Origin: Adhaeribacter aquaticus DSM 16391
GTDB lineage: Bacteria; Bacteroidota; Bacteroidia; Cytophagales; Hymenobacteraceae
Assembly: GCF_000473365.1 (NCBI RefSeq)
Contig: NZ_KI421517.1
Coordinates: 3,552,634-3,616,633, forward strand
DNA length: 64,000 nucleotides
Direction: 5' to 3'
In this document: positions 1-64,000 of the stretch, piece after piece
Layout of the letters: every line of letters begins with the position of its first letter
Position numbering within the stretch: the first letter of the stretch is position 1
Notes under the pieces: generated by a model
Seen by the model: only the letters and a program-made list of their open reading frames with translations
Databases searched by the model: none
Told to the model about the DNA's origin: nothing
Translations under genes and position numbers: made by a program

Positions 1-687
1 ACTATTCTGGTGGTGGTGCCTATGATTATATTAACCTTTGTTCTGCTAAACTTATTCAGACAAACCTTTAGTAAAATTGCCTTATCCAGTTTATTCCTGG
101 GTAGTAGCTTTGTAATTATCTGGGGATTAGTTGTTTGGATGCTGCAACGGGAGTTTTCGGCAGCGGCTACAGAGGTGCCTGCTTCCTGGTTTGGTATCCT
201 GAACTCCTTCTTCATTATTTCGTTAGCGCCTTTATTTTCTAAAGTTTGGGAAACCAAGTTTAACCCTTCTGGTCCGGTTAAATTTGGTATTGGTTTGATA
301 TTAGTGGGTATAGGTTTTGCTTTATTGGCTTATGGTGGTAGTTCCATTCCGCAAGGAGCTAAAACAGCCTCGGTAAGTATGGTTTGGTTGATTATGGCTT
401 ATTGCTTACATACTATGGGCGAACTTTGTATTTCCCCGGTTGGTCTTTCTTACATCAGTAAATTGGCTCCGCCAAAATTGGTAGGTTTAATGTTTGGTAT
501 CTGGTTTTTAACCACCGCTATTGCTAATTATTTAGCAGGTATTACTGGTAGTTTCATTGATCCAATTATTGAAGACTATTCCATGGCCACCTTCTTTTTA
601 ATTTTTACAGCTATTCCAATTGTTGCAGGATTAGTAATGATGAGCCTGAATAAGCTATTAAAAAATAAAATGCACGGTATTTATTGA
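1..687 (+). CDS. POT/PTR2 family peptide transporter, C-terminal part (cut by window edge)
   Basis: The reading frame is already open at base 1, so this is the last 228 residues of a longer gene. It encodes about six hydrophobic helices. The conserved C-terminal stretch of proton-coupled oligopeptide transporters is readable: HTMGELCISPVGLSYISKL followed by a GLMFGIWFLTTAIAN-like helix. The family imports di- and tripeptides with protons across the inner membrane. The full protein is normally 450-550 residues, so more than half lies outside the window. A strong hairpin terminator follows 24 bases after the stop. Substrate is inferred from family only. Confidence 0.85.
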   Translation, partial: TILVVVPMIILTFVLLNLFRQTFSKIALSSLFLGSSFVIIWGLVVWMLQREFSAAATEVPASWFGILNSFFIISLAPLFSKVWETKFNPSGPVKFGIGLILVGIGFALLAYGGSSIPQGAKTASVSMVWLIMAYCLHTMGELCISPVGLSYISKLAPPKLVGLMFGIWFLTTAIANYLAGITGSFIDPIIEDYSMATFFLIFTAIPIVAGLVMMSLNKLLKNKMHGIY

Positions 688-710
688 TTTAATAATTATA
701 ATTTTCTAAT

Positions 711-743
711 AAAGCCCCGGTTTTTTGCCGGGGCTTTTTTTTT
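711..743 (+). terminator. Rho-independent terminator after the POT transporter gene
   Basis: A perfect 9-bp stem (AAGCCCCGG, 712-720, with CCGGGGCTT, 728-736) has a 7-base T-rich loop and is followed by a run of T. It sits 24 bases after the stop codon. Confidence 0.9.
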
Positions 744-839
744 GTATTTAGGGATGTTGTATATTTATTTTTAAATAAAATAACCTGTAAATGATTGGTT
801 TGATCTTTTATTAATCCTAAATACATATCCTATAGAAAC

Positions 840-1433
840 ATGTTTACTTTTTTTCGCAAAGCTAATGCTTTGCTTGCTATTGCTTTGTTTTCGCAGTCTT
901 GCGAAGTTGATCCGGTTAATCCAGAACTTCCAAAAGAGGAAAGAATTGCTAAAATTTATTTGATTCCCAAAAACGAACATTCCTCTAATAATACAATCCA
1001 GCTTCTGGGTAATAACAGAATTAAGTTTAAGACAAAATTTGATAATTCTGCTATTTATTTAAGTAAGGATCCTGTAAACCAGTATGATATAAACAAGCTT
1101 TACGGTTTCTCCGACTGCCGTACTGCCCATCATACGAACAGTGCCCGGTTTGGATGGCGTTGGCTTAATAAACGCCTGGAAGTTTTGGCTTATACTTATA
1201 AGGATGGCGTTCGGTATGAACAATTTATTAGTGCTGTTGATTTAAATACCGAGTATGTATATGAGTTAGAGTGCCTGGAAAATAAATACATTTTCCGGTT
1301 AAATGGAGAAACAGTAGAAATGGAAAGGGGATGTAACGATAATCCGCAGAAATACAAACTATTCCCATATTTTGGAGGAGATGAAGTTGCCCCACATGAC
1401 ATAACCATCACCATTACGGATATTGAATCCTAA
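840..1433 (+). CDS. Putative lipoprotein of unknown function
   Basis: I do not recognise this 197-residue protein. A short basic N-terminus and a hydrophobic stretch end in FSQSC, so Cys21 may be a lipidation site. The -3 position is Ser rather than Leu, so the lipobox is loose. The mature part is rich in alternating polar and hydrophobic residues, with aromatic and charged repeats ending in ITITITDIES. This suggests an all-beta fold, possibly a LamG/concanavalin-like sandwich, but that is a guess from composition. It is a single-gene unit between two terminators and converges on the lactonase gene. It would sit in the periplasm or outer membrane. Confidence 0.7.
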   Translation: MFTFFRKANALLAIALFSQSCEVDPVNPELPKEERIAKIYLIPKNEHSSNNTIQLLGNNRIKFKTKFDNSAIYLSKDPVNQYDINKLYGFSDCRTAHHTNSARFGWRWLNKRLEVLAYTYKDGVRYEQFISAVDLNTEYVYELECLENKYIFRLNGETVEMERGCNDNPQKYKLFPYFGGDEVAPHDITITITDIES

Positions 1434-1476
1434 AAAGTAAAAGCGGGCTATTTCTTTTATAGCCCGCTTTTACTTT
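1434..1476. terminator. Bidirectional terminator
   Basis: A perfect 17-bp inverted repeat (1434-1450 with 1460-1476; core AGCGGGCTA/TAGCCCGCT) has A-rich and T-rich flanks on both sides. It lies between the convergent lipoprotein and lactonase genes and can end both transcripts. Confidence 0.9.
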
Positions 1477-1493
1477 CATAATAACTTTAAAAA

Positions 1494-2687
1494 CTAAGCA
1501 AAAGGAGTGGTTATTTGCAGGCATACCGGTGAGGGTACTTCTGCCTGGTTACCAGTAGGTGTTAATTTGCCTGATTGTTGGTTTATTTTAAAAGAAATAA
1601 TGTTGTTGGAGTCCTGGTTAGCCACCAGTAATATTTTGCCTGACGGATCGATGGTAAAGTTTCGCGGTGTTTTACCTTCCGTAGAAACATGCTGTACTAA
1701 TGTTAATTTACCTGTTTTAGCATCAATGGCATAAACCACAATACTGTTGTGTCCGCGGTTAGAGCCATATAAGAATTTACCATTCGGCGATACATGAAGA
1801 TCGGCACAGGATGACTGCCCAGAAAAATCAGCGGGTAAAGTAGAAATAGTTTGCAGTTCTTTTAAGTCGCCGTTTTGGGCGGTATAGGCAAAAGCCTTTA
1901 CCGTTCCATCTAATTCATTTATCAGGTAGAATAATTTACCATTGGGATGGAAGGCCATGTGGCGCGGACCAGCACCCGGTGTAACTTTTACGGCAGGCGG
2001 GTTGGTCGCAGTTATTTTTCCATTTTTAGCGTCATATAAATACCGGTAAATACTATCGGTTCCTAAATCAGCAGAAAAAGCGTATTTGTTGGCGGCATCC
2101 AACATAATGCTATGAGCGTGTGCTTCTTTCTGGCGGCGGGTATTTACACTGGAGCCTTCGTGCTGATCCATAGAAGAGGAAGGGCTAAGCTGGCCATTGG
2201 CCTGAATAGGCAACACCGCTACATTGCCACCGGAATAATTGGCTATTAAGGCATTTTTATCACCTTTATCTAACGAAATATAACAAGGCGATGCCCCTAA
2301 GGAAGCTTGTGTATTTAATAAGATAAGATTGCCATTCTTCTGATCAATAGAGAAAGCACTAACAGCACCGCTTTTTTGCCCTTCATAATTACCTGTTTCG
2401 TGTACCGCATATAAAAAGCGTCGTTTAGAATCCAGCGTTAAGTAAGAGGGATTTTCGCCGGCTTTAAAAGCTGCTACCCGGTTTATCGCACCTGTTTCGG
2501 TATTTAAGCTATATAAAAAAATACTTTCAGCGTCTGGTTTCGCATACGTGCCTACATAGAACATAACTTCATTGCCTTTATAAATTGAATTAGCTAAACT
2601 ACTTAGGGGACTCATAAAAGGTAAAAGAGCCGCACCTAAACTGGCGGATTTAATAAATTGGCGGCGGGAGTGGTTTTTAGCGGTCAT
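1494..2687 (-). CDS. Lactonase family protein (6-phosphogluconolactonase-like seven-bladed propeller), Tat-exported
   Basis: This 397-residue protein begins with a twin-arginine signal: SRRQFIK at residues 7-13, then a hydrophobic stretch ending near LSSLA (28-32). The rest shows repeated propeller blades of the YbhE/Pgl type: YVGTYA, GENPSYLTLD, GASPCYISLD, GAGPRHMAFHPNGK, DLHVSPNGKFLYGSNRG and TPRNFTIDPSGK. Cytoplasmic YbhE hydrolyses 6-phosphogluconolactone. An exported copy cannot act in the pentose phosphate pathway, so its substrate is probably another sugar lactone or a carboxy-cis,cis-muconate-like lactone. It stands alone, with a TAnnTTTG box 42 bases upstream of the ATG. Confidence 0.85.
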   Translation of the reverse strand: MTAKNHSRRQFIKSASLGAALLPFMSPLSSLANSIYKGNEVMFYVGTYAKPDAESIFLYSLNTETGAINRVAAFKAGENPSYLTLDSKRRFLYAVHETGNYEGQKSGAVSAFSIDQKNGNLILLNTQASLGASPCYISLDKGDKNALIANYSGGNVAVLPIQANGQLSPSSSMDQHEGSSVNTRRQKEAHAHSIMLDAANKYAFSADLGTDSIYRYLYDAKNGKITATNPPAVKVTPGAGPRHMAFHPNGKLFYLINELDGTVKAFAYTAQNGDLKELQTISTLPADFSGQSSCADLHVSPNGKFLYGSNRGHNSIVVYAIDAKTGKLTLVQHVSTEGKTPRNFTIDPSGKILLVANQDSNNIISFKINQQSGKLTPTGNQAEVPSPVCLQITTPFA

Positions 2688-2728
2688 AAATATTTAAAAA
2701 TTTCTATATTTCTTTTGGTTGTGAAAAG

Positions 2729-2736
2729 CAAAACTA
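2729..2736 (-). promoter_or_regulatory. Bacteroidota -7 promoter box for the lactonase gene
   Basis: On the minus strand this reads TAGTTTTG, an exact match to the TAnnTTTG consensus of the primary sigma factor in Bacteroidota. It lies 42 bases before the ATG at 2687. No convincing -33 TTTG is seen at the usual spacing. Confidence 0.45.
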
Positions 2737-2894
2737 AATATTCTGCGCAATTAATATAAGGTTATTACTTGTTTTTAAGAAGCTAGCGTAAATATAATTT
2801 TTGCTTACAAACTTTGTGCCTTAAACAATCGCTTCTAAATCATAAATTAATTTCTAAAATTGCGTATTGCAAGCAAATATTTAAATACAAAGAC

Positions 2895-4361
2895 ATGAAT
2901 TTAAATGACCGTTACGAAATGTCGTTGGGGTTACTGACCGACTTGTACCAGCTAACCATGGCTCAGGGGTACTGGAAAAAAGAAATGGCAGAACAAGAAG
3001 CTGTGTTTCATTTATTTTTCCGGAAAAATCCGTTTCAGGGTGGTTATACAGTTTGTGCAGGTTTGGCCGACGCCATTGATTTTTTGCAGCATTTAAAATT
3101 CACCGAAGATGATCTGGCTTATTTAAGTAGTTTACAGGGTAGCAGGCAGCAGCCTTTATTCGAGGCCGGGTTTCTGGATTATTTACGTGATTTAAAGTTT
3201 ACCTGCCAGGTAGACGCTATACCCGAAGGAACTTTGGTTTTTCCTAATGAACCTTTGCTGCGCATCACAGGTCCTATATTGCAATGTCAGTTAGTAGAAA
3301 CCCCTTTATTAAATATCATAAATTTTCAGACCCTGGTAGCTACCAAAGCAGCCCGTATAGTAGATGCTGCTAAAGGAGACCGGGTAATAGAATTTGGGAT
3401 GCGCAGAGCTCAAGGCCCGGATGGTGCTTTGTCTGCGGCCCGGGCAGCTTTTATTGGCGGCATAGGAGCTACTTCAGACGTATTGGCCGGTAAAATATTT
3501 AATATTCCGGTTAAAGGTACCCATGCCCATAGCTGGGTAATGTCTTTTGAAGAAGAACAAGAAGCCTTTGCCGCTTATGCTGATGTATTTCCGCACGATG
3601 CTACCTTTTTGGTTGATACTTACCATACTATAGAAGGCATTAAAAAAGCTATTGCCGTGGCTAAGCAATTACGGGCGCAGGGGGCAGAACTACAGGGAGT
3701 CCGATTAGATTCTGGCGATTTAGCCTATTTAAGTAAAGAAGGCAGAAAGCTGTTAGATGAAGCAGGTTTTCCTGATGTATCCATTGTAGCGAGCAATGAT
3801 CTGGATGAGTATTTAATTGAAAGCTTAAAATTGCAAGGTGCCAGGATAGATACCTGGGGTATAGGTACCAAATTAGTTACTGCCTACGATCAGCCTGCTT
3901 TGGGTGGAGTCTATAAACTGGCTGCTTTACGTAAGAAAACCGGTGAGTGGGAGTATAAACTAAAACTTTCCGAACAATTAATAAAAATTTCTACGCCGGG
4001 CATTCAGCAAGTTCGGCGGTTTTACAATGAAGATGGCTTCGTGGCCGATATGATATTCTCTAAAGAACAACCCATTGGCACTTCCGCTACCATTGTAGAC
4101 CCGAGTGATATAACCAAACGCAAAACAATTACGGCCGGAATAGCCCACCAGGATTTACTGATACCTGTTTTTAAAGCAGGTGAGTTGGTATATGAATGTC
4201 CAACTTTAAAAGCTATCCAGGAATACGCGAAGCAACAGGTAAACCAATTGCACCCGTCCATCCGCCGGTTCTTAAATCCCCATATCTACCCGGTTGGCCT
4301 GGAAGAGCAGCTAAATAACAAAAAGCTCTCTATTATTATGCAATTGCGGGAAAGCGAATAA
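2895..4361 (+). CDS. pncB: Nicotinate phosphoribosyltransferase
   Basis: This enzyme converts nicotinate, PRPP and ATP to nicotinate mononucleotide, the Preiss-Handler entry to NAD. I chose the ATG at 2895 (488 residues), giving the typical family start LGLLTDLYQLTMAQGYW. The frame stays open upstream to a TTG at 2814, but the extra 27 residues do not look like family sequence. Visible motifs are GTHAHS at 208-213, which carries the phosphorylated histidine, and LDSGDL at 271-276 in the phosphoribosyl-binding barrel. Length fits the family. It stands alone, divergent from the lactonase gene. cinA, with its PncC-type amidase domain, lies 5 kb away and also concerns pyridine nucleotide salvage. 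Confidence 0.95.
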   Translation: MNLNDRYEMSLGLLTDLYQLTMAQGYWKKEMAEQEAVFHLFFRKNPFQGGYTVCAGLADAIDFLQHLKFTEDDLAYLSSLQGSRQQPLFEAGFLDYLRDLKFTCQVDAIPEGTLVFPNEPLLRITGPILQCQLVETPLLNIINFQTLVATKAARIVDAAKGDRVIEFGMRRAQGPDGALSAARAAFIGGIGATSDVLAGKIFNIPVKGTHAHSWVMSFEEEQEAFAAYADVFPHDATFLVDTYHTIEGIKKAIAVAKQLRAQGAELQGVRLDSGDLAYLSKEGRKLLDEAGFPDVSIVASNDLDEYLIESLKLQGARIDTWGIGTKLVTAYDQPALGGVYKLAALRKKTGEWEYKLKLSEQLIKISTPGIQQVRRFYNEDGFVADMIFSKEQPIGTSATIVDPSDITKRKTITAGIAHQDLLIPVFKAGELVYECPTLKAIQEYAKQQVNQLHPSIRRFLNPHIYPVGLEEQLNNKKLSIIMQLRESE

Positions 4362-4462
4362 ACTCAATTTTAACTAAAAGTTTTATATAATCTTCTTAAA
4401 GAGAAAATCGCAGAATTTAGATATTTGGTAAAGGACTATTTTTTACCCAAAGCTTTATTCCC

Positions 4463-4470
4463 TATTTTTG
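4463..4470 (+). promoter_or_regulatory. -7 promoter box for valS
   Basis: TATTTTTG matches TAnnTTTG exactly and lies 25 bases before the ATG at 4495. It overlaps an upstream in-frame TTG (4468), which argues that translation starts at 4495 and not at 4468. Confidence 0.55.
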
Positions 4471-4494
4471 CGCTCGTTTATTTTTAATCCAGAC

Positions 4495-7122
4495 ATGGCA
4501 ATATCAAAAACATATAATCCGAAAGAAGTAGAGGAAAAGTGGTACGCTAATTGGCAACAAAAAGGCTTTTTTCGGTCTAAACCTAATCCTAAAAAAGAAC
4601 CATATACGGTAGTAATTCCTCCTCCCAATGTAACCGGGGTATTGCACATGGGGCACATGCTCAATAATACCATTCAGGATATTTTGGTGCGGCGCGCCCG
4701 GATGCAGGGAAAAGAAGCTTGTTGGGTCCCCGGTACCGACCATGCTTCTATTGCTACCGAAGCACGGGTGGTAGCCATGTTGAAGGAAAAAGGTATCAAT
4801 AAGGCCGATATTAGCCGGGAAGAGTTTTTGACCCATGCCTGGGAATGGAAAGAAAAATACGGCGGCATCATTCTGGAGCAATTAAAGAAACTAGGTGCTT
4901 CTTGCGATTGGGATCGTACTCGTTTTACCATGGAAGAGTCCTTAACCGAAGCAGTACTGCAGGTTTTTGTGGACTTGTACCGCAAAGGGAATATTTACCG
5001 GGGTATCCGGATGGTAAATTGGGATCCGGCCGGGAAAACTGCTTTATCGGATGAAGAGGTAATTCATAAACAGGTAAATTCTAAGCTGTATCATATAAAT
5101 TACCAGATAGCTGGCGAGGAAGGAAATTATTTAACGGTTGCCACTACGCGTCCCGAAACAATTTTGGGCGATACCGCTATTTGTATTAACCCGAACGATG
5201 CCCGCTATCAGCATTTAAAAGGCAAGCAAGCATTAGTGCCGCTAATCAATCGGCCTATTCCTATTATTTTTGATGAGTATGTGGATATGGAGTTTGGTAC
5301 GGGTTGCTTAAAAGTAACGCCAGCGCACGACTTGAATGACTACGAATTAGGGCAACGCCACAACTTACCAAGCATTGATATTTTAAACGATGACGGTACC
5401 CTAAACAGTAAAGCACAGCTGTATGTGGGCGAGGATCGCTTTATTGTTAGAAAAAAAATAGCAAAGGAATTAGAGGCAAACGGACAGCTGGTAAAAACCG
5501 AGGACATTACCAATAATGTAGGTTTTTCCGAGCGTACAGATGCGGTTATCGAGCCTAAATTGTCTATGCAGTGGTTTCTGCGGATGGAGAAATTGCGGGA
5601 TCCGGCACTTAGTAGTGTCATGGAAGACCAGATAAAACTACACCCGCCAAAGTTCAAAAACATGTACCGTTCCTGGATGGATAATATCCGGGATTGGTGT
5701 ATTTCGCGCCAATTGTGGTGGGGACAACGTATTCCGGCTTATTATTTACCAGATGGCTCTTTTGTTGTAGCGCATAACCTGGAAGAAGCCTTAGCGCTGG
5801 CGAAAGAGCAAACGGGAAATACTGATTTGACAACTGCTGATTTACGGCAGGATGAAGATGTTCTTGATACCTGGTTCTCTTCCTGGTTATGGCCTATTTC
5901 AGTTTTTGATGGGTTTAAGGATCCGGATAATGCCGACATTCAATATTATTACCCAACCAACGACTTGGTAACGGCTCCGGAAATTTTATTTTTCTGGGTA
6001 GCCCGGATGATTATGGCAGGCTTGGAATACCGGAAAGAAGTACCTTTTAAAAATGTGTACTTAACGGGTATAGTACGGGATAAATTAGGTCGCAAAATGT
6101 CTAAATCTTTAGGCAACTCGCCAGACCCACTTAATTTAATTGAGCAATACGGTGCCGATGGTGTGAGAACTGGTATGTTATTTAGTTCACCGGCCGGTAA
6201 CGATTTATTATTTGATGAAAAGCTTTGTGAGCAAGGCCGGAACTTCAGTAACAAAATCTGGAATGCTTACCGCTTAATAAAAGGCTGGGAAGTTAATGAA
6301 GACCTGGAGAACCCGAACGAGCTGGCAATAAAATGGTTCGACTCTAAATTTAATGCAGCTTTTGAGCAGATAGAAGATCATTTCAGTAAGTTCCGTATGT
6401 CGGACGCGCTAATGGCGGTTTACAAACTGGTGTGGGATGATTTCTGCTCCTATTACCTGGAAATGATTAAACCGGCTTACCAGAGTCCGATTGATAAAAA
6501 AACACTGGATGCCACTATTGCTTTCCTGGAAAGTATTTTAAAACTGCTGCATCCGTTTATGCCTTTTATTACGGAAGAAATATGGCAGGATATAAAAGAG
6601 CGGAGCGATAAAGATTATTTGATAATAGCAAAATGGCCCAAAGCAGATGTGGTAGATACCATTTTGCTGGAGCGGATGGAGAAAGCAATGGATATTGTTG
6701 GGGGGATACGGAATGTACGGAACTCCAAGAATATTCCGCAAACCAAAGCACTTAGCTTAGCAATTAAAACGCAAGAGCATTCAATTTTGAAACCTTTTGA
6801 AGCTTTGATTCAGAAGTTAGCCAATATTACGGGTATAACTTATGTTGAGGAGAACCAGGAGGGTAGTATTAACTTTGTAATTGGTGGTAGTGAGTTCTTT
6901 ATCCCAATGGAAGGTACCGTGGATCTGGAAGCTGAAAAAGATAGGTTAATAAAAGAACTAGAGTACACCAAAGGTTTCCTGGCTTCGGTAGATAAAAAAT
7001 TGAGCAACGAACGTTTTGTTAACGGCGCACCAGCCCAGGTACTGGAAAAGGAATGGCAAAAGAAAGCGGATGCCGAAGCTAAAATTAAAGCTTTGGAGCA
7101 AAGTATTGCAGCTTTTGATTAA
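4495..7122 (+). CDS. valS: Valine--tRNA ligase
   Basis: This class I aminoacyl-tRNA synthetase has 875 residues, the usual bacterial length. The HIGH signature is HMGH at 51-54 within [13 protein letters not shown]. The KMSKS loop is at 534-538. The CP1 editing domain between them is recognisable by [10 protein letters not shown] and by [12 protein letters not shown]. The [15 protein letters not shown] block is intact, and a C-terminal coiled coil of the ValS type is present (LEAEKDRL to the end). I chose the start at 4495 from the alignment start [13 protein letters not shown] and from the promoter box just upstream. It is a monocistronic gene ending in a perfect palindromic terminator. Confidence 0.97.
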
Positions 7123-7142
7123 TGTAGATTTGTTTATAAAAT

Positions 7143-7170
7143 AAAAAGGGAGCTAATTAGCTCCCTTTTT
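7143..7170. terminator. Bidirectional terminator
   Basis: A 28-bp perfect palindrome (core GGGAGCTAATTAGCTCCC) is flanked by A and T runs. It sits between valS and the convergent gene at 7188-7685. Confidence 0.9.
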
Positions 7171-7187
7171 ATTTTACTTTTTTAGGC

Positions 7188-7685
7188 CTACATGATATAT
7201 TGATCTAACACTTGCCAGGAAATATCCGTGGAAGATTTAACCTCGTAACGGAGCATCATATAGCCACCAATATGACCGTCCTCGAAATAGGCAAGGGCAT
7301 ACCGGTTGTTCAAAATTTGTACCTCCCGGATATTCATCGTGCCACCTACAGATCCGTTCACTTTTATTAGGTTTTGCTGATTTTTTATTAAGCTTTGCTT
7401 TAGGTCTTCATTTGGGTTTTTCAACCCCTTTCCTTTTAAATTCTCTATTTCAGATGTACTTAAATGTCCTAAGTTTCCTGGCGCTTTTACATTTGTTTGG
7501 GAATTAATGTCCACGCCAAGTTGTCCCTGGACTTTTTTCTGTAACTGGAATATCATGGTATCCCGATCCAATACCCGCCGGTTAGCTAATTCCAAAGCTT
7601 GTTGGGCAGAAGAAAATTTACTATAATAAAAAATAGCCAGAAATAAACTGAAGGCAAAAAATATAATAAAAAGATAGTTCTTCAT
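7188..7685 (-). CDS. Hypothetical membrane-anchored protein
   Basis: I do not recognise this 165-residue protein. Residues 4-21 form one hydrophobic helix (LFIIFFAFSLFLAIFYY), read as an N-terminal anchor with the rest outside the cytoplasm. A charged, probably coiled stretch (about 27-55) follows, then a linker rich in Asn, Lys and Gly. The C-terminal third (REVQILNNRYALAYFEDGHIGGYMMLRYEV) looks like a small beta-rich domain. It has its own transcription unit, isolated from the E2 gene by a hairpin. No function can be assigned. Confidence 0.7.
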   Translation of the reverse strand: MKNYLFIIFFAFSLFLAIFYYSKFSSAQQALELANRRVLDRDTMIFQLQKKVQGQLGVDINSQTNVKAPGNLGHLSTSEIENLKGKGLKNPNEDLKQSLIKNQQNLIKVNGSVGGTMNIREVQILNNRYALAYFEDGHIGGYMMLRYEVKSSTDISWQVLDQYIM

Positions 7686-7705
7686 GTAGATTTGTAAGTA
7701 GAGTA

Positions 7706-7735
7706 AAAAGAAAAGCCTGTAAAAACAGGCTTTTT
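7706..7735 (-). terminator. Terminator of the E2 gene
   Basis: The stem AAAAGCCTGT (7711-7720) pairs with ACAGGCTTTT (7725-7734) around an AAAA loop. On the minus strand a T-rich tract follows. It lies just after the stop of the dihydrolipoamide acyltransferase gene. Confidence 0.85.
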
Positions 7736-7741
7736 CAAAAA

Positions 7742-9121
7742 TTAAATAGTTGTATTTGGATCAAATGCCTCTAAGTATTCTGCTACCCGTTTCACAAATA
7801 AACCACCGAGTGAGCCATCTACAACCCGGTGATCATATGTATGGGATAAGATCATAAATTGGCGGATGCCAATTAAATCACCTTGCGGGGTTTCAATTAC
7901 AGCCGGTTTTTTCTTTATCGCACCCAAAGCCAGAATACCAACCTGCGGCTGCACAATTATTGGTGTGCCCATAATATTGCCAAACGGACCCACATTGGAA
8001 ATGGTGTAAGTACCATCGGCTAAATCATCTGGGGTTAATTTATTTAAGCGGGCCCGGTTAGCCAAATCATTTACTTTTTTGCTCAATCCAACCAGGTTCA
8101 TTTGGTCGGCATTTTTGATAACCGGAACAATCAAATTACCGGATGGTAAAGCTACAGCCATACCTATGTTAATATTCCGCTTCTTAATTATATTATCGCC
8201 ATCTACTGATATATTAATCATAGGGAAATCTTTAATGGCTTTGGCTACGGCTTCAAAAAAGATTGGTGTATAGGTTAAATTCTCACCTTCCCGTTGTTTA
8301 TAAATATCCTTCATTTTGTTCCGCCAGTTCACAATATTGGTAACATCGGCTTCCACAAAAGAAGTAACGTGCGGGGCAATGCGTTTGCTGTCTACCATGC
8401 GCTGCGCTATCATTTTGCGCATACGATCCATCTCTATTATTTCATCCTGACCACTAACAGATACGGCTGGTTTTACAGCAGGTGCCGGAGCGGCAGAAGT
8501 CTGAACAGCCGGTGAAGCAGCAACGGATTCATATGGAGTAGCCATTGAGGGTGATTCCGGGGTAGGTGTAGCGGCAGTACCGGAGACCCTATTCTCAATA
8601 TATGTCAGAATATCTTTTTTGGTAACGCGGCCTTCTAACCCTGTGCCAGGTACAAGGTCCAACTCCCGCATCGGTATACCTTCCTGACGGGCAATATTCA
8701 TGACCAATGGGGAATAAAAACGGCCTTCCAGTGGCGAGGGTAATACTGGTGCAACAGGGGCCGCCTCCGGAGCAGAAACTTCATTTATTATTTTTTCTGC
8801 GAAGCTTCCGTTAACTGATACAGGTTTTGAAACATTGTTTGAAGAGGCTTGTACTTCCGGAGAAGGTTGAGCAGGCGAATCCTGGGTTTCAATAATAGCA
8901 ACAGCTTTGCCAACGGCAACTACATCACCTTCCTGGGCCAAAATCTCCCTTAATATGCCACCATTTATAGCCGGAACCTCGGTATCTACTTTATCGGTAG
9001 CTACTTCTAAAACAGCTTCGTCCTCTTCAATGGTGTCACCAATATTCTTCAGCCATTTCAGAACCGTGCCCTCCATGATACTTTCTCCCATTTTGGGCAT
9101 CAACATTTCTACAAGAGCCAT
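7742..9121 (-). CDS. Dihydrolipoamide acyltransferase (E2) of a 2-oxoacid dehydrogenase complex
   Basis: This is the core acyltransferase that moves acyl groups from lipoamide to CoA. The protein has 459 residues. A single lipoyl domain covers 1-79, with the lipoylated lysine K44 in ATDKVDTEVP. A Pro/Ala/Ser-rich linker follows. A peripheral subunit (E1/E3)-binding domain spans about 135-175 (FYSPLVMNIARQEG). A second Ala/Pro linker leads to the catalytic domain from about 230 to the end, with DHRVVDG at 430-436. The sequence resembles branched-chain or general 2-oxoacid E2 of Bacteroidota more than OGDH E2. No E1 or E3 gene adjoins it, so the substrate (pyruvate or branched-chain oxoacids) stays open. 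Confidence 0.92.
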   Translation of the reverse strand: MALVEMLMPKMGESIMEGTVLKWLKNIGDTIEEDEAVLEVATDKVDTEVPAINGGILREILAQEGDVVAVGKAVAIIETQDSPAQPSPEVQASSNNVSKPVSVNGSFAEKIINEVSAPEAAPVAPVLPSPLEGRFYSPLVMNIARQEGIPMRELDLVPGTGLEGRVTKKDILTYIENRVSGTAATPTPESPSMATPYESVAASPAVQTSAAPAPAVKPAVSVSGQDEIIEMDRMRKMIAQRMVDSKRIAPHVTSFVEADVTNIVNWRNKMKDIYKQREGENLTYTPIFFEAVAKAIKDFPMINISVDGDNIIKKRNINIGMAVALPSGNLIVPVIKNADQMNLVGLSKKVNDLANRARLNKLTPDDLADGTYTISNVGPFGNIMGTPIIVQPQVGILALGAIKKKPAVIETPQGDLIGIRQFMILSHTYDHRVVDGSLGGLFVKRVAEYLEAFDPNTTI

Positions 9122-9204
9122 ATAATCAGTTGCTTATTTAATACTTTAAAGAAGAAGCCCTAATTTTTATATAAAAGCTTCTACTGGTTATGCGAAATAA
9201 TTAC

Positions 9205-9212
9205 CAAAGGTA
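9205..9212 (-). promoter_or_regulatory. Candidate -7 promoter box for the E2 gene
   Basis: On the minus strand this reads TACCTTTG, an exact TAnnTTTG match. It lies 84 bases upstream of the ATG at 9121, between cinA and the E2 gene. Confidence 0.4.
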
Positions 9213-9228
9213 TAAAATTTTGGAAATT

Positions 9229-10479
9229 TTATGCTTTAATGAGTTGCTGACGGAGCAGATTTAAAACACTAATACTGGTGTATTCAATGTTTAGCAGCCG
9301 GGTTTTATTAAAAAATATTTTACGGGCCACGGTTTTTTCGGCATCTGCATAGGCAATCCAGATAGTGCCCACCGGTTTTTCCGGAGTACCACCACCCGGA
9401 CCGGCAATACCACTGGTAGCTAAACCAATATCCGTGTTAAGCAATAGCCGGACATTGGCCGCCATTTGGCTTACTACTTCTTCACTTACTGCTCCATGTT
9501 TTGTTAAATCCTCGGCGTTAACATCCAATTGCTTTAGTTTTATGTGATTGTGGTAGGCTAAAATACTTCCCATAAAGTATTCAGAAGAGCCGGCCACACT
9601 AGTAATTTTATGGGCTAAATGGCCTCCGGTACAGCTTTCGGCGGTGGCTACTGTAAAACCTTTTTGCCGCAACAATTGTCCTACAGCTTCTTCTAATTTT
9701 ACTTCTCCCAGCGCAAAAATATACTCTGGTATTAGTCCTTGTAAGTTTGCTACTTCTTTATCCAGCTGTTCATTTAAATTATCGGTACCATTACTGGTGC
9801 CGGTTAAGCGCAAGCGTACCCCCGTTAAAGAAGGCAAGTAGGCCAGTTTAATATTAGCTGGTAAGGCATCTTCCCAAGAAGCAATTCTTTCGGCCAAAAA
9901 TGACTCGCCAATGCCCGTTGTTTGTACCACCCGATGCTGAAGTTGAGAATTCGGGAATCTCTCAGCCAATTCTGGTAATACAATGGAGGTCATTATGCCT
10001 TTCATTTCAAAGGGCACACCCGGCATGGATACAAATATTTTACCTTCCTGCTCAAACCACATTCCTGGCGCTGTTCCCAGCACATTGGGAACTGGTGTGC
10101 AATTGGCAGGTAAAAAGGCTTGTTGGCGGTTTAAGTCGGTTAGTTCCCGGCCCCTGGAAGCAAATATCTCTGTGACATGGGCTAAAGAAGGTTCGTGCAA
10201 CTGTAACTCTGTTTTAAAAAACTGGCAGAGGGTATGTTTCGTTAAATCATCTTTAGTCGGACCTAAACCTCCCGTAATTAATATTATGGAAGTTTTTGCC
10301 TTTACCTCATTTAAAATTCTGATTATATGATCAGGGTTATCCGAAACGGAAGTAATTTGCCGAACTTTGATACCAATTTTAGATAATTCGGCCCCCATCC
10401 AGGCGGAGTTGGTATCTACTATTTGACCATACAGAATTTCGTCTCCTATGGTAATTATATCTGCTAAGATGGTTTCCAT
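9229..10479 (-). CDS. cinA: CinA family protein: molybdopterin-binding-like domain plus nicotinamide-nucleotide amidase domain
   Basis: This two-domain protein has 416 residues from the chosen ATG at 10479. The N-terminal domain (about 1-170) is COG1058/MoCF-like, with ITIGDEILYGQIVDTNSAW and GGLGPTKDDLT. The C-terminal domain (about 255-416) is the PncC amidase type, with ATAESCTGGHLAHKIT and GIAGPGGGTPEKPVGTIW. In other bacteria CinA proteins recycle NMN formed by DNA ligase and hydrolyse ADP-ribose. A longer reading from a TTG at 10500 would add seven residues. I prefer 10479 because it starts like the family and follows a good promoter box. The gene is divergent from the DUF4197 lipoprotein. 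Confidence 0.93.
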   Translation of the reverse strand: METILADIITIGDEILYGQIVDTNSAWMGAELSKIGIKVRQITSVSDNPDHIIRILNEVKAKTSIILITGGLGPTKDDLTKHTLCQFFKTELQLHEPSLAHVTEIFASRGRELTDLNRQQAFLPANCTPVPNVLGTAPGMWFEQEGKIFVSMPGVPFEMKGIMTSIVLPELAERFPNSQLQHRVVQTTGIGESFLAERIASWEDALPANIKLAYLPSLTGVRLRLTGTSNGTDNLNEQLDKEVANLQGLIPEYIFALGEVKLEEAVGQLLRQKGFTVATAESCTGGHLAHKITSVAGSSEYFMGSILAYHNHIKLKQLDVNAEDLTKHGAVSEEVVSQMAANVRLLLNTDIGLATSGIAGPGGGTPEKPVGTIWIAYADAEKTVARKIFFNKTRLLNIEYTSISVLNLLRQQLIKA

Positions 10480-10517
10480 TTTTTGGTCCGATTTATGCAA
10501 AAGCGTAAATAATAATT

Positions 10518-10525
10518 CAAAGTTA
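10518..10525 (-). promoter_or_regulatory. -7 promoter box for cinA
   Basis: On the minus strand this reads TAACTTTG, matching TAnnTTTG, 39 bases before the ATG at 10479. A transcript starting about six bases downstream would leave a leader of about 30 bases. Confidence 0.5.
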
Positions 10526-10538
10526 ACAAGATGATTTT

Positions 10539-11267
10539 ATGAGAAACTATACATTTCTGGCTTTATTTATTTTTTCTTTTGGATTTTCTTCCTGCACTTC
10601 TGCCCAGAGAATTCAATTTCCTAAATCTGTTACCGATGCCGTTAATAATAATCGACCACTTACGAATACAGAAGTAGCTAATGGTTTGAAAGAAGCATTA
10701 ACTGTAGGTATTAGTAAAGGAGCGACGGTAGCGGCTCAACCAGATGGTTATTATAAAAACTCCTTAATTCGGATACCTTTCCCACAAGATATAAGACGGG
10801 TAGAAAGCACCATGCGTAGTATTGGCATGGGCAATTTAGTAGATAACTTTGTTTTATCATTGAACAGGGCGGCTGAAGATGCGGCAACTAGTGCCAAACC
10901 AATTTTTATTAGTGCCATCAGGCAATTAACTATTAAAGATGTTTGGGGTATTTTAACCGGCGATAGAGATGCTGCTACGCAATATTTAAAGCGCACTACC
11001 AGCGATCAGTTGCTTCTTGCCTTTACACCTAAAATTCAGGCTTCTCTAGATAAAGTAAATGCTACTAAATATTATTCAGAACTAATTAACAATTATAATA
11101 GAGTGCCTATGGTGCAAAAAGTTAACCCTGATTTAACTAATTATGCGAGCCAAAAGGCAATTGATGGGTTATTTGTTCTGGTAGCTCAGGAAGAAGCAAA
11201 TATTAGGGAGAATCCGATTGCCCGCACTACCCAATTACTAAAACGCGTGTTTGGCCGGCAAAACTAA
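10539..11267 (+). CDS. DUF4197 family lipoprotein
   Basis: This 242-residue protein has a signal peptide whose hydrophobic part ends in FSSC, so Cys19 is the probable lipidated residue. The rest is helical and matches what I know of the DUF4197 family: LTNTEVANGLKEAL near the mature N-terminus, the GYYKNSLIRIPFP block, and SIGMGNLVDNF followed by LNRAAEDAA. Family members are found across Proteobacteria and Bacteroidota, often periplasmic, with no established function. It is a single-gene unit divergent from cinA, closed by a bidirectional terminator. Confidence 0.88.
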   Translation: MRNYTFLALFIFSFGFSSCTSAQRIQFPKSVTDAVNNNRPLTNTEVANGLKEALTVGISKGATVAAQPDGYYKNSLIRIPFPQDIRRVESTMRSIGMGNLVDNFVLSLNRAAEDAATSAKPIFISAIRQLTIKDVWGILTGDRDAATQYLKRTTSDQLLLAFTPKIQASLDKVNATKYYSELINNYNRVPMVQKVNPDLTNYASQKAIDGLFVLVAQEEANIRENPIARTTQLLKRVFGRQN

Positions 11268-11280
11268 GGACCAAGAACAT

Positions 11281-11320
11281 AAAGAAAACGGCAGCTTCTT
11301 ATAGAGCTGCCGTTTTCTTT
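11281..11320. terminator. Bidirectional terminator
   Basis: A perfect 16-bp stem (11281-11296 with 11305-11320; core ACGGCAGCT/AGCTGCCGT) has an 8-base loop. It is A-rich on the left and T-rich on the right. It ends both the DUF4197 gene and the lpx operon. Confidence 0.92.
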
Positions 11321-11347
11321 TATATAATAATAAAAGAAAATGCGGTG

Positions 11348-11983
11348 TTAGGATCTGTTAGCAGGGGAATAATGATAGTCTGTAATTCTAATTAATTCGT
11401 CACAAAAGCTGTATTCGTGTTCTATATTTGAGGATACAATTACTAACTTTTGTTTACGGTTTTGATTTACATGTTCCAAGTACCAATCTATTCCTTCCTG
11501 ATCCAGATTGGTAGTTGGCTCATCCAGCAGCAGGAGAGGAGCATCTGTATAAATCGCTAATCCTAATTTTAACCGTTGCTTCATGCCAGAAGAGAAATCT
11601 TTTACAAATTTATGTTTAGCCTTCTGCAGATAAAGCCGATCAATTAAATCTTCTTTATCTTTAGTAAGCATCTGGCGGAAATGCATGTGGTAACTTAGCA
11701 ATTCTGTTAAAGTAAATTCCTCAATAAGTTCCAGGTAAGGGGCGGTAAAAGATAATTGCCGAAAAAGATGATCTACCTCTATTGGTTTACCATTAATGGA
11801 ATGAGAAAGGGTACCTTCGCTAGTGCTAAGGTACCCGGAAAGAATATTTAATAAAGTTGATTTGCCAGAACCATTATGTCCCAGAATAGCATAAGCTTTT
11901 TCTGGGCTGAATTCATAAGAAAAGTTCCGGAAGATCCACTCGTAGTTAAAGCGTTTGCCTAAACCGGAGGTTTTAATCTGCAT
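11348..11983 (-). CDS. ABC transporter ATP-binding protein
   Basis: This 211-residue nucleotide-binding subunit has Walker A GHNGSGKST at 35-43, signature FSSGMKQRLKLGLA, Walker B PLLLLDEPTTNLD and a D-loop. It resembles the short CcmA-like ATPases. It overlaps the 3' end of lpxA by 11 bases, so the two are translationally coupled, and it is the last gene of the lipid A operon. No permease gene is adjacent. It is not an obvious LptB by sequence: it is shorter and lacks that family's typical C-terminal tail. Its partner and cargo are unknown. Confidence 0.88.
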   Translation of the reverse strand: MQIKTSGLGKRFNYEWIFRNFSYEFSPEKAYAILGHNGSGKSTLLNILSGYLSTSEGTLSHSINGKPIEVDHLFRQLSFTAPYLELIEEFTLTELLSYHMHFRQMLTKDKEDLIDRLYLQKAKHKFVKDFSSGMKQRLKLGLAIYTDAPLLLLDEPTTNLDQEGIDWYLEHVNQNRKQKLVIVSSNIEHEYSFCDELIRITDYHYSPANRS

Positions 11984-12767
11984 CTTTTGGAGTATACCCT
12001 CTAATTACACCACGTTCTGAACTACGGAAAAAGTTTACAATTTCATCTCTTTCGTCGCTTGGTGGCAAATCTAATTCTATCTTATCCAGAGCCGCTGCGT
12101 AATTTAATCCGTTTAAAAATAAGATGCGGTAAATTTGCTGTATTTCGTTAATTTTTTCATTGGTATAACCTCTCCGGCGCAACCCTACCGAGTTGATACC
12201 CGCATAAGAAAGAGGTTCTCGGGCAGCTTTTATAAAAGGTGGCACATCTTTCCGAACTAAAGAACCTCCACCTATCATGGTATGGGCGCCAATTTTTACA
12301 AACTGTTGTACCGCAGTTGTACCGCCAATGAAAACAAAATCTTGTATTTCTATATGGCCTGCCAGCTGAACTGAGTTGGCTACAATTACACTATCTCCAA
12401 TGATGCAATCGTGCGCCACGTGAACATAAGCCATAATCAGGCAGTTGCTACCAATTTTGGTAGTGTTTTTATCTAAGGCTGTTCCACGGTTAATAGTTAC
12501 GCACTCCCGGATAACAGTATTATCGCCAATCTGAACGGTGCTTGGTTCGCCTTTATATTTTAAATCCTGAGGAGCGGCAGAAATAACTGCTCCGGGATAT
12601 ATTTTACAATTTTTACCAATTCTGGCGCCCTCCATAATAGTTACGTTGGGCCCTATCCAGGTGCCTTCGCCAATCTCTACATTTTTATAAATAGTAGAAA
12701 ATGGCTCAACTACTGCATTCTCTGCAATTTTGGCCTCCGGATGTATATATGCTAAAGGTTGGTTCAT
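11973..12767 (-). CDS. lpxA: Acyl-ACP--UDP-N-acetylglucosamine O-acyltransferase
   Basis: This enzyme performs the first step of lipid A synthesis, adding a 3-hydroxyacyl chain to UDP-GlcNAc. The 264-residue protein has the left-handed beta-helix hexapeptide pattern over about 1-185, and a C-terminal helical domain containing GLRRRGYTNEKINEIQ. His119 in HVAHDC corresponds to the catalytic His125 of E. coli LpxA. It lies in the order lpxD-lpxC/fabZ-lpxA. A 161-bp gap with AT-rich inverted repeats separates it from lpxC, so it may also have an internal promoter. Confidence 0.95.
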   Translation of the reverse strand: MNQPLAYIHPEAKIAENAVVEPFSTIYKNVEIGEGTWIGPNVTIMEGARIGKNCKIYPGAVISAAPQDLKYKGEPSTVQIGDNTVIRECVTINRGTALDKNTTKIGSNCLIMAYVHVAHDCIIGDSVIVANSVQLAGHIEIQDFVFIGGTTAVQQFVKIGAHTMIGGGSLVRKDVPPFIKAAREPLSYAGINSVGLRRRGYTNEKINEIQQIYRILFLNGLNYAAALDKIELDLPPSDERDEIVNFFRSSERGVIRGYTPKDAD

Positions 12768-12777
12768 TTTTCCTTTA

Positions 12778-12925
12778 AATTAGAAATTATGAATTCAGAA
12801 CTAGAATCTTTATTCAATTTACGCCAGGCTGTTAAGCACTAAGGTTTAAAGAATTTAACTTTCAGAAATCAAAAGGATCAAAACCTCTAATTATTTCTAA
12901 TTCAATAATTTCTAATTCCTAATTT
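12778..12925. repeat. AT-rich imperfect inverted repeats in the lpxC-lpxA gap
   Basis: The left end (about 12778-12800) contains AATTAGAAATTATGAATTC. The right end (about 12886-12923), read on the opposite strand, contains AATTAGAAATTATTGAATTAG, and that unit is nearly repeated in tandem. The two ends flank about 90 bases of unremarkable sequence. It could be a remnant of a small palindromic element or chance in AT-rich DNA. Confidence 0.4.
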
Positions 12926-12928
12926 ATT

Positions 12929-14326
12929 TTATACGTTATCTTTTCTAACTATGCTTGCCGACATTTCGGCTTCCATCACCATTTTCCCATTTACGAAAGC
13001 CTGACCCTGCATTTTGGCAATGCCACGCTTAATGGGAGCCAGTAACCAACATTTAAAAATAATGGTATCGCCAGGTATTACTTTTCTCCGGAAACGGCAC
13101 TTATCAACCCCCAGAAAATAGGTCCAGTAATTTTCAGGATCAGGTACAGTACTCAAAACCAAAATTCCACCCGTTTGAGCCATAGACTCAATCTGGTAAA
13201 CGCCCGGATATACAGGATTACCAGGGAAATGGCCCTGAAACTGGGGCTCGTTCATGGTAACGTTTTTTACGCCTATTACTGTGTTACCATCCAGGTATAT
13301 AATTTTATCTATTAAAACAAAAGGAAACCGGTGAGGTAATGTTTGGACAATTTTATTAATGTCCATTACCGATTCTTTCTTTGGATCGTAAATGGGTACA
13401 TTCTGGATGGCCGCATCCTGCATTACCTTCTTGATTTTTTTGGCAAAGCCCACATTAGCAGCATGGCCTGGGCGGGCAGCTAAAATCTGCCCTTTTAATG
13501 GCCGACCAATCAAGGCCAAGTCACCAATTAAATCTAAAAGTTTGTGTCTGGCTGGCTCATTTTTATAACGTAAATCTACATTATTTAAAATGCCTTCCTT
13601 TTTTACCTCCACTTTTGGCTTGCGCAGCAAGGTTGCCAAGTTTTCTAATTCTTCTTCTGTAACTACGCGGTCTACTACTACAATGGCATTATTTAAATCG
13701 CCACCTTTAATCAGATTTTGCTTATACAGGGTTTCTAGCTCGTGTAAAAAGCAGAAGGTACGGCAAGAAGCAATTTCAGTAGGGAATTGATTTATATCCG
13801 TAATTGAAGCGTGCTGGCTTCCTAATACCGGGGACTGGTAATCAACCATAACCGTAAGCCGATAATCGTCTAAAGGCAGTGCGGCCATTTCAACTTCACG
13901 TTCACTGTCTTTATAAAATATACCTTGCGGAATTTCAAAATAATTGCGCAGGGCATTTTGTTCTTCCAGACCAACTTCCTGAAAAGCAGTAACAAAATCA
14001 ATAGAACTGCCATCCATAATAGGCGGCTCAGGCCCATCTAACTGAATCAGCACATTGTCAATTTGCATTCCAACCAAGGCAGCTAAAGTGTGCTCTACGG
14101 TATTGATACGTGCACCATTTTTTTCTATAGTAGTGCCACGGGAAAGGTCTACCACATTGTCCACGTCCGCATCCACTATGGGCTGTCCTGGTAAATCTAT
14201 TCGCTGAAACTTATATCCGTGATTAGTTGGTGCAGGTAAAAATGTCATGTTCGCCATCACACCGGTATGAAGGCCAATGCCTGAAACAGTTACCGGAGCT
14301 TTGATGGTGTGTTGTTTTTCATTCAT
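12929..14326 (-). CDS. lpxC/fabZ: Bifunctional UDP-3-O-acyl-N-acetylglucosamine deacetylase / 3-hydroxyacyl-ACP dehydratase
   Basis: This natural fusion of 465 residues is typical of Bacteroidota. The N-terminal LpxC part (about 1-305) deacetylates UDP-3-O-acyl-GlcNAc, the committed step of lipid A synthesis. Its zinc ligands are His79 (VEHTLAAL), His261 and Asp265 (HKLLDLIGDL), and His288 is the catalytic histidine in PGHAAN. The C-terminal FabZ part (about 322-465) dehydrates 3-hydroxyacyl-ACP, with His366 in GHFPGNP and Glu380 in YQIESMAQ. The fused activities compete for the 3-hydroxyacyl-ACP pool, so the fusion may help balance lipid A and fatty acid synthesis. It lies directly downstream of lpxD with a 26-base gap. 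Confidence 0.97.
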   Translation of the reverse strand: MNEKQHTIKAPVTVSGIGLHTGVMANMTFLPAPTNHGYKFQRIDLPGQPIVDADVDNVVDLSRGTTIEKNGARINTVEHTLAALVGMQIDNVLIQLDGPEPPIMDGSSIDFVTAFQEVGLEEQNALRNYFEIPQGIFYKDSEREVEMAALPLDDYRLTVMVDYQSPVLGSQHASITDINQFPTEIASCRTFCFLHELETLYKQNLIKGGDLNNAIVVVDRVVTEEELENLATLLRKPKVEVKKEGILNNVDLRYKNEPARHKLLDLIGDLALIGRPLKGQILAARPGHAANVGFAKKIKKVMQDAAIQNVPIYDPKKESVMDINKIVQTLPHRFPFVLIDKIIYLDGNTVIGVKNVTMNEPQFQGHFPGNPVYPGVYQIESMAQTGGILVLSTVPDPENYWTYFLGVDKCRFRRKVIPGDTIIFKCWLLAPIKRGIAKMQGQAFVNGKMVMEAEMSASIVRKDNV

Positions 14327-14352
14327 GCGTTTGCTCTAAATAATGGGCAAAG

Positions 14353-15375
14353 TTATTTTTTTTCTTTGAGTTCAAATAATTGTTTTTCCAGATCGGGTAA
14401 TTTCCGGAATACAGCTAAGGCACGTAGGTTCTGTTTGTAATCAAAAGCAGGGGAGCCCTGAATGATAGTGCCGGATTTGGTAACGTTCTTAGAAACACCT
14501 GATTGAGCACCTACAATTGTTTTATCGGCAATGGAAATATGACCTACAATGCCTACCTGACCCGCTATTGTGCAGTAGTTTCCTATTTTGGAGGAGCCGG
14601 AAATTCCAGTTTGAGAAGCAATAACGGTGTGTTTACCTACTTCCACATTATGAGCAATCTGAACCAGATTATCAATCTTAGTTCCTTCATGAATAATAGT
14701 AGAACCTAATGTAGCACAGTCAATGGTGGTATTGGCCCCAATATTTACGTTGTCTTCCAGTACTACATTTCCGGTTTGTGGAATATCACGGTAGGTACCA
14801 TCTTTTTGAGGGGCAAACCCAAAGCCCGGACTGCCAATTACGGCTCCGGCATGAACAGTACACTTATTGCCAATTACTGTTTTGCCGTAAATTTTGGCGC
14901 CAGCAAAGATGGTAGTATTGTCGCCTATACGTACATTATCACCTATATAAGCCTGTGGGTAAATTTTTACATTATGGCCTAAGGTACAATTTTGGCCAAT
15001 ATAGGAGAATGCGCCACGGTAGTGATTTTCGCCAATGGTCGAGTTTTCGCCTATAAAGCAAGGCTGTTCTACCCCGGTTTTCAAAGACGCTAAAGCCTCT
15101 TCGTATTTTTCTAACAGAACCGTAAAGCTTAAATAAGGATCATCTACCCGGATGAGGGCTGTGGTAACCGGTTGTTTTAATTCTAAACTTTTAGCTACAA
15201 TTACGGCCGTCGCTCCGGTGGTATATAAGAATGGTTCGTATTTCAGGTTTGATAAAAAGGCTAGCGAACCTTCCTGGGCGTCTTCTATCTTCGCTAATTC
15301 CCGGATTTTGCCAGCTGCATTACCTTCAACCAGGCCTCCCAGCAATTCAGCTATTTGTCCGACAGTAAATTCCAT
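14353..15375 (-). CDS. lpxD: UDP-3-O-acylglucosamine N-acyltransferase
   Basis: This enzyme performs the third step of lipid A synthesis, N-acylating UDP-3-O-acylglucosamine. The 340-residue protein has the LpxD N-terminal uridine-binding domain (about 1-105, starting MEFTVGQIAELLGG, with EGSLAFLSNLKYEP). A long hexapeptide-repeat helix follows, with the catalytic histidine in DNLVQIAHNVEVG, then a short helical C-terminus. Length and order match the family. It is the second gene of the minus-strand operon, 25 bases after the HD gene. Confidence 0.96.
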   Translation of the reverse strand: MEFTVGQIAELLGGLVEGNAAGKIRELAKIEDAQEGSLAFLSNLKYEPFLYTTGATAVIVAKSLELKQPVTTALIRVDDPYLSFTVLLEKYEEALASLKTGVEQPCFIGENSTIGENHYRGAFSYIGQNCTLGHNVKIYPQAYIGDNVRIGDNTTIFAGAKIYGKTVIGNKCTVHAGAVIGSPGFGFAPQKDGTYRDIPQTGNVVLEDNVNIGANTTIDCATLGSTIIHEGTKIDNLVQIAHNVEVGKHTVIASQTGISGSSKIGNYCTIAGQVGIVGHISIADKTIVGAQSGVSKNVTKSGTIIQGSPAFDYKQNLRALAVFRKLPDLEKQLFELKEKK

Positions 15376-15400
15376 GCTGTAAAATTAGTAAACTATTTCT

Positions 15401-16630
15401 TTAAACCGCGATTTCTTTCGGATAGCAAACGTAATACTTTTCCACTTTTTTACTAAGTGCCCGGATGTTAGGTAAATCAGAAGCTTCTGCTACATCTCTT
15501 ATTTCACCGTATTTAGACAAAATATCAATCGAACCACTGGACGAAACATAAGCACTGTTACTAATCTGACCCGTAATCATTAAATAACGTACCTCTGGCT
15601 CATCTACCTTAAAATGCTCCTGTACCAGTTCAGAAATACCCAGCAGCATATCTTCATCAAATGGGGTAGGAGATACCATAATTTTAAAAAGCTTTCTTTT
15701 TAGCATGCAATCTGCCATAAAAGAAAGAATTTTATCTGGATGGCGGCCCCAGCTTTTAATGCCATTCCATATATCATAATCATCCAGACTGGTAAACCTA
15801 TCTAATATTTTATCGTCCCGGTGGAAATCATCGATGGTTATATTCTGAGATAAAAAGTATAGTAAGGCCGGATTGGCCGGAACCTCAATACCTGCCTGAA
15901 CCAGTTGGCGGGCTCGTTCGATTAGGCGGATAAGCATATTCTCGGCACTTAAAACGGTCTTATGTAAATAAACCTGCCAATACATAACCCGCCGGGATAC
16001 CAGAAAATTTTCAATGCTGTAGATAGCTTTCTCTTCCATTACCAGCTTTCCTTCGTGCACATCCATCATTTTTAAAAGGCGATTGGAGCCAATATTGCCT
16101 TCCGAAACACCGGTATAAAAGCTGTCCCGGTTCAGGTAATCGAGCCGGTCTACATCTAATTGACTGGAAACCAATTGGTGGAAAAAGGGCCGGTTATATT
16201 CGCCTGTAAAAATCTCAATGGCCAAATCTAAACGATTATTAAATTCATCATTTAGTTTATTCATCAGAAATAATGAAATTTCTTCGTGGTTTACATCGGT
16301 AAAGATGGAGGTCTCCAAGGCATGCGAAAACGGGCCATGGCCAATGTCATGCAATAATATAGCTAATAATGAAGCTTCCCATTCTCTTTCAGATATTGGC
16401 GTATTTTTACCACGCAAAGTCTGAAGGGCGCTCTCCATTAAATGCATAGCTCCCAAGGCATGGTGGAAACGGGTATGCAAAGCGCCCGGGTATACAAAAT
16501 CCGTGAGCCCTAATTGTTTTATGCGGCGAAGGCGCTGAAAATAAGGATGTTCAATGATATCGAACAATAAATCAGAGTGAACGGTAATGAAACCGTAAAC
16601 CGGGTCGTTAAATATTTTTTTTTTGTTCAA
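15401..16630 (-). CDS. HD-domain phosphohydrolase
   Basis: This 409-residue protein belongs to the dGTPase-like HD superfamily (COG1078). Metal-binding residues are visible: His56/57 in HTRFHHALGA, His94-Asp95 in LLHDIGHGPFSH, and a later Asp in SSQLDVDRLDYLNRDS. Homologues act as nucleotide triphosphohydrolases, but this substrate is unknown. Translation must start at a TTG (16630), because no ATG or GTG lies in frame nearby and the sequence from there (KIFNDPVYGFITV) matches the family start. It leads the lpx operon, an arrangement I believe recurs in Bacteroidota. Confidence 0.9.
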   Translation of the reverse strand: MNKKKIFNDPVYGFITVHSDLLFDIIEHPYFQRLRRIKQLGLTDFVYPGALHTRFHHALGAMHLMESALQTLRGKNTPISEREWEASLLAILLHDIGHGPFSHALETSIFTDVNHEEISLFLMNKLNDEFNNRLDLAIEIFTGEYNRPFFHQLVSSQLDVDRLDYLNRDSFYTGVSEGNIGSNRLLKMMDVHEGKLVMEEKAIYSIENFLVSRRVMYWQVYLHKTVLSAENMLIRLIERARQLVQAGIEVPANPALLYFLSQNITIDDFHRDDKILDRFTSLDDYDIWNGIKSWGRHPDKILSFMADCMLKRKLFKIMVSPTPFDEDMLLGISELVQEHFKVDEPEVRYLMITGQISNSAYVSSSGSIDILSKYGEIRDVAEASDLPNIRALSKKVEKYYVCYPKEIAV

Positions 16631-16754
16631 GCTAAAACTAAGTTGTCCGTTGTTCGTTGTCGACGTATAAAATAAGCTAAGGAATAATCCATAATCAGAA
16701 TCAGTATTAGTTTTGTCAATTTTATGAACAACAATAAAACATCGTAATAACTCG

Positions 16755-16762
16755 TATGTTTG
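16755..16762 (+). promoter_or_regulatory. Candidate -7 promoter box for porX
   Basis: TATGTTTG matches TAnnTTTG and lies 93 bases before the porX ATG, in the 218-bp divergent region shared with the lpx operon. Confidence 0.4.
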
Positions 16763-16848
16763 CTAATGTTATAAAATAAGAAAATCAACTATATTGATTT
16801 AAGCTATTGCTAAAACCTGATTACCGAACTACTACTATTAATAAAACT

Positions 16849-18414
16849 ATGCAACAAAGATATAATATTTTATGGGCCGATGATGAAATTGACCTTTTGA
16901 AACCACATATTCTGTTTCTGGAAGAAAAAGGTTATGACATTACGCCTGTTTGCAGTGGTGCTGATGCCATTGAAAAATTCCAGGAAATTAATTTTGATGT
17001 GGTATTCCTGGACGAAAATATGCCAGGAATTTCCGGCCTGGAAACACTTACTGAAATTAAAGGGATACGCCCCAATATTCCGGTGGTTATGATTACCAAA
17101 AGTGAGGAGGAGCATATAATGGAAGAGGCCATTGGTTCTAAAATTGCCGATTACCTTATCAAACCGCTTAATCCAAACCAGATATTACTATCGGTAAAAA
17201 AGATTTTAGATAACAAACGACTGGTTTCTGAAAAAACCAATAGCTCTTATCAACGTGATTTCAGGGTGTTGGGAATGGCCTTAGGTGAGCGCTTAAGCTA
17301 TGAAGAGTGGGCCGAAAATTACAAAAAGCTGGTACGGTGGGAGCTGGAAATTGACGAAACGGAGGGGAAAAGCATGGCCGACGTAATAAACATGCAAAAG
17401 GACGAGGCTAATACCAATTTTGCTAAGTTTATCATGGAAAATTACGAGGAATGGATAAACAACGAGTCAGATGAAAAGCCAATGATGTCGCACGAACTAT
17501 TTAAAGAACGTATTTTTCCGATGATGAAGGAAAGCTCAGTTCCGGTGTATTTTGTGTTGATAGATAATTTGCGGTACGATCAATGGAAAATATTAGAGCC
17601 CATTATTGCCGATTATTTTACTGTTGAAAACGAAGAGCTTTATTATTCCATTCTGCCAACTACTACGGCCTACGCCCGGAATTCCATTTTTGCGGGTATG
17701 TTGCCATCAGAAATCCAGAAGAAATATCCAAATATGTGGGTTTCGGATGAGGATGATGAAGGTAAAAATTTACACGAACAGGACTTTCTGGAAATTAACC
17801 TGCAGCGAAACAAAATAAACGAAAAATTTAGTTATAATAAAATTACCAATATTGCGCAAGGGAAAGACTTAGTTGCCAAGTTTAATAACTTAGAAAATAA
17901 TAAGCTGAATGTAATTGTTTATAATTTCGTAGATATGCTATCGCATGCCCGGACAGACAGCAATATGGTGCGGGAACTTGCCCCCGATGAATCGGCTTAC
18001 CGGTCTATTACCCGTTCCTGGTTTTTACATTCTCCCTTATTTGAAACGCTGAAACTTATTTCCGAGAAAAAAGGCAGGTTAATTATAACCACCGACCACG
18101 GTACTATACGGTGCAAAAAGCCTTTCAAAATTATTGGCGATCGTAATACGAATACCAACCTACGCTATAAACATGGTAAAAATTTAGGCTTTACTGAGAA
18201 AGATGTTTTTGTAGTGCGTAAACCAGAACGTATTTTCTTGCCTAAAGAGAATATATCTACAGCTTATGTTTTTGCTTTGGAAGATTACTTCTTTGCCTAC
18301 CCAAATAATTTTAACTATTATGTAAATTATTATAAGGATACTTTTCAGCATGGGGGTGTATCTTTGGAAGAAATTATTATTCCATTTGTTACGCTTAATG
18401 CCAAAAATGGCTAA
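16849..18414 (+). CDS. porX: PorX: response regulator with PglZ-type phosphatase effector domain
   Basis: This is the two-component regulator of type IX secretion in Bacteroidota. The protein has 521 residues from the ATG at 16849; an upstream TTG at 16807 adds 14 residues without family character. The receiver domain (1-120) has the acidic pair Asp11/Asp12, phosphoacceptor Asp55 in VVFLDENMPG, and Lys in the YLIKPLNP block. A helical linker follows, then the PglZ/alkaline-phosphatase-like domain with its metal-site signatures IDNLRYDQW, LPTTTAYARNSIF, IITTDHGT and FQHGG. In studied species PorX pairs with kinase PorY and the sigma factor SigP. Neither is in this window. It heads porX-tsaE-ald. 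Confidence 0.96.
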   Translation: MQQRYNILWADDEIDLLKPHILFLEEKGYDITPVCSGADAIEKFQEINFDVVFLDENMPGISGLETLTEIKGIRPNIPVVMITKSEEEHIMEEAIGSKIADYLIKPLNPNQILLSVKKILDNKRLVSEKTNSSYQRDFRVLGMALGERLSYEEWAENYKKLVRWELEIDETEGKSMADVINMQKDEANTNFAKFIMENYEEWINNESDEKPMMSHELFKERIFPMMKESSVPVYFVLIDNLRYDQWKILEPIIADYFTVENEELYYSILPTTTAYARNSIFAGMLPSEIQKKYPNMWVSDEDDEGKNLHEQDFLEINLQRNKINEKFSYNKITNIAQGKDLVAKFNNLENNKLNVIVYNFVDMLSHARTDSNMVRELAPDESAYRSITRSWFLHSPLFETLKLISEKKGRLIITTDHGTIRCKKPFKIIGDRNTNTNLRYKHGKNLGFTEKDVFVVRKPERIFLPKENISTAYVFALEDYFFAYPNNFNYYVNYYKDTFQHGGVSLEEIIIPFVTLNAKNG

Positions 18415-18423
18415 GTTAATAGC

Positions 18424-18852
18424 ATGAACCAAATTACAATAGAACTTCAGTCGCTGGCCGATTTGAAAAGGGCAGCCGCTGAAGTTCTTAATTTTGCAAA
18501 AAACGATAAAATTTTGTTATTTCAGGGCGAAATGGCGGCTGGAAAAACCACTCTTATTAAAGAAATTTGCAGATTGGCGGGAGTGGAAGAGCCAGTTAGC
18601 AGCCCAACCTATTCCCTGGTAAACGAATACCAAAGTACTGATGGTAAAACCCTATTTCATTTTGATTTTTATCGGATACAGGATGAAGCTGAAGCACTGG
18701 ATATGGGAGCAATAGAATACTTTGATTCGGGTAATACTTGTCTGATTGAATGGCCTTCTAATGTGGCAAATGTTTTGCCCGACCATTTTGTAGAAGTTTT
18801 AATAGAGAAAGGTACCGGAGAGGCCCGTACTATTACGTTGAAAAGAAATTAA
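18424..18852 (+). CDS. tsaE: tRNA threonylcarbamoyladenosine biosynthesis ATPase TsaE
   Basis: This is the ATPase of the TsaBDE complex that makes t6A37 on ANN-decoding tRNAs. The 142-residue protein has Walker A GEMAAGKTTLIKEI, the switch block SSPTYSLVNEYQ, Walker B FHFDFYRIQ, and the CLIEWPSNV block typical of TsaE. It starts nine bases after porX and ends one base before the ald start, so the three genes are very likely cotranscribed. Confidence 0.96.
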   Translation: MNQITIELQSLADLKRAAAEVLNFAKNDKILLFQGEMAAGKTTLIKEICRLAGVEEPVSSPTYSLVNEYQSTDGKTLFHFDFYRIQDEAEALDMGAIEYFDSGNTCLIEWPSNVANVLPDHFVEVLIEKGTGEARTITLKRN

Positions 18853-18853
18853 T

Positions 18854-20080
18854 ATGAATGAGCATATTCCTTCGGGTTTTGAATCGCTGGCTGCTACTAG
18901 TCGGGCGCTTTTTCCGAAAGAATCGATGTTGGCGGTTGAAACACGAAAGAAACGCCTCTTTATTGGAATCCCTAAAGAATCATCCTTACAAGAAAACCGG
19001 ATTGGATTAACCCCGGAAGCAGTACGGGTGCTAACCGATAACGGCCATGAATTATGGGTAGAAGCTGGTGCCGGTAGTCCATCCAAGTATGCCGATCATG
19101 AGTTTTCTGAGGCAGGTGCCCGTATTGTTTACTCAACTAAAGAAGTTTATGAAGCGGATATCATTCTCAAAATAGCCCCTCCTACATTTGAAGAAATTGA
19201 TTATATGCGAGCGGGGCAAACACTTATTTCTGCCCTACAATTTGGTAGCCTGACAAGCGAATACATTGGGTGTCTTTGTCGTAAAAAAATAAATGCTGTT
19301 TCTTTTGAGTTACTAAAAGACGAATCGGATACGAAACCGGTTGTCCGGGCAATGAGTGAGATAGCCGGGAGTACGGTAATGTTGATTGCTGCGGAATATT
19401 TAAGCTCGGCCAATGAAGGTAAAGGTGTAATATTGGGTGGTATTACCGGGGTGCCCCCATCCAGAGTGGTAGTGCTAGGGGCCGGAACTGTTGCCGAATA
19501 TGCCACGCGGGCGGCCATCGGGTTAGGAGCCGAAGTGAAAGTTTTTGATGATCACATTTATAAACTGCGGCGGCTAAAACAAAATATAGGTCCGCATTTA
19601 TTTACCTCAACATTAGATGGGGCGGTACTTAATCAGGAGCTTAAATTAGCCGATGTTGTGATTGGAGCCCTTTCTGTTCAGGACGGAAGAGGAGGCATGA
19701 TTCCGGAAGGAATAGTGGCGCAAATGAATCCAGGTTCCGTTATTATTGATGTGGCGATAGACCAGGGAGGTTGTTTTGAAACATCTGAATTAACAACCTT
19801 GAGCCGACCTATCTTCCGGAAATACGATATTATACATTATTGTGTACCCAATATTCCTTCCCGGGTACCCCGGACGGCCACAAATGCTTTAAGTAATATC
19901 TTTACTCCAATCTTTATGGATATTTCAAAGCATGGCGGTATAAATGAGGTGTTATTTACCCATGAACATTATCGGAGCGGTGTGTATATTTATAAAGGCA
20001 GCTTAACCAATGCGGCTATTGCAAAGAAATTTAATCTGCGCTACAAAGAATTAAGTTTAATGATTGCCGTCCGAAATTAA
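18854..20080 (+). CDS. ald: Alanine dehydrogenase family protein
   Basis: This 408-residue protein belongs to the alanine dehydrogenase / NAD(P) transhydrogenase alpha family. The AlaDh N-terminal domain reads IGIPKESSLQENRIGLTPEAV. The NAD-binding Rossmann domain holds VVVLGAGTVAEYATRAAIGLG, and the C-terminal part includes YCVPNIPSRVPRTAT. The enzyme would interconvert alanine and pyruvate with NAD. About 35 residues precede the usual family start, which makes the protein slightly longer than classical Ald (about 370). It closes the porX-tsaE-ald unit, an order I recall from other Bacteroidota. Confidence 0.92.
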   Translation: MNEHIPSGFESLAATSRALFPKESMLAVETRKKRLFIGIPKESSLQENRIGLTPEAVRVLTDNGHELWVEAGAGSPSKYADHEFSEAGARIVYSTKEVYEADIILKIAPPTFEEIDYMRAGQTLISALQFGSLTSEYIGCLCRKKINAVSFELLKDESDTKPVVRAMSEIAGSTVMLIAAEYLSSANEGKGVILGGITGVPPSRVVVLGAGTVAEYATRAAIGLGAEVKVFDDHIYKLRRLKQNIGPHLFTSTLDGAVLNQELKLADVVIGALSVQDGRGGMIPEGIVAQMNPGSVIIDVAIDQGGCFETSELTTLSRPIFRKYDIIHYCVPNIPSRVPRTATNALSNIFTPIFMDISKHGGINEVLFTHEHYRSGVYIYKGSLTNAAIAKKFNLRYKELSLMIAVRN

Positions 20081-20090
20081 TGTATCATAA

Positions 20091-20131
20091 AAAACAAAGA
20101 AGCCGCTAGTATTTTGCGGCTTCTTTGTTTT
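20091..20131. terminator. Bidirectional terminator
   Basis: A 16-bp stem (20091-20106 with 20116-20131; core GAAGCCGC/GCGGCTTC) has a 9-base loop and A/T flanks. It lies between ald and the convergent haloperoxidase-like gene. Confidence 0.92.
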
Positions 20132-20144
20132 TTATAGTACTGGT

Positions 20145-21689
20145 TTATTCAGCACCATCTGTTTTGGCCCGGTTAATGGCGTACTGCCCAATTTTATTTC
20201 CAGTTTCTATACCTGCTTCGCAATCGGCACGATAATGGATTCCCCCGTAAAGTCGAGACAAAGAGGCTTCCTGGGCCATAGCGGTAAATTCATGAGCTTT
20301 AGCCGGCAATAAATACCCTAAAATAGTAGCAGCTGCCCCACTGAAAGTGGAATGTCCTGATGTATAAGCCGGAAAGTTGGGCACGCCAGTTAAAGTTTTA
20401 ATAGCTGGATCTAATTGACAAGGCCGGGCATTGAAATAATAATATTTAGTATTCCAACACACTATTGCGGCATCCATTAAAGCGGCATTAAGCAAAGCAT
20501 AATTTCTGGCCCAACGCACCTCGCTGTATTTATGCTTTACAAACTCTTGGGTGGCAATGGCATTCCAATGGCCGGGAGGGGTGTAGGTGCCTGCTCCATC
20601 GGCCCAGAAATTTACAATTTTCATATTATCGCGCGTTGGATTTTTAGTATAACTTAAAACTTCATTTAATTCCTGACGCATTTTAGGACTATTGGTGGCT
20701 GGAGGAGGTCCTGGCCGCAAAGAAACAACTGTGGCGCTGCTAAACAACATTGGTTTTACATTACCATAGAGCGGCAACATAGGTGGCCGTTTCGGGGATT
20801 CAAGAGATAGCCAGGGTGTTTCTCCTCTTTCCCGGCAATCTGTTTCCAGCTTTGTCCAAATAGCCTGGTTGCCACCGGCAGTTCCCATGCCATCGGTTTT
20901 GGCCCGGGCAATAACTTTACGGGCTACCCAACGGCCTAAAGAATCACCAGCCACTAGGTCACTTTTTACATTAGCTCCGCTCCATAAACGGAAATTCTTC
21001 TCTTCTTCCGCCTTGCTCCTGATGTATTCAATATCCGCCGGAAATAATAGCTTTAGTAATTCTAAAGTTGCGCCCGATACCACAGCATCTTCAGATGGAT
21101 AAGCAGGTAAATCGTTTTGGGCTACTAAGGGCTTAATGTTGGTATCTACTTTATAAGGAGCAGCCCGGTTGTACTGCTTCTTGTAATGGTAAGCCACTAC
21201 CAAGGCATCATATTGGGCGGCACTAACATAAGAATATGCTCTGGCCGCATAGGGCGGATTCGAAAATGGAAAGACCGGATAAGAAAAAGGATTAGCCGCA
21301 CTTGGTACGGGGTAGGTGCCATCAGCATTTTGGTAAGGTGGTAAATTGTGTTTGGCTACCAATTTCCGCATAATTTCGTTCCAGCGTAAAACACTGCCAA
21401 CTTTCCAGTAGTTAATAATATTTTTTTGTTTATCGGTTAAGTTAGCCGTGACAGATTTTAGTTCATTCAGTTCTGTTTGATAAGCAGCAGAAGTTGGAGA
21501 GGCCGGAGCTGGAACAGGAAAGTCTGATGGCAAAGCAACAATAAAGGTTTTCCAGGTACCCGCATCGGCATCTAATTGGTTTGGTTGTAAAGCTTCATAA
21601 TGCTCATTATCTTCTTCTATTTCTTTGTTACAGGAAATTAAAGAGCATAGGCAGGCAAAAGCAATAAGGGGAGTAAATATTTTTTTCAT
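20145..21689 (-). CDS. Vanadium-dependent haloperoxidase / PAP2-like lipoprotein
   Basis: This 514-residue protein has a lipoprotein signal ending LISC (Cys20). The C-terminal third shows the acid phosphatase/vanadium haloperoxidase motifs SGHSTFSGAAATI and GGIHYRADCEAGIETG, with an upstream ARNYALLNAALMDAAI helix. Known members of this exported Bacteroidota group are called vanadium-dependent haloperoxidases by fold, but few are tested, and phosphatase activity is equally possible. The location would be periplasmic or outer-membrane bound. It is the second gene of a pair, five bases after the outer-membrane protein gene. Confidence 0.87.
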   Translation of the reverse strand: MKKIFTPLIAFACLCSLISCNKEIEEDNEHYEALQPNQLDADAGTWKTFIVALPSDFPVPAPASPTSAAYQTELNELKSVTANLTDKQKNIINYWKVGSVLRWNEIMRKLVAKHNLPPYQNADGTYPVPSAANPFSYPVFPFSNPPYAARAYSYVSAAQYDALVVAYHYKKQYNRAAPYKVDTNIKPLVAQNDLPAYPSEDAVVSGATLELLKLLFPADIEYIRSKAEEEKNFRLWSGANVKSDLVAGDSLGRWVARKVIARAKTDGMGTAGGNQAIWTKLETDCRERGETPWLSLESPKRPPMLPLYGNVKPMLFSSATVVSLRPGPPPATNSPKMRQELNEVLSYTKNPTRDNMKIVNFWADGAGTYTPPGHWNAIATQEFVKHKYSEVRWARNYALLNAALMDAAIVCWNTKYYYFNARPCQLDPAIKTLTGVPNFPAYTSGHSTFSGAAATILGYLLPAKAHEFTAMAQEASLSRLYGGIHYRADCEAGIETGNKIGQYAINRAKTDGAE

Positions 21690-21694
21690 AAAAG

Positions 21695-22636
21695 TTAGTC
21701 CATTTTAGAGGTTGACCCCGTGTTTAAGATATAGCTTACACCTGCCATGAAGCTGGTTGCTTTTCCCACATTTCGTCCTTGCACCGTTCTAAAATAGTTG
21801 CCGTGTATACCTAAACCGGAAATCTTTTTTAAATAATATTTGGCTTCCAAACCTACTCTGGTACTATTCATTCTATTGCTAACAAAAGGCATGTCATTTT
21901 TCCGGATGTCAAAACCGCCCAGAGTAGTCATATTGTCTGCTATGGCTTCTGCAATCAAATGCTTATCCCGATAGCCAGAACGAACCTGGAAATTACCAGC
22001 ATCGGGCATTTGTACTTCCGAAGAGTTTATTTGATGATCGGTAAAATAAGCGGTGCGGTCGATGGTAACATTGCTCCGGTGCAAATACGCCCCGGATACG
22101 GACGCTGTAAACTTTCCGGATTGAAAATCACCTAAAAATCGGACGGAAGCAACTCTGCTACCCAGGCCGATGCTCATAGGTAACAAATCAATGTTATACT
22201 GGTGGGAGGGAACAGAGAGACCACCTACCACATAAAGTGAGAGTAAACTATTGCCTGAGGTAGCCTCAAAAGGTTTATATTTTATAAAGAAACCTAAATC
22301 TTGCACGCCTTGCATCCCGGCAAGTGTTCCTTTGGAGGCTTTGGTTTGTAGGTAAGGTACATTAACAATAAAATTTAAATTGTTTTTAATGCCATAGTTA
22401 AACATCAGCATTGTTATGTTAGTAGATACCGCGCCCATATTAGCATTTTCACGTTTAAAGGTGCCTTCCCAGTAGTTTGTCCAGCTGGAATAGCCAGCCA
22501 ACCCGGCAATACATAACTTATTTTGTGGCATCATTAAAGCATCTGTTTCGGTTTGCGCAAGGGAAATTATTGGTTTAAGACCCATACATAAAAACAACAA
22601 GTTTAAAAGAACTTTTGGGAGTAAAGTTTTCAGCAT
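21695..22636 (-). CDS. Outer-membrane beta-barrel-like protein (MetA-pathway phenol degradation transporter-like)
   Basis: This 313-residue protein has a signal peptide ending near ISLAQ (about 28). The rest alternates short amphipathic strands with turns: TNITMLMFNYGIKNNLNFIV, VQDLGFFIKYKPF, SLYVVGGLSVPS and ATSFMAGVSYIL. This pattern fits a beta-barrel of the phenol_MetA_deg/transporter-like group. It is transcribed with the haloperoxidase-like lipoprotein, suggesting a shared envelope task that the sequence does not reveal. Confidence 0.75.
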   Translation of the reverse strand: MLKTLLPKVLLNLLFLCMGLKPIISLAQTETDALMMPQNKLCIAGLAGYSSWTNYWEGTFKRENANMGAVSTNITMLMFNYGIKNNLNFIVNVPYLQTKASKGTLAGMQGVQDLGFFIKYKPFEATSGNSLLSLYVVGGLSVPSHQYNIDLLPMSIGLGSRVASVRFLGDFQSGKFTASVSGAYLHRSNVTIDRTAYFTDHQINSSEVQMPDAGNFQVRSGYRDKHLIAEAIADNMTTLGGFDIRKNDMPFVSNRMNSTRVGLEAKYYLKKISGLGIHGNYFRTVQGRNVGKATSFMAGVSYILNTGSTSKMD

Positions 22637-22940
22637 AAATAAATGATCAACAATGGTGATAGAATTATGCTTGTAATTATATAGGAAATAATAAAGCTTA
22701 TCTTAGCTTTTATTTGAATGGAGTAGAATAAGATTTAAAGTGGTCAAATTCTTATTTGATTTTGCTGAAGTTGGTAACGGATAAGGGAGCAGTAGTGGGC
22801 GGAGGTAATAGTCAAACAACTATAAAAAGGCTTTTGTATTTAGATGATCATAACCATTTGTAGAAATACCCTGAAGTTATAAAACAAAAAAACCGGAGAC
22901 TACAGGTAGCCTCCGGTTTTTCTTATAAGGTTATTTTATT
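22637..22940. other. Intergenic region upstream of the outer-membrane protein gene
   Basis: This is a 304-bp stretch without a gene. Its right part holds the terminator of the nfu gene (22887-22921). The left part should hold the promoter for the minus-strand gene at 22636, but I see no exact TAnnTTTG box there. Confidence 0.5.
22887..22921 (-). terminator. Terminator of the mrp-nfu pair
   Basis: AAAAACCGGAG (22887-22897) pairs with CTCCGGTTTTT (22911-22921). The inner bases CTAC/GTAG extend the stem across one mismatch. On the minus strand a T run follows. Confidence 0.85.
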
Positions 22941-23219
22941 TTAGTTTAAAAGTACTTCGGGTTCAGTTAAGTTTACAGCTATTACTGATAAGATTTCCGG
23001 TACTTCTCTTTTAACAGCTTGTTCAATACCGGCTTTCATGGTCATGGTAGACATGGAACAAGAGCCACAGGCCCCCATTAATTCCAGCTTTAAGACCATA
23101 TCATCGGTTAATTCCAATACTTTCACGTTGCCACCATCTGCTTCCAGATAAGGTCTGATTTGGTCGAGTGCTTTTTCTACGCGAGCCAAAAAAACAATTT
23201 CTGTGTTTGTATCTACCAT
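22941..23219 (-). CDS. NifU-like C-terminal domain protein (iron-sulfur scaffold/carrier)
   Basis: This 92-residue Nfu-type protein consists only of the NifU C-terminal domain. RPYLEADGGNVKVLEL is followed by the cluster-binding pair Cys51 and Cys54 in GACGSCSMSTMTMK. Such proteins carry [4Fe-4S] clusters to targets. It lies six bases downstream of the Mrp ATPase gene, which fits a joint role in iron-sulfur cluster delivery, and it ends at a clear terminator. Confidence 0.93.
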   Translation of the reverse strand: MVDTNTEIVFLARVEKALDQIRPYLEADGGNVKVLELTDDMVLKLELMGACGSCSMSTMTMKAGIEQAVKREVPEILSVIAVNLTEPEVLLN

Positions 23220-23225
23220 ATTTAA

Positions 23226-24329
23226 TTAAGTATTAATAGGTACTATTTTGGTTTTTTCCAGCCCGGCATTGCGCAACGAAACTTGTTGGGCAACAGACTG
23301 GGCTATTTCTTCAAATACTTTACCAGCTGGTGAGTCAGGTTTCAAAACCTCAGGTCTACCAGCATCGCCACTTTCCCGGATACTTTGTATTAAAGGAACC
23401 TGTCCGAGCAAAGGAACGTTCCATCGATCGGATAATTGTTTGCCACCGCCTTCGCCAAAAATGTAATATTTATTATTTGGCAGCTCGGCAGGAGTAAAGT
23501 ACGCCATATTTTCTATAATTCCCAAAACCGGTACGTTTATCTGCGGCTGCTTAAACATCTGCAAACCTTTTTGGGCATCGGCTAGGGCTACTTTCTGGGG
23601 AGTCGTTACTATAATGGCTCCGGTAACCGGTACCGTTTGTACCATAGTTAAATGAATATCAGAAGTTCCGGGAGGTAAGTCAATTAATAAATAGTCCAAT
23701 TCGCCCCAATCAACATCTGATATAAATTGTTTTAAAGCTGAGCTAGCCATTGGACCCCGCCATACTACTGCACTTTCGGCAGGAGCCAGGAAACCAATAG
23801 AAATCATTTTGATGCCATAGCGTTCTACCGGTTCTATCAGATTTCTTCCGTCTGGTGATTTGAAAACGTGTGGTCGTTCTTCTTCGGTATCAAACATAAC
23901 CGGAATGGACGGACCTGAAATGTCGGCATCAATTAAACCAACTTTAGCACCCATTTGAGCCAATGCAATAGCCAGATTAGAAGTAACTGTTGATTTTCCA
24001 ACGCCACCCTTACCGGAAGCAATAGCAATTATATTTTTTACGTCTTTTAAAATACCAGAATTGTTGGCACGGGCAGTTGTCACCCGCGAGGTCATGTTTA
24101 CCGTAACACTGGCCTCTTTATCAACCATTATATGAACAGCATTGACACAGGCATTCCGTATCAAGTCTTTCATAGGACAGGCTGGTGTAGTTAAAATAAC
24201 TGTAAATGAAACCTCTTTACCATTTATTTCTACATCTTCAATCATGTTCAGGGTTACCAGGTCTTTTCCTAAATCTGGTTCCTCTACATAACTTAAAGCT
24301 TTTAATACTTCTTCTTTGGTAATAGCCAT
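23226..24329 (-). CDS. mrp: Mrp/NBP35 family iron-sulfur cluster carrier ATPase
   Basis: This 367-residue protein has an N-terminal MIP18/DUF59 domain (about 1-80; TTPACP with Cys51) and a deviant P-loop ATPase with GKGGVGKST at 106-114. Switch motifs include DADISGPSIP and LLIDLPPGTSDIH. The CxxC expected near the C-terminus of many ApbC proteins is not seen: the corresponding region reads IENMAYFTPAEL, as in several Bacteroidota homologues. It probably binds and transfers Fe-S clusters with the adjacent Nfu protein. Confidence 0.93.
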   Translation of the reverse strand: MAITKEEVLKALSYVEEPDLGKDLVTLNMIEDVEINGKEVSFTVILTTPACPMKDLIRNACVNAVHIMVDKEASVTVNMTSRVTTARANNSGILKDVKNIIAIASGKGGVGKSTVTSNLAIALAQMGAKVGLIDADISGPSIPVMFDTEEERPHVFKSPDGRNLIEPVERYGIKMISIGFLAPAESAVVWRGPMASSALKQFISDVDWGELDYLLIDLPPGTSDIHLTMVQTVPVTGAIIVTTPQKVALADAQKGLQMFKQPQINVPVLGIIENMAYFTPAELPNNKYYIFGEGGGKQLSDRWNVPLLGQVPLIQSIRESGDAGRPEVLKPDSPAGKVFEEIAQSVAQQVSLRNAGLEKTKIVPINT

Positions 24330-24357
24330 CGTAGTTTGTGCTATAAATTTAATTTAA

Positions 24358-24365
24358 CAAAGATA
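24358..24365 (-). promoter_or_regulatory. -7 promoter box for mrp-nfu
   Basis: On the minus strand this reads TATCTTTG, an exact consensus match and a very common variant. It lies 29 bases before the ATG at 24329. Confidence 0.55.
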
Positions 24366-24476
24366 CTAAATGTTTACCAGAAAAGCTTATTCTATTCTGT
24401 TTTGATAGATTTTCCTATTCTTAAATAAGCCATTATAAAGCCTGTATTTTCCTAAAAATAAATTTAGCGCGTTCAC

Positions 24477-24992
24477 TTAAAATGCTACACCAAACATGAC
24501 GGCCAAGGTTAAAGAAGAAGGTTGGTCGTTGCCAAACCGTAAAGCCAAAGGGAGTGCTCCATAAAAATTACTGCCTTTATTCCTGATTAAAACTTTAGAT
24601 AAAATAGGAGTTACTCCGTATCTGCCGGAGGTTTCAAAGGCAACCCGACCAGCAAAATTGAACCCATTGCCTAAAGCTACCAGCACCCCGGGATGGATCA
24701 TAACATTATTCATTTTACTGATGTTATTTTCTACTCTTATCATAGGGGTGACTTCCAAAGAAAACCCGATTTTAGGGCTTTTCCAGATATGGATGCCACT
24801 TGGTATGGCAACAGTATAAAAATCTTTGAAATTTACAGAAGTACCTTCTTTGCTAAAGGTAATTACTGGGTGTGCCAGGCCAGCAAATCCGGCAAGTCGT
24901 GGATAGGTTACAGGTTGGGCTTCTTGTCCCGAGGCTTTATAAGAAAGAAGTAGGCTGAAAAATAAAAAAATGCTGTAGAATCTAATCAACAC
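24477..24992 (-). CDS. Hypothetical exported protein, probably outer-membrane
   Basis: I do not recognise this 171-residue protein. It starts at a GTG with a clear signal peptide ending KASGQ (residues 19-23). The mature part has short alternating strands ending in an aromatic, SSLTLAVMFGVAF, a pattern of small outer-membrane barrels. No terminator is evident between it and the mrp promoter downstream. Function unknown. Confidence 0.65.
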   Translation of the reverse strand: MLIRFYSIFLFFSLLLSYKASGQEAQPVTYPRLAGFAGLAHPVITFSKEGTSVNFKDFYTVAIPSGIHIWKSPKIGFSLEVTPMIRVENNISKMNNVMIHPGVLVALGNGFNFAGRVAFETSGRYGVTPILSKVLIRNKGSNFYGALPLALRFGNDQPSSLTLAVMFGVAF

Positions 24993-25437
24993 AATACAAT
25001 ATTAAGATCTTTAATAATACCTCCTTAGCTAATGGCTACAAATATAGGTATTGTTCAGATTGGTCCGGTGCTTCCTTTGATAGAATCGAAAATTGCAAGG
25101 CAAAATTACGTGTTTGAACCGGCCATTCAATTAGTAAATATAATCCCCAAATGTTCGCCGGAACAGATAGGCTTCTTTAAAACTTGGTTACCTTATAAGG
25201 ACAGCTTGTCACGTATTTCTCTCCACTCCAGCACCATAACCAGATCACAAGGATACAGAATAGATTATTTTTAAATGGAATAAAATTAAATAAAGTGAGG
25301 ATTTCCCATTTGAAGCTATTAACCAGAAAACAGCATGGCTTTCCCTAATTTTTTACAATGCAGGTAAATTAGGCCGTAGCAAAATTACTATCATTTATCC
25401 TTTTTAGAAGGATTGTTACTGTAAAGCGCCATTGAAG
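24993..25437. other. 445-bp intergenic region
   Basis: The region lies between two minus-strand genes. An 80-codon plus-strand frame (25032-25274) is present, but it has no ribosome-binding site, promoter box or recognisable motif, so I do not call it a gene. No hairpin terminator is evident for the FAD oxidoreductase gene. Nothing else stands out. Confidence 0.5.
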
Positions 25438-26892
25438 TTAAATTTTAGTTTTAGGCTGAAGCTTAAAAATATCTTGCAAGGCCCTTGTGGCCGCATGGTA
25501 CCCACACATGCCATGTACACCGCCCCCCGGAGGAGTAGAAGAAGAGCAAATATAAAGACCTTTGGCAGAGGTGCGGTATGGAGAACGCCTTAACGCTGGA
25601 CGGGTAAAAAGCTGTCCAACATCTATTACACCGCCGTTAATGTCGCCACCAATATAATTAGGGTTATGTTCCTGCATTTGCACCGTGTTCATGGTATGTT
25701 TGGCAAGTATCCTGTCCCGGAAGCCTGGTGCAAAACGTTCAACCTGTTTTTCAATGGCATTCGTCATATCCATGGTGGATCCATTGGGTACGTGGCAATA
25801 AGCCCAGGCCGTATGTTTGGTGGCCGGAGCCCTTAACGAGTCGAACTGGCTTGGTTGAGCTAGTAAAACAAAGGGCTTATCCGGGTGTTTCCCCTGCCAT
25901 GTTTGATTTTCAGCAACTGCAATTTCTTCTAAGGTGTTACCTAAGTGTACGGTAGCGGCCTGGTTACATTCAGGCGAGGTAAATGGTATAGGGCCATCCA
26001 GGGCCCAATCAACTTTAAATACCCCCATGCCATAGCGGTAGTTTTGTAGTTGTCTGGTATAGAGAGAAGAAAATTTTAGCCCTGCGATTTGCAGCAATTG
26101 TTTAGGAGTTACATCAAATAACACAGCATGAGCCGAAGGTAATTGTACCAATGACTGAACATAAAAATTGGTTTCAATTTTACCTCCCAAAGAAGTAAAA
26201 TAAGAAGCTAAGGCATTAGCGATGGTTTGGGAGCCCCCTTGGGGAATAGGCCAGCCGTTTAAATGAGCCGCCGCCATTAGCACCAAACCTATGGCTGAAG
26301 TAGTAATCTTGGATAAAGGTTGCATGGAGTGAGCTGCCATACCGGCCCACAATCCCCGGGCTTCTCTTGTTTTAAAACGATTAGCCAGAAAAGTTGCCGG
26401 TTTTATAGCTTGTACCCCAAATTGAGCCATATTAATAGGGTGTTTGGGAAAAGTTAATGGACCTAAAATATCCGGCGCTAAGCCGGTCCAGTTTTTTACA
26501 ATTGGCTGCATGAGATTTTCATAAGCCTTGGCATCGGGACCAAGTAACCGGGCTGTTTCTAGAAGTGAGTTTATTAGCAAAGCGGCTCCTCCGGTATCTA
26601 CTGGATGGGCGGCCGAAAATTCCGGGTAAATAAACTCTAATCCGTGTTGGTGTAACGGTAACTTTGCCAGAAACGGAGAACTGGCTGCTAAAGGATGAAT
26701 AGCCGAGCAGACATCATGCTGAAAGCCTGGAAGCGTTAAAGCTTTGGTTCGTAAACCGCCGCCTATGGTTTCTTTGCCTTCCAGTATTAAAACAGATAGT
26801 CCGGCTTCCTGCATGGTTATGGCCGCAGCAAGCCCATTAGGACCAGAACCAATTACAACTGCATCAAAATCTTTTTTTTCTAAAACTTTCAC
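25438..26892 (-). CDS. FAD-dependent oxidoreductase, phytoene desaturase (CrtI)-like
   Basis: This 484-residue flavoprotein starts at a GTG. The N-terminal dinucleotide fold reads DAVVIGSGPNGLAAAI, followed by GKETIGGGLRT. The C-terminal FAD-contact block is ICSSSTPPGGGVHGMCGYHAA. It belongs to the NAD(P)/FAD-dependent group related to CrtI and to retinol saturase-like proteins. No carotenoid synthesis gene (crtB, crtY) adjoins it, so carotenoid desaturation is only one possibility. It is a single-gene unit divergent from dnaG. Confidence 0.85.
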   Translation of the reverse strand: MKVLEKKDFDAVVIGSGPNGLAAAITMQEAGLSVLILEGKETIGGGLRTKALTLPGFQHDVCSAIHPLAASSPFLAKLPLHQHGLEFIYPEFSAAHPVDTGGAALLINSLLETARLLGPDAKAYENLMQPIVKNWTGLAPDILGPLTFPKHPINMAQFGVQAIKPATFLANRFKTREARGLWAGMAAHSMQPLSKITTSAIGLVLMAAAHLNGWPIPQGGSQTIANALASYFTSLGGKIETNFYVQSLVQLPSAHAVLFDVTPKQLLQIAGLKFSSLYTRQLQNYRYGMGVFKVDWALDGPIPFTSPECNQAATVHLGNTLEEIAVAENQTWQGKHPDKPFVLLAQPSQFDSLRAPATKHTAWAYCHVPNGSTMDMTNAIEKQVERFAPGFRDRILAKHTMNTVQMQEHNPNYIGGDINGGVIDVGQLFTRPALRRSPYRTSAKGLYICSSSTPPGGGVHGMCGYHAATRALQDIFKLQPKTKI

Positions 26893-26927
26893 ACTTAAGT
26901 AAGGTTAGCCTTGGCAGAATAATAGAT

Positions 26928-26935
26928 CAAATATA
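26928..26935 (-). promoter_or_regulatory. -7 promoter box for the FAD oxidoreductase gene
   Basis: On the minus strand this reads TATATTTG, matching TAnnTTTG, 36 bases upstream of the GTG start at 26892. Confidence 0.45.
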
Positions 26936-27071
26936 CTGTTATTGCCGAAATCAGTTATAAGATAACAAAGCGTAAAATATAAGCTGGAAAGAAAATAGTC
27001 AGGTTAGAAGTTTAGCAAAGTTGGGTTTGGTACAATTGCCGGGTTAAAGATGAAATCTTGTTTGGTTGTGT

Positions 27072-27079
27072 TATCTTTG
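27072..27079 (+). promoter_or_regulatory. -7 promoter box for dnaG
   Basis: TATCTTTG matches TAnnTTTG exactly and lies 22 bases before the ATG at 27101. It implies a leader of roughly 15 bases. Confidence 0.55.
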
Positions 27080-27100
27080 TTTTAAGATTATTTAATTTCC

Positions 27101-29011
27101 ATGTCGCGCATTCCTAAAGAAACTGTTGACCAGATAATTGCCCAGGCTGATATTGTAGAAGTGGTTGGTGATTTTGTTTCCTTAAAGAAAAAGGGACAAA
27201 ACATGTGGGCTCCCTGCCCGTTCCACCACGAAAAATCCCCTTCTTTCTCCGTATCGCCGGGCAAAGGAATTTATAAATGCTTTGGTTGCGGTAAGGCTGG
27301 TAATTCCGTGCAGTTTATTATGGACGTTGAGGGTATTGGCTATGTAGAAGCCCTTAAATATTTAGCACGCAAATTTTCTATTGAAATACAGGAAGAAGAA
27401 ACGCCGGAATTAAACCAGGCTCAAAGCGATCGGGAAAGCCAGTATATCCTGTCCAATTTTGCCAAAGAGTATTTTCAGGATGTATTATTAAACCACGAGC
27501 AAGGTAAAAGTATCGGAATGCCTTATTTGCAGGAGCGGGGTTTATCTGTAGCTACCATTAAAAAATTTGAATTGGGTTATAGCCTGGAAGCCTGGGATGG
27601 TCTTACATCTAAAGCTTTAGCGCAAGGGTACCAAAAACAATATTTGGAAAGTACTGGTCTTACCATTTTTAAAGAAGATAAGCAATACGACCGTTTCCGG
27701 GCCCGGGTCATGTTTCCCATTCACAATGTGTCCGGCAGGGTGCTAGGGTTTGGTGGGCGTACCTTAAAATCGAACGATAAAACGCCTAAATATGTAAACT
27801 CACCGGAGTCAGATATTTACCATAAGAGTGATGTGCTGTATGGTCTTTATCAGGCTAAGCAGGCCATCCGGAGCCAGGATTTATGCTACATGGTGGAAGG
27901 CTATCTGGATGTTATTTCCTTAAGCCAGGGCGGGGTGGAGAATGTGGTAGCCTCCTCCGGAACTTCCTTAACTGAAGGCCAGATAAAATTAATTGGGCGC
28001 TACACCAAGAACATAACGGTGCTTTACGATGGTGATGCGGCAGGTATAAAAGCCTCATTGCGCGGAATTGATTTAATTTTAGAAGGAGGCTTAAATGTAA
28101 ACGTGGTGCTTTTTCCGGATAAAGAAGATCCGGATAGCTACATTCGGCGGGTAGGGGATACGGCGTTTAAAAATTATATAAATGCCAACGCCAAAGATTT
28201 CATTTCCTTTAAAACAGAGTTATTATCGCAGGAAGCCCAGCATAACCCGGTTAAAAAAGCAGAAGCCATCCGGGATATTCTGGAAAGTATTGCTAAGGTT
28301 CCGGATTCTATCAAACGCGCTGTTTTTTTTCAGCAATGTGCCACCATTTTTGGCATTGAAGAGCAGGTATTAATAACGGAATATAATAAATTAATAAAAC
28401 AGGAACGGCAAAAGCCAGTAGTTCCGGCAGGTTTTATACCGGCAGAAGAACCAGTAGCAGAAGTTAAGCCAGCAGAAGACGTAACTTCAGATGATGCTAT
28501 TTTATTACACCACGAGCGGGAAGTTATACGGTTATTAGTAAATTATTCGGCTTCCAAATTGCCGGAAGATACTCCTTTTTTACCGTATTTCCTGGAGCAG
28601 TTAGAAGATCTTGAATTTAAGACGCCAATATACAGTCGTCTGTATAATATTTTTAAGGAAGCCGCAGCTTATTCCCCTTTCGTTTCTCCTGACTATTTTA
28701 TAAATCATCCGGATGCCGAAGTTAGGCAAGAGGCTATTAGTTTATTAACGGAACGGTTCGATTTAAGTCCTAACTGGGAAACCCACCAAATTTTTGTACC
28801 CAAAGAGGTAGAGTTATTGCAGTTTGCTGCTGATACGGCCGTGCTTAGGCTTAAATGGCGTAATGTACAGCACATGATCCGGGAAAATATGGAATTATTA
28901 AAAGTAGAAAAAGATCCGGGGGAGGTTACAAAGCAATTAACTATATTAAAGACATTGCAGCAGTACGAAATTGAGATAGGTTCTCAGTTAGGAATTGTAG
29001 TTTCCAGGTAA
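27101..29011 (+). CDS. dnaG: DNA primase
   Basis: This enzyme makes RNA primers for replication. The 636-residue protein has the CHC2 zinc ribbon with Cys39, His42, Cys60 and Cys63. The RNA polymerase domain includes YLQERGLS and RARVMFPIHNVSGRVLGFGGR. The TOPRIM core has VEGYLDVISL and YDGDAAG. The C-terminal region after about 440 is the variable helicase-interaction part, with an Ala/Pro/Glu-rich linker. Length fits the family. It is followed at once, with overlapping bases, by the remains of a potassium channel gene. Confidence 0.97.
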   Translation: MSRIPKETVDQIIAQADIVEVVGDFVSLKKKGQNMWAPCPFHHEKSPSFSVSPGKGIYKCFGCGKAGNSVQFIMDVEGIGYVEALKYLARKFSIEIQEEETPELNQAQSDRESQYILSNFAKEYFQDVLLNHEQGKSIGMPYLQERGLSVATIKKFELGYSLEAWDGLTSKALAQGYQKQYLESTGLTIFKEDKQYDRFRARVMFPIHNVSGRVLGFGGRTLKSNDKTPKYVNSPESDIYHKSDVLYGLYQAKQAIRSQDLCYMVEGYLDVISLSQGGVENVVASSGTSLTEGQIKLIGRYTKNITVLYDGDAAGIKASLRGIDLILEGGLNVNVVLFPDKEDPDSYIRRVGDTAFKNYINANAKDFISFKTELLSQEAQHNPVKKAEAIRDILESIAKVPDSIKRAVFFQQCATIFGIEEQVLITEYNKLIKQERQKPVVPAGFIPAEEPVAEVKPAEDVTSDDAILLHHEREVIRLLVNYSASKLPEDTPFLPYFLEQLEDLEFKTPIYSRLYNIFKEAAAYSPFVSPDYFINHPDAEVRQEAISLLTERFDLSPNWETHQIFVPKEVELLQFAADTAVLRLKWRNVQHMIRENMELLKVEKDPGEVTKQLTILKTLQQYEIEIGSQLGIVVSR

Positions 29012-29448
29012 TATTTCAATACAATAAGTTATTAAAACTTTTAATTGCTCAAGGATTAGCGATCACCAGTATTGTAATAGGTGTTTCGGGATATTTGTGG
29101 ATGGAGGGCTTTACTTTTCTGGAGGCCTATTACATGACTGTGCTTACCATATCTACAGGTAGTTACAAGGAAGTGCATGACCTTACTCCCAGCGGGAAGA
29201 TTTTTAATTCTTTCTATATATTATTTAATCTGGCCACTTTTGCTTATCTGATTACCATCATTAGTTCTTATATTTTTGAAGGGGAATTACGCAATATTTT
29301 TAAAAATTATATGACAGATCAGGATCTTAAAAAATTTACAGGTCATACTATTGTCTGTGGATTTGGCCGAAACGGGAGTAAAGCTTGTCAAGAATCTCGA
29401 TGTTGGAAGAACTTACCTATAAAATTTCAGGGTTTCCCTGTAAAATAA
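29011..29448 (+). pseudogene. Decayed two-helix potassium channel (Ion_trans_2 + truncated TrkA-N)
   Basis: Translation of this frame gives NKLLKLLIAQGLAITSIVIG (first helix), WMEGFTFLEAYYMTVLTIST (pore helix), a second helix (FYILFNLATFAYLITIISSY), then HTIVCGFGRNGSKACQE, the start of a TrkA-N/RCK domain. That layout is the usual channel of about 330 residues in this phylum, but three things are wrong. No ATG, GTG or TTG precedes the first helix, and an ATA stands where the start is expected. The selectivity filter reads TGSY, where T-x-G-Y/F is required. The RCK domain loses homology after CQE and stops 18 codons later, with no continuation in other frames. I read it as a pseudogene. Confidence 0.8.
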
Positions 29449-29752
29449 GCTTTTTTAGACCTTGAAATTAAAAATAATACTAAATCTACTAAAGTATTTA
29501 TATAAAAATATTCTAATTAATAAAAAGGTTGTTGAAATCAATTGAATTAAATAAAAACTAAAAAGGAAGGTATTATTTTTTATATTTTATTTTTTTTATA
29601 ACATTTAACCATTTTTCAGAAATAATAATTATTAAAAAATACATTTTGCCTTGCCAACTAATATATAAACATATCGTAATAACTGATTATAATACAATTT
29701 GCATGGGATATTTTTAAAGCCTTGCCATAAAGTAATCTTAAATTAGAAAACG
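29449..29752. other. AT-rich intergenic region after the channel relic
   Basis: This 304-bp stretch is very AT-rich and has no open frame of note. It should contain the promoter of the small secreted protein at 29753. TACAATTTG near 29693-29701 is one base longer than the TAnnTTTG box. The missing RCK coding sequence of the channel is not found here. Confidence 0.5.
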
Positions 29753-30052
29753 ATGATAAAATTTATAGTAGCAGTTGGTATGGCATTATTGACAACCTCT
29801 GCATTCGCACAAAACGCAACCATTCAAACTAAGACTAAAACTAAAACTAGTGTAAAACAGGGAAGTTCTGTAAATCATGGTACCCGGGTTAGTACAACTG
29901 CCAAAGCTACACCTTCCGGTACACACACTAACAAAGGTGCTGCCGTAAGTGCCACCGCCCGTTCAAACAACGGAGGAGCCACCAGGTCGACAAATACTAG
30001 CTCTAACCGAACCTATCATAAAAACACCACTGTGCGGGTAAAAAATAAATAG
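29753..30052 (+). CDS. Small secreted Thr/Lys/Ser/Asn-rich protein
   Basis: I do not recognise this 99-residue protein. A canonical signal peptide ends SAFAQ (16-20). The mature 79 residues are low-complexity and strongly basic. There is a TKTKTKT run at the start, many Thr, Ser, Asn and Gly residues, and almost no acidic or hydrophobic residues. It is probably disordered and could bind polyanions or the cell surface, but that is inference. It is a single-gene unit with its own terminator, so it is likely real despite its composition. Confidence 0.75.
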   Translation: MIKFIVAVGMALLTTSAFAQNATIQTKTKTKTSVKQGSSVNHGTRVSTTAKATPSGTHTNKGAAVSATARSNNGGATRSTNTSSNRTYHKNTTVRVKNK

Positions 30053-30074
30053 GTACTTTATTTTATTAAGACAT

Positions 30075-30108
30075 AAAAACACCGGGTTTATGAGCCGGTG
30101 TTTTTTTT
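30075..30108 (+). terminator. Rho-independent terminator
   Basis: AAAAACACCGG (30075-30085) pairs with CCGGTGTTTTT (30095-30105) around a 9-base loop, followed by more T. It ends the small secreted protein gene. Confidence 0.9.
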
Positions 30109-30339
30109 GTTTTAATCTTAACTTTTATGGGTAACTATTAGTATGTAAAAGCACCTGGTAGTCCAGCTGAAGCAACCTAACTGGTTAAGTAGACCTATTC
30201 ATAAAAATATTCAATATGCTCTACGTAACTGAAAACAAAGAGTAGTAGGGTAGGTATTTATTATCAAATTTGATTTAATTTGTTTCAGCTTCAATAAAAT
30301 ACATGAATATAAAGGAGTTAAGGTACCGGATTTTTTAAA

Positions 30340-31509
30340 ATGAAAATATTATTTCTGACTTCTCGGGTACCCTATGAATTAGATAAAGGAGATAAATTAC
30401 GAGCTTTTCACCATATAAAGCACCTTTCCCAAAGGCACGAAATAATTCTTTTTTCTTTAAGTGATGAGCCTATACCTGCGGAGGCCAAAAGTGCCTTAGA
30501 GGTTTACTGTGTGGAGGTAGTTTTTTATCCTATCGCGCATAATAAGGCTTTAAATGGGATGGCAGTTGCTTTGCCAGGCAATTTGCCTATGCAGGCAGCT
30601 TATTACTACAACAAAGGTGCTCAGCAAAAATTGGATAAACTTGTAAAGCAGCAGCAGCCCGACCATATATTTTGCCAATTAGTGCGCATGGCCAAATATG
30701 TAGAAAAGTATACCCACATTCCCAAAACCCTGGATTATATGGATGCTTTGTCTAAAGGAATGGAGCGGCGTATTAAAACAGCTCCTTTTTACCAACGACC
30801 TTTTTTCGTATTGGAGTCGAGGCGATTAAGAAAATTTGAATCTGAATTATTTGACTGGTTTAATAATAAAACTATTATTTCGGAACAAGACCGGTATTTT
30901 ATAGAACATACCCATAAGTATACCATCCAGGTGGTACCCAATGGGGTAGATACCCAGTTTTTTATTCCGGATAAAAGAGAAACCCATTTTCAAATCCTTT
31001 TTGCCGGGAACATGCGATATGCTCCTAATATAGCGGCGGCAGTATTTCTGGTAAAAAAAGTAATGCCATTGGTATGGCCTTATTTTAAAGAAGCAAAAGT
31101 TTTAATTGCCGGTAAAAACCCTGCCCCGGAAGTAAAAGCTCTGGCCTCGTATAAAGTGCAGGTTCTTGCCGACCTGGCGGATATGCGGGAAGCCTATAAT
31201 GATGCCCAAATTTTTGTAGCTCCATTATTTTTAGGATCAGGTTTACAAAATAAGATTTTGGAAGCTATGGCCATGGGATTGCCTTGTGTAACAACCAGTC
31301 AGGTAAATAATGCCATTGGGGCTAAAAAGGTGGAGCAGGTTTTAATTGCAGAAACCCAACAAGGGTTTGCAGCCCATATTTTGTATTTGCTTCATCACCC
31401 GGATGAGGCAGAAGCCTTGGGGTTAAGCGGGCAAAAACTGGTACAAACCCAGTATGACTGGGAAACGGTTACCAGCCGGCTCGAAGCTTTAATTAATCCG
31501 GTTGTCTAA
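30340..31509 (+). CDS. Glycosyltransferase family 4-type protein
   Basis: This 389-residue GT-B glycosyltransferase resembles the TIGR03087 exopolysaccharide-associated group. It opens with ILFLTSRVPYELDKGDKLRA, which includes the glycine-rich acceptor loop of that group. Later come VVPNGVDTQFF, ILFAGNMRYAPNIAA, and the donor-site block APLFLGSGLQNKILEAMAMGLP with its conserved glutamate. It probably transfers a sugar in surface polysaccharide synthesis at the inner membrane. No other polysaccharide genes are near, so this is a stand-alone transferase. Substrate unknown. Confidence 0.88.
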   Translation: MKILFLTSRVPYELDKGDKLRAFHHIKHLSQRHEIILFSLSDEPIPAEAKSALEVYCVEVVFYPIAHNKALNGMAVALPGNLPMQAAYYYNKGAQQKLDKLVKQQQPDHIFCQLVRMAKYVEKYTHIPKTLDYMDALSKGMERRIKTAPFYQRPFFVLESRRLRKFESELFDWFNNKTIISEQDRYFIEHTHKYTIQVVPNGVDTQFFIPDKRETHFQILFAGNMRYAPNIAAAVFLVKKVMPLVWPYFKEAKVLIAGKNPAPEVKALASYKVQVLADLADMREAYNDAQIFVAPLFLGSGLQNKILEAMAMGLPCVTTSQVNNAIGAKKVEQVLIAETQQGFAAHILYLLHHPDEAEALGLSGQKLVQTQYDWETVTSRLEALINPVV

Positions 31510-31535
31510 TACATTTCTAAAAACTTATATTTCCT

Positions 31536-31543
31536 TACCTTTG
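31536..31543 (+). promoter_or_regulatory. -7 promoter box for ribBA
   Basis: TACCTTTG matches TAnnTTTG, 49 bases before the ATG. The space of 82 bases between the glycosyltransferase stop and ribBA is too short for a full FMN riboswitch, and none is seen. Confidence 0.5.
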
Positions 31544-31591
31544 TTCCGTATTTAAGCAGTAAGCTTATTTTCTTTAAAGAGGAGAAGAATT

Positions 31592-32794
31592 ATGTTTGAT
31601 AAAATTGAAGATGCCATAACCGATATAAAAGCAGGTAAAGTGGTAGTGGTTGTTGACGACGAGGACCGTGAAAATGAAGGTGACTTTATTTGTGCCGCTC
31701 GCACTGTAACCCCCGAAATTATAAATTTTATGGCTACTCATGGCCGCGGATTAATATGTTGTCCTTTAATAGAGGATCGTTGCGAGGAGTTAGGTTTGGA
31801 ATTAATGGTGGGTAGAAACACCGCTCTGCATGCCACTCCTTTTACCGTTTCGGTTGATTTGATTGGCCATGGTTGCACCACTGGTATTTCGGCGAGTGAC
31901 CGGGCCAAAACTATATTAGCACTTATTGATCCAAAAACAGACCCGGAGTCGTTAGGAAAACCGGGGCATATTTTTCCATTGAAAGCACAGAAGGAAGGTG
32001 TATTACGTCGGACTGGTCATACCGAAGCAGCCATTGATCTGGCACGTTTAGCTGGTTTTGAGCCTGCCGGAGTATTGGTAGAAATCATGAATGAAGATGG
32101 AACCATGGCGCGGCTGCCTGATTTGGTAGAAGTAGCCAAGCGATTTAATTTAAAGCTTATTACCATAAAGGATTTGATTAAGTACCGGTTACAGGCCGAG
32201 AGTTTAATAACCCGGGAAATTGCCGTTGAACTACCTACGGAGTTTGGTAATTTTGACTTGTATGCTTTTACCCAAAGGAGCAATGGCGCCAAACACTTAG
32301 CTTTGGTAAAAGGATCCTGGGAAGAAGGTGAACCTGTTTTGGCAAGGGTACACTCTTCCTGTGTTACAGGCGATATATTTGGTTCTTGCCGCTGCGATTG
32401 TGGACCCCAGTTACATAAAGCCATGCAAATGATAGAGGAAGAAGGGAAAGGCATAATTGTATACATGAATCAGGAAGGCAGGGGCATAGGCCTGCTAAAT
32501 AAATTAAGAGCATATAAACTGCAGGAACAAGGCCTGGATACAGTAGAAGCAAACTTAGAACTAGGCTTCAGAATGGACGAACGGGATTATGGGGTAGGAG
32601 CCCAAATTCTTCGGGATTTAGGGGTTTGTAAAATGCGTTTAATTTCCAATAATCCGAAGAAACGTACGGGCTTAATTGGGTATGGACTAGAGGTAGTAGA
32701 AAATGTGCCAATAGAAATTGCTCCAAACCAGCACAATCAGAGTTATTTAACAACTAAGCGTGATAAGCTGGGCCACGATATATTAAAAAAATAA
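31592..32794 (+). CDS. ribBA: Bifunctional 3,4-dihydroxy-2-butanone-4-phosphate synthase / GTP cyclohydrolase II
   Basis: This enzyme makes both precursors of riboflavin. The 400-residue protein has a RibB part (1-200) with the acidic loop [10 protein letters not shown] at 22-31 and the THGRGLIC block. The GTP cyclohydrolase II part (about 205-400) has zinc ligands Cys257, Cys268 and Cys270, then [20 protein letters not shown] and [11 protein letters not shown]. An unusually good ribosome-binding site for this phylum, AGAGGAG (31578-31584), lies seven bases before the ATG. The other rib genes are not in the window. Confidence 0.97.
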
Positions 32795-32868
32795 TAAGTA
32801 AAACTTCTGTTTTAGATAATACTTTTAATTAATAGAACAAACTATATAATATTATGTAAATCCTATTT

Positions 32869-33006
32869 AGCCTGTATCAAATATAATTATAAAAACGTAT
32901 ATTTATTCAGGCTGTGGGATAGAAAACAGAAGGGAAGAAGCCACAGTAGAACAAAACGAATCTCGGAAGAACTGTTTAATGCCGGAGGTAAAACTTCGGC
33001 ATTAAA
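32869..33006 (+). promoter_or_regulatory. Possible structured leader of the gene at 33024
   Basis: Three inverted repeats lie in this order. AGCCTG (32869-32874) pairs with CAGGCT (32908-32913). CTGTGG (32912-32917) pairs with CCACAG (32941-32946). A 12-13 bp stem, TTAATGCCGGAG (32976-32987), pairs with the mirror arm at 32994-33005. The first two share bases 32912-32913 and so exclude each other. The last stem ends 18 bases before the ATG and lacks a following T run, so it is not an ordinary terminator. A regulatory RNA role is inference. Confidence 0.4.
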
Positions 33007-33023
33007 TTAAAAAAGTATAAGTT

Positions 33024-33710
33024 ATGTTTCGTCGTCGCTACCTCCGTCTTTTAGCCTTTCTGGCTATTTTATTTTATTCTTCTCTTCAGGCGCTTTTTGC
33101 ACAACGCCTAGATATTCAGGAGTGGCCGAAGGGCCGTATAGTGCTTGTTTCCGGCGATACTTTATATGGACCTATCACTTACCATCGATCGGAAGATATT
33201 ATTCGGATTACTTTAGAAGATGGCTCCATTGGAGCTTATGCACCTGTAAATGTAATTAGTTTTACAGTTACCGATGATAATAACCGCTATACCCAAACCT
33301 TTAAACCTTTTCTTTGGAACCGGGGCAACGATTACAGTGATTATAAAGCACCTGCTTTCTTTGAATTAGTTAATGAAGGACAGTATACGTTGGTAAAAAG
33401 AGAAATGGTTACTACCCAGAATACCATCAACAATTATCCGATGTATGCAGGATATGGCCGTTATTATGATCCCTACGGATATAGTAACTATGGCCCTCGT
33501 TACCAAACTATAATTATAGATTTACTTTACTTGTATACCCCCGAGAAAAAAATAAAAGCTTTACGTAATCCAAAGCGGGACCTGGAAGATTTATTTAACG
33601 ACCAGAATAAAGAAAAGGAAATGAAAGAGTTTGTAAAAAATAATAATCTTTCCTACAATAACACCCGGGATTTGGCTCTTATTGTCAGACATTATAACAG
33701 TTTATTATAG
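33024..33710 (+). CDS. Hypothetical exported protein
   Basis: I do not recognise this 228-residue protein. A long basic N-terminus (MFRRRYLRLL) and a hydrophobic stretch form a signal peptide ending LFAQ (about 24-27). The mature part starts with WPKGRIVLVSGDTLYGPITY, an exported domain start I have seen in unnamed Bacteroidota proteins. The middle is beta-rich, then comes a Tyr/Gly/Pro-rich stretch (about 142-160), and a charged helical C-terminus. It is preceded by a structured leader and followed by a strong bidirectional terminator. Location would be periplasm or surface. Confidence 0.72.
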   Translation: MFRRRYLRLLAFLAILFYSSLQALFAQRLDIQEWPKGRIVLVSGDTLYGPITYHRSEDIIRITLEDGSIGAYAPVNVISFTVTDDNNRYTQTFKPFLWNRGNDYSDYKAPAFFELVNEGQYTLVKREMVTTQNTINNYPMYAGYGRYYDPYGYSNYGPRYQTIIIDLLYLYTPEKKIKALRNPKRDLEDLFNDQNKEKEMKEFVKNNNLSYNNTRDLALIVRHYNSLL

Positions 33711-33768
33711 GTGTAATGAATTAAATTTTTTAGATAATTATATTTTTCTATTTTATATTTTAGGGTAT

Positions 33769-33813
33769 AAAACAAAATCCAGAAAGGCTTTAAGCCTTTC
33801 TGGATTTTGTTTT
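33769..33813. terminator. Bidirectional terminator
   Basis: This is a near-perfect 45-bp palindrome with 22-bp arms (core CCAGAAAGGCTT/AAGCCTTTCTGG) and A and T tails. It lies between the convergent exported protein gene and the quinoprotein gene. Confidence 0.92.
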
Positions 33814-33852
33814 TTTATAAAGAATTTAACTTTATAGAGCTGCAATAATAGG

Positions 33853-36081
33853 TTAAGGAAGCGCGAAAGCTACGTAATAGCCACCAGGTTTAGTACCATA
33901 CCTTACCCCGCCACATGCAATGGCTACGTATTGTTTACCATTTACCATATATGTAATTGGAGTAGCAAAACCACCGGCGGGTAATTTATGCTCCCAAACT
34001 ACTTTACCGGTTTTTTTATCAAAAGCTCTTAACTTTTCATCGTAAGTAGCAGCAATAAAAACCAGCCCTCCAGCAGTTACTACCGGACCTCCATGGTTTT
34101 CGGTACCTGTTATTGGCATACCCTTTTTAGTTAGCTCTGGGTATTCTCCTAAAGGAACTTTCCATAAGTATTCGCCAGTGTTCAGGTCAATGGCGTTAAG
34201 GGTGCCCCAGGGCGGCTTAATAGCCGGATATCGTTCATTATCCCGGAATTGAGTATACCCATTATTCAGGAATGGCGGTACGTATGGGAATTCATCACCT
34301 TTATTGGCCGCTGCAGTTGGCATGGCATTATGAAAATCAGTAGCTGATGAAGCTGTAGCATTCCCGGTTTTCTCTGTATTTAATAGAAAGCTTATGATTG
34401 ATTCCCGATCAGCATCTGGTATATGGGAGAAAGAAGGCATCCGACCACGACCTGTTTTAATGATAGAGGTAATCTGATCTTTATTTAAGCGCTTCCCTAC
34501 ATCTGTCAGCACCGGATAAGCCTGGGCACCATCGCCCCCACCAGAGCCTTTGCCATCTACGCCATGGCACACCGCACAGTTTGAGTTGAATAAGGTTTTA
34601 CCACGCGTGGCAGTAGCGCCTGTATTGGCGCCACGCATATCGCGCATTTTTAACCACCAAAGCATATCATTGGAGTTTACATAGAAAATGCCATCCGGAT
34701 CTGCGGCGGTACCGCCCCATTCGGCGCCCCCTCCAAATCCAAATAATAAAGATCCCTGGGTACTGGGTGGTAAATATTTGCTGCCTTGTAAACCACTTTT
34801 AAATCTTTCTAGTACATAGGCACGCGCTTCCGGTGTCCGGTCAGTTAAAATATCTTCTGTAACCTCTTGGCGAGAAAATGGTGCTGGTTTGGTTGGTATT
34901 GGTTGCGTTGGCCATGGTTGTTCGCCTGGTAAGGCCGGAGACGTAGGCACCGGAACTTCATTCACCGGAAATACAGGTGTACCAGTATCCCGGTCAAATA
35001 CAAATACCAGCCCGTCTTTAGTGGCCTGGGTTACCACATCAATTGTTTTACCATTTTGCTTAATGGTCATTAAATTTGGCGGACAAGGTAAGTCTCTATC
35101 CCATAAATCGTGGTGCTGCGTCTGAAAATGCCATTTACGTTTTCCGGTTTCTGCATCTAAGGCCAGTACGCAGTTAGCAAATAAGTTTTGCCCGTGGCGT
35201 TCACCACCATAAAAATCTACAGAGGCCGAACCAGTACCGGTAAAAATAGTACCACGTTTTTCGTCAAGTACTAAGCCGCTCCAGCAGTTGGCACCTCCCA
35301 TTTTTTTATAAGCATCCTTAGGCCAGGTTTCGTAGCCGTATTCTCCTGGAAGCGGAATGGTATGGAATACCCATTTTAATTCTCCGGTCCGGATGTTGAA
35401 AGCACGGATATAGCCTGGAGCCGCATCTCCGTATTCTGATACCCGGGAACCGGTAATTAATAAATCTTTATAAATAACGCCTGGGGTTGTAATATCAACC
35501 GATAGATTGGTTACATCATGGCCTAAAGTTTCTTTGTCTCCTAAACCAACGTGTAAATCAACTTCACCATTAGTACCAAATGTTTTTATTTGTTCTCCGG
35601 TTAAGGCATTTATAGCATATAGAGAAGAGCCAACAGAATATATTATACGCTTATCGGCCCCGTCTTCCCAATATAAGACACCTCGGATAGCGTGGAATTT
35701 AGGTTTTTTGTTAGGATCAGCAAACGGATCAAATTTCCAGATTTCTTCGCCGGTGGTGGCTTTAACCGCGAATAATTTCATCTTTGGAGTAGCTCCGTAA
35801 ACAATCCCATTTACCTCAATTGGCTGACATTGAATATCTATACCTCTTTCATTCGGGTTTTTATTTTCTCCGGTGTCATAGGTCCAGGCCAATTGCAAGT
35901 TCTGAACATTAGAGGTATTAATTTGGGTGAGGGGAGAATAACGGTTACCGGCTTTGTTGCCACCGTAGGAATCCCAGTTGGCATCTTTTTGCGTGCTCAA
36001 GGCATTTTTTTCTCTGCCGGAGTTCACGCAACTGCCCAATAGCAGTAGCCCGACTGCCAATGGTTTTAAAGGGTACTTCAT
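33853..36081 (-). CDS. PQQ-dependent dehydrogenase lipoprotein with an inserted cytochrome c domain
   Basis: This 742-residue protein has a lipoprotein signal ending LLGSC (Cys18), so it is anchored to a membrane outside the cytoplasm. The quinoprotein propeller starts at WDSYGGNKAGNRYSPLTQIN and has blade motifs such as TGEEIWKFDP, ETGKRKWHFQ and TGEYLWKVPLGE. A heme c domain is inserted near 495-575, with Cys502, Cys505 and His506 in CAVCH and a probable Met ligand in GRMPSFSH. It would oxidise an alcohol or aldose in the periplasm and pass electrons to the respiratory chain. No pqq synthesis genes are in the window. Confidence 0.9.
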   Translation of the reverse strand: MKYPLKPLAVGLLLLGSCVNSGREKNALSTQKDANWDSYGGNKAGNRYSPLTQINTSNVQNLQLAWTYDTGENKNPNERGIDIQCQPIEVNGIVYGATPKMKLFAVKATTGEEIWKFDPFADPNKKPKFHAIRGVLYWEDGADKRIIYSVGSSLYAINALTGEQIKTFGTNGEVDLHVGLGDKETLGHDVTNLSVDITTPGVIYKDLLITGSRVSEYGDAAPGYIRAFNIRTGELKWVFHTIPLPGEYGYETWPKDAYKKMGGANCWSGLVLDEKRGTIFTGTGSASVDFYGGERHGQNLFANCVLALDAETGKRKWHFQTQHHDLWDRDLPCPPNLMTIKQNGKTIDVVTQATKDGLVFVFDRDTGTPVFPVNEVPVPTSPALPGEQPWPTQPIPTKPAPFSRQEVTEDILTDRTPEARAYVLERFKSGLQGSKYLPPSTQGSLLFGFGGGAEWGGTAADPDGIFYVNSNDMLWWLKMRDMRGANTGATATRGKTLFNSNCAVCHGVDGKGSGGGDGAQAYPVLTDVGKRLNKDQITSIIKTGRGRMPSFSHIPDADRESIISFLLNTEKTGNATASSATDFHNAMPTAAANKGDEFPYVPPFLNNGYTQFRDNERYPAIKPPWGTLNAIDLNTGEYLWKVPLGEYPELTKKGMPITGTENHGGPVVTAGGLVFIAATYDEKLRAFDKKTGKVVWEHKLPAGGFATPITYMVNGKQYVAIACGGVRYGTKPGGYYVAFALP

Positions 36082-36129
36082 CTACTTTATTTGTTATTTG
36101 GTGGTGGAAGAATATTAATAATGTTAGCT

Positions 36130-36137
36130 CAAAAATA
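36130..36137 (-). promoter_or_regulatory. -7 promoter box for the quinoprotein gene
   Basis: On the minus strand this reads TATTTTTG, matching TAnnTTTG, 49 bases upstream of the ATG at 36081. Confidence 0.45.
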
Positions 36138-36438
36138 AATTGCGCCTAATATAAGGCTTAAAATATTTACAGCCAATTTTTTAAAAACCTGCTCTTATTC
36201 TAAAACGATGGTTTACTCATATTCTTATAAAAACAATAAAGAGGTTTTTTGGGCAAGTGACGTAGGTAAACATGCTAGCATCATTAATTTTCTTAGTTAA
36301 GAAATTATAAAGCAGAGTGCCTAGCTTTTTAGGCTCCAGAAAGGAGCAAGATTGGGGAAAGTAGGATTTCAAATACAGTTGTAGGTATTATACTCCACTT
36401 CTTTATACATCGTGTTTAAAGCAAGTGGAGTAAAATGC
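36138..36438. other. Intergenic region with three hairpins
   Basis: There is no open frame. Three stems are visible. GCCTA (36319-36323) pairs with TAGGC (36330-36334). GCTCC (36333-36337) pairs with GGAGC (36343-36347); the first two overlap by two bases. A perfect 10-bp stem, TACTCCACTT (36391-36400), pairs with AAGTGGAGTA (36423-36432) across 22 bases. The last one begins seven bases after the stop of the MFS gene on the minus strand and may end that transcript, though no T run follows. Confidence 0.45.
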
Positions 36439-37671
36439 CTATACCAAAATTGGCGATTCTTCTTCCATGCTAGCATGGCTTGATCGATATTGCGCCAGCT
36501 TTTTGCCTGAAAGTAAAAGCGTTAAACCTGTTACGGCGCATACTGTCATCATCCCTACCATAGGAATGGCCGTATTATTATGCAAAGCACTTACAGCGGC
36601 CGAAACTAAACCACCCATTCCCATCCGGAAGCTACCCATTAAAGCGGCAGCGCTTCCGGCTAGCCTGGAAAACGGAGCTAAGGAAAGGGCAGAGGCATTT
36701 GGGTTAGTAAGTCCCTGACCCGATAAAAAAATAAACATCAATATCAATAAACTGTATTTATTATACCAGCCTGCCCAGGTACCCAATACTAAAACCAGAC
36801 CCACTACTGTTTGGTAAGAAAGCGTAACCAATATAATTTGCTCACTCTTAAAATGCTTTAGCAAAATATGGTTTAATTGAGTAGAGCCAATCATAGCAAA
36901 AGCAATGAAAGCAAAGATCCAACCGTATTCCTGCTCACTTACCTTATAAAAATTCATGAATACATCCGGAGAACCTGCTATATAAGCAAAAGGAGCAGCC
37001 GTGGCAATGCCTCCGGCCAAGGTATACACCAAAAACTGAGGCTGTTTTAAAACGGCAAAATAATTAGCTAATACTACTTTAGGGTGTAAGGATAAAGTTG
37101 GATCAGGTTTACGCCCTTTAGGTAGTACAAAATGAATGGCAATTAAAATTAAGGCTGTTATACCTCCTAATATCACAAAAATAGCGTGCCAGCCGAAAGC
37201 CATGGTGACATAACCCCCAACCGTAGGCGCAATCATTGGCGAAATAGCAATCACCAGGGTCAGTAGGGAGAATATCTGAGCTGTTTTGTCAATAGGAAAT
37301 AAGTCGCGGACTAATGCCTGAGCCGCTACCATACCGGCACAACCCCCAATAGCCTGAAAGAACCGCATTATAATTAAGTTTTCTACTGTTGTACTTAGGG
37401 CACAGGCAATAGAGGCAATTAAATAAATACTAAGCCCAATGTACAATGGGAGCTTGCGGCCATACCGATCCAACAGCGGACCATATAATAACTGGCCCAG
37501 CGAAATGCCGATTAAATAACCGGTCAAGGAAAGCTGAACCTGGTCAATGGTGGTATTTAAATCTTTGGCAATTGCCGGAAATCCCGGCAAATACATATCG
37601 ATGGAGAAAGGACTTATAGTAGAAAGTAATCCTAAAATCAGAATAATAAAAAAGTATCTCTTGCTCAGCAT
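36439..37671 (-). CDS. Bcr/CflA family multidrug efflux transporter (MFS)
   Basis: This 410-residue protein has about 12 transmembrane helices. The family signatures are STISPFSIDMYLPGFPAIA in helix 1, the loop motif GPLLDRYGRKLPL between helices 2 and 3, and RFFQAIGGCAGMVAAQALVRD in helix 4. The drug:proton antiporter-1 subfamily exports chloramphenicol, bicyclomycin and other drugs or metabolites. The real substrate cannot be told. It stands alone with a candidate promoter 83 bases upstream. Confidence 0.92.
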   Translation of the reverse strand: MLSKRYFFIILILGLLSTISPFSIDMYLPGFPAIAKDLNTTIDQVQLSLTGYLIGISLGQLLYGPLLDRYGRKLPLYIGLSIYLIASIACALSTTVENLIIMRFFQAIGGCAGMVAAQALVRDLFPIDKTAQIFSLLTLVIAISPMIAPTVGGYVTMAFGWHAIFVILGGITALILIAIHFVLPKGRKPDPTLSLHPKVVLANYFAVLKQPQFLVYTLAGGIATAAPFAYIAGSPDVFMNFYKVSEQEYGWIFAFIAFAMIGSTQLNHILLKHFKSEQIILVTLSYQTVVGLVLVLGTWAGWYNKYSLLILMFIFLSGQGLTNPNASALSLAPFSRLAGSAAALMGSFRMGMGGLVSAAVSALHNNTAIPMVGMMTVCAVTGLTLLLSGKKLAQYRSSHASMEEESPILV

Positions 37672-37753
37672 GATTTCAAAATAATTGGCAAAATAAGCTT
37701 TTTACCTACGGCGGTTTGATTGGTGAAGTCAGGAAAAAGTCATAATTATTTGC

Positions 37754-37761
37754 CAAAAGTA
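37754..37761 (-). promoter_or_regulatory. Candidate -7 box for the MFS transporter gene
   Basis: On the minus strand this reads TACTTTTG, matching TAnnTTTG, 83 bases before the ATG at 37671. Confidence 0.35.
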
Positions 37762-37880
37762 GAAATATTACTATTAAGAGTATGTTAAATTATACAAGTT
37801 ACTAAAGGTGCAACTGGCAATAATTTTTAACAAAACAAAAAGAGCTAATCAGGTGAAAAAGAAGGGGATGTGAGGACAAA

Positions 37881-38786
37881 TTAAAGCCATTCCTTTTTCT
37901 TTACCCAAATATATATGCCAATGGTTATTAGAAGCATCACCAAAATTACTACCGGATAGCCATAGCGCATGGTTAGCTCAGGCATGTACTTGAAGTTCAT
38001 GCCATATATACCAACTATAAAGGTAAGCGGAAGGAAAAATACTGAAAATATGGTAAGGACCCGCATTATTTCGTTTGTGCGCTGCGAGGCCAGACCAATA
38101 TATATATTAAGTAAGTTGTTGGTGCTGTTATCTATTTCTTCGTACATGGTTAACAGGCGAAGAAAAACGTCTTTTGCATCCTGAATATTTGGATCGTATT
38201 CTTTCTCCCGGCTTAGATTATCCAACACAATTTTAGATAAATTAAGAATTCTTTTAGAAACTTCTGCTTTACGTTTTAACCAATACATGCCATTGGTAAG
38301 CGGATAATTATAGGTGCGCCGTAAAAATACTTTAGATTCAAAATAATCCAGGTCGGCTGCTAATTTTAAAGCCGGTTTTTCAAATGTTAGCAGCACTTCC
38401 TTTACCAACTGAATAAATAAATCATAAGGTTTAAGGCACTGGTCAGTATCTACAAATATTCTTTTAATCTCTTCCAGAAAAGGATATTTCAAACGATGTA
38501 CTGTAATGAGAAAGTTATCGCCATAGAAAATGGCAATTTTATTGGTTAAATCCTGTACTGTATCTCCTTCAGCACCTACTTCTTTATCAAAAACCCGGAT
38601 TATAGCAAAAATAGAATCGTTTATTACTTCATATTTGGGTAAGTGATCTGGTTGTAAAGAATCTAGTACAGCTGCCGGATGTAATTTATACTTATCGCTG
38701 ATTTCCATAAAATCAGCTTCTGTCGGGTCTGTAACATCTACCCATTCCCAAGTGCAAGTACTTTGTTCTGTCAGATTTCTTACCAT
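37881..38786 (-). CDS. corA: CorA family magnesium/divalent cation transporter
   Basis: This 301-residue protein has the usual CorA layout: a long cytoplasmic alpha/beta funnel, then two C-terminal transmembrane helices. The signature YGMNF follows the first helix (FFLPLTFIVGIYGMNF), and the protein ends in a basic KKKEWL tail. CorA forms pentamers that admit Mg2+, and some homologues take Co2+ or Zn2+. It is divergent from surE across 286 bp that contain an inverted repeat. Confidence 0.94.
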   Translation of the reverse strand: MVRNLTEQSTCTWEWVDVTDPTEADFMEISDKYKLHPAAVLDSLQPDHLPKYEVINDSIFAIIRVFDKEVGAEGDTVQDLTNKIAIFYGDNFLITVHRLKYPFLEEIKRIFVDTDQCLKPYDLFIQLVKEVLLTFEKPALKLAADLDYFESKVFLRRTYNYPLTNGMYWLKRKAEVSKRILNLSKIVLDNLSREKEYDPNIQDAKDVFLRLLTMYEEIDNSTNNLLNIYIGLASQRTNEIMRVLTIFSVFFLPLTFIVGIYGMNFKYMPELTMRYGYPVVILVMLLITIGIYIWVKKKEWL

Positions 38787-38868
38787 TTAAAAAGGCAATT
38801 TTTATGAGTTACGGAAAGACTACTTTATTTGATATGCAGGATAAATTAAATGCTTAAGGTAGAATTCG

Positions 38869-38981
38869 GGACTTACTCCACTGGAATTGGAAGTTGTAAC
38901 GGTTTCGTTGCTGATTAATAGGTTTTTGTAATTGTTTAAGGATTTTTATAGAGCTTCCCTAAGTAAAAAATGAGTAAGTCC
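38869..38981. repeat. Inverted repeat between corA and surE
   Basis: GGACTTACTC (38869-38878) is a perfect inverted copy of GAGTAAGTCC (38972-38981), 93 bases apart. It lies in the divergent promoter region. It may be the ends of a small lost element, an operator pair, or chance. Confidence 0.4.
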
Positions 38982-39012
38982 TTCCTGTTTATGAATAGAA
39001 AGGTAACATTGA

Positions 39013-39020
39013 TAGATTTG
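39013..39020 (+). promoter_or_regulatory. -7 promoter box for surE
   Basis: TAGATTTG matches TAnnTTTG. A near -33 box, TTTA, lies about 21 bases upstream. The ATG is 53 bases downstream. An AGGAGG-like run (AAGGAGGA, 39030-39037) lies in the leader, but 36 bases from the ATG, too far to act as its ribosome-binding site. Confidence 0.5.
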
Positions 39021-39072
39021 CTTTAGTAAAAGGAGGAGCCTAATTTGGCAACCTCATATTAAACAGGAAAAT

Positions 39073-39849
39073 ATGCCTAAGCCTTTAATTTTAGTATCTA
39101 ACGATGATGGTATAACTTCTCCCGGTATCCGGACGCTGGTAAATGTCATGAAAAAAATCGGTGATGTAGTAGTAGTCGCTCCCGATAGTCCGCAGTCTGG
39201 TATGGGGCATGCCATTACAGTAGGTAACACTTTACGGTTAGATAAATCATTAGCCTTTAGCGATGTAGAGGCATGGGAATGTTCGGGTACGCCTGCCGAT
39301 TGTGTTAAAATGGCCAAACATTATGTACTGAAAGAACGCCAGCCAGATTTAGTAGTAAGCGGCATTAACCATGGCTCTAATTCCAGCATAAGTGTATTGT
39401 ATTCTGGTACCATGTCGGCAGCGATTGAGGCCGCGATAGAAGGGTTACCGGCCATTGGCTTTTCTTTATGCGATTTTGGCCATGACGCTGATTTTTCGCA
39501 TACGGAAGAATTTGTAGAACATATTGCCCGCGAAGCGCTAAAGAATGGGATTCCGGTAGGTACTGCTTTAAATGTGAATTTTCCTAAAAAGTCTAAAAAG
39601 AAAATTGCGGGTATAAAAGTTTGCCGCCAGGCTAATGCCCGGTGGGAGGAGGAGTTTGATGAACGGGTAGATCCGAATGGCCGCCGGTACTTTTGGTTAA
39701 GCGGGAGTTTCGTAAATCCGGATCAAGGGGAAGACACAGATGAATGGGCTTTAGCTAATAATTTCGTTTCTATTGTTCCCTGTCAATTTGATATGACAGC
39801 CTACTTTGCTATGACCAGGTTAAATAATGAATGGGATTTAAAAGCTTAA
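39073..39849 (+). CDS. surE: 5'/3'-nucleotidase SurE
   Basis: This 258-residue nucleoside monophosphate phosphatase of stationary-phase survival has the metal site in VSNDDGITSPGI (Asp11, Asp12). The PDSPQSGMGHAIT block and VVSGINHGSNSS with the conserved Asn follow, and GTMSAAIEAAIEGLPAIGFSL comes next. Length fits the family. It is followed by nhaA on the same strand after 103 bases without a terminator, so some readthrough is possible. Confidence 0.96.
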   Translation: MPKPLILVSNDDGITSPGIRTLVNVMKKIGDVVVVAPDSPQSGMGHAITVGNTLRLDKSLAFSDVEAWECSGTPADCVKMAKHYVLKERQPDLVVSGINHGSNSSISVLYSGTMSAAIEAAIEGLPAIGFSLCDFGHDADFSHTEEFVEHIAREALKNGIPVGTALNVNFPKKSKKKIAGIKVCRQANARWEEEFDERVDPNGRRYFWLSGSFVNPDQGEDTDEWALANNFVSIVPCQFDMTAYFAMTRLNNEWDLKA

Positions 39850-39916
39850 GCTACCTTTTGCTAAAATAAGCTTTGGCTAATATATAAATAAAACAATCTA
39901 TTATTCGTTTTACGTA

Positions 39917-39954
39917 AGAGGTGAAATATTAAAAGATATAAACAGAGGTGAAAT
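39917..39954 (+). promoter_or_regulatory. Duplicated ribosome-binding site before nhaA
   Basis: The 11-base string AGAGGTGAAAT occurs at 39917-39927 and again at 39944-39954, exactly nine codons apart. The second copy leads into the nhaA ATG. The first leads into an in-frame ATA. True Shine-Dalgarno sequences are uncommon in this phylum, so the repeat stands out. Confidence 0.6.
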
Positions 39955-41143
39955 GGTTAAATTTATAAACCTAAGAGTATTTAAAGACTTTTTTCAGTCC
40001 AGTACAGCTGGTGGTTTTATATTAATTGCTTGTTTGGTTATCTCGCTGCTGATCGCCAATTCTCCTTTGGGAGCTGGTTTCGAGAATTTTCTGACGCAGG
40101 AAGTAGGTTACCAATCCGAATCTCTGTTCTTACGGTATTCTGTTTTGCTATGGATTAATGATGGTTTAATGGCTATCTTTTTTCTGCTGGTTGGCTTAGA
40201 GATAAAACGGGAATTGGTAGAAGGCGAGTTGTCTACCTTCAAAAAAGCTTCATTGCCGGCCTTTGCAGCTATAGGTGGCATGGTAGTACCAGCCCTGTTT
40301 TATGCCCTTTTCAATAGTGGTACACCAACAGCCAATGGTTGGGGCATACCTATGGCCACCGACATTGCTTTTGCCATTGCAGTACTTTCTATACTAGGTA
40401 ACAGGGTTCCGGTTTCTTTAAAAGTATTTCTAACGGCATTGGCTATTGTAGATGACTTAGGTGCTATTCTGGTGATTGCCATTTTTTACTCTACCGAGCT
40501 CCACCTGGATTATCTGCTTTATGCTGCCGGAATCTTTTTTTTACTTATTGCATTTAACCTTTTTGGGGTGAAAAGTATAATTATGTATTTAGTACCGGGC
40601 GTATTTATGTGGTATTTTATTCATCATTCCGGGGTACATGCTACCGTGGCAGGCGTACTTACGGCTTTAACTTTACCAACTACCCCCGATGCTAAAGAAT
40701 CGCCTTTAGAAAAACTAGAGCATGGCTTAATTAAACCCGTGAATTTTCTCATAATGCCCATATTTGCCTTAGCTAATACTAATATCAGGTTTGAAAGTGG
40801 TATGGTGGAAGGGTTAACCAGTAACCTTGGATTAGGAATAATTGTAGGTTTATTATTAGGTAAACCTTTAGGTATTACTCTTATGTCTTGGTTATCAGTA
40901 AAATCAGGGGCTAGTATATTGCCGGTAGGTATAAAATGGAAGCAAATAATTGGTGCTGGTCTTTTGGCGGGGATAGGTTTTACAATGTCAATTTTTATTA
41001 CCCTTTTGTCTTTCCCGGAATTAGAATTCCAAACAGAAGCCAAATTTTCAATATTAGTAACCTCCATGTTAGCGGGACTTCTGGGATATATTTTCTTACA
41101 TAAAGTAGGTAAGAAAATATATCCAGATCCGCTTACTACCTAA
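39953..41143 (+). CDS. nhaA: Na+/H+ antiporter NhaA
   Basis: This 396-residue inner-membrane antiporter exports sodium in exchange for protons and controls pH. The family blocks are clear: GLMAIFFLLVGLEIKRELVEGEL, ATDIAFAIAVLSILG with Asp137, and LTALAIVDDLGAILVIAIFYS with the ion-binding pair Asp167/Asp168. The histidine-rich HHSGVHATVAGV and the GKPLGI region follow. About 11-12 helices are predicted. A good ribosome-binding site precedes the ATG. The gene ends four bases from the convergent response regulator gene, with no hairpin in between. Confidence 0.96.
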   Translation: MVKFINLRVFKDFFQSSTAGGFILIACLVISLLIANSPLGAGFENFLTQEVGYQSESLFLRYSVLLWINDGLMAIFFLLVGLEIKRELVEGELSTFKKASLPAFAAIGGMVVPALFYALFNSGTPTANGWGIPMATDIAFAIAVLSILGNRVPVSLKVFLTALAIVDDLGAILVIAIFYSTELHLDYLLYAAGIFFLLIAFNLFGVKSIIMYLVPGVFMWYFIHHSGVHATVAGVLTALTLPTTPDAKESPLEKLEHGLIKPVNFLIMPIFALANTNIRFESGMVEGLTSNLGLGIIVGLLLGKPLGITLMSWLSVKSGASILPVGIKWKQIIGAGLLAGIGFTMSIFITLLSFPELEFQTEAKFSILVTSMLAGLLGYIFLHKVGKKIYPDPLTT

Positions 41144-41147
41144 TAAC

Positions 41148-41582
41148 TTATTTTAATTTTAAAAGATCCAGAAACAAGCTGAAGGTATCTATAGTTGCGC
41201 CGTTTTGCCCACCAAACTGCTCAAAGGAAAGCGGCTTTTCAATATAACCACTAACCCCTAAATTTTTGGCTGCCTCCCGGTCCACATCCTCCGTGGAGGT
41301 AGTCATAATAAATACATTCAGACTTTTTAAAATAGGATCTTGCCGAATTTCAGTTAAAAATTCAATACCATTCATGCGGGGCATGTTAATATCGAGCATA
41401 ACTACACTAGGCAACGGGGAAATCCGGGAGTAGCCTTCAGCTCGTAGCATATCTAATGCCTCGCGGCCATTTCTTGCTTTATGCAAAGGAAGGTTAATAT
41501 TTAATTTTTTTAATTCGCGCTCTACATTTCGTTCATCTATGTAGTCGTCTTCAATCAACATTAAGCTTACGTTTTCGGCCAT
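41148..41582 (-). CDS. Single-domain response regulator, Rcp1-like
   Basis: This 144-residue protein consists only of a receiver domain. The acidic pocket is Glu11/Asp12/Asp13, the phosphoacceptor is Asp64 in VVMLDINMPRMNGIEFL, and the switch Thr and Lys are in FIMTTST and YIEKPL. The insert before the phosphoacceptor (YSRISPLPS) resembles the Rcp1 type that partners cyanobacterial phytochromes. It lies 25 bases after the CHASE3 kinase gene, the obvious partner. It has no output domain, so it must signal by protein contact. Confidence 0.92.
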   Translation of the reverse strand: MAENVSLMLIEDDYIDERNVERELKKLNINLPLHKARNGREALDMLRAEGYSRISPLPSVVMLDINMPRMNGIEFLTEIRQDPILKSLNVFIMTTSTEDVDREAAKNLGVSGYIEKPLSFEQFGGQNGATIDTFSLFLDLLKLK

Positions 41583-41607
41583 TTATACTGTAGTAATTGT
41601 TATAATT

Positions 41608-43089
41608 CTATTTATTAAATGTTTTTGGCCAGGTAAAAGTAAAGGTGGCACCTTTGCCCAGTTCAGATGTAACAGTTATTGTGCCGCCATGCCGGTCTAT
41701 TATTTTCTTCACAATTGCTAAACCAACTCCGGTGCTTTCCACTGCGTCCCGTTCCTGTAAAGTCTGAAACACAATAAAAATGCGCTCATGGTATTCCGCA
41801 TCGATACCTGGTCCATCATCGGTAACGGAAAAGCTATAATGTTGGTTATTGTCCTGACAGCTTATGGAAATAAGTCCTTTGGGCTTATCATGATATTTTA
41901 TGGCATTGCTGATTAAGTTAGAAAAAACTTGCTGCAAATGAAAACGAACGGTATAAATGGTTGGCATTTCAGTAAGTATTTCTATTGCAATATGCTTGGG
42001 TGCCGAAAGCAGATCAATTGTTTCTAGTAAAAGGTCTTTCACGTTTACGACCTCTTGCAACTCCTTGCCTCTGCCAATTCGGGCTAACGCTAATATTCCA
42101 TTAATTAAATTTTCCATCCGGTGCACCCGGGTTCGCATCAACCGCAGGTATTCCTGAACGTTTTCCGGTAGATTGTCTCCCAGATCTTCTTCTATCCACT
42201 TCGAAGCATTATCTATTCCCCGTAAAGGTGCTTTTAAGTCGTGCGAAACAATGTAAGCAAACTGATCTAGTTCCTTGTTTTTGGCTTCCAGTTCCTCAAT
42301 GGTAGATTGAATGGTAAAAGCCATAATGTTAAGAGATTTAGATAAGTTACTAAGCTCATCCTGGGAGAAATCTTCTATCTGAACCTGGTATTTCCCTTGG
42401 GAAATATTTTGGGCATGCTTTACCATGGTTACAATCCGGCGGGTAATACTTTTGCTGATGTAATACGCCCAGCTTAACCCCACAAAAACAGAAAGTATGG
42501 TTAAAACAAACGAAATAAGCCGGGTTCGCTTAATGCTGCTACTCAACTTATCAGCCCTTTCCTGCCTTACTTTATATTCTATTGCATTAAAATCCCGGAA
42601 AAGCGTACGCATCTCATCTACCATTTGCCGACCCTGCAAGTTGAGTAAATCATCAGCATTTTTTAATTCCTTAATACCCGAAGTAATATTTGAGTTTTGG
42701 GTTCTTTTCTCCCTGATTAAAGGATCAGAAAAATGATTATACCATTGGTAATGAATTTCCCGGATTCTTTTTATTTGGCGAGTTTGCTCGGGGGAGTCTT
42801 CTACTAGTTTGGTTAAACTAGAAAACATATGAGGAAGCTCTTTGGCCGCTTCCGTGTAGGGCTCCAGGAAAGCCTCATTACCAGTCAGTAAAAAACCACG
42901 CATTCCGGTTTCCATGTCGGTAATGCTTAATTGTAAGGCAGCCGAACTTCTGCGTACCTCCTGTGACTTAGATAACCAACTGCTGTTTTCTAATACATCT
43001 TCAGATAATCTGAAATTAAGGATGGAGGCTGCCGTGAAAATGAAACAGATAATTACAAATCCGGCAAATAATTTGGTAGATAACTTCAT
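41608..43089 (-). CDS. CHASE3-HAMP sensor histidine kinase
   Basis: This 493-residue kinase has a first transmembrane helix (about 7-25), an extracytoplasmic CHASE3 domain (ITDMETGMRGFLLTGNEAFLE), a second helix (LISFVLTILSVFVGLSWAYYI) and a HAMP domain. The HisKA domain carries FAYIVSHDLKAPLRG, and the HATPase has N, G1 and G2 boxes (NLISNAIKYHD, VTDDGPGID, STGVGLAIVKKII). It is in an operon with the Rcp1-like regulator. CHASE3 binds unknown signals. The HK-Rcp pairing is common in this phylum. Confidence 0.93.
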   Translation of the reverse strand: MKLSTKLFAGFVIICFIFTAASILNFRLSEDVLENSSWLSKSQEVRRSSAALQLSITDMETGMRGFLLTGNEAFLEPYTEAAKELPHMFSSLTKLVEDSPEQTRQIKRIREIHYQWYNHFSDPLIREKRTQNSNITSGIKELKNADDLLNLQGRQMVDEMRTLFRDFNAIEYKVRQERADKLSSSIKRTRLISFVLTILSVFVGLSWAYYISKSITRRIVTMVKHAQNISQGKYQVQIEDFSQDELSNLSKSLNIMAFTIQSTIEELEAKNKELDQFAYIVSHDLKAPLRGIDNASKWIEEDLGDNLPENVQEYLRLMRTRVHRMENLINGILALARIGRGKELQEVVNVKDLLLETIDLLSAPKHIAIEILTEMPTIYTVRFHLQQVFSNLISNAIKYHDKPKGLISISCQDNNQHYSFSVTDDGPGIDAEYHERIFIVFQTLQERDAVESTGVGLAIVKKIIDRHGGTITVTSELGKGATFTFTWPKTFNK

Positions 43090-43145
43090 TCTTAATTTAG
43101 TTTAACCAGAACTAAAAACAACCAATCGTACTAACTATTAAGGCA

Positions 43146-43153
43146 CAAAGCTA
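43146..43153 (-). promoter_or_regulatory. -7 promoter box for the CHASE3 kinase operon
   Basis: On the minus strand this reads TAGCTTTG, an exact TAnnTTTG match, 57 bases before the ATG at 43089. Confidence 0.5.
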
Positions 43154-43523
43154 CGTGCAAAATGGTATTCATTCCTTTTAATTACAAAATAAATTGCCAT
43201 GAGTAAAGATGATTCACCTACTACCGGACCTGTAGCTGGCTTGAAATGAGGGAATTACTTACGGTGCATTTTAAAAAATTCTTGAAAATAAAAATATATA
43301 GCAGCCTAAAAAGAGGCTTCTATAAAAAGAGAATTAAATTAAGTTAAAGTATAATATCTAATTAGTTGAAATTTAGGATTTTATACTATTAGACTCATGG
43401 GTTATTTAATGTTGAGCCCGGATGTATTTGGTTAAAGAGAGCTAACCTTTTTCCTGAAATGGCTGTAATTCGTAATAATTTTATTATATTAGAATATTGT
43501 TTCACCTAACCCCACCTTAAGTT
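43154..43523. other. Intergenic region between the CHASE3 kinase and zinc-ribbon genes
   Basis: There is no gene of ordinary size. A 16-codon frame at 43199 (MSKDDSPTTGPVAGLK) has no supporting signal. A small hairpin, AGCC with GGCT around TAAAAAGA, lies near 43302-43317. No exact promoter box is seen for the gene at 43524. Confidence 0.45.
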
Positions 43524-43784
43524 ATGTCTACTTCTACATGCCCAAAGTGTACTAATTCCTCAATAGAGGTGATCAACAAAAGGCCTCATAATCAAAATTT
43601 TAAATTGCTTTTTGTGCAATGTGGCCAGTGTGGTTCAGATTTAGGTACCATCGATAACCAGCAAGCAACAGAATCTTGGCCAGCTATTAACAGTACTGGC
43701 AGTTCTTCTTTTTTTCAGACAGATACTTTTGGTAGTAATTCAGAATCGGTAATGACCTATTCCAATTTCACTTTGCCAAACTAA
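43524..43784 (+). CDS. Small zinc-ribbon protein of unknown function
   Basis: This 86-residue protein has a CPKC at residues 5-8 and a CGQC near 33-36, spaced as in a zinc ribbon, with beta strands between them (IEVINKR, FKLLFVQCGQC). The C-terminal 45 residues are Ser/Thr/Asn-rich and probably disordered. I do not recognise the family. It may bind nucleic acid or protein. It stands alone between two kinases with its own terminator. Confidence 0.75.
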   Translation: MSTSTCPKCTNSSIEVINKRPHNQNFKLLFVQCGQCGSDLGTIDNQQATESWPAINSTGSSSFFQTDTFGSNSESVMTYSNFTLPN

Positions 43785-43836
43785 CTAAAGGCTAGAATGC
43801 TTATAGCTATTTATCGTAATTGAAAGATTAATCAAT

Positions 43837-43871
43837 AAAAGGGGAGCTGTTGTTAAGTAGCTCCTTTTTTT
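43837..43871. terminator. Terminator after the zinc-ribbon gene
   Basis: GGAGCT (43843-43848) pairs with AGCTCC (43859-43864). The stem is extended by G-T and A-T pairs and followed by a T run. It may also serve the convergent PAS kinase gene. Confidence 0.8.
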
Positions 43872-43889
43872 ATTTAAATTTAATTTATA

Positions 43890-44972
43890 TTAAAAATCCA
43901 AAACCGGAAAAGTGAGATAAAATGTGGTGCCTTTATTTTCCTCACTTTCAAAGGTGATATTTCCTCCTTGCAACTCCACCAAATCCTGGATAATAGATAA
44001 ACCTACGCCATTTGGTTGTTCACCGTTTAAACCAGGACGCATCGCTTTCTTATCTTTTTTGTTAAATAAATAAGGGTGTAGTTCTTTTGGTATGCCTATC
44101 CCAGTATCCGAATGGGTGATAATCAGCTTAGATTCTTGCTGCTCAACGGCAATAGAAATTTTTCCTTCCGGAGGAGTAAACTTGATAGAATTAGTAATTA
44201 GGTTATTCATAATTTGAACAAACTTAATTGGATCTAATTCGCCAATTATTTTATCGTTGGGACCCTTAATTTCTATAGCCGTTTTGATAATTTTAGATTT
44301 ATAAAAGGTTTCGGCTACTTCTGTTACTTTATTTACTATATCAAATCTTTCTTTATTCACCGCAATAGCTACTGAGCTAATATGTTCATCGTTTAGCACA
44401 TCGTTTATTAGGTTAAGGCAGTCTTCGTAGGCCCGGTTTAAAATATTTATATAGTTCTCTACTTCTTCGTACGCTTTAGTATGATGATCTAGTTCTAATA
44501 AACCAGAAACACCTTTAACAATAGCAAGGGGGCTTTGTAAATCATGAGCTATTATCTGTAAAACATTGTTTTTCTTCCGGCCAAACTCCAACAGGTATTC
44601 TAAATATTGCGCCTGTTGGCTTACATCTTCTGCTTTGCCGGCTATAGCTTTTACCTGCCCCTTTTCATCCTCAATCGGATAAGCATCTAGTCGAATTCTT
44701 TTTTCTTTTTCTTTCGAAAATTTTAGATCAAATTCTAATTTAGAAACTGAGCCTTTACAAACTTTATCAAAGCGCATTTTTACAGCTTCCAGGTCATCGG
44801 GATGGATGCGGGAAAGTAAAAGGCTAGGGGAAATTAGGATATCTTCTTTTTTCTCCTCCCAAACAGATTCCAGGGCTTGGCTCAGGTAGTCAAATTTTCC
44901 GGTAGATAGGTTATACAAAAAGAAGATTTCGGAGCTGGACTTATCTATTTGTTCTAGAAGGTTTGGTATCAT
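43890..44972 (-). CDS. PAS domain sensor histidine kinase
   Basis: This soluble 360-residue kinase has no transmembrane segment. A PAS domain (about 8-125; FFLYNLSTGKFDYLSQALESVW) ends in a PAC-like motif. HisKA carries LQIIAHDLQSPLAIV, and HATPase_c carries NLITNSIKFTPPEG, HSDTGIGIPKEL and NGVGLSIIQDLVEL. It is an orphan: no response regulator adjoins it. The signal is unknown. Confidence 0.92.
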   Translation of the reverse strand: MIPNLLEQIDKSSSEIFFLYNLSTGKFDYLSQALESVWEEKKEDILISPSLLLSRIHPDDLEAVKMRFDKVCKGSVSKLEFDLKFSKEKEKRIRLDAYPIEDEKGQVKAIAGKAEDVSQQAQYLEYLLEFGRKKNNVLQIIAHDLQSPLAIVKGVSGLLELDHHTKAYEEVENYINILNRAYEDCLNLINDVLNDEHISSVAIAVNKERFDIVNKVTEVAETFYKSKIIKTAIEIKGPNDKIIGELDPIKFVQIMNNLITNSIKFTPPEGKISIAVEQQESKLIITHSDTGIGIPKELHPYLFNKKDKKAMRPGLNGEQPNGVGLSIIQDLVELQGGNITFESEENKGTTFYLTFPVLDF

Positions 44973-45276
44973 GCTATCCAGTTGAGGTATAGTGCTGTAC
45001 GTGTTATAAATTCCTAATTAGTTAGGAGTTTATAGGTTATTCAAGATTCTGATTGGGTAATACGTAGTTCTGGCGAAAAAAGGTAATTGGCTTTAGATGT
45101 ATTTAAGCTCTGCTGCTAGGGGACTAAGCGCAGGCAATGGGGAAAAACAAATTGATTGCTTAAATCACGGATTAAGCAAAATAAGCATCAATATGAAGAA
45201 AAGTAGTTTAGGAGGAAAAGTAGTTTAAGAGGAAAATTTATGCTTGTATTCCAATAAGGGGTTGAAAAACGTAAAC
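44973..45276. other. Intergenic region upstream of the PAS kinase
   Basis: This is a 304-bp stretch without a recognisable gene. A short direct repeat, AGTAGTTTA...AGGA (near 45203-45237), is present: AAAAGTAGTTTAGGAGG and AAAAGTAGTTTAAGAGG. No exact promoter box is seen for the PAS kinase. Confidence 0.4.
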
Positions 45277-45306
45277 AAAAAAAGCTGCGGTAAGGCAGCT
45301 TTTTTT
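45277..45306 (-). terminator. Terminator of the gene at 45353-45667
   Basis: The stem AAAAAAAGCTGC (45277-45288) pairs with GCAGCTTTTTTT (45295-45306) around a 6-base loop. It lies just after the stop of the small minus-strand gene. Confidence 0.85.
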
Positions 45307-45352
45307 TATATTTTTTAATAAATTAAAATACGGTTTTCAATAGAAGTAGCTA

Positions 45353-45667
45353 TCAATCCCAGTAAACTTGAGGACCGGCTAAATCTAATTTATCTTCTTT
45401 TAAAGCTACACAATCTGCTGTTAAAGCTTCATGAAACAGTTTTATTATTACTTTGTTAGTACCCATTATTTCTAAATAATGGCAAATGGTTTCTAATCGC
45501 ATCAAATAAGGAAAGGTATTGCTTCTGGCCATTAACTCTTTAATATCATTACTCAATTGAGGTAACTCATCAAAGCTCACTGAATACACTTTAATTGTTT
45601 TTAACAGCCTTTCAACGATGAATTCATATTTAATTTCCAACGCCTTCTCTTGCAATATCATAACCAT
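45353..45667 (-). CDS. Hypothetical small helical protein
   Basis: I do not recognise this 104-residue protein. It has no signal peptide or transmembrane helix and looks all-helical: IKYEFIVERLLKTIKVYSV, LPQLSNDIKELMARS and TICHYLEIMGTNKVIIKLFHEAL. Starts at the first or third codon (Met1 or Met3) are both possible. It sits upstream of a good terminator among signalling genes, so a regulatory partner role is possible but unsupported. Confidence 0.65.
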   Translation of the reverse strand: MVMILQEKALEIKYEFIVERLLKTIKVYSVSFDELPQLSNDIKELMARSNTFPYLMRLETICHYLEIMGTNKVIIKLFHEALTADCVALKEDKLDLAGPQVYWD

Positions 45668-45814
45668 AGTTTAATAAGTTTTATATATTGTAAAATTAAC
45701 ACTTATTAAAAATCTGTTTTGTAGGTAGTTATACTTAAAAATGTATTTATATATACTTAATTATTTTAGTAGAACTACCCATGCAAAAGATGATGAAATT
45801 TCGCCTTCTTAGCT

Positions 45815-46924
45815 TTATTTTATCTCCATGTAACAGGAAAGCGGGAAATGATCAGATAAATTTACCTCTTGTTTATCAAACCGGGTGCTGGTTATTTTTT
45901 TGTCGTGCAGCATATAATCAATCCGCAGCATTGGTATTAAGCCATTATAGGTGTTGCCAAAACCCTGGCCGCTTTCTACAAAGGCATCATTTAAATTATT
46001 CCGTATTTTATTATATGTGTAAGAGGAGGGTGGATCATTGAAATCGCCGCAGATTATAACCGGATATGGGGAGTTCTTGATATGATGGGCTACAATATCT
46101 ACCTGATGCGATCTTTTAATAGCCCCCGTTTTAAGTCGCTGCAAGATAGACCGAGTGGCCAACCATTTTTTTTCTTTCTTGTTTGGTTGATCTAAAAACT
46201 CATAATCTTCTTTTTTTAACCTGTTAGACTGAAAATGAACATTATAAACCCGAACAGTATCTTCATTTATTTTAATATCCGAATAAATACATAGGTTATT
46301 GGTAACTTCTCTAAATAAAATACTACCCTTATTAACTATAGGAAACCGGCTAAATGTAGCAATGCCCCAGTAGTCGGCCCCATTTTTTATTTTAGTATAA
46401 GTTACATGAACATTTGGGATATGCAGTAATTGTTGCAGGCTATCCAGATTATTCATCCCTTTTCTTTTAGTGGAGGTATAAAATTCCTGTAGACACAGAA
46501 TGTCGGCATTCTCGTCCTGCAAAAAAATAAATATCTGATCTTTTGTTTCTGGCCTGCCCGTCCACCGGTATAAATCAAAAAGGCGGGTATTAAAAGTTAG
46601 TACCTTGAAAACATCTTTAGATTTTAAAACAGGTATCTCGCCTAGTTGTAGCTGCACCTGGTTACTTAAATTGGGGAGCCCGGCCATTATAACTATAAAT
46701 GAAATCAGCACTTCCCATTTAAAGAGTATAAGCCAATAAATTATAAACAGAATATTAATAACTAATAAATAGGCGTAGGCTATTCCTACTAAGGCAACTG
46801 GCCAGGCCAAAGCCGGGCTTATGTAAGAAGCCAGTATGGAAATGCCTAAAAGAAAGGCTGCAACAATATTTAAAAGTAAAATAAACCGGTAAGACCAAGG
46901 TTTAAAAGGCTTTTTAAGTTTCAA
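45815..46924 (-). CDS. Membrane-anchored endonuclease/exonuclease/phosphatase family protein
   Basis: This 369-residue protein has about three N-terminal transmembrane helices (residues 12-95), then an EEP-fold domain. The motifs are DILCLQEF (metal-binding Glu), VHVTYTKI, YNVHFQSN, IICGDFNDPP and a final DHFPLSCYME with the catalytic Asp-His. The fold includes DNases, phosphodiesterases and sphingomyelinases, so the substrate is open. The start codon must be TTG (46924), because a stop follows in frame upstream and no ATG lies before the helices. Confidence 0.87.
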   Translation of the reverse strand: MKLKKPFKPWSYRFILLLNIVAAFLLGISILASYISPALAWPVALVGIAYAYLLVINILFIIYWLILFKWEVLISFIVIMAGLPNLSNQVQLQLGEIPVLKSKDVFKVLTFNTRLFDLYRWTGRPETKDQIFIFLQDENADILCLQEFYTSTKRKGMNNLDSLQQLLHIPNVHVTYTKIKNGADYWGIATFSRFPIVNKGSILFREVTNNLCIYSDIKINEDTVRVYNVHFQSNRLKKEDYEFLDQPNKKEKKWLATRSILQRLKTGAIKRSHQVDIVAHHIKNSPYPVIICGDFNDPPSSYTYNKIRNNLNDAFVESGQGFGNTYNGLIPMLRIDYMLHDKKITSTRFDKQEVNLSDHFPLSCYMEIK

Positions 46925-47454
46925 GTACTTTAGTATTCAAATATTTTTTAATTATTAAAGGTAATAACGCTGCTTACTTACTTCATTATCCTGGATCCTT
47001 TCTTTTCAAAAGTCCGGGATTTGAATCAGGTAATTTAAAGCAGTTTATATCAGTACCGGTATAATAGTTTTTATTTTTTAACAATAGGTTTAGACCTTAC
47101 AAAGCTACTAAAAGGGCTTTGCTAAGATAGCAAAAAATTATCTCGTTCTGGCCATTCAATCGGTTAAAAAAGCCCGACGTTCAATTAAATTGTTTGCCGG
47201 ATCTGGTAAAGTGGCAGATTGTAGGGATAGTAAATTAGAATAATTTTTTTAGGTTTTTTTGAGTTGTAATTTTTTACAATTAAATAAGGTTGGTAAAATT
47301 TTTATTCCTTTGCTATCCAGTTAATAAGGGGTTGTGGTTTTGTCTTTTCCCGTTTCTGAAAAGCTGAAAGTTTAGGTCCTTACAGAGGCTTCAGGAACAG
47401 GGAAACCAGAAACATAACTTGATTTAAAGAGTAAGATTAGCCATCTTAGACTTT
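46925..47454. other. 530-bp intergenic region before otsAB
   Basis: This is the longest gap in the window and lies between divergent genes. On the minus strand 47100-47107 reads TAGCTTTG, a -7 box that would give the EEP gene a leader of about 170 bases. On the plus strand no exact box is seen for otsAB. A short palindrome, TTGTAA-TTTT-TTACAA, lies at 47264-47279. No coding frame. Confidence 0.45.
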
Positions 47455-49641
47455 ATGGCTAGAAAAATCATTGTTTCGAACAGGCTCCCAATTAAAGTAA
47501 AAAAGGGAGCAGAAGGCGGCATGACCTTTGAACCCAGTGAAGGCGGCCTGGCTACCGGGCTTGGTTCCGTATATAAAGAAGGACAAAATCTCTGGATTGG
47601 TTGGCCGGGCTTATTCTTACAGGATGAAGAAGAAGAACAGATAGTAACCCAGGAATTGGAGCATGAAAGTATGCTGCCAGTTTTTCTGACGGAAACTGAA
47701 ATTAAAGAATTTTATGAAGGTTTTAGTAACGAAACCTTATGGCCTACTTTCCATTATTTTTCCCAATACGCCGTTTACGAGCAAGACTATTGGGATGCCT
47801 ATGTAAACGTAAACCAAAAATTCTGTGATCAGATTGTAAAAAGTTCAAATCCGGGCGATACCATCTGGATTCATGATTACCAGTTACTGTTGTTACCTTC
47901 TATGGTACGGGAGGCGCTGCCGGATATTAACATTGGCTTTTTCCAACATATTCCATTTTCTTCTTATGAGGTGTTCAGGTTATTGCCCTGGCGTAAAGCT
48001 ATTTTAAAAGGCATGTTAGGAGCAGATTTAATAGGATTCCATACCTATGATGATGTGCGACATTTTGTAAGTTCGGTGACGCATATTGTTGGATACCCGG
48101 CTTCGCAAGGACTTATAGAAACTGGTAACCGCAATGTAATGGTGGATGCTTTCCCGATGGGCATTGATTATGAAAAATATGCCCAACTGGCCTCTTCCGA
48201 CAAGGTAAAATCTATTGCAGCTGAGTTTAGAAAGGCTTTAAACAAACGCAAAATAATATTATCTATAGACCGATTAGACTATTCGAAAGGAATTCCGCAG
48301 CGGTTAAGGGCATTTGAGTTATTTCTGAAGGAAAGACCCGATTTCTATGAAAAAGTAACTTTAATTATGATTGTAGTTCCTTCCCGGGACCAGGTAGAAA
48401 AGTACAAAGAATTAAAAGTAGAAATAGACGAAATTGTTGGCCGGATAAATAGTGCTTACCGAACCATTACGTGGGCCCCGGTGCAGTATTATTACCATGC
48501 TTTCCCGCTGGAAGAGTTATCTGCATTTTATAGCTTGGCAGATGTGGCTTTGGTAACACCTATGCGCGATGGCATGAACCTGGTATGTAAAGAATATATA
48601 GCTAGCCGGACAGATGGCACAGGGATATTAATTTTAAGTGAAATGGCAGGTGCGGCCAAAGAACTTTCCGAAGCAATTCTGATTAATCCCAATGACGTGA
48701 ACCAGATTGCAGAAGCGCTTTTCCAGTCTTTGACCACACCCGAAGCGGAACAGAAACCCCACATGACCATTATGCAGGAAACTGTCCGGAAATATGATAT
48801 TCATCACTGGGTGAAAATTTTTATGGACCGGTTAGCCTATATAAAGGAAATGCAACAATCCCTTAAAACCAGTTTATTAACAGATGGAAAGCAAAAACAA
48901 TTAGAACAGGCGTATGCCGAAGCAACTTCCCGTCTTATTTTTTTAGATTATGATGGTACCTTAATGGGCTTTTCCAGTGATCCACAAAAAGCTCAACCCG
49001 ATACCGAGTTGCTGGATACACTGACCCGCCTGGCGGCAGATAAAAAAAACAGGGTGGTTATTATAAGTGGCCGCGACCATACTACATTGGGCTCCTGGCT
49101 AGGGCATTTGCCTATTGATATGATAGCGGAACATGGGGTGTGGTTGCAAAAGCACGAAACTTCTTGGGAAATGATTCAGAACCTGAAGAATGACTGGAAA
49201 GAGGATATCCGGCCCATTTTGGAAACTTATGTGAACCGGACACCTGGTGCTTTACTGGAAGAAAAAGATTATGCGCTGGTATGGCACTTTCGGAAAGTAG
49301 ATTTGGGTTTAGGCGAAACCCGGGCCGGAGAGCTTAGCAGCCATTTGAGTTATTTAGTTGCCAATCGGAATTTACAAATAATGGAAGGCGACAAAATTGT
49401 GGAAATAAAAAACATTGAAGTAAATAAAGGTGTAGCGGCTTCGCGGTGGCTGGAAGAGTACCCAAGTCAATTTGTAGTGGCAATAGGGGATGATAGAACC
49501 GATGAAGATACTTTCCAGGTTATGCCCGAAAATGCCTATACCATCAAAGTTGGGAGTACGCGATCCAGAGCCCGGTTCCATTTAAAAACTTTTAAAGAGG
49601 TTCGGGAACTACTAAAAAATTTAAATAACCTGCAGGAATAG
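47455..49641 (+). CDS. otsAB: Bifunctional trehalose-6-phosphate synthase / trehalose-6-phosphate phosphatase
   Basis: This 728-residue fusion makes trehalose from UDP-glucose and glucose-6-phosphate in one chain. The GT20 synthase part (1-480) has IVSNRLPIKV, WIHDYQLLLLPSMVRE, FFQHIPFSSYEVFRLLPWR, DRLDYSKGIPQR and MRDGMNLVCKEY. The HAD phosphatase part (about 490-728) has the nucleophile motif LDYDGT with Asp498 and Asp500, VVIISGRDHTTLGSW, and AIGDDRTDEDTF. Trehalose protects against drying and osmotic stress. It is a single-gene unit with a terminator and faces the bacteriophytochrome gene tail to tail. Confidence 0.96.
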   Translation: MARKIIVSNRLPIKVKKGAEGGMTFEPSEGGLATGLGSVYKEGQNLWIGWPGLFLQDEEEEQIVTQELEHESMLPVFLTETEIKEFYEGFSNETLWPTFHYFSQYAVYEQDYWDAYVNVNQKFCDQIVKSSNPGDTIWIHDYQLLLLPSMVREALPDINIGFFQHIPFSSYEVFRLLPWRKAILKGMLGADLIGFHTYDDVRHFVSSVTHIVGYPASQGLIETGNRNVMVDAFPMGIDYEKYAQLASSDKVKSIAAEFRKALNKRKIILSIDRLDYSKGIPQRLRAFELFLKERPDFYEKVTLIMIVVPSRDQVEKYKELKVEIDEIVGRINSAYRTITWAPVQYYYHAFPLEELSAFYSLADVALVTPMRDGMNLVCKEYIASRTDGTGILILSEMAGAAKELSEAILINPNDVNQIAEALFQSLTTPEAEQKPHMTIMQETVRKYDIHHWVKIFMDRLAYIKEMQQSLKTSLLTDGKQKQLEQAYAEATSRLIFLDYDGTLMGFSSDPQKAQPDTELLDTLTRLAADKKNRVVIISGRDHTTLGSWLGHLPIDMIAEHGVWLQKHETSWEMIQNLKNDWKEDIRPILETYVNRTPGALLEEKDYALVWHFRKVDLGLGETRAGELSSHLSYLVANRNLQIMEGDKIVEIKNIEVNKGVAASRWLEEYPSQFVVAIGDDRTDEDTFQVMPENAYTIKVGSTRSRARFHLKTFKEVRELLKNLNNLQE

Positions 49642-49702
49642 CAATTGCCAGATATTGCAGGTGATCTTAAGGGTTGAAAAAAATATATCTCAATAATAAA
49701 TT

Positions 49703-49745
49703 AAAAAAGGTATTAGGTGGGAATTTAAACCTGATACCTTTTTTT
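49703..49745 (+). terminator. Terminator of otsAB
   Basis: AAAAAAGGTATTAGGT (49703-49718) pairs with its mirror arm (49729-49744), with one G-T pair, followed by T. Confidence 0.85.
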
Positions 49746-49793
49746 AATCTACAAGAATTACAGCTATTTATTTAAGTTTTAACAGTTGTTGAA

Positions 49794-49817
49794 AAAAAGG
49801 GTGTTTCAAACACCTTT
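49794..49817 (-). terminator. Terminator of the bacteriophytochrome gene
   Basis: AAAGGGTGTTT and AAACACCTTT form a tight stem-loop around a single C (49807). On the minus strand it is followed by a T run. It overlaps the stop codon of the kinase gene. Confidence 0.75.
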
Positions 49818-52023
49818 ACAATTTAAAAGAAACAATAAAAGTAGTTCCTTTATCAGGCTCACTTTCTACCTGTATCTCGCCGCCTAGGGCTTCAATCTGA
49901 ATTTTAGTTAAATATAAACCTAACCCCTTTGCATTTTCATGGACGTGGAAAGTTTTATACAAACCAAATAATTTGTGTTCTACCTTTTTAAGATCCATCC
50001 CAAGGCCATTATCACTTACCGATAAGAAAATTGATCGGTTATCTTCCCAGGATTTAATTTTAACCAGAGGCTGCCGGTGAGGAGACCGGTATTTTAAAGC
50101 GTTGGAAATAAGGTTGTGCAGTATGCTTTCCAGATATATTTTAGGTAACGTAATGTAAGGAACTTGTAAGTCAAATTCTAATTGCGCCTCGGTTTGTATA
50201 ATAGCCGCACCTAAATTTTCTTTTTCTTTTTCTATTACCTGCAATAAATCTATTTCTTCAGCAGGAACTTGTTCATCAATGCGGGTTTTCAGAATGATGT
50301 TCAAATCTTCCACGGTATGAAACATATTTTTATTTATAGCTTTAATATGTTTCATAACAAAAGAAGCTGTATCTAGATCCGGTTCTTCCTCATAATACTC
50401 CATCAGGCCATCAACAGAAATTAAAGGCGACCGTAAATTATGAGACATTATATGAGCAAAGTCTTCTAATTGCCTGTTTTTATTTTGCAATAATTCATTT
50501 AAATGTTGGAGCGCAATGGTTTGGTTCCGGAGACGTAAGGCCACAATATCCTTAAGTAATATCTGGGTAATTTCCTGTTCATTCTGAGACCAAGGCATTG
50601 ATTTTTCCTGGATTATCTCTTTCCAGTTTTCAAAGGACTTTCGCGGATGGATCCGCGCATCCTTTCCTAATTCAGGTTTTTCGGGATTGCCAGCCCAAAT
50701 GCGGGTTTCTTTTATTTCGGGTTTAAAAAAGAGCAGATACTCCAGGTTGTATCTGGAGATTTCAATGGCTAACAAACCGGATGCTACTTCTTTATAATGG
50801 GTGGCTTCCGGTATTTTTTTTGATAATTCCCGGGTACAAAACTGGGCGTCTTTATTATGCTGCGAAAGCCATTCCAAAATAGCCATTATTTCTTTTTCCG
50901 GGGGAGTTTGTCCAATCGTATGAAGTTTGTTATCAAGAAAAATCGCAACCCCAGTGCCTTCTGTAATATCTAATAAAGTATACTTTCCGGTTAAAAGACC
51001 TTTGCACAGGCTATTGGCTTTACTTATCTGAGCAACTAGTTCGTCTTTCACATACCTGTAATTTGTTAACTCCTGTATATTGCGCTTTTCCTGAATGGAA
51101 GCAATAACATTGGCAAAAGTTTTGGTTATTAGATCGCCAAGTTGCCTTTTCCAGACATTAACAAAAACGGGTTTTGCATTATGGCACGTAATAATGCCCC
51201 AAAGAATACCCTTAACCATAATGGAAAAAGAAATACTGGCACCTACACCCATATTTTTCAGATACTCTAAATGTATTTCTGAGGGGTTCCGCAACTCAGA
51301 CTCATGTATATTAATTGGATTGCCGGTACTAGGGTTAAAATATGGAATCAGGTTTACAGCCGCAGCGTCTACATCTGGTATTTGGCGTATGTGTTTGGTC
51401 TCTAGTATAGCCCGGGCCTGAACAGGAATATCGCTGGCCGGAAAATGATGGCCAAAATAGGAAGTTTGCTTTTCAGTCAGGGCTTCAGCAATTACTTCTG
51501 AATTCCACTCCGGATCAAACTGAATAATTTCTACCCGGTCATAATTCAGGATTTGGAGAATAGTTTGCGCTACCAGATTCGCTACTTCATCTAACCGGGA
51601 TAATTTATTAAGCTCTAGTTTTAATTGAGATAATAAGTTGTTATCTTCTAATTTATCATTATCAGAAAGTGTAATAAATGGCTCGCCCTCCAATATCAGT
51701 TTTTCTTCGGAGGCATGTATAAAACAAAAAAACCGGCGGTTATTCAGGGAAATTAAATGTGGGTTTCCAGGTTCTTCCTGCCATAATAATTCCGTAATAA
51801 AAGCAGCCTCGTCGGAAGAAAATAATTGCGTTACGGGCTGATTAAGGAGTTGCTCAGGGGTTAAATCCAAAAAGGTATAAGTGTTCTGACTAACCTGTTC
51901 CAGCAAAGTGGTGGCTTTATCAATTATTAATAAAAATCCATGTGGTTGAATTCGGCCAATAATATGAATAGGTTCTTTATCACAATTAGAAAGATCGACT
52001 TGTAGATTTTGGTAGTTCTGCAT
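49816..52023 (-). CDS. Bacteriophytochrome histidine kinase (PAS-GAF-PHY-HisKA-HATPase)
   Basis: This is a red/far-red photoreceptor kinase of 735 residues from the ATG at 52023. The frame also opens at a TTG five codons earlier. The biliverdin-linking residue Cys14 is in NCDKEPIHIIGRIQPHG, so the chromophore can attach. The GAF part has FPASDIPVQAR and the chromophore His251 in EIHLEYLKNMGV. The PHY tongue shows HPRKSFENW, the PRxSF motif. The kinase has His528 in SHNLRSPL, and N and G boxes. There is no response regulator fused at the C-terminus. No heme oxygenase gene, which would supply biliverdin, is in this window. Confidence 0.94.
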   Translation of the reverse strand: MQNYQNLQVDLSNCDKEPIHIIGRIQPHGFLLIIDKATTLLEQVSQNTYTFLDLTPEQLLNQPVTQLFSSDEAAFITELLWQEEPGNPHLISLNNRRFFCFIHASEEKLILEGEPFITLSDNDKLEDNNLLSQLKLELNKLSRLDEVANLVAQTILQILNYDRVEIIQFDPEWNSEVIAEALTEKQTSYFGHHFPASDIPVQARAILETKHIRQIPDVDAAAVNLIPYFNPSTGNPINIHESELRNPSEIHLEYLKNMGVGASISFSIMVKGILWGIITCHNAKPVFVNVWKRQLGDLITKTFANVIASIQEKRNIQELTNYRYVKDELVAQISKANSLCKGLLTGKYTLLDITEGTGVAIFLDNKLHTIGQTPPEKEIMAILEWLSQHNKDAQFCTRELSKKIPEATHYKEVASGLLAIEISRYNLEYLLFFKPEIKETRIWAGNPEKPELGKDARIHPRKSFENWKEIIQEKSMPWSQNEQEITQILLKDIVALRLRNQTIALQHLNELLQNKNRQLEDFAHIMSHNLRSPLISVDGLMEYYEEEPDLDTASFVMKHIKAINKNMFHTVEDLNIILKTRIDEQVPAEEIDLLQVIEKEKENLGAAIIQTEAQLEFDLQVPYITLPKIYLESILHNLISNALKYRSPHRQPLVKIKSWEDNRSIFLSVSDNGLGMDLKKVEHKLFGLYKTFHVHENAKGLGLYLTKIQIEALGGEIQVESEPDKGTTFIVSFKL

Positions 52024-52256
52024 GTAAAGGGAAAGCAATGGAATTAATGATGGATACTACGGAATATGTTGGTAGCTATTTTTATTTAGTAATTTACTAA
52101 ACTAGTTTAAAGTTATTTGTTTCATTAACTGTTAAAACTTAAAATGGTTTTCGTTAGAGTCAAGGGCTAAATTTCGATTTTCAATCTAATGTCTATAATA
52201 AATAAAGCTTATTGTTTAAACAAATCTAAAACCCTTGTTAAGAAGTTGTAGTTAGC

Positions 52257-52264
52257 CATATTTG
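52257..52264 (+). promoter_or_regulatory. Near-consensus -7 box for the DUF3810 gene
   Basis: CATATTTG differs from TAnnTTTG at one base. It overlaps an in-frame TTG at 52262, so translation more likely begins at the GTG at 52283. Confidence 0.35.
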
Positions 52265-52282
52265 CAAAAGAATACAGTACCC

Positions 52283-53383
52283 GTGAATAAAAAAATCTGG
52301 AGAATTTTTGTGCTGCTTAGTTTACCCTTGCAGTTACTAATAATTCAAATTATTGCTGATAAATCAGTTTCGGTAGAAACCTATTATACATTTGGTTTTT
52401 ATAAATCCCTTAGCCACTTTTTGCGCTTTATTTTTGGTAGTACCTCTTTTCCGGTGGGCCAGCTATTGTTCTATAGTCTGGTAGGTTTTTTGGTCTATTG
52501 GTTATTTACGCAGGTTCAGAAAATTTTTCATAAGCAGGTTTCTCTTTCACAGTTTCTTCGAATTGTTAGTTATCGGTCTGTGGCCTTTTTATCAGGGTTT
52601 TATTTTTTGTTTACCCTAATGTGGGGGCTTAATTACCATAGGCGCCCAATACAAGAAATCACCCGGATAAATTCAGACCAAATGAATGGGACCGAACTGG
52701 TGAACCTATGCCGCAAACTAATTCTGCTTACAAACGAAAGCCGCAAACGTGTTTCTGCAGACGAAACCAAACCTTTGAAGATTTTACTAAGCCAAGAGCA
52801 AATTTTAAAGCAGGCCTTGGCTGGTTACCAGCATATAAGCAAAATTTACCCGGAACTTACTTATTCCCGGCCAGCAGTAAAATCCGTTCTGGTACCTGAA
52901 TTAATGTCTTTTTTTGGCATTGGTGGCATATATTTTCCGTTCACCGGGGAGGCTAATGTAAATATGGACCCGCCGGCATTTTTGCTGCCCGAAACGGTTT
53001 GCCACGAAATGGCGCACCAGATTGGAGTAGCTTCTGAAGATGAGGCAAATTTTGTGGCTTACCTGGTTTGCCGGTATAACCCGGAGCCGGCCTTCCAATA
53101 TTCGGCCAATTATTCGGCCATGAAATATGCCATGAATCGCCTGCACTTCGAAAATCCGGATTTATTTGAACAATTTAAAAAAACGCTAAGCCCAGGTGTG
53201 CAGCAGGATTTAGAAGCAAATAAAAAGTATTGGGAAAGTTTTAAAAATCCTATTGAGGTGGTTTCGGATACCATTCATGATTTGTTTCTGAAAGCTAATG
53301 ACCAGGAAGAAGGTATCAGAAGTTATAGTAGGGTAGTGGAGTTGCTGTTGGGCGAGTACCGGAAAAACGGACTGGACTTTTAA
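52283..53383 (+). CDS. DUF3810 family membrane protein with HExxH zinc-protease motif
   Basis: This 366-residue protein starts at the GTG at 52283; a TTG at 52262 would add seven residues. Three N-terminal transmembrane helices are seen (about residues 5-120, including VGQLLFYSLVGFLVYWLF). A soluble domain follows with HEMAH in PETVCHEMAHQIGVASEDEANFVAYLV, a gluzincin-like zinc site with a downstream Glu. It matches the DUF3810 family of Bacteroidota. Peptidase activity is likely by motif but untested. Confidence 0.9.
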   Translation: MNKKIWRIFVLLSLPLQLLIIQIIADKSVSVETYYTFGFYKSLSHFLRFIFGSTSFPVGQLLFYSLVGFLVYWLFTQVQKIFHKQVSLSQFLRIVSYRSVAFLSGFYFLFTLMWGLNYHRRPIQEITRINSDQMNGTELVNLCRKLILLTNESRKRVSADETKPLKILLSQEQILKQALAGYQHISKIYPELTYSRPAVKSVLVPELMSFFGIGGIYFPFTGEANVNMDPPAFLLPETVCHEMAHQIGVASEDEANFVAYLVCRYNPEPAFQYSANYSAMKYAMNRLHFENPDLFEQFKKTLSPGVQQDLEANKKYWESFKNPIEVVSDTIHDLFLKANDQEEGIRSYSRVVELLLGEYRKNGLDF

Positions 53384-53659
53384 TGTATAAGTGTAAGTTT
53401 TGGGCTTATATCTTGTTCAACCCTAAGAGTAGCGAATTAGCTTTTTCTGATTTAGTTTAAAAACTTATTATAATTATTAGGAATCAATAACTGGAAATTC
53501 AAACAATTACTACCTTATTCAGAAGGGTAATGGGCTAAAATCTCTCTCTTCTGTCGTGCCACAATTAAAGTAGGTAGTATACAAGAGTTAAGACTTATAG
53601 TAGTACAAGTGCATAGAAAACTTAATTGTTTTGAAGAATATTTAGCCTTAATAAACAAT

Positions 53660-54361
53660 TTAAGACCAAGTATTTTTAATTAAATCTGGTAACTCTGCCA
53701 AGGAAGTTATGGTGTCGTAAAAATAAGCAGCTGCCTGTTCTTCGGGTACTATTTCATGAGTCCAGGTTTCGTGAAAAGGTACATGAATAGCCTTGCCGCC
53801 TAAAGCGCAGACTGGTAAAATATCTGATTTTACAGAATTGCCAATCATGATAAAGTTTTCGGCCGATATATTATGTTTGTGGAGAATATGCCTGTAAGTT
53901 CGTTCGTCCTTTTCACTTACTATTTCTATCAAGTCAAAATAATCGGCAAGGCCAGAACGGGCAATTTTTGTTTCCTGATCAAATAAGTCGCCTTTGGTAA
54001 TCACCATTAGTCTATAATTTTCTTTTAAAGCCTTCAAGGTATTTTCTACTTCAGCCATCAGTTCTACCGGGTGGACTAACATGTCTTTGGCAAAAGCCAT
54101 TATCTGGTGAATATCCCGGCCGGAAATTTGTTCTTTGGTAATTTCCAAAGCAGTTTCAATCATGGATAAGGTAAAGCCCTTGATGCCATAACCAAAAATG
54201 CAGAGGTTTCTTTTTTCAGTTTGGTAAAGCTTATCGTCTAAAAACTCATCAGAAACATATTTAGCTATCATAGCTTTAAATTTAGCCCGGGTAGAGGTAA
54301 ATATAGTTTCGTTGATCCACAGCGTATCATCTGCATCAAAAGCAATAGTTTTTGTTTTCAT
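53660..54361 (-). CDS. HAD family hydrolase
   Basis: This 233-residue haloacid dehalogenase-fold hydrolase has motif I FDADDTLW with the nucleophile Asp, motif II MVITKGD, the conserved Lys region near KIARSGL, and motif IV MIGNSVKSDILPV. The cap region lies between motifs I and II. It is most like phosphatases of the YjjG/PhnX type. It is a single gene with no recognisable promoter or partner. Substrate unknown. Confidence 0.9.
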   Translation of the reverse strand: MKTKTIAFDADDTLWINETIFTSTRAKFKAMIAKYVSDEFLDDKLYQTEKRNLCIFGYGIKGFTLSMIETALEITKEQISGRDIHQIMAFAKDMLVHPVELMAEVENTLKALKENYRLMVITKGDLFDQETKIARSGLADYFDLIEIVSEKDERTYRHILHKHNISAENFIMIGNSVKSDILPVCALGGKAIHVPFHETWTHEIVPEEQAAAYFYDTITSLAELPDLIKNTWS

Positions 54362-54654
54362 AAATAAGCTTTCGCTAACCTGAAGTAAAAGTATGTAATA
54401 GTTAGAAGGAAGTTAAATATTCTCTTTAAATGCTGGTCGGTAAAAACGGCTTTAATTAAGTATATAGCAATAAAATAGCTTTATGTGTTATTGATCTTTT
54501 GTTTATTATGGTTTTGGTAATGTAGTAAATGGGAATATTTTATACTTTACTATGTTGGGTTGCTTTTACTTGTTCCCAAAAAAATTACCTAATATTGGTC
54601 AAATATGGTATTTAAGGTTTAATTAAAATTCTGATTTTTTCGTTATGAATAGGT

Positions 54655-55419
54655 ATGGAATTTTTTGTGGCGAAGAACTCTGTTGTGCGGGAAATCTGGG
54701 GAAAAAGCGACACCATTCTTTTTATTTTTGCCGGTGCTTCTGCTGAATTTGCTTTAAACAAAGCAGTAGACTGGCTTTATTTTACAGGACGATTACCAGC
54801 CGACCCGTTAGGCCGATTATTTTCTACGGTTGCTTATGCCAGGCAAATTGTTTTTTCAGGAAAAGAAGGAGCTTACCAGGCTATAGATAAAATGCGGGCC
54901 ATTCATGCCGGAGTAGAAACAAACCGGGGTGCGACTATTCCGGATTGGGCCTACCGCGATGTGCTGTTTATGCTCATTCATTATTCTATTGCTTCTTATG
55001 AAGTATTGGAACGGAAATTAACCTATCCCGAAAAAGAAGAAGTATTTCAGGTTTTTAACCAGGTTGGCACCCGTATGGGCATCCCAGGATTACCCCAGAC
55101 TTATTCGGAGTGGCTTATAATGCGGCAAGGGCATTTAGAAAAAGATTTGCAACATAGTAACTATACAGCCGATTTATTTAAGCAGTACAGAAAGCACTTG
55201 GGCGCTTTGCGCTTCAAACTATTAACAGAAGCTCAGATATTGGTGGTTCCGGAAAGGGTAAACCAATTATTAGCTTTAGGACAGGTTTCCTTGTTGCGTC
55301 CCATATTGCCGATTTACCAGGTTAGCCAAAAAATAAAATTAGATGGGTTATTAAAGGCACTTTTATTACCATCTGCCTATAAAAATCAAATTTATGATTT
55401 AGACAAAAGGCCGGGCTAA
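54655..55419 (+). CDS. DUF2236 / MpaB-like oxygenase family protein
   Basis: This 254-residue protein matches the DUF2236 family, which includes MpaB and latex-clearing-type heme proteins. The readable blocks are FIFAGASAEFALNKAVDWLYFTGR, RLFSTVAYARQIVFS and the KMRAIHAGV helix, whose His may be a heme ligand as in the family. The core is mostly helical. It ends eight bases from the convergent Mut7-C gene. Enzymatic activity is not known for this branch. Confidence 0.82.
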   Translation: MEFFVAKNSVVREIWGKSDTILFIFAGASAEFALNKAVDWLYFTGRLPADPLGRLFSTVAYARQIVFSGKEGAYQAIDKMRAIHAGVETNRGATIPDWAYRDVLFMLIHYSIASYEVLERKLTYPEKEEVFQVFNQVGTRMGIPGLPQTYSEWLIMRQGHLEKDLQHSNYTADLFKQYRKHLGALRFKLLTEAQILVVPERVNQLLALGQVSLLRPILPIYQVSQKIKLDGLLKALLLPSAYKNQIYDLDKRPG

Positions 55420-55427
55420 AAATAATT

Positions 55428-56171
55428 TTACTTGTTTTCCAGCTTCTGTATAAAAGTGAGCATGTGGTCGTAGTGGGAGCCTTTCCAAAAAACTTGGTGG
55501 CAATTATTACAGGTGTAAAATTCCTGGAAGTGTAATTGCGTTTTAGGCAAAAGTTTCTCCCAAACAACTTCTTTTGGTACCGGGGAAATAGGGGAGTTAC
55601 AAGTCAGGCACCGGGTAAAGGGTTGAAAATAAAGTTTTAAATGATAATAATTAACTACTTCGGCTAACTGTTCTTCTAAGTGTTGCGACCGGAGCCAATA
55701 CCCCCATTTTATAACCTTATGCTTCAATAAACCAATATCTCGGGTAAGTACCACTCTATTTTCACTTTCAGCAATTCTAGCAATTGTCTTATCCTCATAA
55801 AATTTGTCGTAATAAGTATCAAAGCCAAGCATGCGTAACGATTTTGCTAGTTTTCCGGCGTGAACATCCACTATAAACCGGATGGGCAATGGCGGCTCTG
55901 TTAGCAATGAAAAAGGCTCGGGCCATTTCTCTTTAAGATTTTTAGGAAAGACTTCTACGTTTTGTCCAGGTTGAAGCAGGGTGGCGAAATTGGCCGGTGA
56001 TTTATTTACCCGAATAATATCTACTTCCGGATGAGGAATACCTATGGCTTCTATGGCATCTTTTACGGCCGGAAGGTTGCTAAAAGAATATTTTATCCAG
56101 TTATTTTTCTTACCCTTAGGTAAAAAGTCATTTAATAATCCATGGAAGAGAAAGTTCGCGTATGAGTCCAT
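55428..56171 (-). CDS. Mut7-C RNase-domain protein with N-terminal ubiquitin-like domain
   Basis: This 247-residue protein has a ubiquitin-like (Mut7-C ubiquitin) fold in about the first 90 residues (AIGIPHPEVDIIRVN). The Mut7-C PIN-like nuclease domain follows, with FIVDVHAGKLAKSLRMLGFD, the acidic pair in VVLTRDIGLLK, and KHKVIKWGYWLRS. A C-terminal zinc ribbon reads CLTCN and CNNC. The domain is an RNase in eukaryotic Exd3/Mut-7, and bacterial members are thought to act on RNA. Start at 56171, 18 bases after a promoter box. Confidence 0.88.
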   Translation of the reverse strand: MDSYANFLFHGLLNDFLPKGKKNNWIKYSFSNLPAVKDAIEAIGIPHPEVDIIRVNKSPANFATLLQPGQNVEVFPKNLKEKWPEPFSLLTEPPLPIRFIVDVHAGKLAKSLRMLGFDTYYDKFYEDKTIARIAESENRVVLTRDIGLLKHKVIKWGYWLRSQHLEEQLAEVVNYYHLKLYFQPFTRCLTCNSPISPVPKEVVWEKLLPKTQLHFQEFYTCNNCHQVFWKGSHYDHMLTFIQKLENK

Positions 56172-56188
56172 ATTTCTCCTTTAAAACG

Positions 56189-56196
56189 CAAAAATA
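56189..56196 (-). promoter_or_regulatory. -7 promoter box for the Mut7-C gene
   Basis: On the minus strand this reads TATTTTTG, matching TAnnTTTG, 18 bases upstream of the ATG. The leader would be only about 10 bases. Confidence 0.5.
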
Positions 56197-56444
56197 TTTT
56201 AGAGGATTTAAGCAAAAAAAAATCGATAGTGTTTTGAATGCGTATAATCGTGATTAAAACGTTAATTTTGTATTAAAATAATTTCCTGATTATCAGGCTT
56301 AATTTATAGGACCAAAATAAAATTAAAATAATCTTTTTGAATATTTTAATCTTAAAAGTAACTATGTCCTTTTGAAACACATATACATGGAATTACCCAG
56401 AATGGTCGGAGGCTAGAGCGGGTGAATTCTGTAACTGAAATACT

Positions 56445-57968
56445 ATGATTAAAGACGATAACGAAACCGAATTAAACCCGGATGTAGTTTTAATTGGGGC
56501 CGGTATTATGAGTGCAACTTTGGGTGTAATGCTTAAAGAGTTGCAACCAAACCTGACCATAGAAATATTTGAGCGGTTAGATGTTGCTGCGGCAGAAAGT
56601 TCTGATGCTTGGAATAATGCAGGTACTGGCCATTCTGCTTTTTGTGAGTTAAATTATACTCCGGAACAGCCAGATGGAACAGTAGAAACTAATAAAGCCG
56701 TAAAAATTGCTGAATCTTTTGAAGTATCGAAGCAATTTTGGTCTTATCTGATCCAGAATAACTTAATTAAAATTCCTAGTAGCTTTATCAGAAAAATACC
56801 TCATCTGAGTTTTGTGTGGGGAGAGGATAATGTCAGGTTTTTGAAAACCAGGTATATGTCCTTAACCCGCTGCCATTTATTTAAAGGAATGGAGTATACC
56901 GAAGATCCGGACAAATTAAAATCCTGGATGCCTTTAGTAATGGAGGGCAGGAATAAAAGCGAACGTGTAGCCGCCACCCGTATGGAAATTGGTACCGACG
57001 TGAACTTCGGCTCCTTAACCCGATGCATGTTAAGTAACTTGCAAAAGAAAGAAGGCGTTCATTTACACTTTGGCAATGAAGTTACCAAACTTCGCCAGGA
57101 ATCAGACGGCAGTTGGCGATTAAAAGTCAAAAAGTTATCTACTGGAGAAAAAAAAGTAGTAAATGCCAAGTTTGTTTTTATTGGGGCTGGAGGTGGTTCT
57201 TTACCGCTTCTAATGAAATCAGGCATACCAGAAGGTAAAGGTTTTGGCGGATTCCCGGTGAGCGGTCAATGGCTTGTTTGTACAAATAAAGATATTATAG
57301 AACGGCACGAAGCGAAGGTTTATGGTAAGGCATCTGTGGGAGCTCCGCCCATGTCGGTACCTCATTTGGATACCCGTATTATTAATGGAGAGCGGGCATT
57401 ATTGTTTGGACCCTATGCCGGGTTCACCACCAAATTCCTCAAAAGCGGTTCTTTTTTTGATTTACCAAAGTCCATTAGTACCAATAATTTGCGCCCTATG
57501 CTCATTGCCGGTATTAAAAACATACCTCTTACCCGGTATTTAATTAATGAGGTAAGACAAACACCTGAAGATAGGATAAAGTCGCTGAAAGCTTTTGTGC
57601 CTACTGCTAAAATTGAAGATTGGAAATTGGAAGTTGCTGGTCAGCGGGTACAGGTTATCAAAAAAGATCCGGTTAAAGGAGGTGTTTTGGAATTTGGTAC
57701 TGAAGTGGTAAGCTCAGCTGATGGCTCCATTGCTGCTTTACTGGGAGCTTCTCCTGGGGCATCCACGGCTGTTTCTATTATGCTGGATCTTATTAAGCGT
57801 TGCTTTCCTGATAAAGTTAAATCTGATGAATGGCAGAACAAGCTTAAAAAAATGATTCCTTCTTATGGGGAATCTTTAAGTAAAGATCCGGAACTGTTAC
57901 AGAAAGTTAGATCCTGGACCGGCGAAGTTTTAGGTATTCAGGAAGTAAATGCTGAACCAATAAAATAA
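56445..57968 (+). CDS. mqo: Malate:quinone oxidoreductase
   Basis: This 507-residue membrane-associated FAD enzyme oxidises malate to oxaloacetate and reduces the quinone pool. The N-terminal fold [18 protein letters not shown] is followed by the family signature [20 protein letters not shown]. Later come [22 protein letters not shown] and the C-terminal [17 protein letters not shown]. Length fits Mqo. It is a single-gene unit with a good terminator and takes the place of NAD-linked malate dehydrogenase in the TCA cycle. Confidence 0.97.
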
Positions 57969-57989
57969 ATTATACCTTTTTGAATTTGG

Positions 57990-58017
57990 AAGGGGGCAAT
58001 AGCCCCCTTTTTCTTTT
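57990..58017 (+). terminator. Terminator of mqo
   Basis: AAGGGGGC (57990-57997) pairs with GCCCCCTT (58002-58009) around AATA, followed by a T-rich tail. Confidence 0.9.
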
Positions 58018-58125
58018 TAAAAGATTGGGTATATTTAAATATATAATAATATGTATACTTAAAAAAGTTATAAAATATACATTTTAGGGTTTCGGTTATT
58101 CATAATTAAATGTTAATTTTACAAG

Positions 58126-58137
58126 AAGGTTAACCTT
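58126..58137. promoter_or_regulatory. Perfect 12-bp palindrome upstream of the gene at 58179
   Basis: AAGGTTAACCTT is a perfect dyad centred 47 bases before the ATG. It could be an operator for a dimeric regulator. No protein is known for it. Confidence 0.35.
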
Positions 58138-58178
58138 TTAATATATGGTAGCCACTTTAATTGTAATATAACTATTTT

Positions 58179-58469
58179 ATGAATAAATTTTTACTAAAAG
58201 TAATAAAACCGTTTTTGCCTACTTACGAAGTCGTTTGCACAAATTATCATGTTATCCCTGGTCATTTGGTAAATAAGAACCAATCCAGTCATACATTCGG
58301 AAAAGGAGCTTTTCAGGAAGCTGATGCATTTTATGGTAAAGTAATTAATTCTGATTATACCAAATTTATGGCTCCGGTTGAGGTGCATTTGAGAAGAAGA
58401 GGTAAAATAATTAAGAACACACAATACGGGCCGGTAGAAGAAGTGAAAAAATTTAAAATGGCAGCTTAG
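58179..58469 (+). CDS. Hypothetical small basic protein
   Basis: I do not recognise this 96-residue protein. It is basic (many Lys/Arg, few acidic residues) with no convincing signal peptide or transmembrane helix. Features are YEVVCTNYHVIPG near 16-28, an FGKGAFQEADAFYG middle and a RRRGKIIK stretch. It stands alone with its own terminator and a palindromic site upstream, so it is probably expressed. Function unknown. Confidence 0.68.
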   Translation: MNKFLLKVIKPFLPTYEVVCTNYHVIPGHLVNKNQSSHTFGKGAFQEADAFYGKVINSDYTKFMAPVEVHLRRRGKIIKNTQYGPVEEVKKFKMAA

Positions 58470-58487
58470 TATTTAACAGACATTAAT

Positions 58488-58520
58488 AAAAAAAGGCTTC
58501 TTAGATTAGGAGCCTTTTTT
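58488..58520 (+). terminator. Terminator of the gene at 58179
   Basis: The arm at 58488-58500 (AAAAAAAGGCTTC) pairs with GGAGCCTTTTTT (58509-58520) with one G-T pair, followed by T. Confidence 0.85.
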
Positions 58521-58691
58521 TATATTATTGAATAAGGAAAAGGGAATGTATTTTGTGATGTTTTAAGGTGTAAAAGGTGAATATGATTGTTTATGCAAAG
58601 CACTAATATTGTATTATTAAATTATGAACGTTATTAATTATAAGTTAAAGTGCAATTTTTTATTAAAAGATAAGTGTGTTTTTATTTAGAA

Positions 58692-59195
58692 TCATAGCCT
58701 GAGGGTAATTTCTTCCATAGCCATGTCTGCTAAATTTTGAAGCTCTTTTTGCTCTGCTTCCGAAAACGTTCTTGGTTTGGAATCAATAATACAAACTGCA
58801 CCAATTCTATAGCCATCTGTTGTTTTGATAGGGGCACCAGCATAAAAGCGTAAACCAAAGTCGCCAGCTACGAACGGATTGGCCAATAAACATGGCTCTT
58901 TTAAAGCATCCTCATAAACGGTTACGGTTTCCTGAAGAATAACCATAGAGCATAAGCTTTCGCTACGAGGTACTTCCTGTATATTATTCAGGCCTATCGC
59001 AGCTTTGTACCATACGCGGTATTTATCTACTAGCGATATTAAGGCAATAGGTGTTTTAAATTGTTTGGCAGCGAGCGCCGCAATGTAATTGAAAGGTGCT
59101 TCGGGCTGGCTATCCAGAATTTTAAAAGATTTTAATTTTTCAACCCTCAACCAATCGTTAGTTGATATAAAAGGGACTTCCAGCATGTTCTCCAT
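58692..59195 (-). CDS. GAF domain protein
   Basis: This 167-residue soluble protein is a single GAF domain: LISLVDKYRVWYKAAIGL, PRSESLCSMVI, YEDALKEPCLLANPFV, GLRFYAGAPIKTTDGYRIGAVCIID. The C-terminal helix (FSEAEQKELQNLADMAMEEI) resembles the linker that joins such domains to kinases, but here the protein ends. It is a likely ligand- or redox-sensing adaptor, common in this phylum. There is no partner nearby. Confidence 0.88.
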   Translation of the reverse strand: MENMLEVPFISTNDWLRVEKLKSFKILDSQPEAPFNYIAALAAKQFKTPIALISLVDKYRVWYKAAIGLNNIQEVPRSESLCSMVILQETVTVYEDALKEPCLLANPFVAGDFGLRFYAGAPIKTTDGYRIGAVCIIDSKPRTFSEAEQKELQNLADMAMEEITLRL

Positions 59196-59577
59196 AATCC
59201 TAAATAAGAAAAAAGTTTAGCTATAAATTATAAAACTAAAGTTGTAATAAATATTTTCCTAAACAATTAATTACTAGTTTCTAATTAATCGTATTCTATT
59301 TGTTTATTGAATTTAATGTATAAAAGATGTGAAGGCAAACAACTTTTGATTTAAAAAATAACCCTAGCAGTAAAAGGAGTGCTTTGCCTAATGTAATAGG
59401 AGAGGTTGGTTTATAAGACAAATATTATAATCCTTTTTGGGTGTATTGGTCTATAAGCCGGACAGGATGTATAATCAATTAAAATTTTCATACCAATTGC
59501 TATAAAACAAAAAAGCCCTGCTCCATATATTGGGCAAGGCTTTTTTCTGTTACTTCGGAGTAAAAAGTTAAAAGTAT
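59196..59577. other. Intergenic region between the DUF4056 and GAF genes
   Basis: This 382-bp stretch is AT-rich and has no coding frame. Its right end holds the terminator of the DUF4056 gene (59509-59546). No exact promoter box is seen for the GAF gene. Confidence 0.45.
59509..59546 (-). terminator. Terminator of the DUF4056 gene
   Basis: AAAAAAGCC (59509-59517) pairs with GGCTTTTTT (59538-59546). Inner pairs (TGCTC with GGGCA) continue across one mismatch. On the minus strand a T run follows. Confidence 0.8.
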
Positions 59578-60660
59578 TTAATAGTTGGACCGGGAATTAG
59601 CGGTATGGGGCCCTGTTGGAACCTGTTGGTCCCGGCGTGCTTCTTTTTCTACATGCAGTAGCAATACTCCGAAATCTTTATGCGTAATAAAATGCTTTTC
59701 CTCCTGCGGGAAAATTGCCTTTAGTGGTATTTTATAGCTTGGCCTGATAATAAGGCTGTACAAATCAATAAGGGGCTCCCCAGACTGCGTTTGTTCAGGC
59801 ACATTTAGTGTAAAATTAGTAGCTAGGCTTCCGTTACTTGTTCCTGGTAATAATAAGGGCTGTAAACTTGGATAAACTTCAATTTGACGCTCCAGTAAGA
59901 TCTTTCCACTAGGTAATCTTTTGTCACGGGTCCACCAGATATTATGAACGCTTTCCATTGCGGCTTGGGTATCTTCTTCCGTAGAAACTGCCTCTAAGTT
60001 TTTAAGGGTTTTGGCAATTAGCTCAGTCATGGCTTGCTCATAAGGCAAATCACTTTTTAATGCTTCCATTCCCAGAGTTACTCCCAATAAATTAGAGTAA
60101 GCATCTTCAATAGAAAAACTGGAATATCTTTCGGTTAATAGAGGAATTACCGAGGCACCGTACCAGGTAGCAATTTCGTGCCATATAGATAAATCATACG
60201 AAATGCGACCAGCTAATAATAATGCATCAGTATTAGTTAAATTAGCGGGTATAATCAGGTTTAATTCTTTCGTACCTCCTTCGTGACCTAAGCGGTGAAT
60301 TGTTTTCCCATACTTCTGATTTTCGAGGATTAAAGAATACAAATAAGCTGTCCAGTCGGCCTGATCGCGTAAATGCCCCAGGTCTATAAAGCCACCACGT
60401 TTGGTATATATAATGCCATTTCCTTCTTTACTATTACCTAAATACTGGTGGGGTCCTAAATTACTGATATAGCTGATCTGGGTTACTTTTTTTACCGGGA
60501 TAACTGCCAACTTTAAATCGGAGCCAAAAGAACAGCAGGTGCGAATAATGCGTGGGGGAGGAGTAGAAAGCTCTTTAGAATTTAAATTGACAGGCTTAGC
60601 AAATAAAGGGAAGATACTTAAACATATAAATCCTGACAATATTAATGGTAATAGTCTCAT
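59578..60660 (-). CDS. Exported DUF4056 family protein
   Basis: This 360-residue protein starts at the ATG at 60660. The frame runs 20 codons further up, but a promoter box lies inside that stretch, and the chosen start gives a clean signal peptide (LLPLILSGFICLSIFPLFA). It matches what I recall of DUF4056: PPRIIRTCCSFGSDLKL near the mature start, GFIDLGHLRDQADWTAYL, and SYDLSIWHEIATWYGAS. The His and Glu residues in these motifs hint at an enzyme, but no activity is known. It probably acts in the periplasm. Confidence 0.8.
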   Translation of the reverse strand: MRLLPLILSGFICLSIFPLFAKPVNLNSKELSTPPPRIIRTCCSFGSDLKLAVIPVKKVTQISYISNLGPHQYLGNSKEGNGIIYTKRGGFIDLGHLRDQADWTAYLYSLILENQKYGKTIHRLGHEGGTKELNLIIPANLTNTDALLLAGRISYDLSIWHEIATWYGASVIPLLTERYSSFSIEDAYSNLLGVTLGMEALKSDLPYEQAMTELIAKTLKNLEAVSTEEDTQAAMESVHNIWWTRDKRLPSGKILLERQIEVYPSLQPLLLPGTSNGSLATNFTLNVPEQTQSGEPLIDLYSLIIRPSYKIPLKAIFPQEEKHFITHKDFGVLLLHVEKEARRDQQVPTGPHTANSRSNY

Positions 60661-60667
60661 AAGCAGA

Positions 60668-60675
60668 CAAAAGTA
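60668..60675 (-). promoter_or_regulatory. -7 promoter box directly before the DUF4056 start
   Basis: On the minus strand this reads TACTTTTG, matching TAnnTTTG, with only seven bases before the ATG at 60660. The transcript would be nearly leaderless. It supports the shorter start. Confidence 0.45.
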
Positions 60676-60815
60676 ACAAATTAAGATGGATATGAAAAGT
60701 ATCGGAACATTAGAAACCAAAGGAGGGAAAGATTGGTTTCTGAACAGACAGAAATTTGAATATATTTTCTGCTTTAAATTTAGTTGTTGAAATAGTAAAG
60801 AGAAAGTGCCTAATG

Positions 60816-60847
60816 AAAAAGCCCCAGCTACTGCTGAGGCTTTTTTT
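60816..60847 (-). terminator. Terminator of groEL
   Basis: AAAAAGCC...CAGC pairs with GCTG...GGCTTTTT across one mismatch (stem 60816-60828 with 60833-60845). On the minus strand a T run follows. Confidence 0.85.
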
Positions 60848-60869
60848 ATGTATATAGGGAAGGAGATAA

Positions 60870-62507
<1,638 letters not shown>

Positions 62508-62579
62508 TTATTTATTAGTTTATTTTAATTTTCTGATTTTAACTATTGCTTCAGCAACAAGCTAGATTTCAATATTAAA

Positions 62580-62867
62580 TTACAATACAGCAAAAATGTC
62601 AGACTCCTTCATGATCAGGTAATCTACACCTTCAATCTGAATTTCAGTTCCGGCATATTTACCATACAATACTTGGTCGCCTGCTTTTACAGAAGGTTTT
62701 TTGCCGTCGCCATCCTCATCAGAAACAGAGATAACAGTTCCTTTTTGTGGTTTTTCTTTGGCGGTGTCAGGGATATATAATCCTGAAGCAGTTTTTTCTT
62801 CTGCACGAGCTGGTTCTACAATCACCCGGTTAGATGTTCCAGCAATTGGTTTAATGTTTAATGCCAT
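62580..62867 (-). CDS. groES: Co-chaperonin GroES
   Basis: This 95-residue lid protein of the GroEL chamber has the typical start [20 protein letters not shown], the mobile loop [17 protein letters not shown], and the end [20 protein letters not shown]. It lies ahead of groEL. The 277 bases before it hold the terminator of secG and should hold a heat-shock-controlled promoter, but no exact TAnnTTTG box was found. Confidence 0.98.
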
Positions 62868-63082
62868 AACTTTTAATTATTTGATAGTTTTAAATAAGTT
62901 AATATTGAAATAGTAAGGTTGATGTTTTTTAGGGAAGTGCCCTGGTTCCTTTACTATCATTTCTTGTGCCAGTACCGAAAAAAGTTCATTTTAAGCCAAA
63001 ATTTCAGTGTTTGTTAAGATTAATCTGACAACCTGAAGTGAAACTTTGTCACAGAACGAATACTTTGGAAGAATTCAATGCC

Positions 63083-63124
63083 AAAAAAAAATCCGGTGAC
63101 AAGTTTGAATCTTATTCACCGGAT
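63083..63124 (-). terminator. Terminator of secG
   Basis: ATCCGGTGA (63091-63099) pairs with TCACCGGAT (63116-63124). On the minus strand a run of nine T follows. It separates the secG unit from groES-groEL. Confidence 0.9.
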
Positions 63125-63144
63125 CTCATTTATGATCTTAATTA

Positions 63145-63507
63145 TTATTTATTAGTTGTGTCAGTTGCCGTTGGAGCTGTATTTGGTATGGCCTGTGGCG
63201 TAGCCGGAGCGGCAATAGGAGCAGTACTTTGCTGGCTGGCACGTTCCTGATTTACACTTCTGCCTTGTACTGCCCCTGCATTTTTATCAATAATCATATT
63301 AGAACCTAAAGATAAAACTACTAAAGCAATAGCTAAACCCCAGGTTAATTTTTCTAATAAATCACCGGTTCTTTGTACTCCAATTAAGTTGCTGGTACCA
63401 CCACCAAACTGGCTGGATAAACCACCTCCTTTAGAGTTTTGCGAAAGCACTACTAAAATTAGCAGTACACATACAAAAAGAATTATACTGATAAGGGCAA
63501 TGTACAT
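63145..63507 (-). CDS. secG: Preprotein translocase subunit SecG
   Basis: This small membrane subunit of the SecYEG channel has 120 residues. Helix 1 is ALISIILFVCVLLILVVL, followed by the family signature SQNSKGGGLSSQFGGG, and helix 2 is LTWGLAIALVVLSLG. The C-terminal tail is Ala/Pro/Thr-rich and probably disordered. It starts one base after the TPR protein gene, so the two are cotranscribed. It ends at a clear terminator before groES. Confidence 0.95.
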   Translation of the reverse strand: MYIALISIILFVCVLLILVVLSQNSKGGGLSSQFGGGTSNLIGVQRTGDLLEKLTWGLAIALVVLSLGSNMIIDKNAGAVQGRSVNQERASQQSTAPIAAPATPQAIPNTAPTATDTTNK

Positions 63508-63508
63508 G

Positions 63509-64000
63509 TTAAGTCAGTTTTTGTAATTTTTCAATTTGAGATGCAAAGTAAGGCTTTTTTTCCGGAATTCTCAATATAAGTTGCTCATATATTTTTATGG
63601 CTTTCTTATACTTACCCTGTTGTGCCATTATGTTAGCTAGGGTTTCGGATGCCATAGGTTTCTTGATGCGGGTACTCTTAGAAGAAAGGTCCTCCTGAAC
63701 TTCCTGTTTTATCCGCATATTATTCATAGATTTTATTTTAGGGTTCAGTTTCAGGAACTGATCTATGATATCCAGTTGGCTGGTTAAAATACTTTCCGGT
63801 TGTGGCTCATAAATTTCCATTTCATGGTGCTTGCTGTATTCCAACAACAGCTCCGGATGGAAAGAATAAGGTCTTATTGTAGTTAAATCATTTTTTACCG
63901 ATAATGATTCTCCTAATCGGCTTGAGTCCATCCAGTAACCTAAATCATTGGAATCAAAAACTTTATAAATTATTTCTTCTTTATAAGCTTCCTGCTTAGG
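63509..64000 (-). CDS. Tetratricopeptide-repeat protein, C-terminal part (cut by window edge)
   Basis: The frame is open to base 64000, so only the last 163 residues are visible. The end, MASETLANIMAQQGKYKKAIKIYEQLILRIPEKK, is one clear TPR motif. The part before it is charged and low in hydrophobics. In other Bacteroidota I recall a TPR protein and LptE upstream of secG, which fits an envelope-biogenesis operon, but the genes upstream are outside this window. Exact role unknown. Confidence 0.8.
   Translation of the reverse strand, partial: PKQEAYKEEIIYKVFDSNDLGYWMDSSRLGESLSVKNDLTTIRPYSFHPELLLEYSKHHEMEIYEPQPESILTSQLDIIDQFLKLNPKIKSMNNMRIKQEVQEDLSSKSTRIKKPMASETLANIMAQQGKYKKAIKIYEQLILRIPEKKPYFASQIEKLQKLT

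Follow-up and report, generated by a model that had tools for sequence, protein, structure and literature searches.

Very probable decay of an RCK-gated potassium channel gene behind dnaG in Adhaeribacter aquaticus

A short reading frame with channel-like features follows dnaG in Adhaeribacter aquaticus DSM 16391, and the question that it raises is whether a potassium channel gene is being lost here or a minimal pore is still being made. The locus lies in a window of 64,000 nucleotides, this being the whole stretch of DNA that was analysed. The original prediction, made from the window alone, was of a channel gene caught in decay, with lesions in its start codon, its selectivity filter, and its RCK domain. 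Each of these was examined against relatives in the family and in the genus.

Results

Layout of the locus

Behind dnaG, a stop-free reading frame runs on the plus strand from 28975 to 29448. The features of the locus, with helix and pore helix limits that are approximate and taken from the alignment to relatives, are as follows.

27101..29011, plus strand: dnaG (DNA primase), intact, 636 amino acids, with Pfam domains DNAG_N, Zn_ribbon_DnaG, and Toprim
29009-29011, plus strand: dnaG stop codon TAA, overlapping the position of the lost channel start
29011..29013, plus strand: ATA where the channel start codon is expected (TAATA, against TAATG in the congener G005 and at locus L019)
29011..29394, plus strand: channel remnant, 128 codons, with gap-free homology to the N-terminal part of intact two-helix (2TM) RCK channels
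29029..29100, plus strand: helix 1 (TM1), preserved
29116..29154, plus strand: pore helix, preserved
29155..29166, plus strand: filter TGSY (TVG[FY] or TTGF in most listed relatives)
29200..29277, plus strand: helix 2 (TM2), preserved
29344..29394, plus strand: start of the RCK (TrkA_N) domain, first 17 residues, HTIVCGFGRNGSKACQE, with domain limits taken from the intact protein
29395..29448, plus strand: tail beyond the break, in frame and unrelated, ending in the stop codon TAA
29403..29423, plus strand: LEELTYK, out of frame, a probable scrap of the C-terminal half of the RCK domain (consensus LEELSFE)
29428..29440, no strand: short hairpin CAGGG/CCCTG, weak, terminator-like on the minus strand only

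One such hairpin was found against 0.6 expected in shuffles. The stretch 3' of the remnant (29449-29752) is very AT-rich, with 19% GC against 39% for the window, and beyond it lies a small protein that looks secreted (29753-30052).

Channel identity and distribution in the family

The remnant shares 66 of 128 residues with the protein of congener G005 over a gap-free alignment, and the match between that protein and the window has an E-value of 5e-42; its homology to channels is far beyond chance. Pfam Ion_trans_2 (PF07885) matched the window frame at 35 bits (cut-off 22.5), and neither TrkA_N nor TrkA_C matched it at E-values up to 1. The intact G005 channel, of 340 amino acids, carries all three domains. 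By its sequence, the remnant corresponds to the N-terminal ~128 residues of an MthK-like potassium channel, a type with two helices and an RCK domain. The two helices and the pore helix had been described as well preserved, and the alignment to relatives bears this out.

The family search covered 204 genomes, that of the window included, with a match threshold of E 1e-8. Matches were found in 121 genomes, and in 118 of these the frame is at least 331 amino acids long. The three shorter frames are those of the window (157 amino acids), G071 (180, frameshifted), and G196 (137), the last of which is a weak match (E 3.7e-9) and probably a different small channel. Among the 118, the gene of G072 (333 amino acids; locus L168) is frameshifted some ten residues beyond the filter, and the N-terminal part is absent from its frame; the gene of G071 (locus L167) is frameshifted behind approximately residue 150 and once more close to its C-terminus. 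These two genes may be truly decaying, or the shifts may be read errors. In at least 48 of 111 channel loci, dnaG precedes the channel on the same strand, a floor and not a genome count, as flanks are short, the window is counted three times, and some loci are duplicates. The original prediction had called for a comparison with intact copies behind dnaG in related Hymenobacteraceae, and these are present in G005, Rufibacter, and Hymenobacter, at the same place as the remnant of the window.

Start codon

No usual start codon was said to precede the first helix, with ATA in its place, and this is confirmed. The dnaG stop and the channel ATG share a base in the TAATG of G005 and L019, where the window reads TAATA; an ATGA overlap is seen in Rufibacter psychrotolerans (L052, the same genome as L011) and in two congeneric Rufibacter genomes (L005 and L006). 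No in-frame ATG, GTG, or TTG occurs from the stop before 28975 up to 29095. The first permitted in-frame start is the TTG at 29095, near the end of helix 1, which would give a product of 117 amino acids.

Selectivity filter

Positions 29155-29166 read ACA GGT AGT TAC, that is TGSY, which departs from the TxG[YF] pattern. The window has STGSYKE where relatives have STVGFGE, STTGFEE, STVGYKE, and similar stretches. Filters were compared across the best 80 of 530 confirmed relatives and 30 loci from the family search. The matches listed comprise 121 distinct homologous stretches, with the window counted among them, and 120 fully cover the filter position; the exception is L168, which a frameshift of its own interrupts at that point. 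A glycine precedes the aromatic residue in all 119 of the other covered stretches, serine is found in the window only, and TGSY recurs in none of the 119. The loss of the key glycine thus stands as described. The second filter residue also differs, being glycine in the window in place of valine or threonine.

Two intact second channel copies, L031 (in G032) and L149 (in G096), have the odd filters SPGGY and SGGGY, in which the glycine before the tyrosine is kept. Judged by sequence, these would be better candidates than the window frame for natural non-selective RCK channels, and because both are intact, a changed filter alone is no proof of decay.

RCK domain

The RCK domain had been predicted to end abruptly after CQE. 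Homology to intact relatives does end there, in KACQE (29394), and is followed by 17 codons without similarity and a stop at 29446-29448; the break does not, however, look like a simple stop. About 135 codons are absent after KACQE before the next recognisable residues: 8 bases past the break, LEELTYK is encoded in another frame and resembles the consensus LEELSFE, which stands about 137 positions later in the channel. When the 54-base tail was shuffled with its dinucleotides kept, 2 of 1000 shuffles reached its score, as did 5 of 150 shuffles of a 366-base region, the match being a short one for which the shuffle test is the support. A search for RCK scraps with a family profile recovered the main frame only, and LEELTYK did not stand out (the profile held 99 distinct, hand-picked proteins, with eight loci omitted: three copies of the window, two G005 duplicates, L092, L110, and the distant L032). 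Since a probable piece of the C-terminal half survives out of frame downstream, an internal deletion that shifted the frame is likely. In the simplest reading, a deletion of about 400 bases and loss of the last ~70 codons would have removed the RCK domain.

A moved RCK half or a split gene was also considered, and the genome gave no sign of either. Searched with TrkA_N, the whole genome contained only TrkA above the cut-off, with five weak matches below it, and a search with the RCK part of the G005 channel returned TrkA only (E 0.03).

Losses within the genus

dnaG was found in all eight genomes of the genus, and of the seven other than that of the window, G005 alone has an intact channel. 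Its start overlaps the dnaG stop at the place where the window has ATA; it has TrkA_N and TrkA_C, and the window frame has neither. Behind the dnaG stop of G003 stands ATGAACAGGTTTGCC, with 14 of 15 bases as in G005, equivalent to about five leading codons before the sequence diverges; this start remnant was spotted by eye, without statistics. In G001, G002, G004, G006, and G007, nothing recognisable follows dnaG, and the rest of these genomes gave no match at E 0.01, although absence elsewhere is less sure for G007 because that genome is only 78% complete. A profile search of the 1500 bases behind dnaG in these five genomes and G003 gave nothing convincing (best E 0.14, in G001), and tblastn behind congener dnaG gave matches at chance level only (E 3.2 to 6.7). 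One of the latter, located directly after dnaG in G007, covers 12 residues of the unrelated tail. The stretch TAATATTT, common to the window and G007 behind dnaG, is too short to call.

The dnaG tree pairs G005 with G003 (support 99), a clade of G001, G002, and G007 (98) joins the window (100), and G004 and G006 are probably sisters (78). Given vertical inheritance, this tree needs at least four separate losses of the channel, that of the window being still in progress. The same gene is thus lost repeatedly within one genus with the stages visible: G005 has the whole gene, the window less than half of it, and G003 about five codons, and in the others nothing recognisable is left. Such repeated loss suggests that the channel is dispensable in the genus.

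Other potassium systems

A second channel elsewhere in the genome, for which the original prediction had proposed a search, is present as a 274-amino acid Ion_trans channel with the filter TTVGYGD and an open frame. TrkH and TrkA are encoded side by side, also in open frames. Other Ion_trans_2 matches above the cut-off, one or more per genome, are present in all eight genomes of the genus. A further channel-like match with an in-frame TGA is seen at G005:C1:5382942-5383178 and is possibly another decaying channel. Four congeners (G001, G002, G003, and G007) have a twin-RCK channel frame of ~580 amino acids, which in G001 (L170) gives 563 amino acids from its ATG; in size and layout it is like the 565-amino acid twin-RCK protein of PDB 4gx0. 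No such ~580-amino acid channel was found in the genome of the window. Replacement of the lost channel by the twin-RCK channel was considered and is not a simple account, as G004 and G006 are without both.

Age of the decay

Branch lengths of the channel were compared with those of dnaG on one topology, built from 33 of 48 loci with dnaG in reach, which were hand-picked before the result, and with dnaG trimmed to 347 gap-free columns, some loci containing only part of it. The channel/dnaG ratio is 1.10 for the terminal branch of the window, 1.20 for the whole tree, and 1.88 for G005. Eight terminal branches have a dnaG length of at least 0.13, and among these only one exceeds the value of 1.10; short branches give very noisy ratios, from 0.77 to 26.8. 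Differences at first and second over third codon positions, relative to nine relatives, have a mean ratio of 0.464 in the window, close to the 0.462 of G005 (averaged by hand). For the window-G005 pair, the ratio is 0.526 in the channel against 0.359 in dnaG. From this and the rank of the 1.10, a mild relaxation is not separable from the usual looseness of the channel.

The first 128 codons contain no stop and no frameshift, and their rate is near normal. In the absence of any clear acceleration relative to dnaG, the decay looks recent, as had been proposed. Most of the window branch was probably spent under constraint, which means either that decay is recent or that a short product is still constrained.

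Base composition was also considered. GC at first and third positions is 0.367 and 0.312 in the remnant against 0.520 and 0.398 in dnaG; the first-position value is below all 98 segments of long open reading frames in the window, and the third-position value is at the 15th percentile. The intact G005 copy is likewise lower than its own dnaG (0.438 against 0.553 at first positions and 0.477 against 0.512 at third positions), and composition was set aside as proof of age.

Discussion

The frame behind dnaG is very probably a pseudogene, derived from a gene for a two-helix potassium channel with an RCK gate, with a start codon that overlapped the dnaG stop. A potassium channel gene in decay had been predicted at this place, and the presence of more than one disabling lesion, with intact counterparts at the same place in relatives, supports that prediction. 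Translation would end at the dnaG stop, and any product would at best be a poorly translated, ungated fragment. The gene may be supposed to have been under constraint for most of the window branch and to be dispensable in this genus, which retains another potassium channel and, in the genome of the window, Trk uptake. As a pseudogene the frame is ordinary: a gene of a known channel family on its way to being lost, and not a novel type of pore.

The preservation of both helices and the pore helix, without clear acceleration, would also be expected of a minimal, ungated, non-selective cation pore that is still produced, with translation starting at the ATA or re-initiating at the dnaG stop, and that is useful. 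Passages of PMC9001731 describe the weaver Gly to Ser filter change in GIRK2 as yielding a channel that conducts but is poorly selective, and passages of PMC2268962 deal with re-initiation at non-canonical codons in E. coli, there with mutant initiator tRNA. The same excerpts report that high IF3 inhibits non-canonical starts, those of PMC10158994 that IF3 excludes weak third-base pairs, and AUA as a natural start is not met in the excerpts of either. The frame beyond 29394 is moreover an unrelated tail, congeners have lost the channel gene repeatedly, and no relative among the matches listed has a short form with a TGSY filter. We therefore regard such a pore as quite unlikely. Its most specific form, a natural weaver-like module with TGSY and no RCK gate, re-initiated from ATA and providing a cation leak tied to primase expression, is a similarly doubtful proposal; should the short frame be in use, it would exemplify a channel that has persisted in nature without its gate and without the glycine of its filter.

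Errors of assembly or sequencing that make an intact gene look broken are more improbable again. Two family genomes (G071 and G072) do have frameshifted copies that are maybe read errors, and in the filter ACAGGTAGTTAC differs from ACAGTAGGTTAC, one possible coding of TVGY, by a single displaced G. One lesion taken singly may possibly reflect an assembly error. Small read errors, however, cannot delete about 400 bases and the 3' end, and the start change is a substitution. In addition, dnaG is intact, two genes downstream of the remnant align with relatives almost from end to end, the assembly of 4 contigs is 99.3% complete, and no other place in it was found to contain the missing RCK part. 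There is hardly any likelihood that the cell uses the 117-amino acid product from the TTG at 29095 as a small membrane protein with a single helix and the pore loop: TTG can serve as a start and no stop interrupts the frame, but this product lacks helix 1, and the family search listed no comparable short frame besides the frameshifted G071 and the weak match in G196. The pseudogene reading is preferred over these alternatives.

A literature search on RCK channels in Bacteroidetes returned no paper that matched the full query. The weaver change in GIRK2 affects what we take to be the glycine before the tyrosine, the same position as the serine in the window. In the passages of PMC9001731 it is a Gly to Ser change in the filter with loss of potassium selectivity, as the filter of the window is also changed from Gly to Ser; GIRK2 weaver is, however, a disease allele in a whole mammalian channel, and the window differs at the second filter residue too. 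That natural channels with altered filters exist is illustrated by the non-selective channel of Tsukamurella paurometabola, with its proline-rich filter, which differs from the window frame in that, according to the excerpts of PMC5052707, it was purified, was functional, and has a solved structure. A close parallel is MthK, the calcium-gated 2TM-RCK potassium channel (PDB 1lnq), which aligns with residues 14-332 of the intact G005 protein (E 1.6e-28), although the top PDB match of that protein by E-value is the twin-RCK TrkA domain protein 4gx5 (1e-34) and not MthK. Compared with MthK, the window remnant is without a start codon, the filter glycine, and almost the whole RCK domain; its helices, pore helix, and RCK start align with those of MthK (E 1.2e-6 for 1lnq and 2.6e-7 for 8djb, the best MthK entry).
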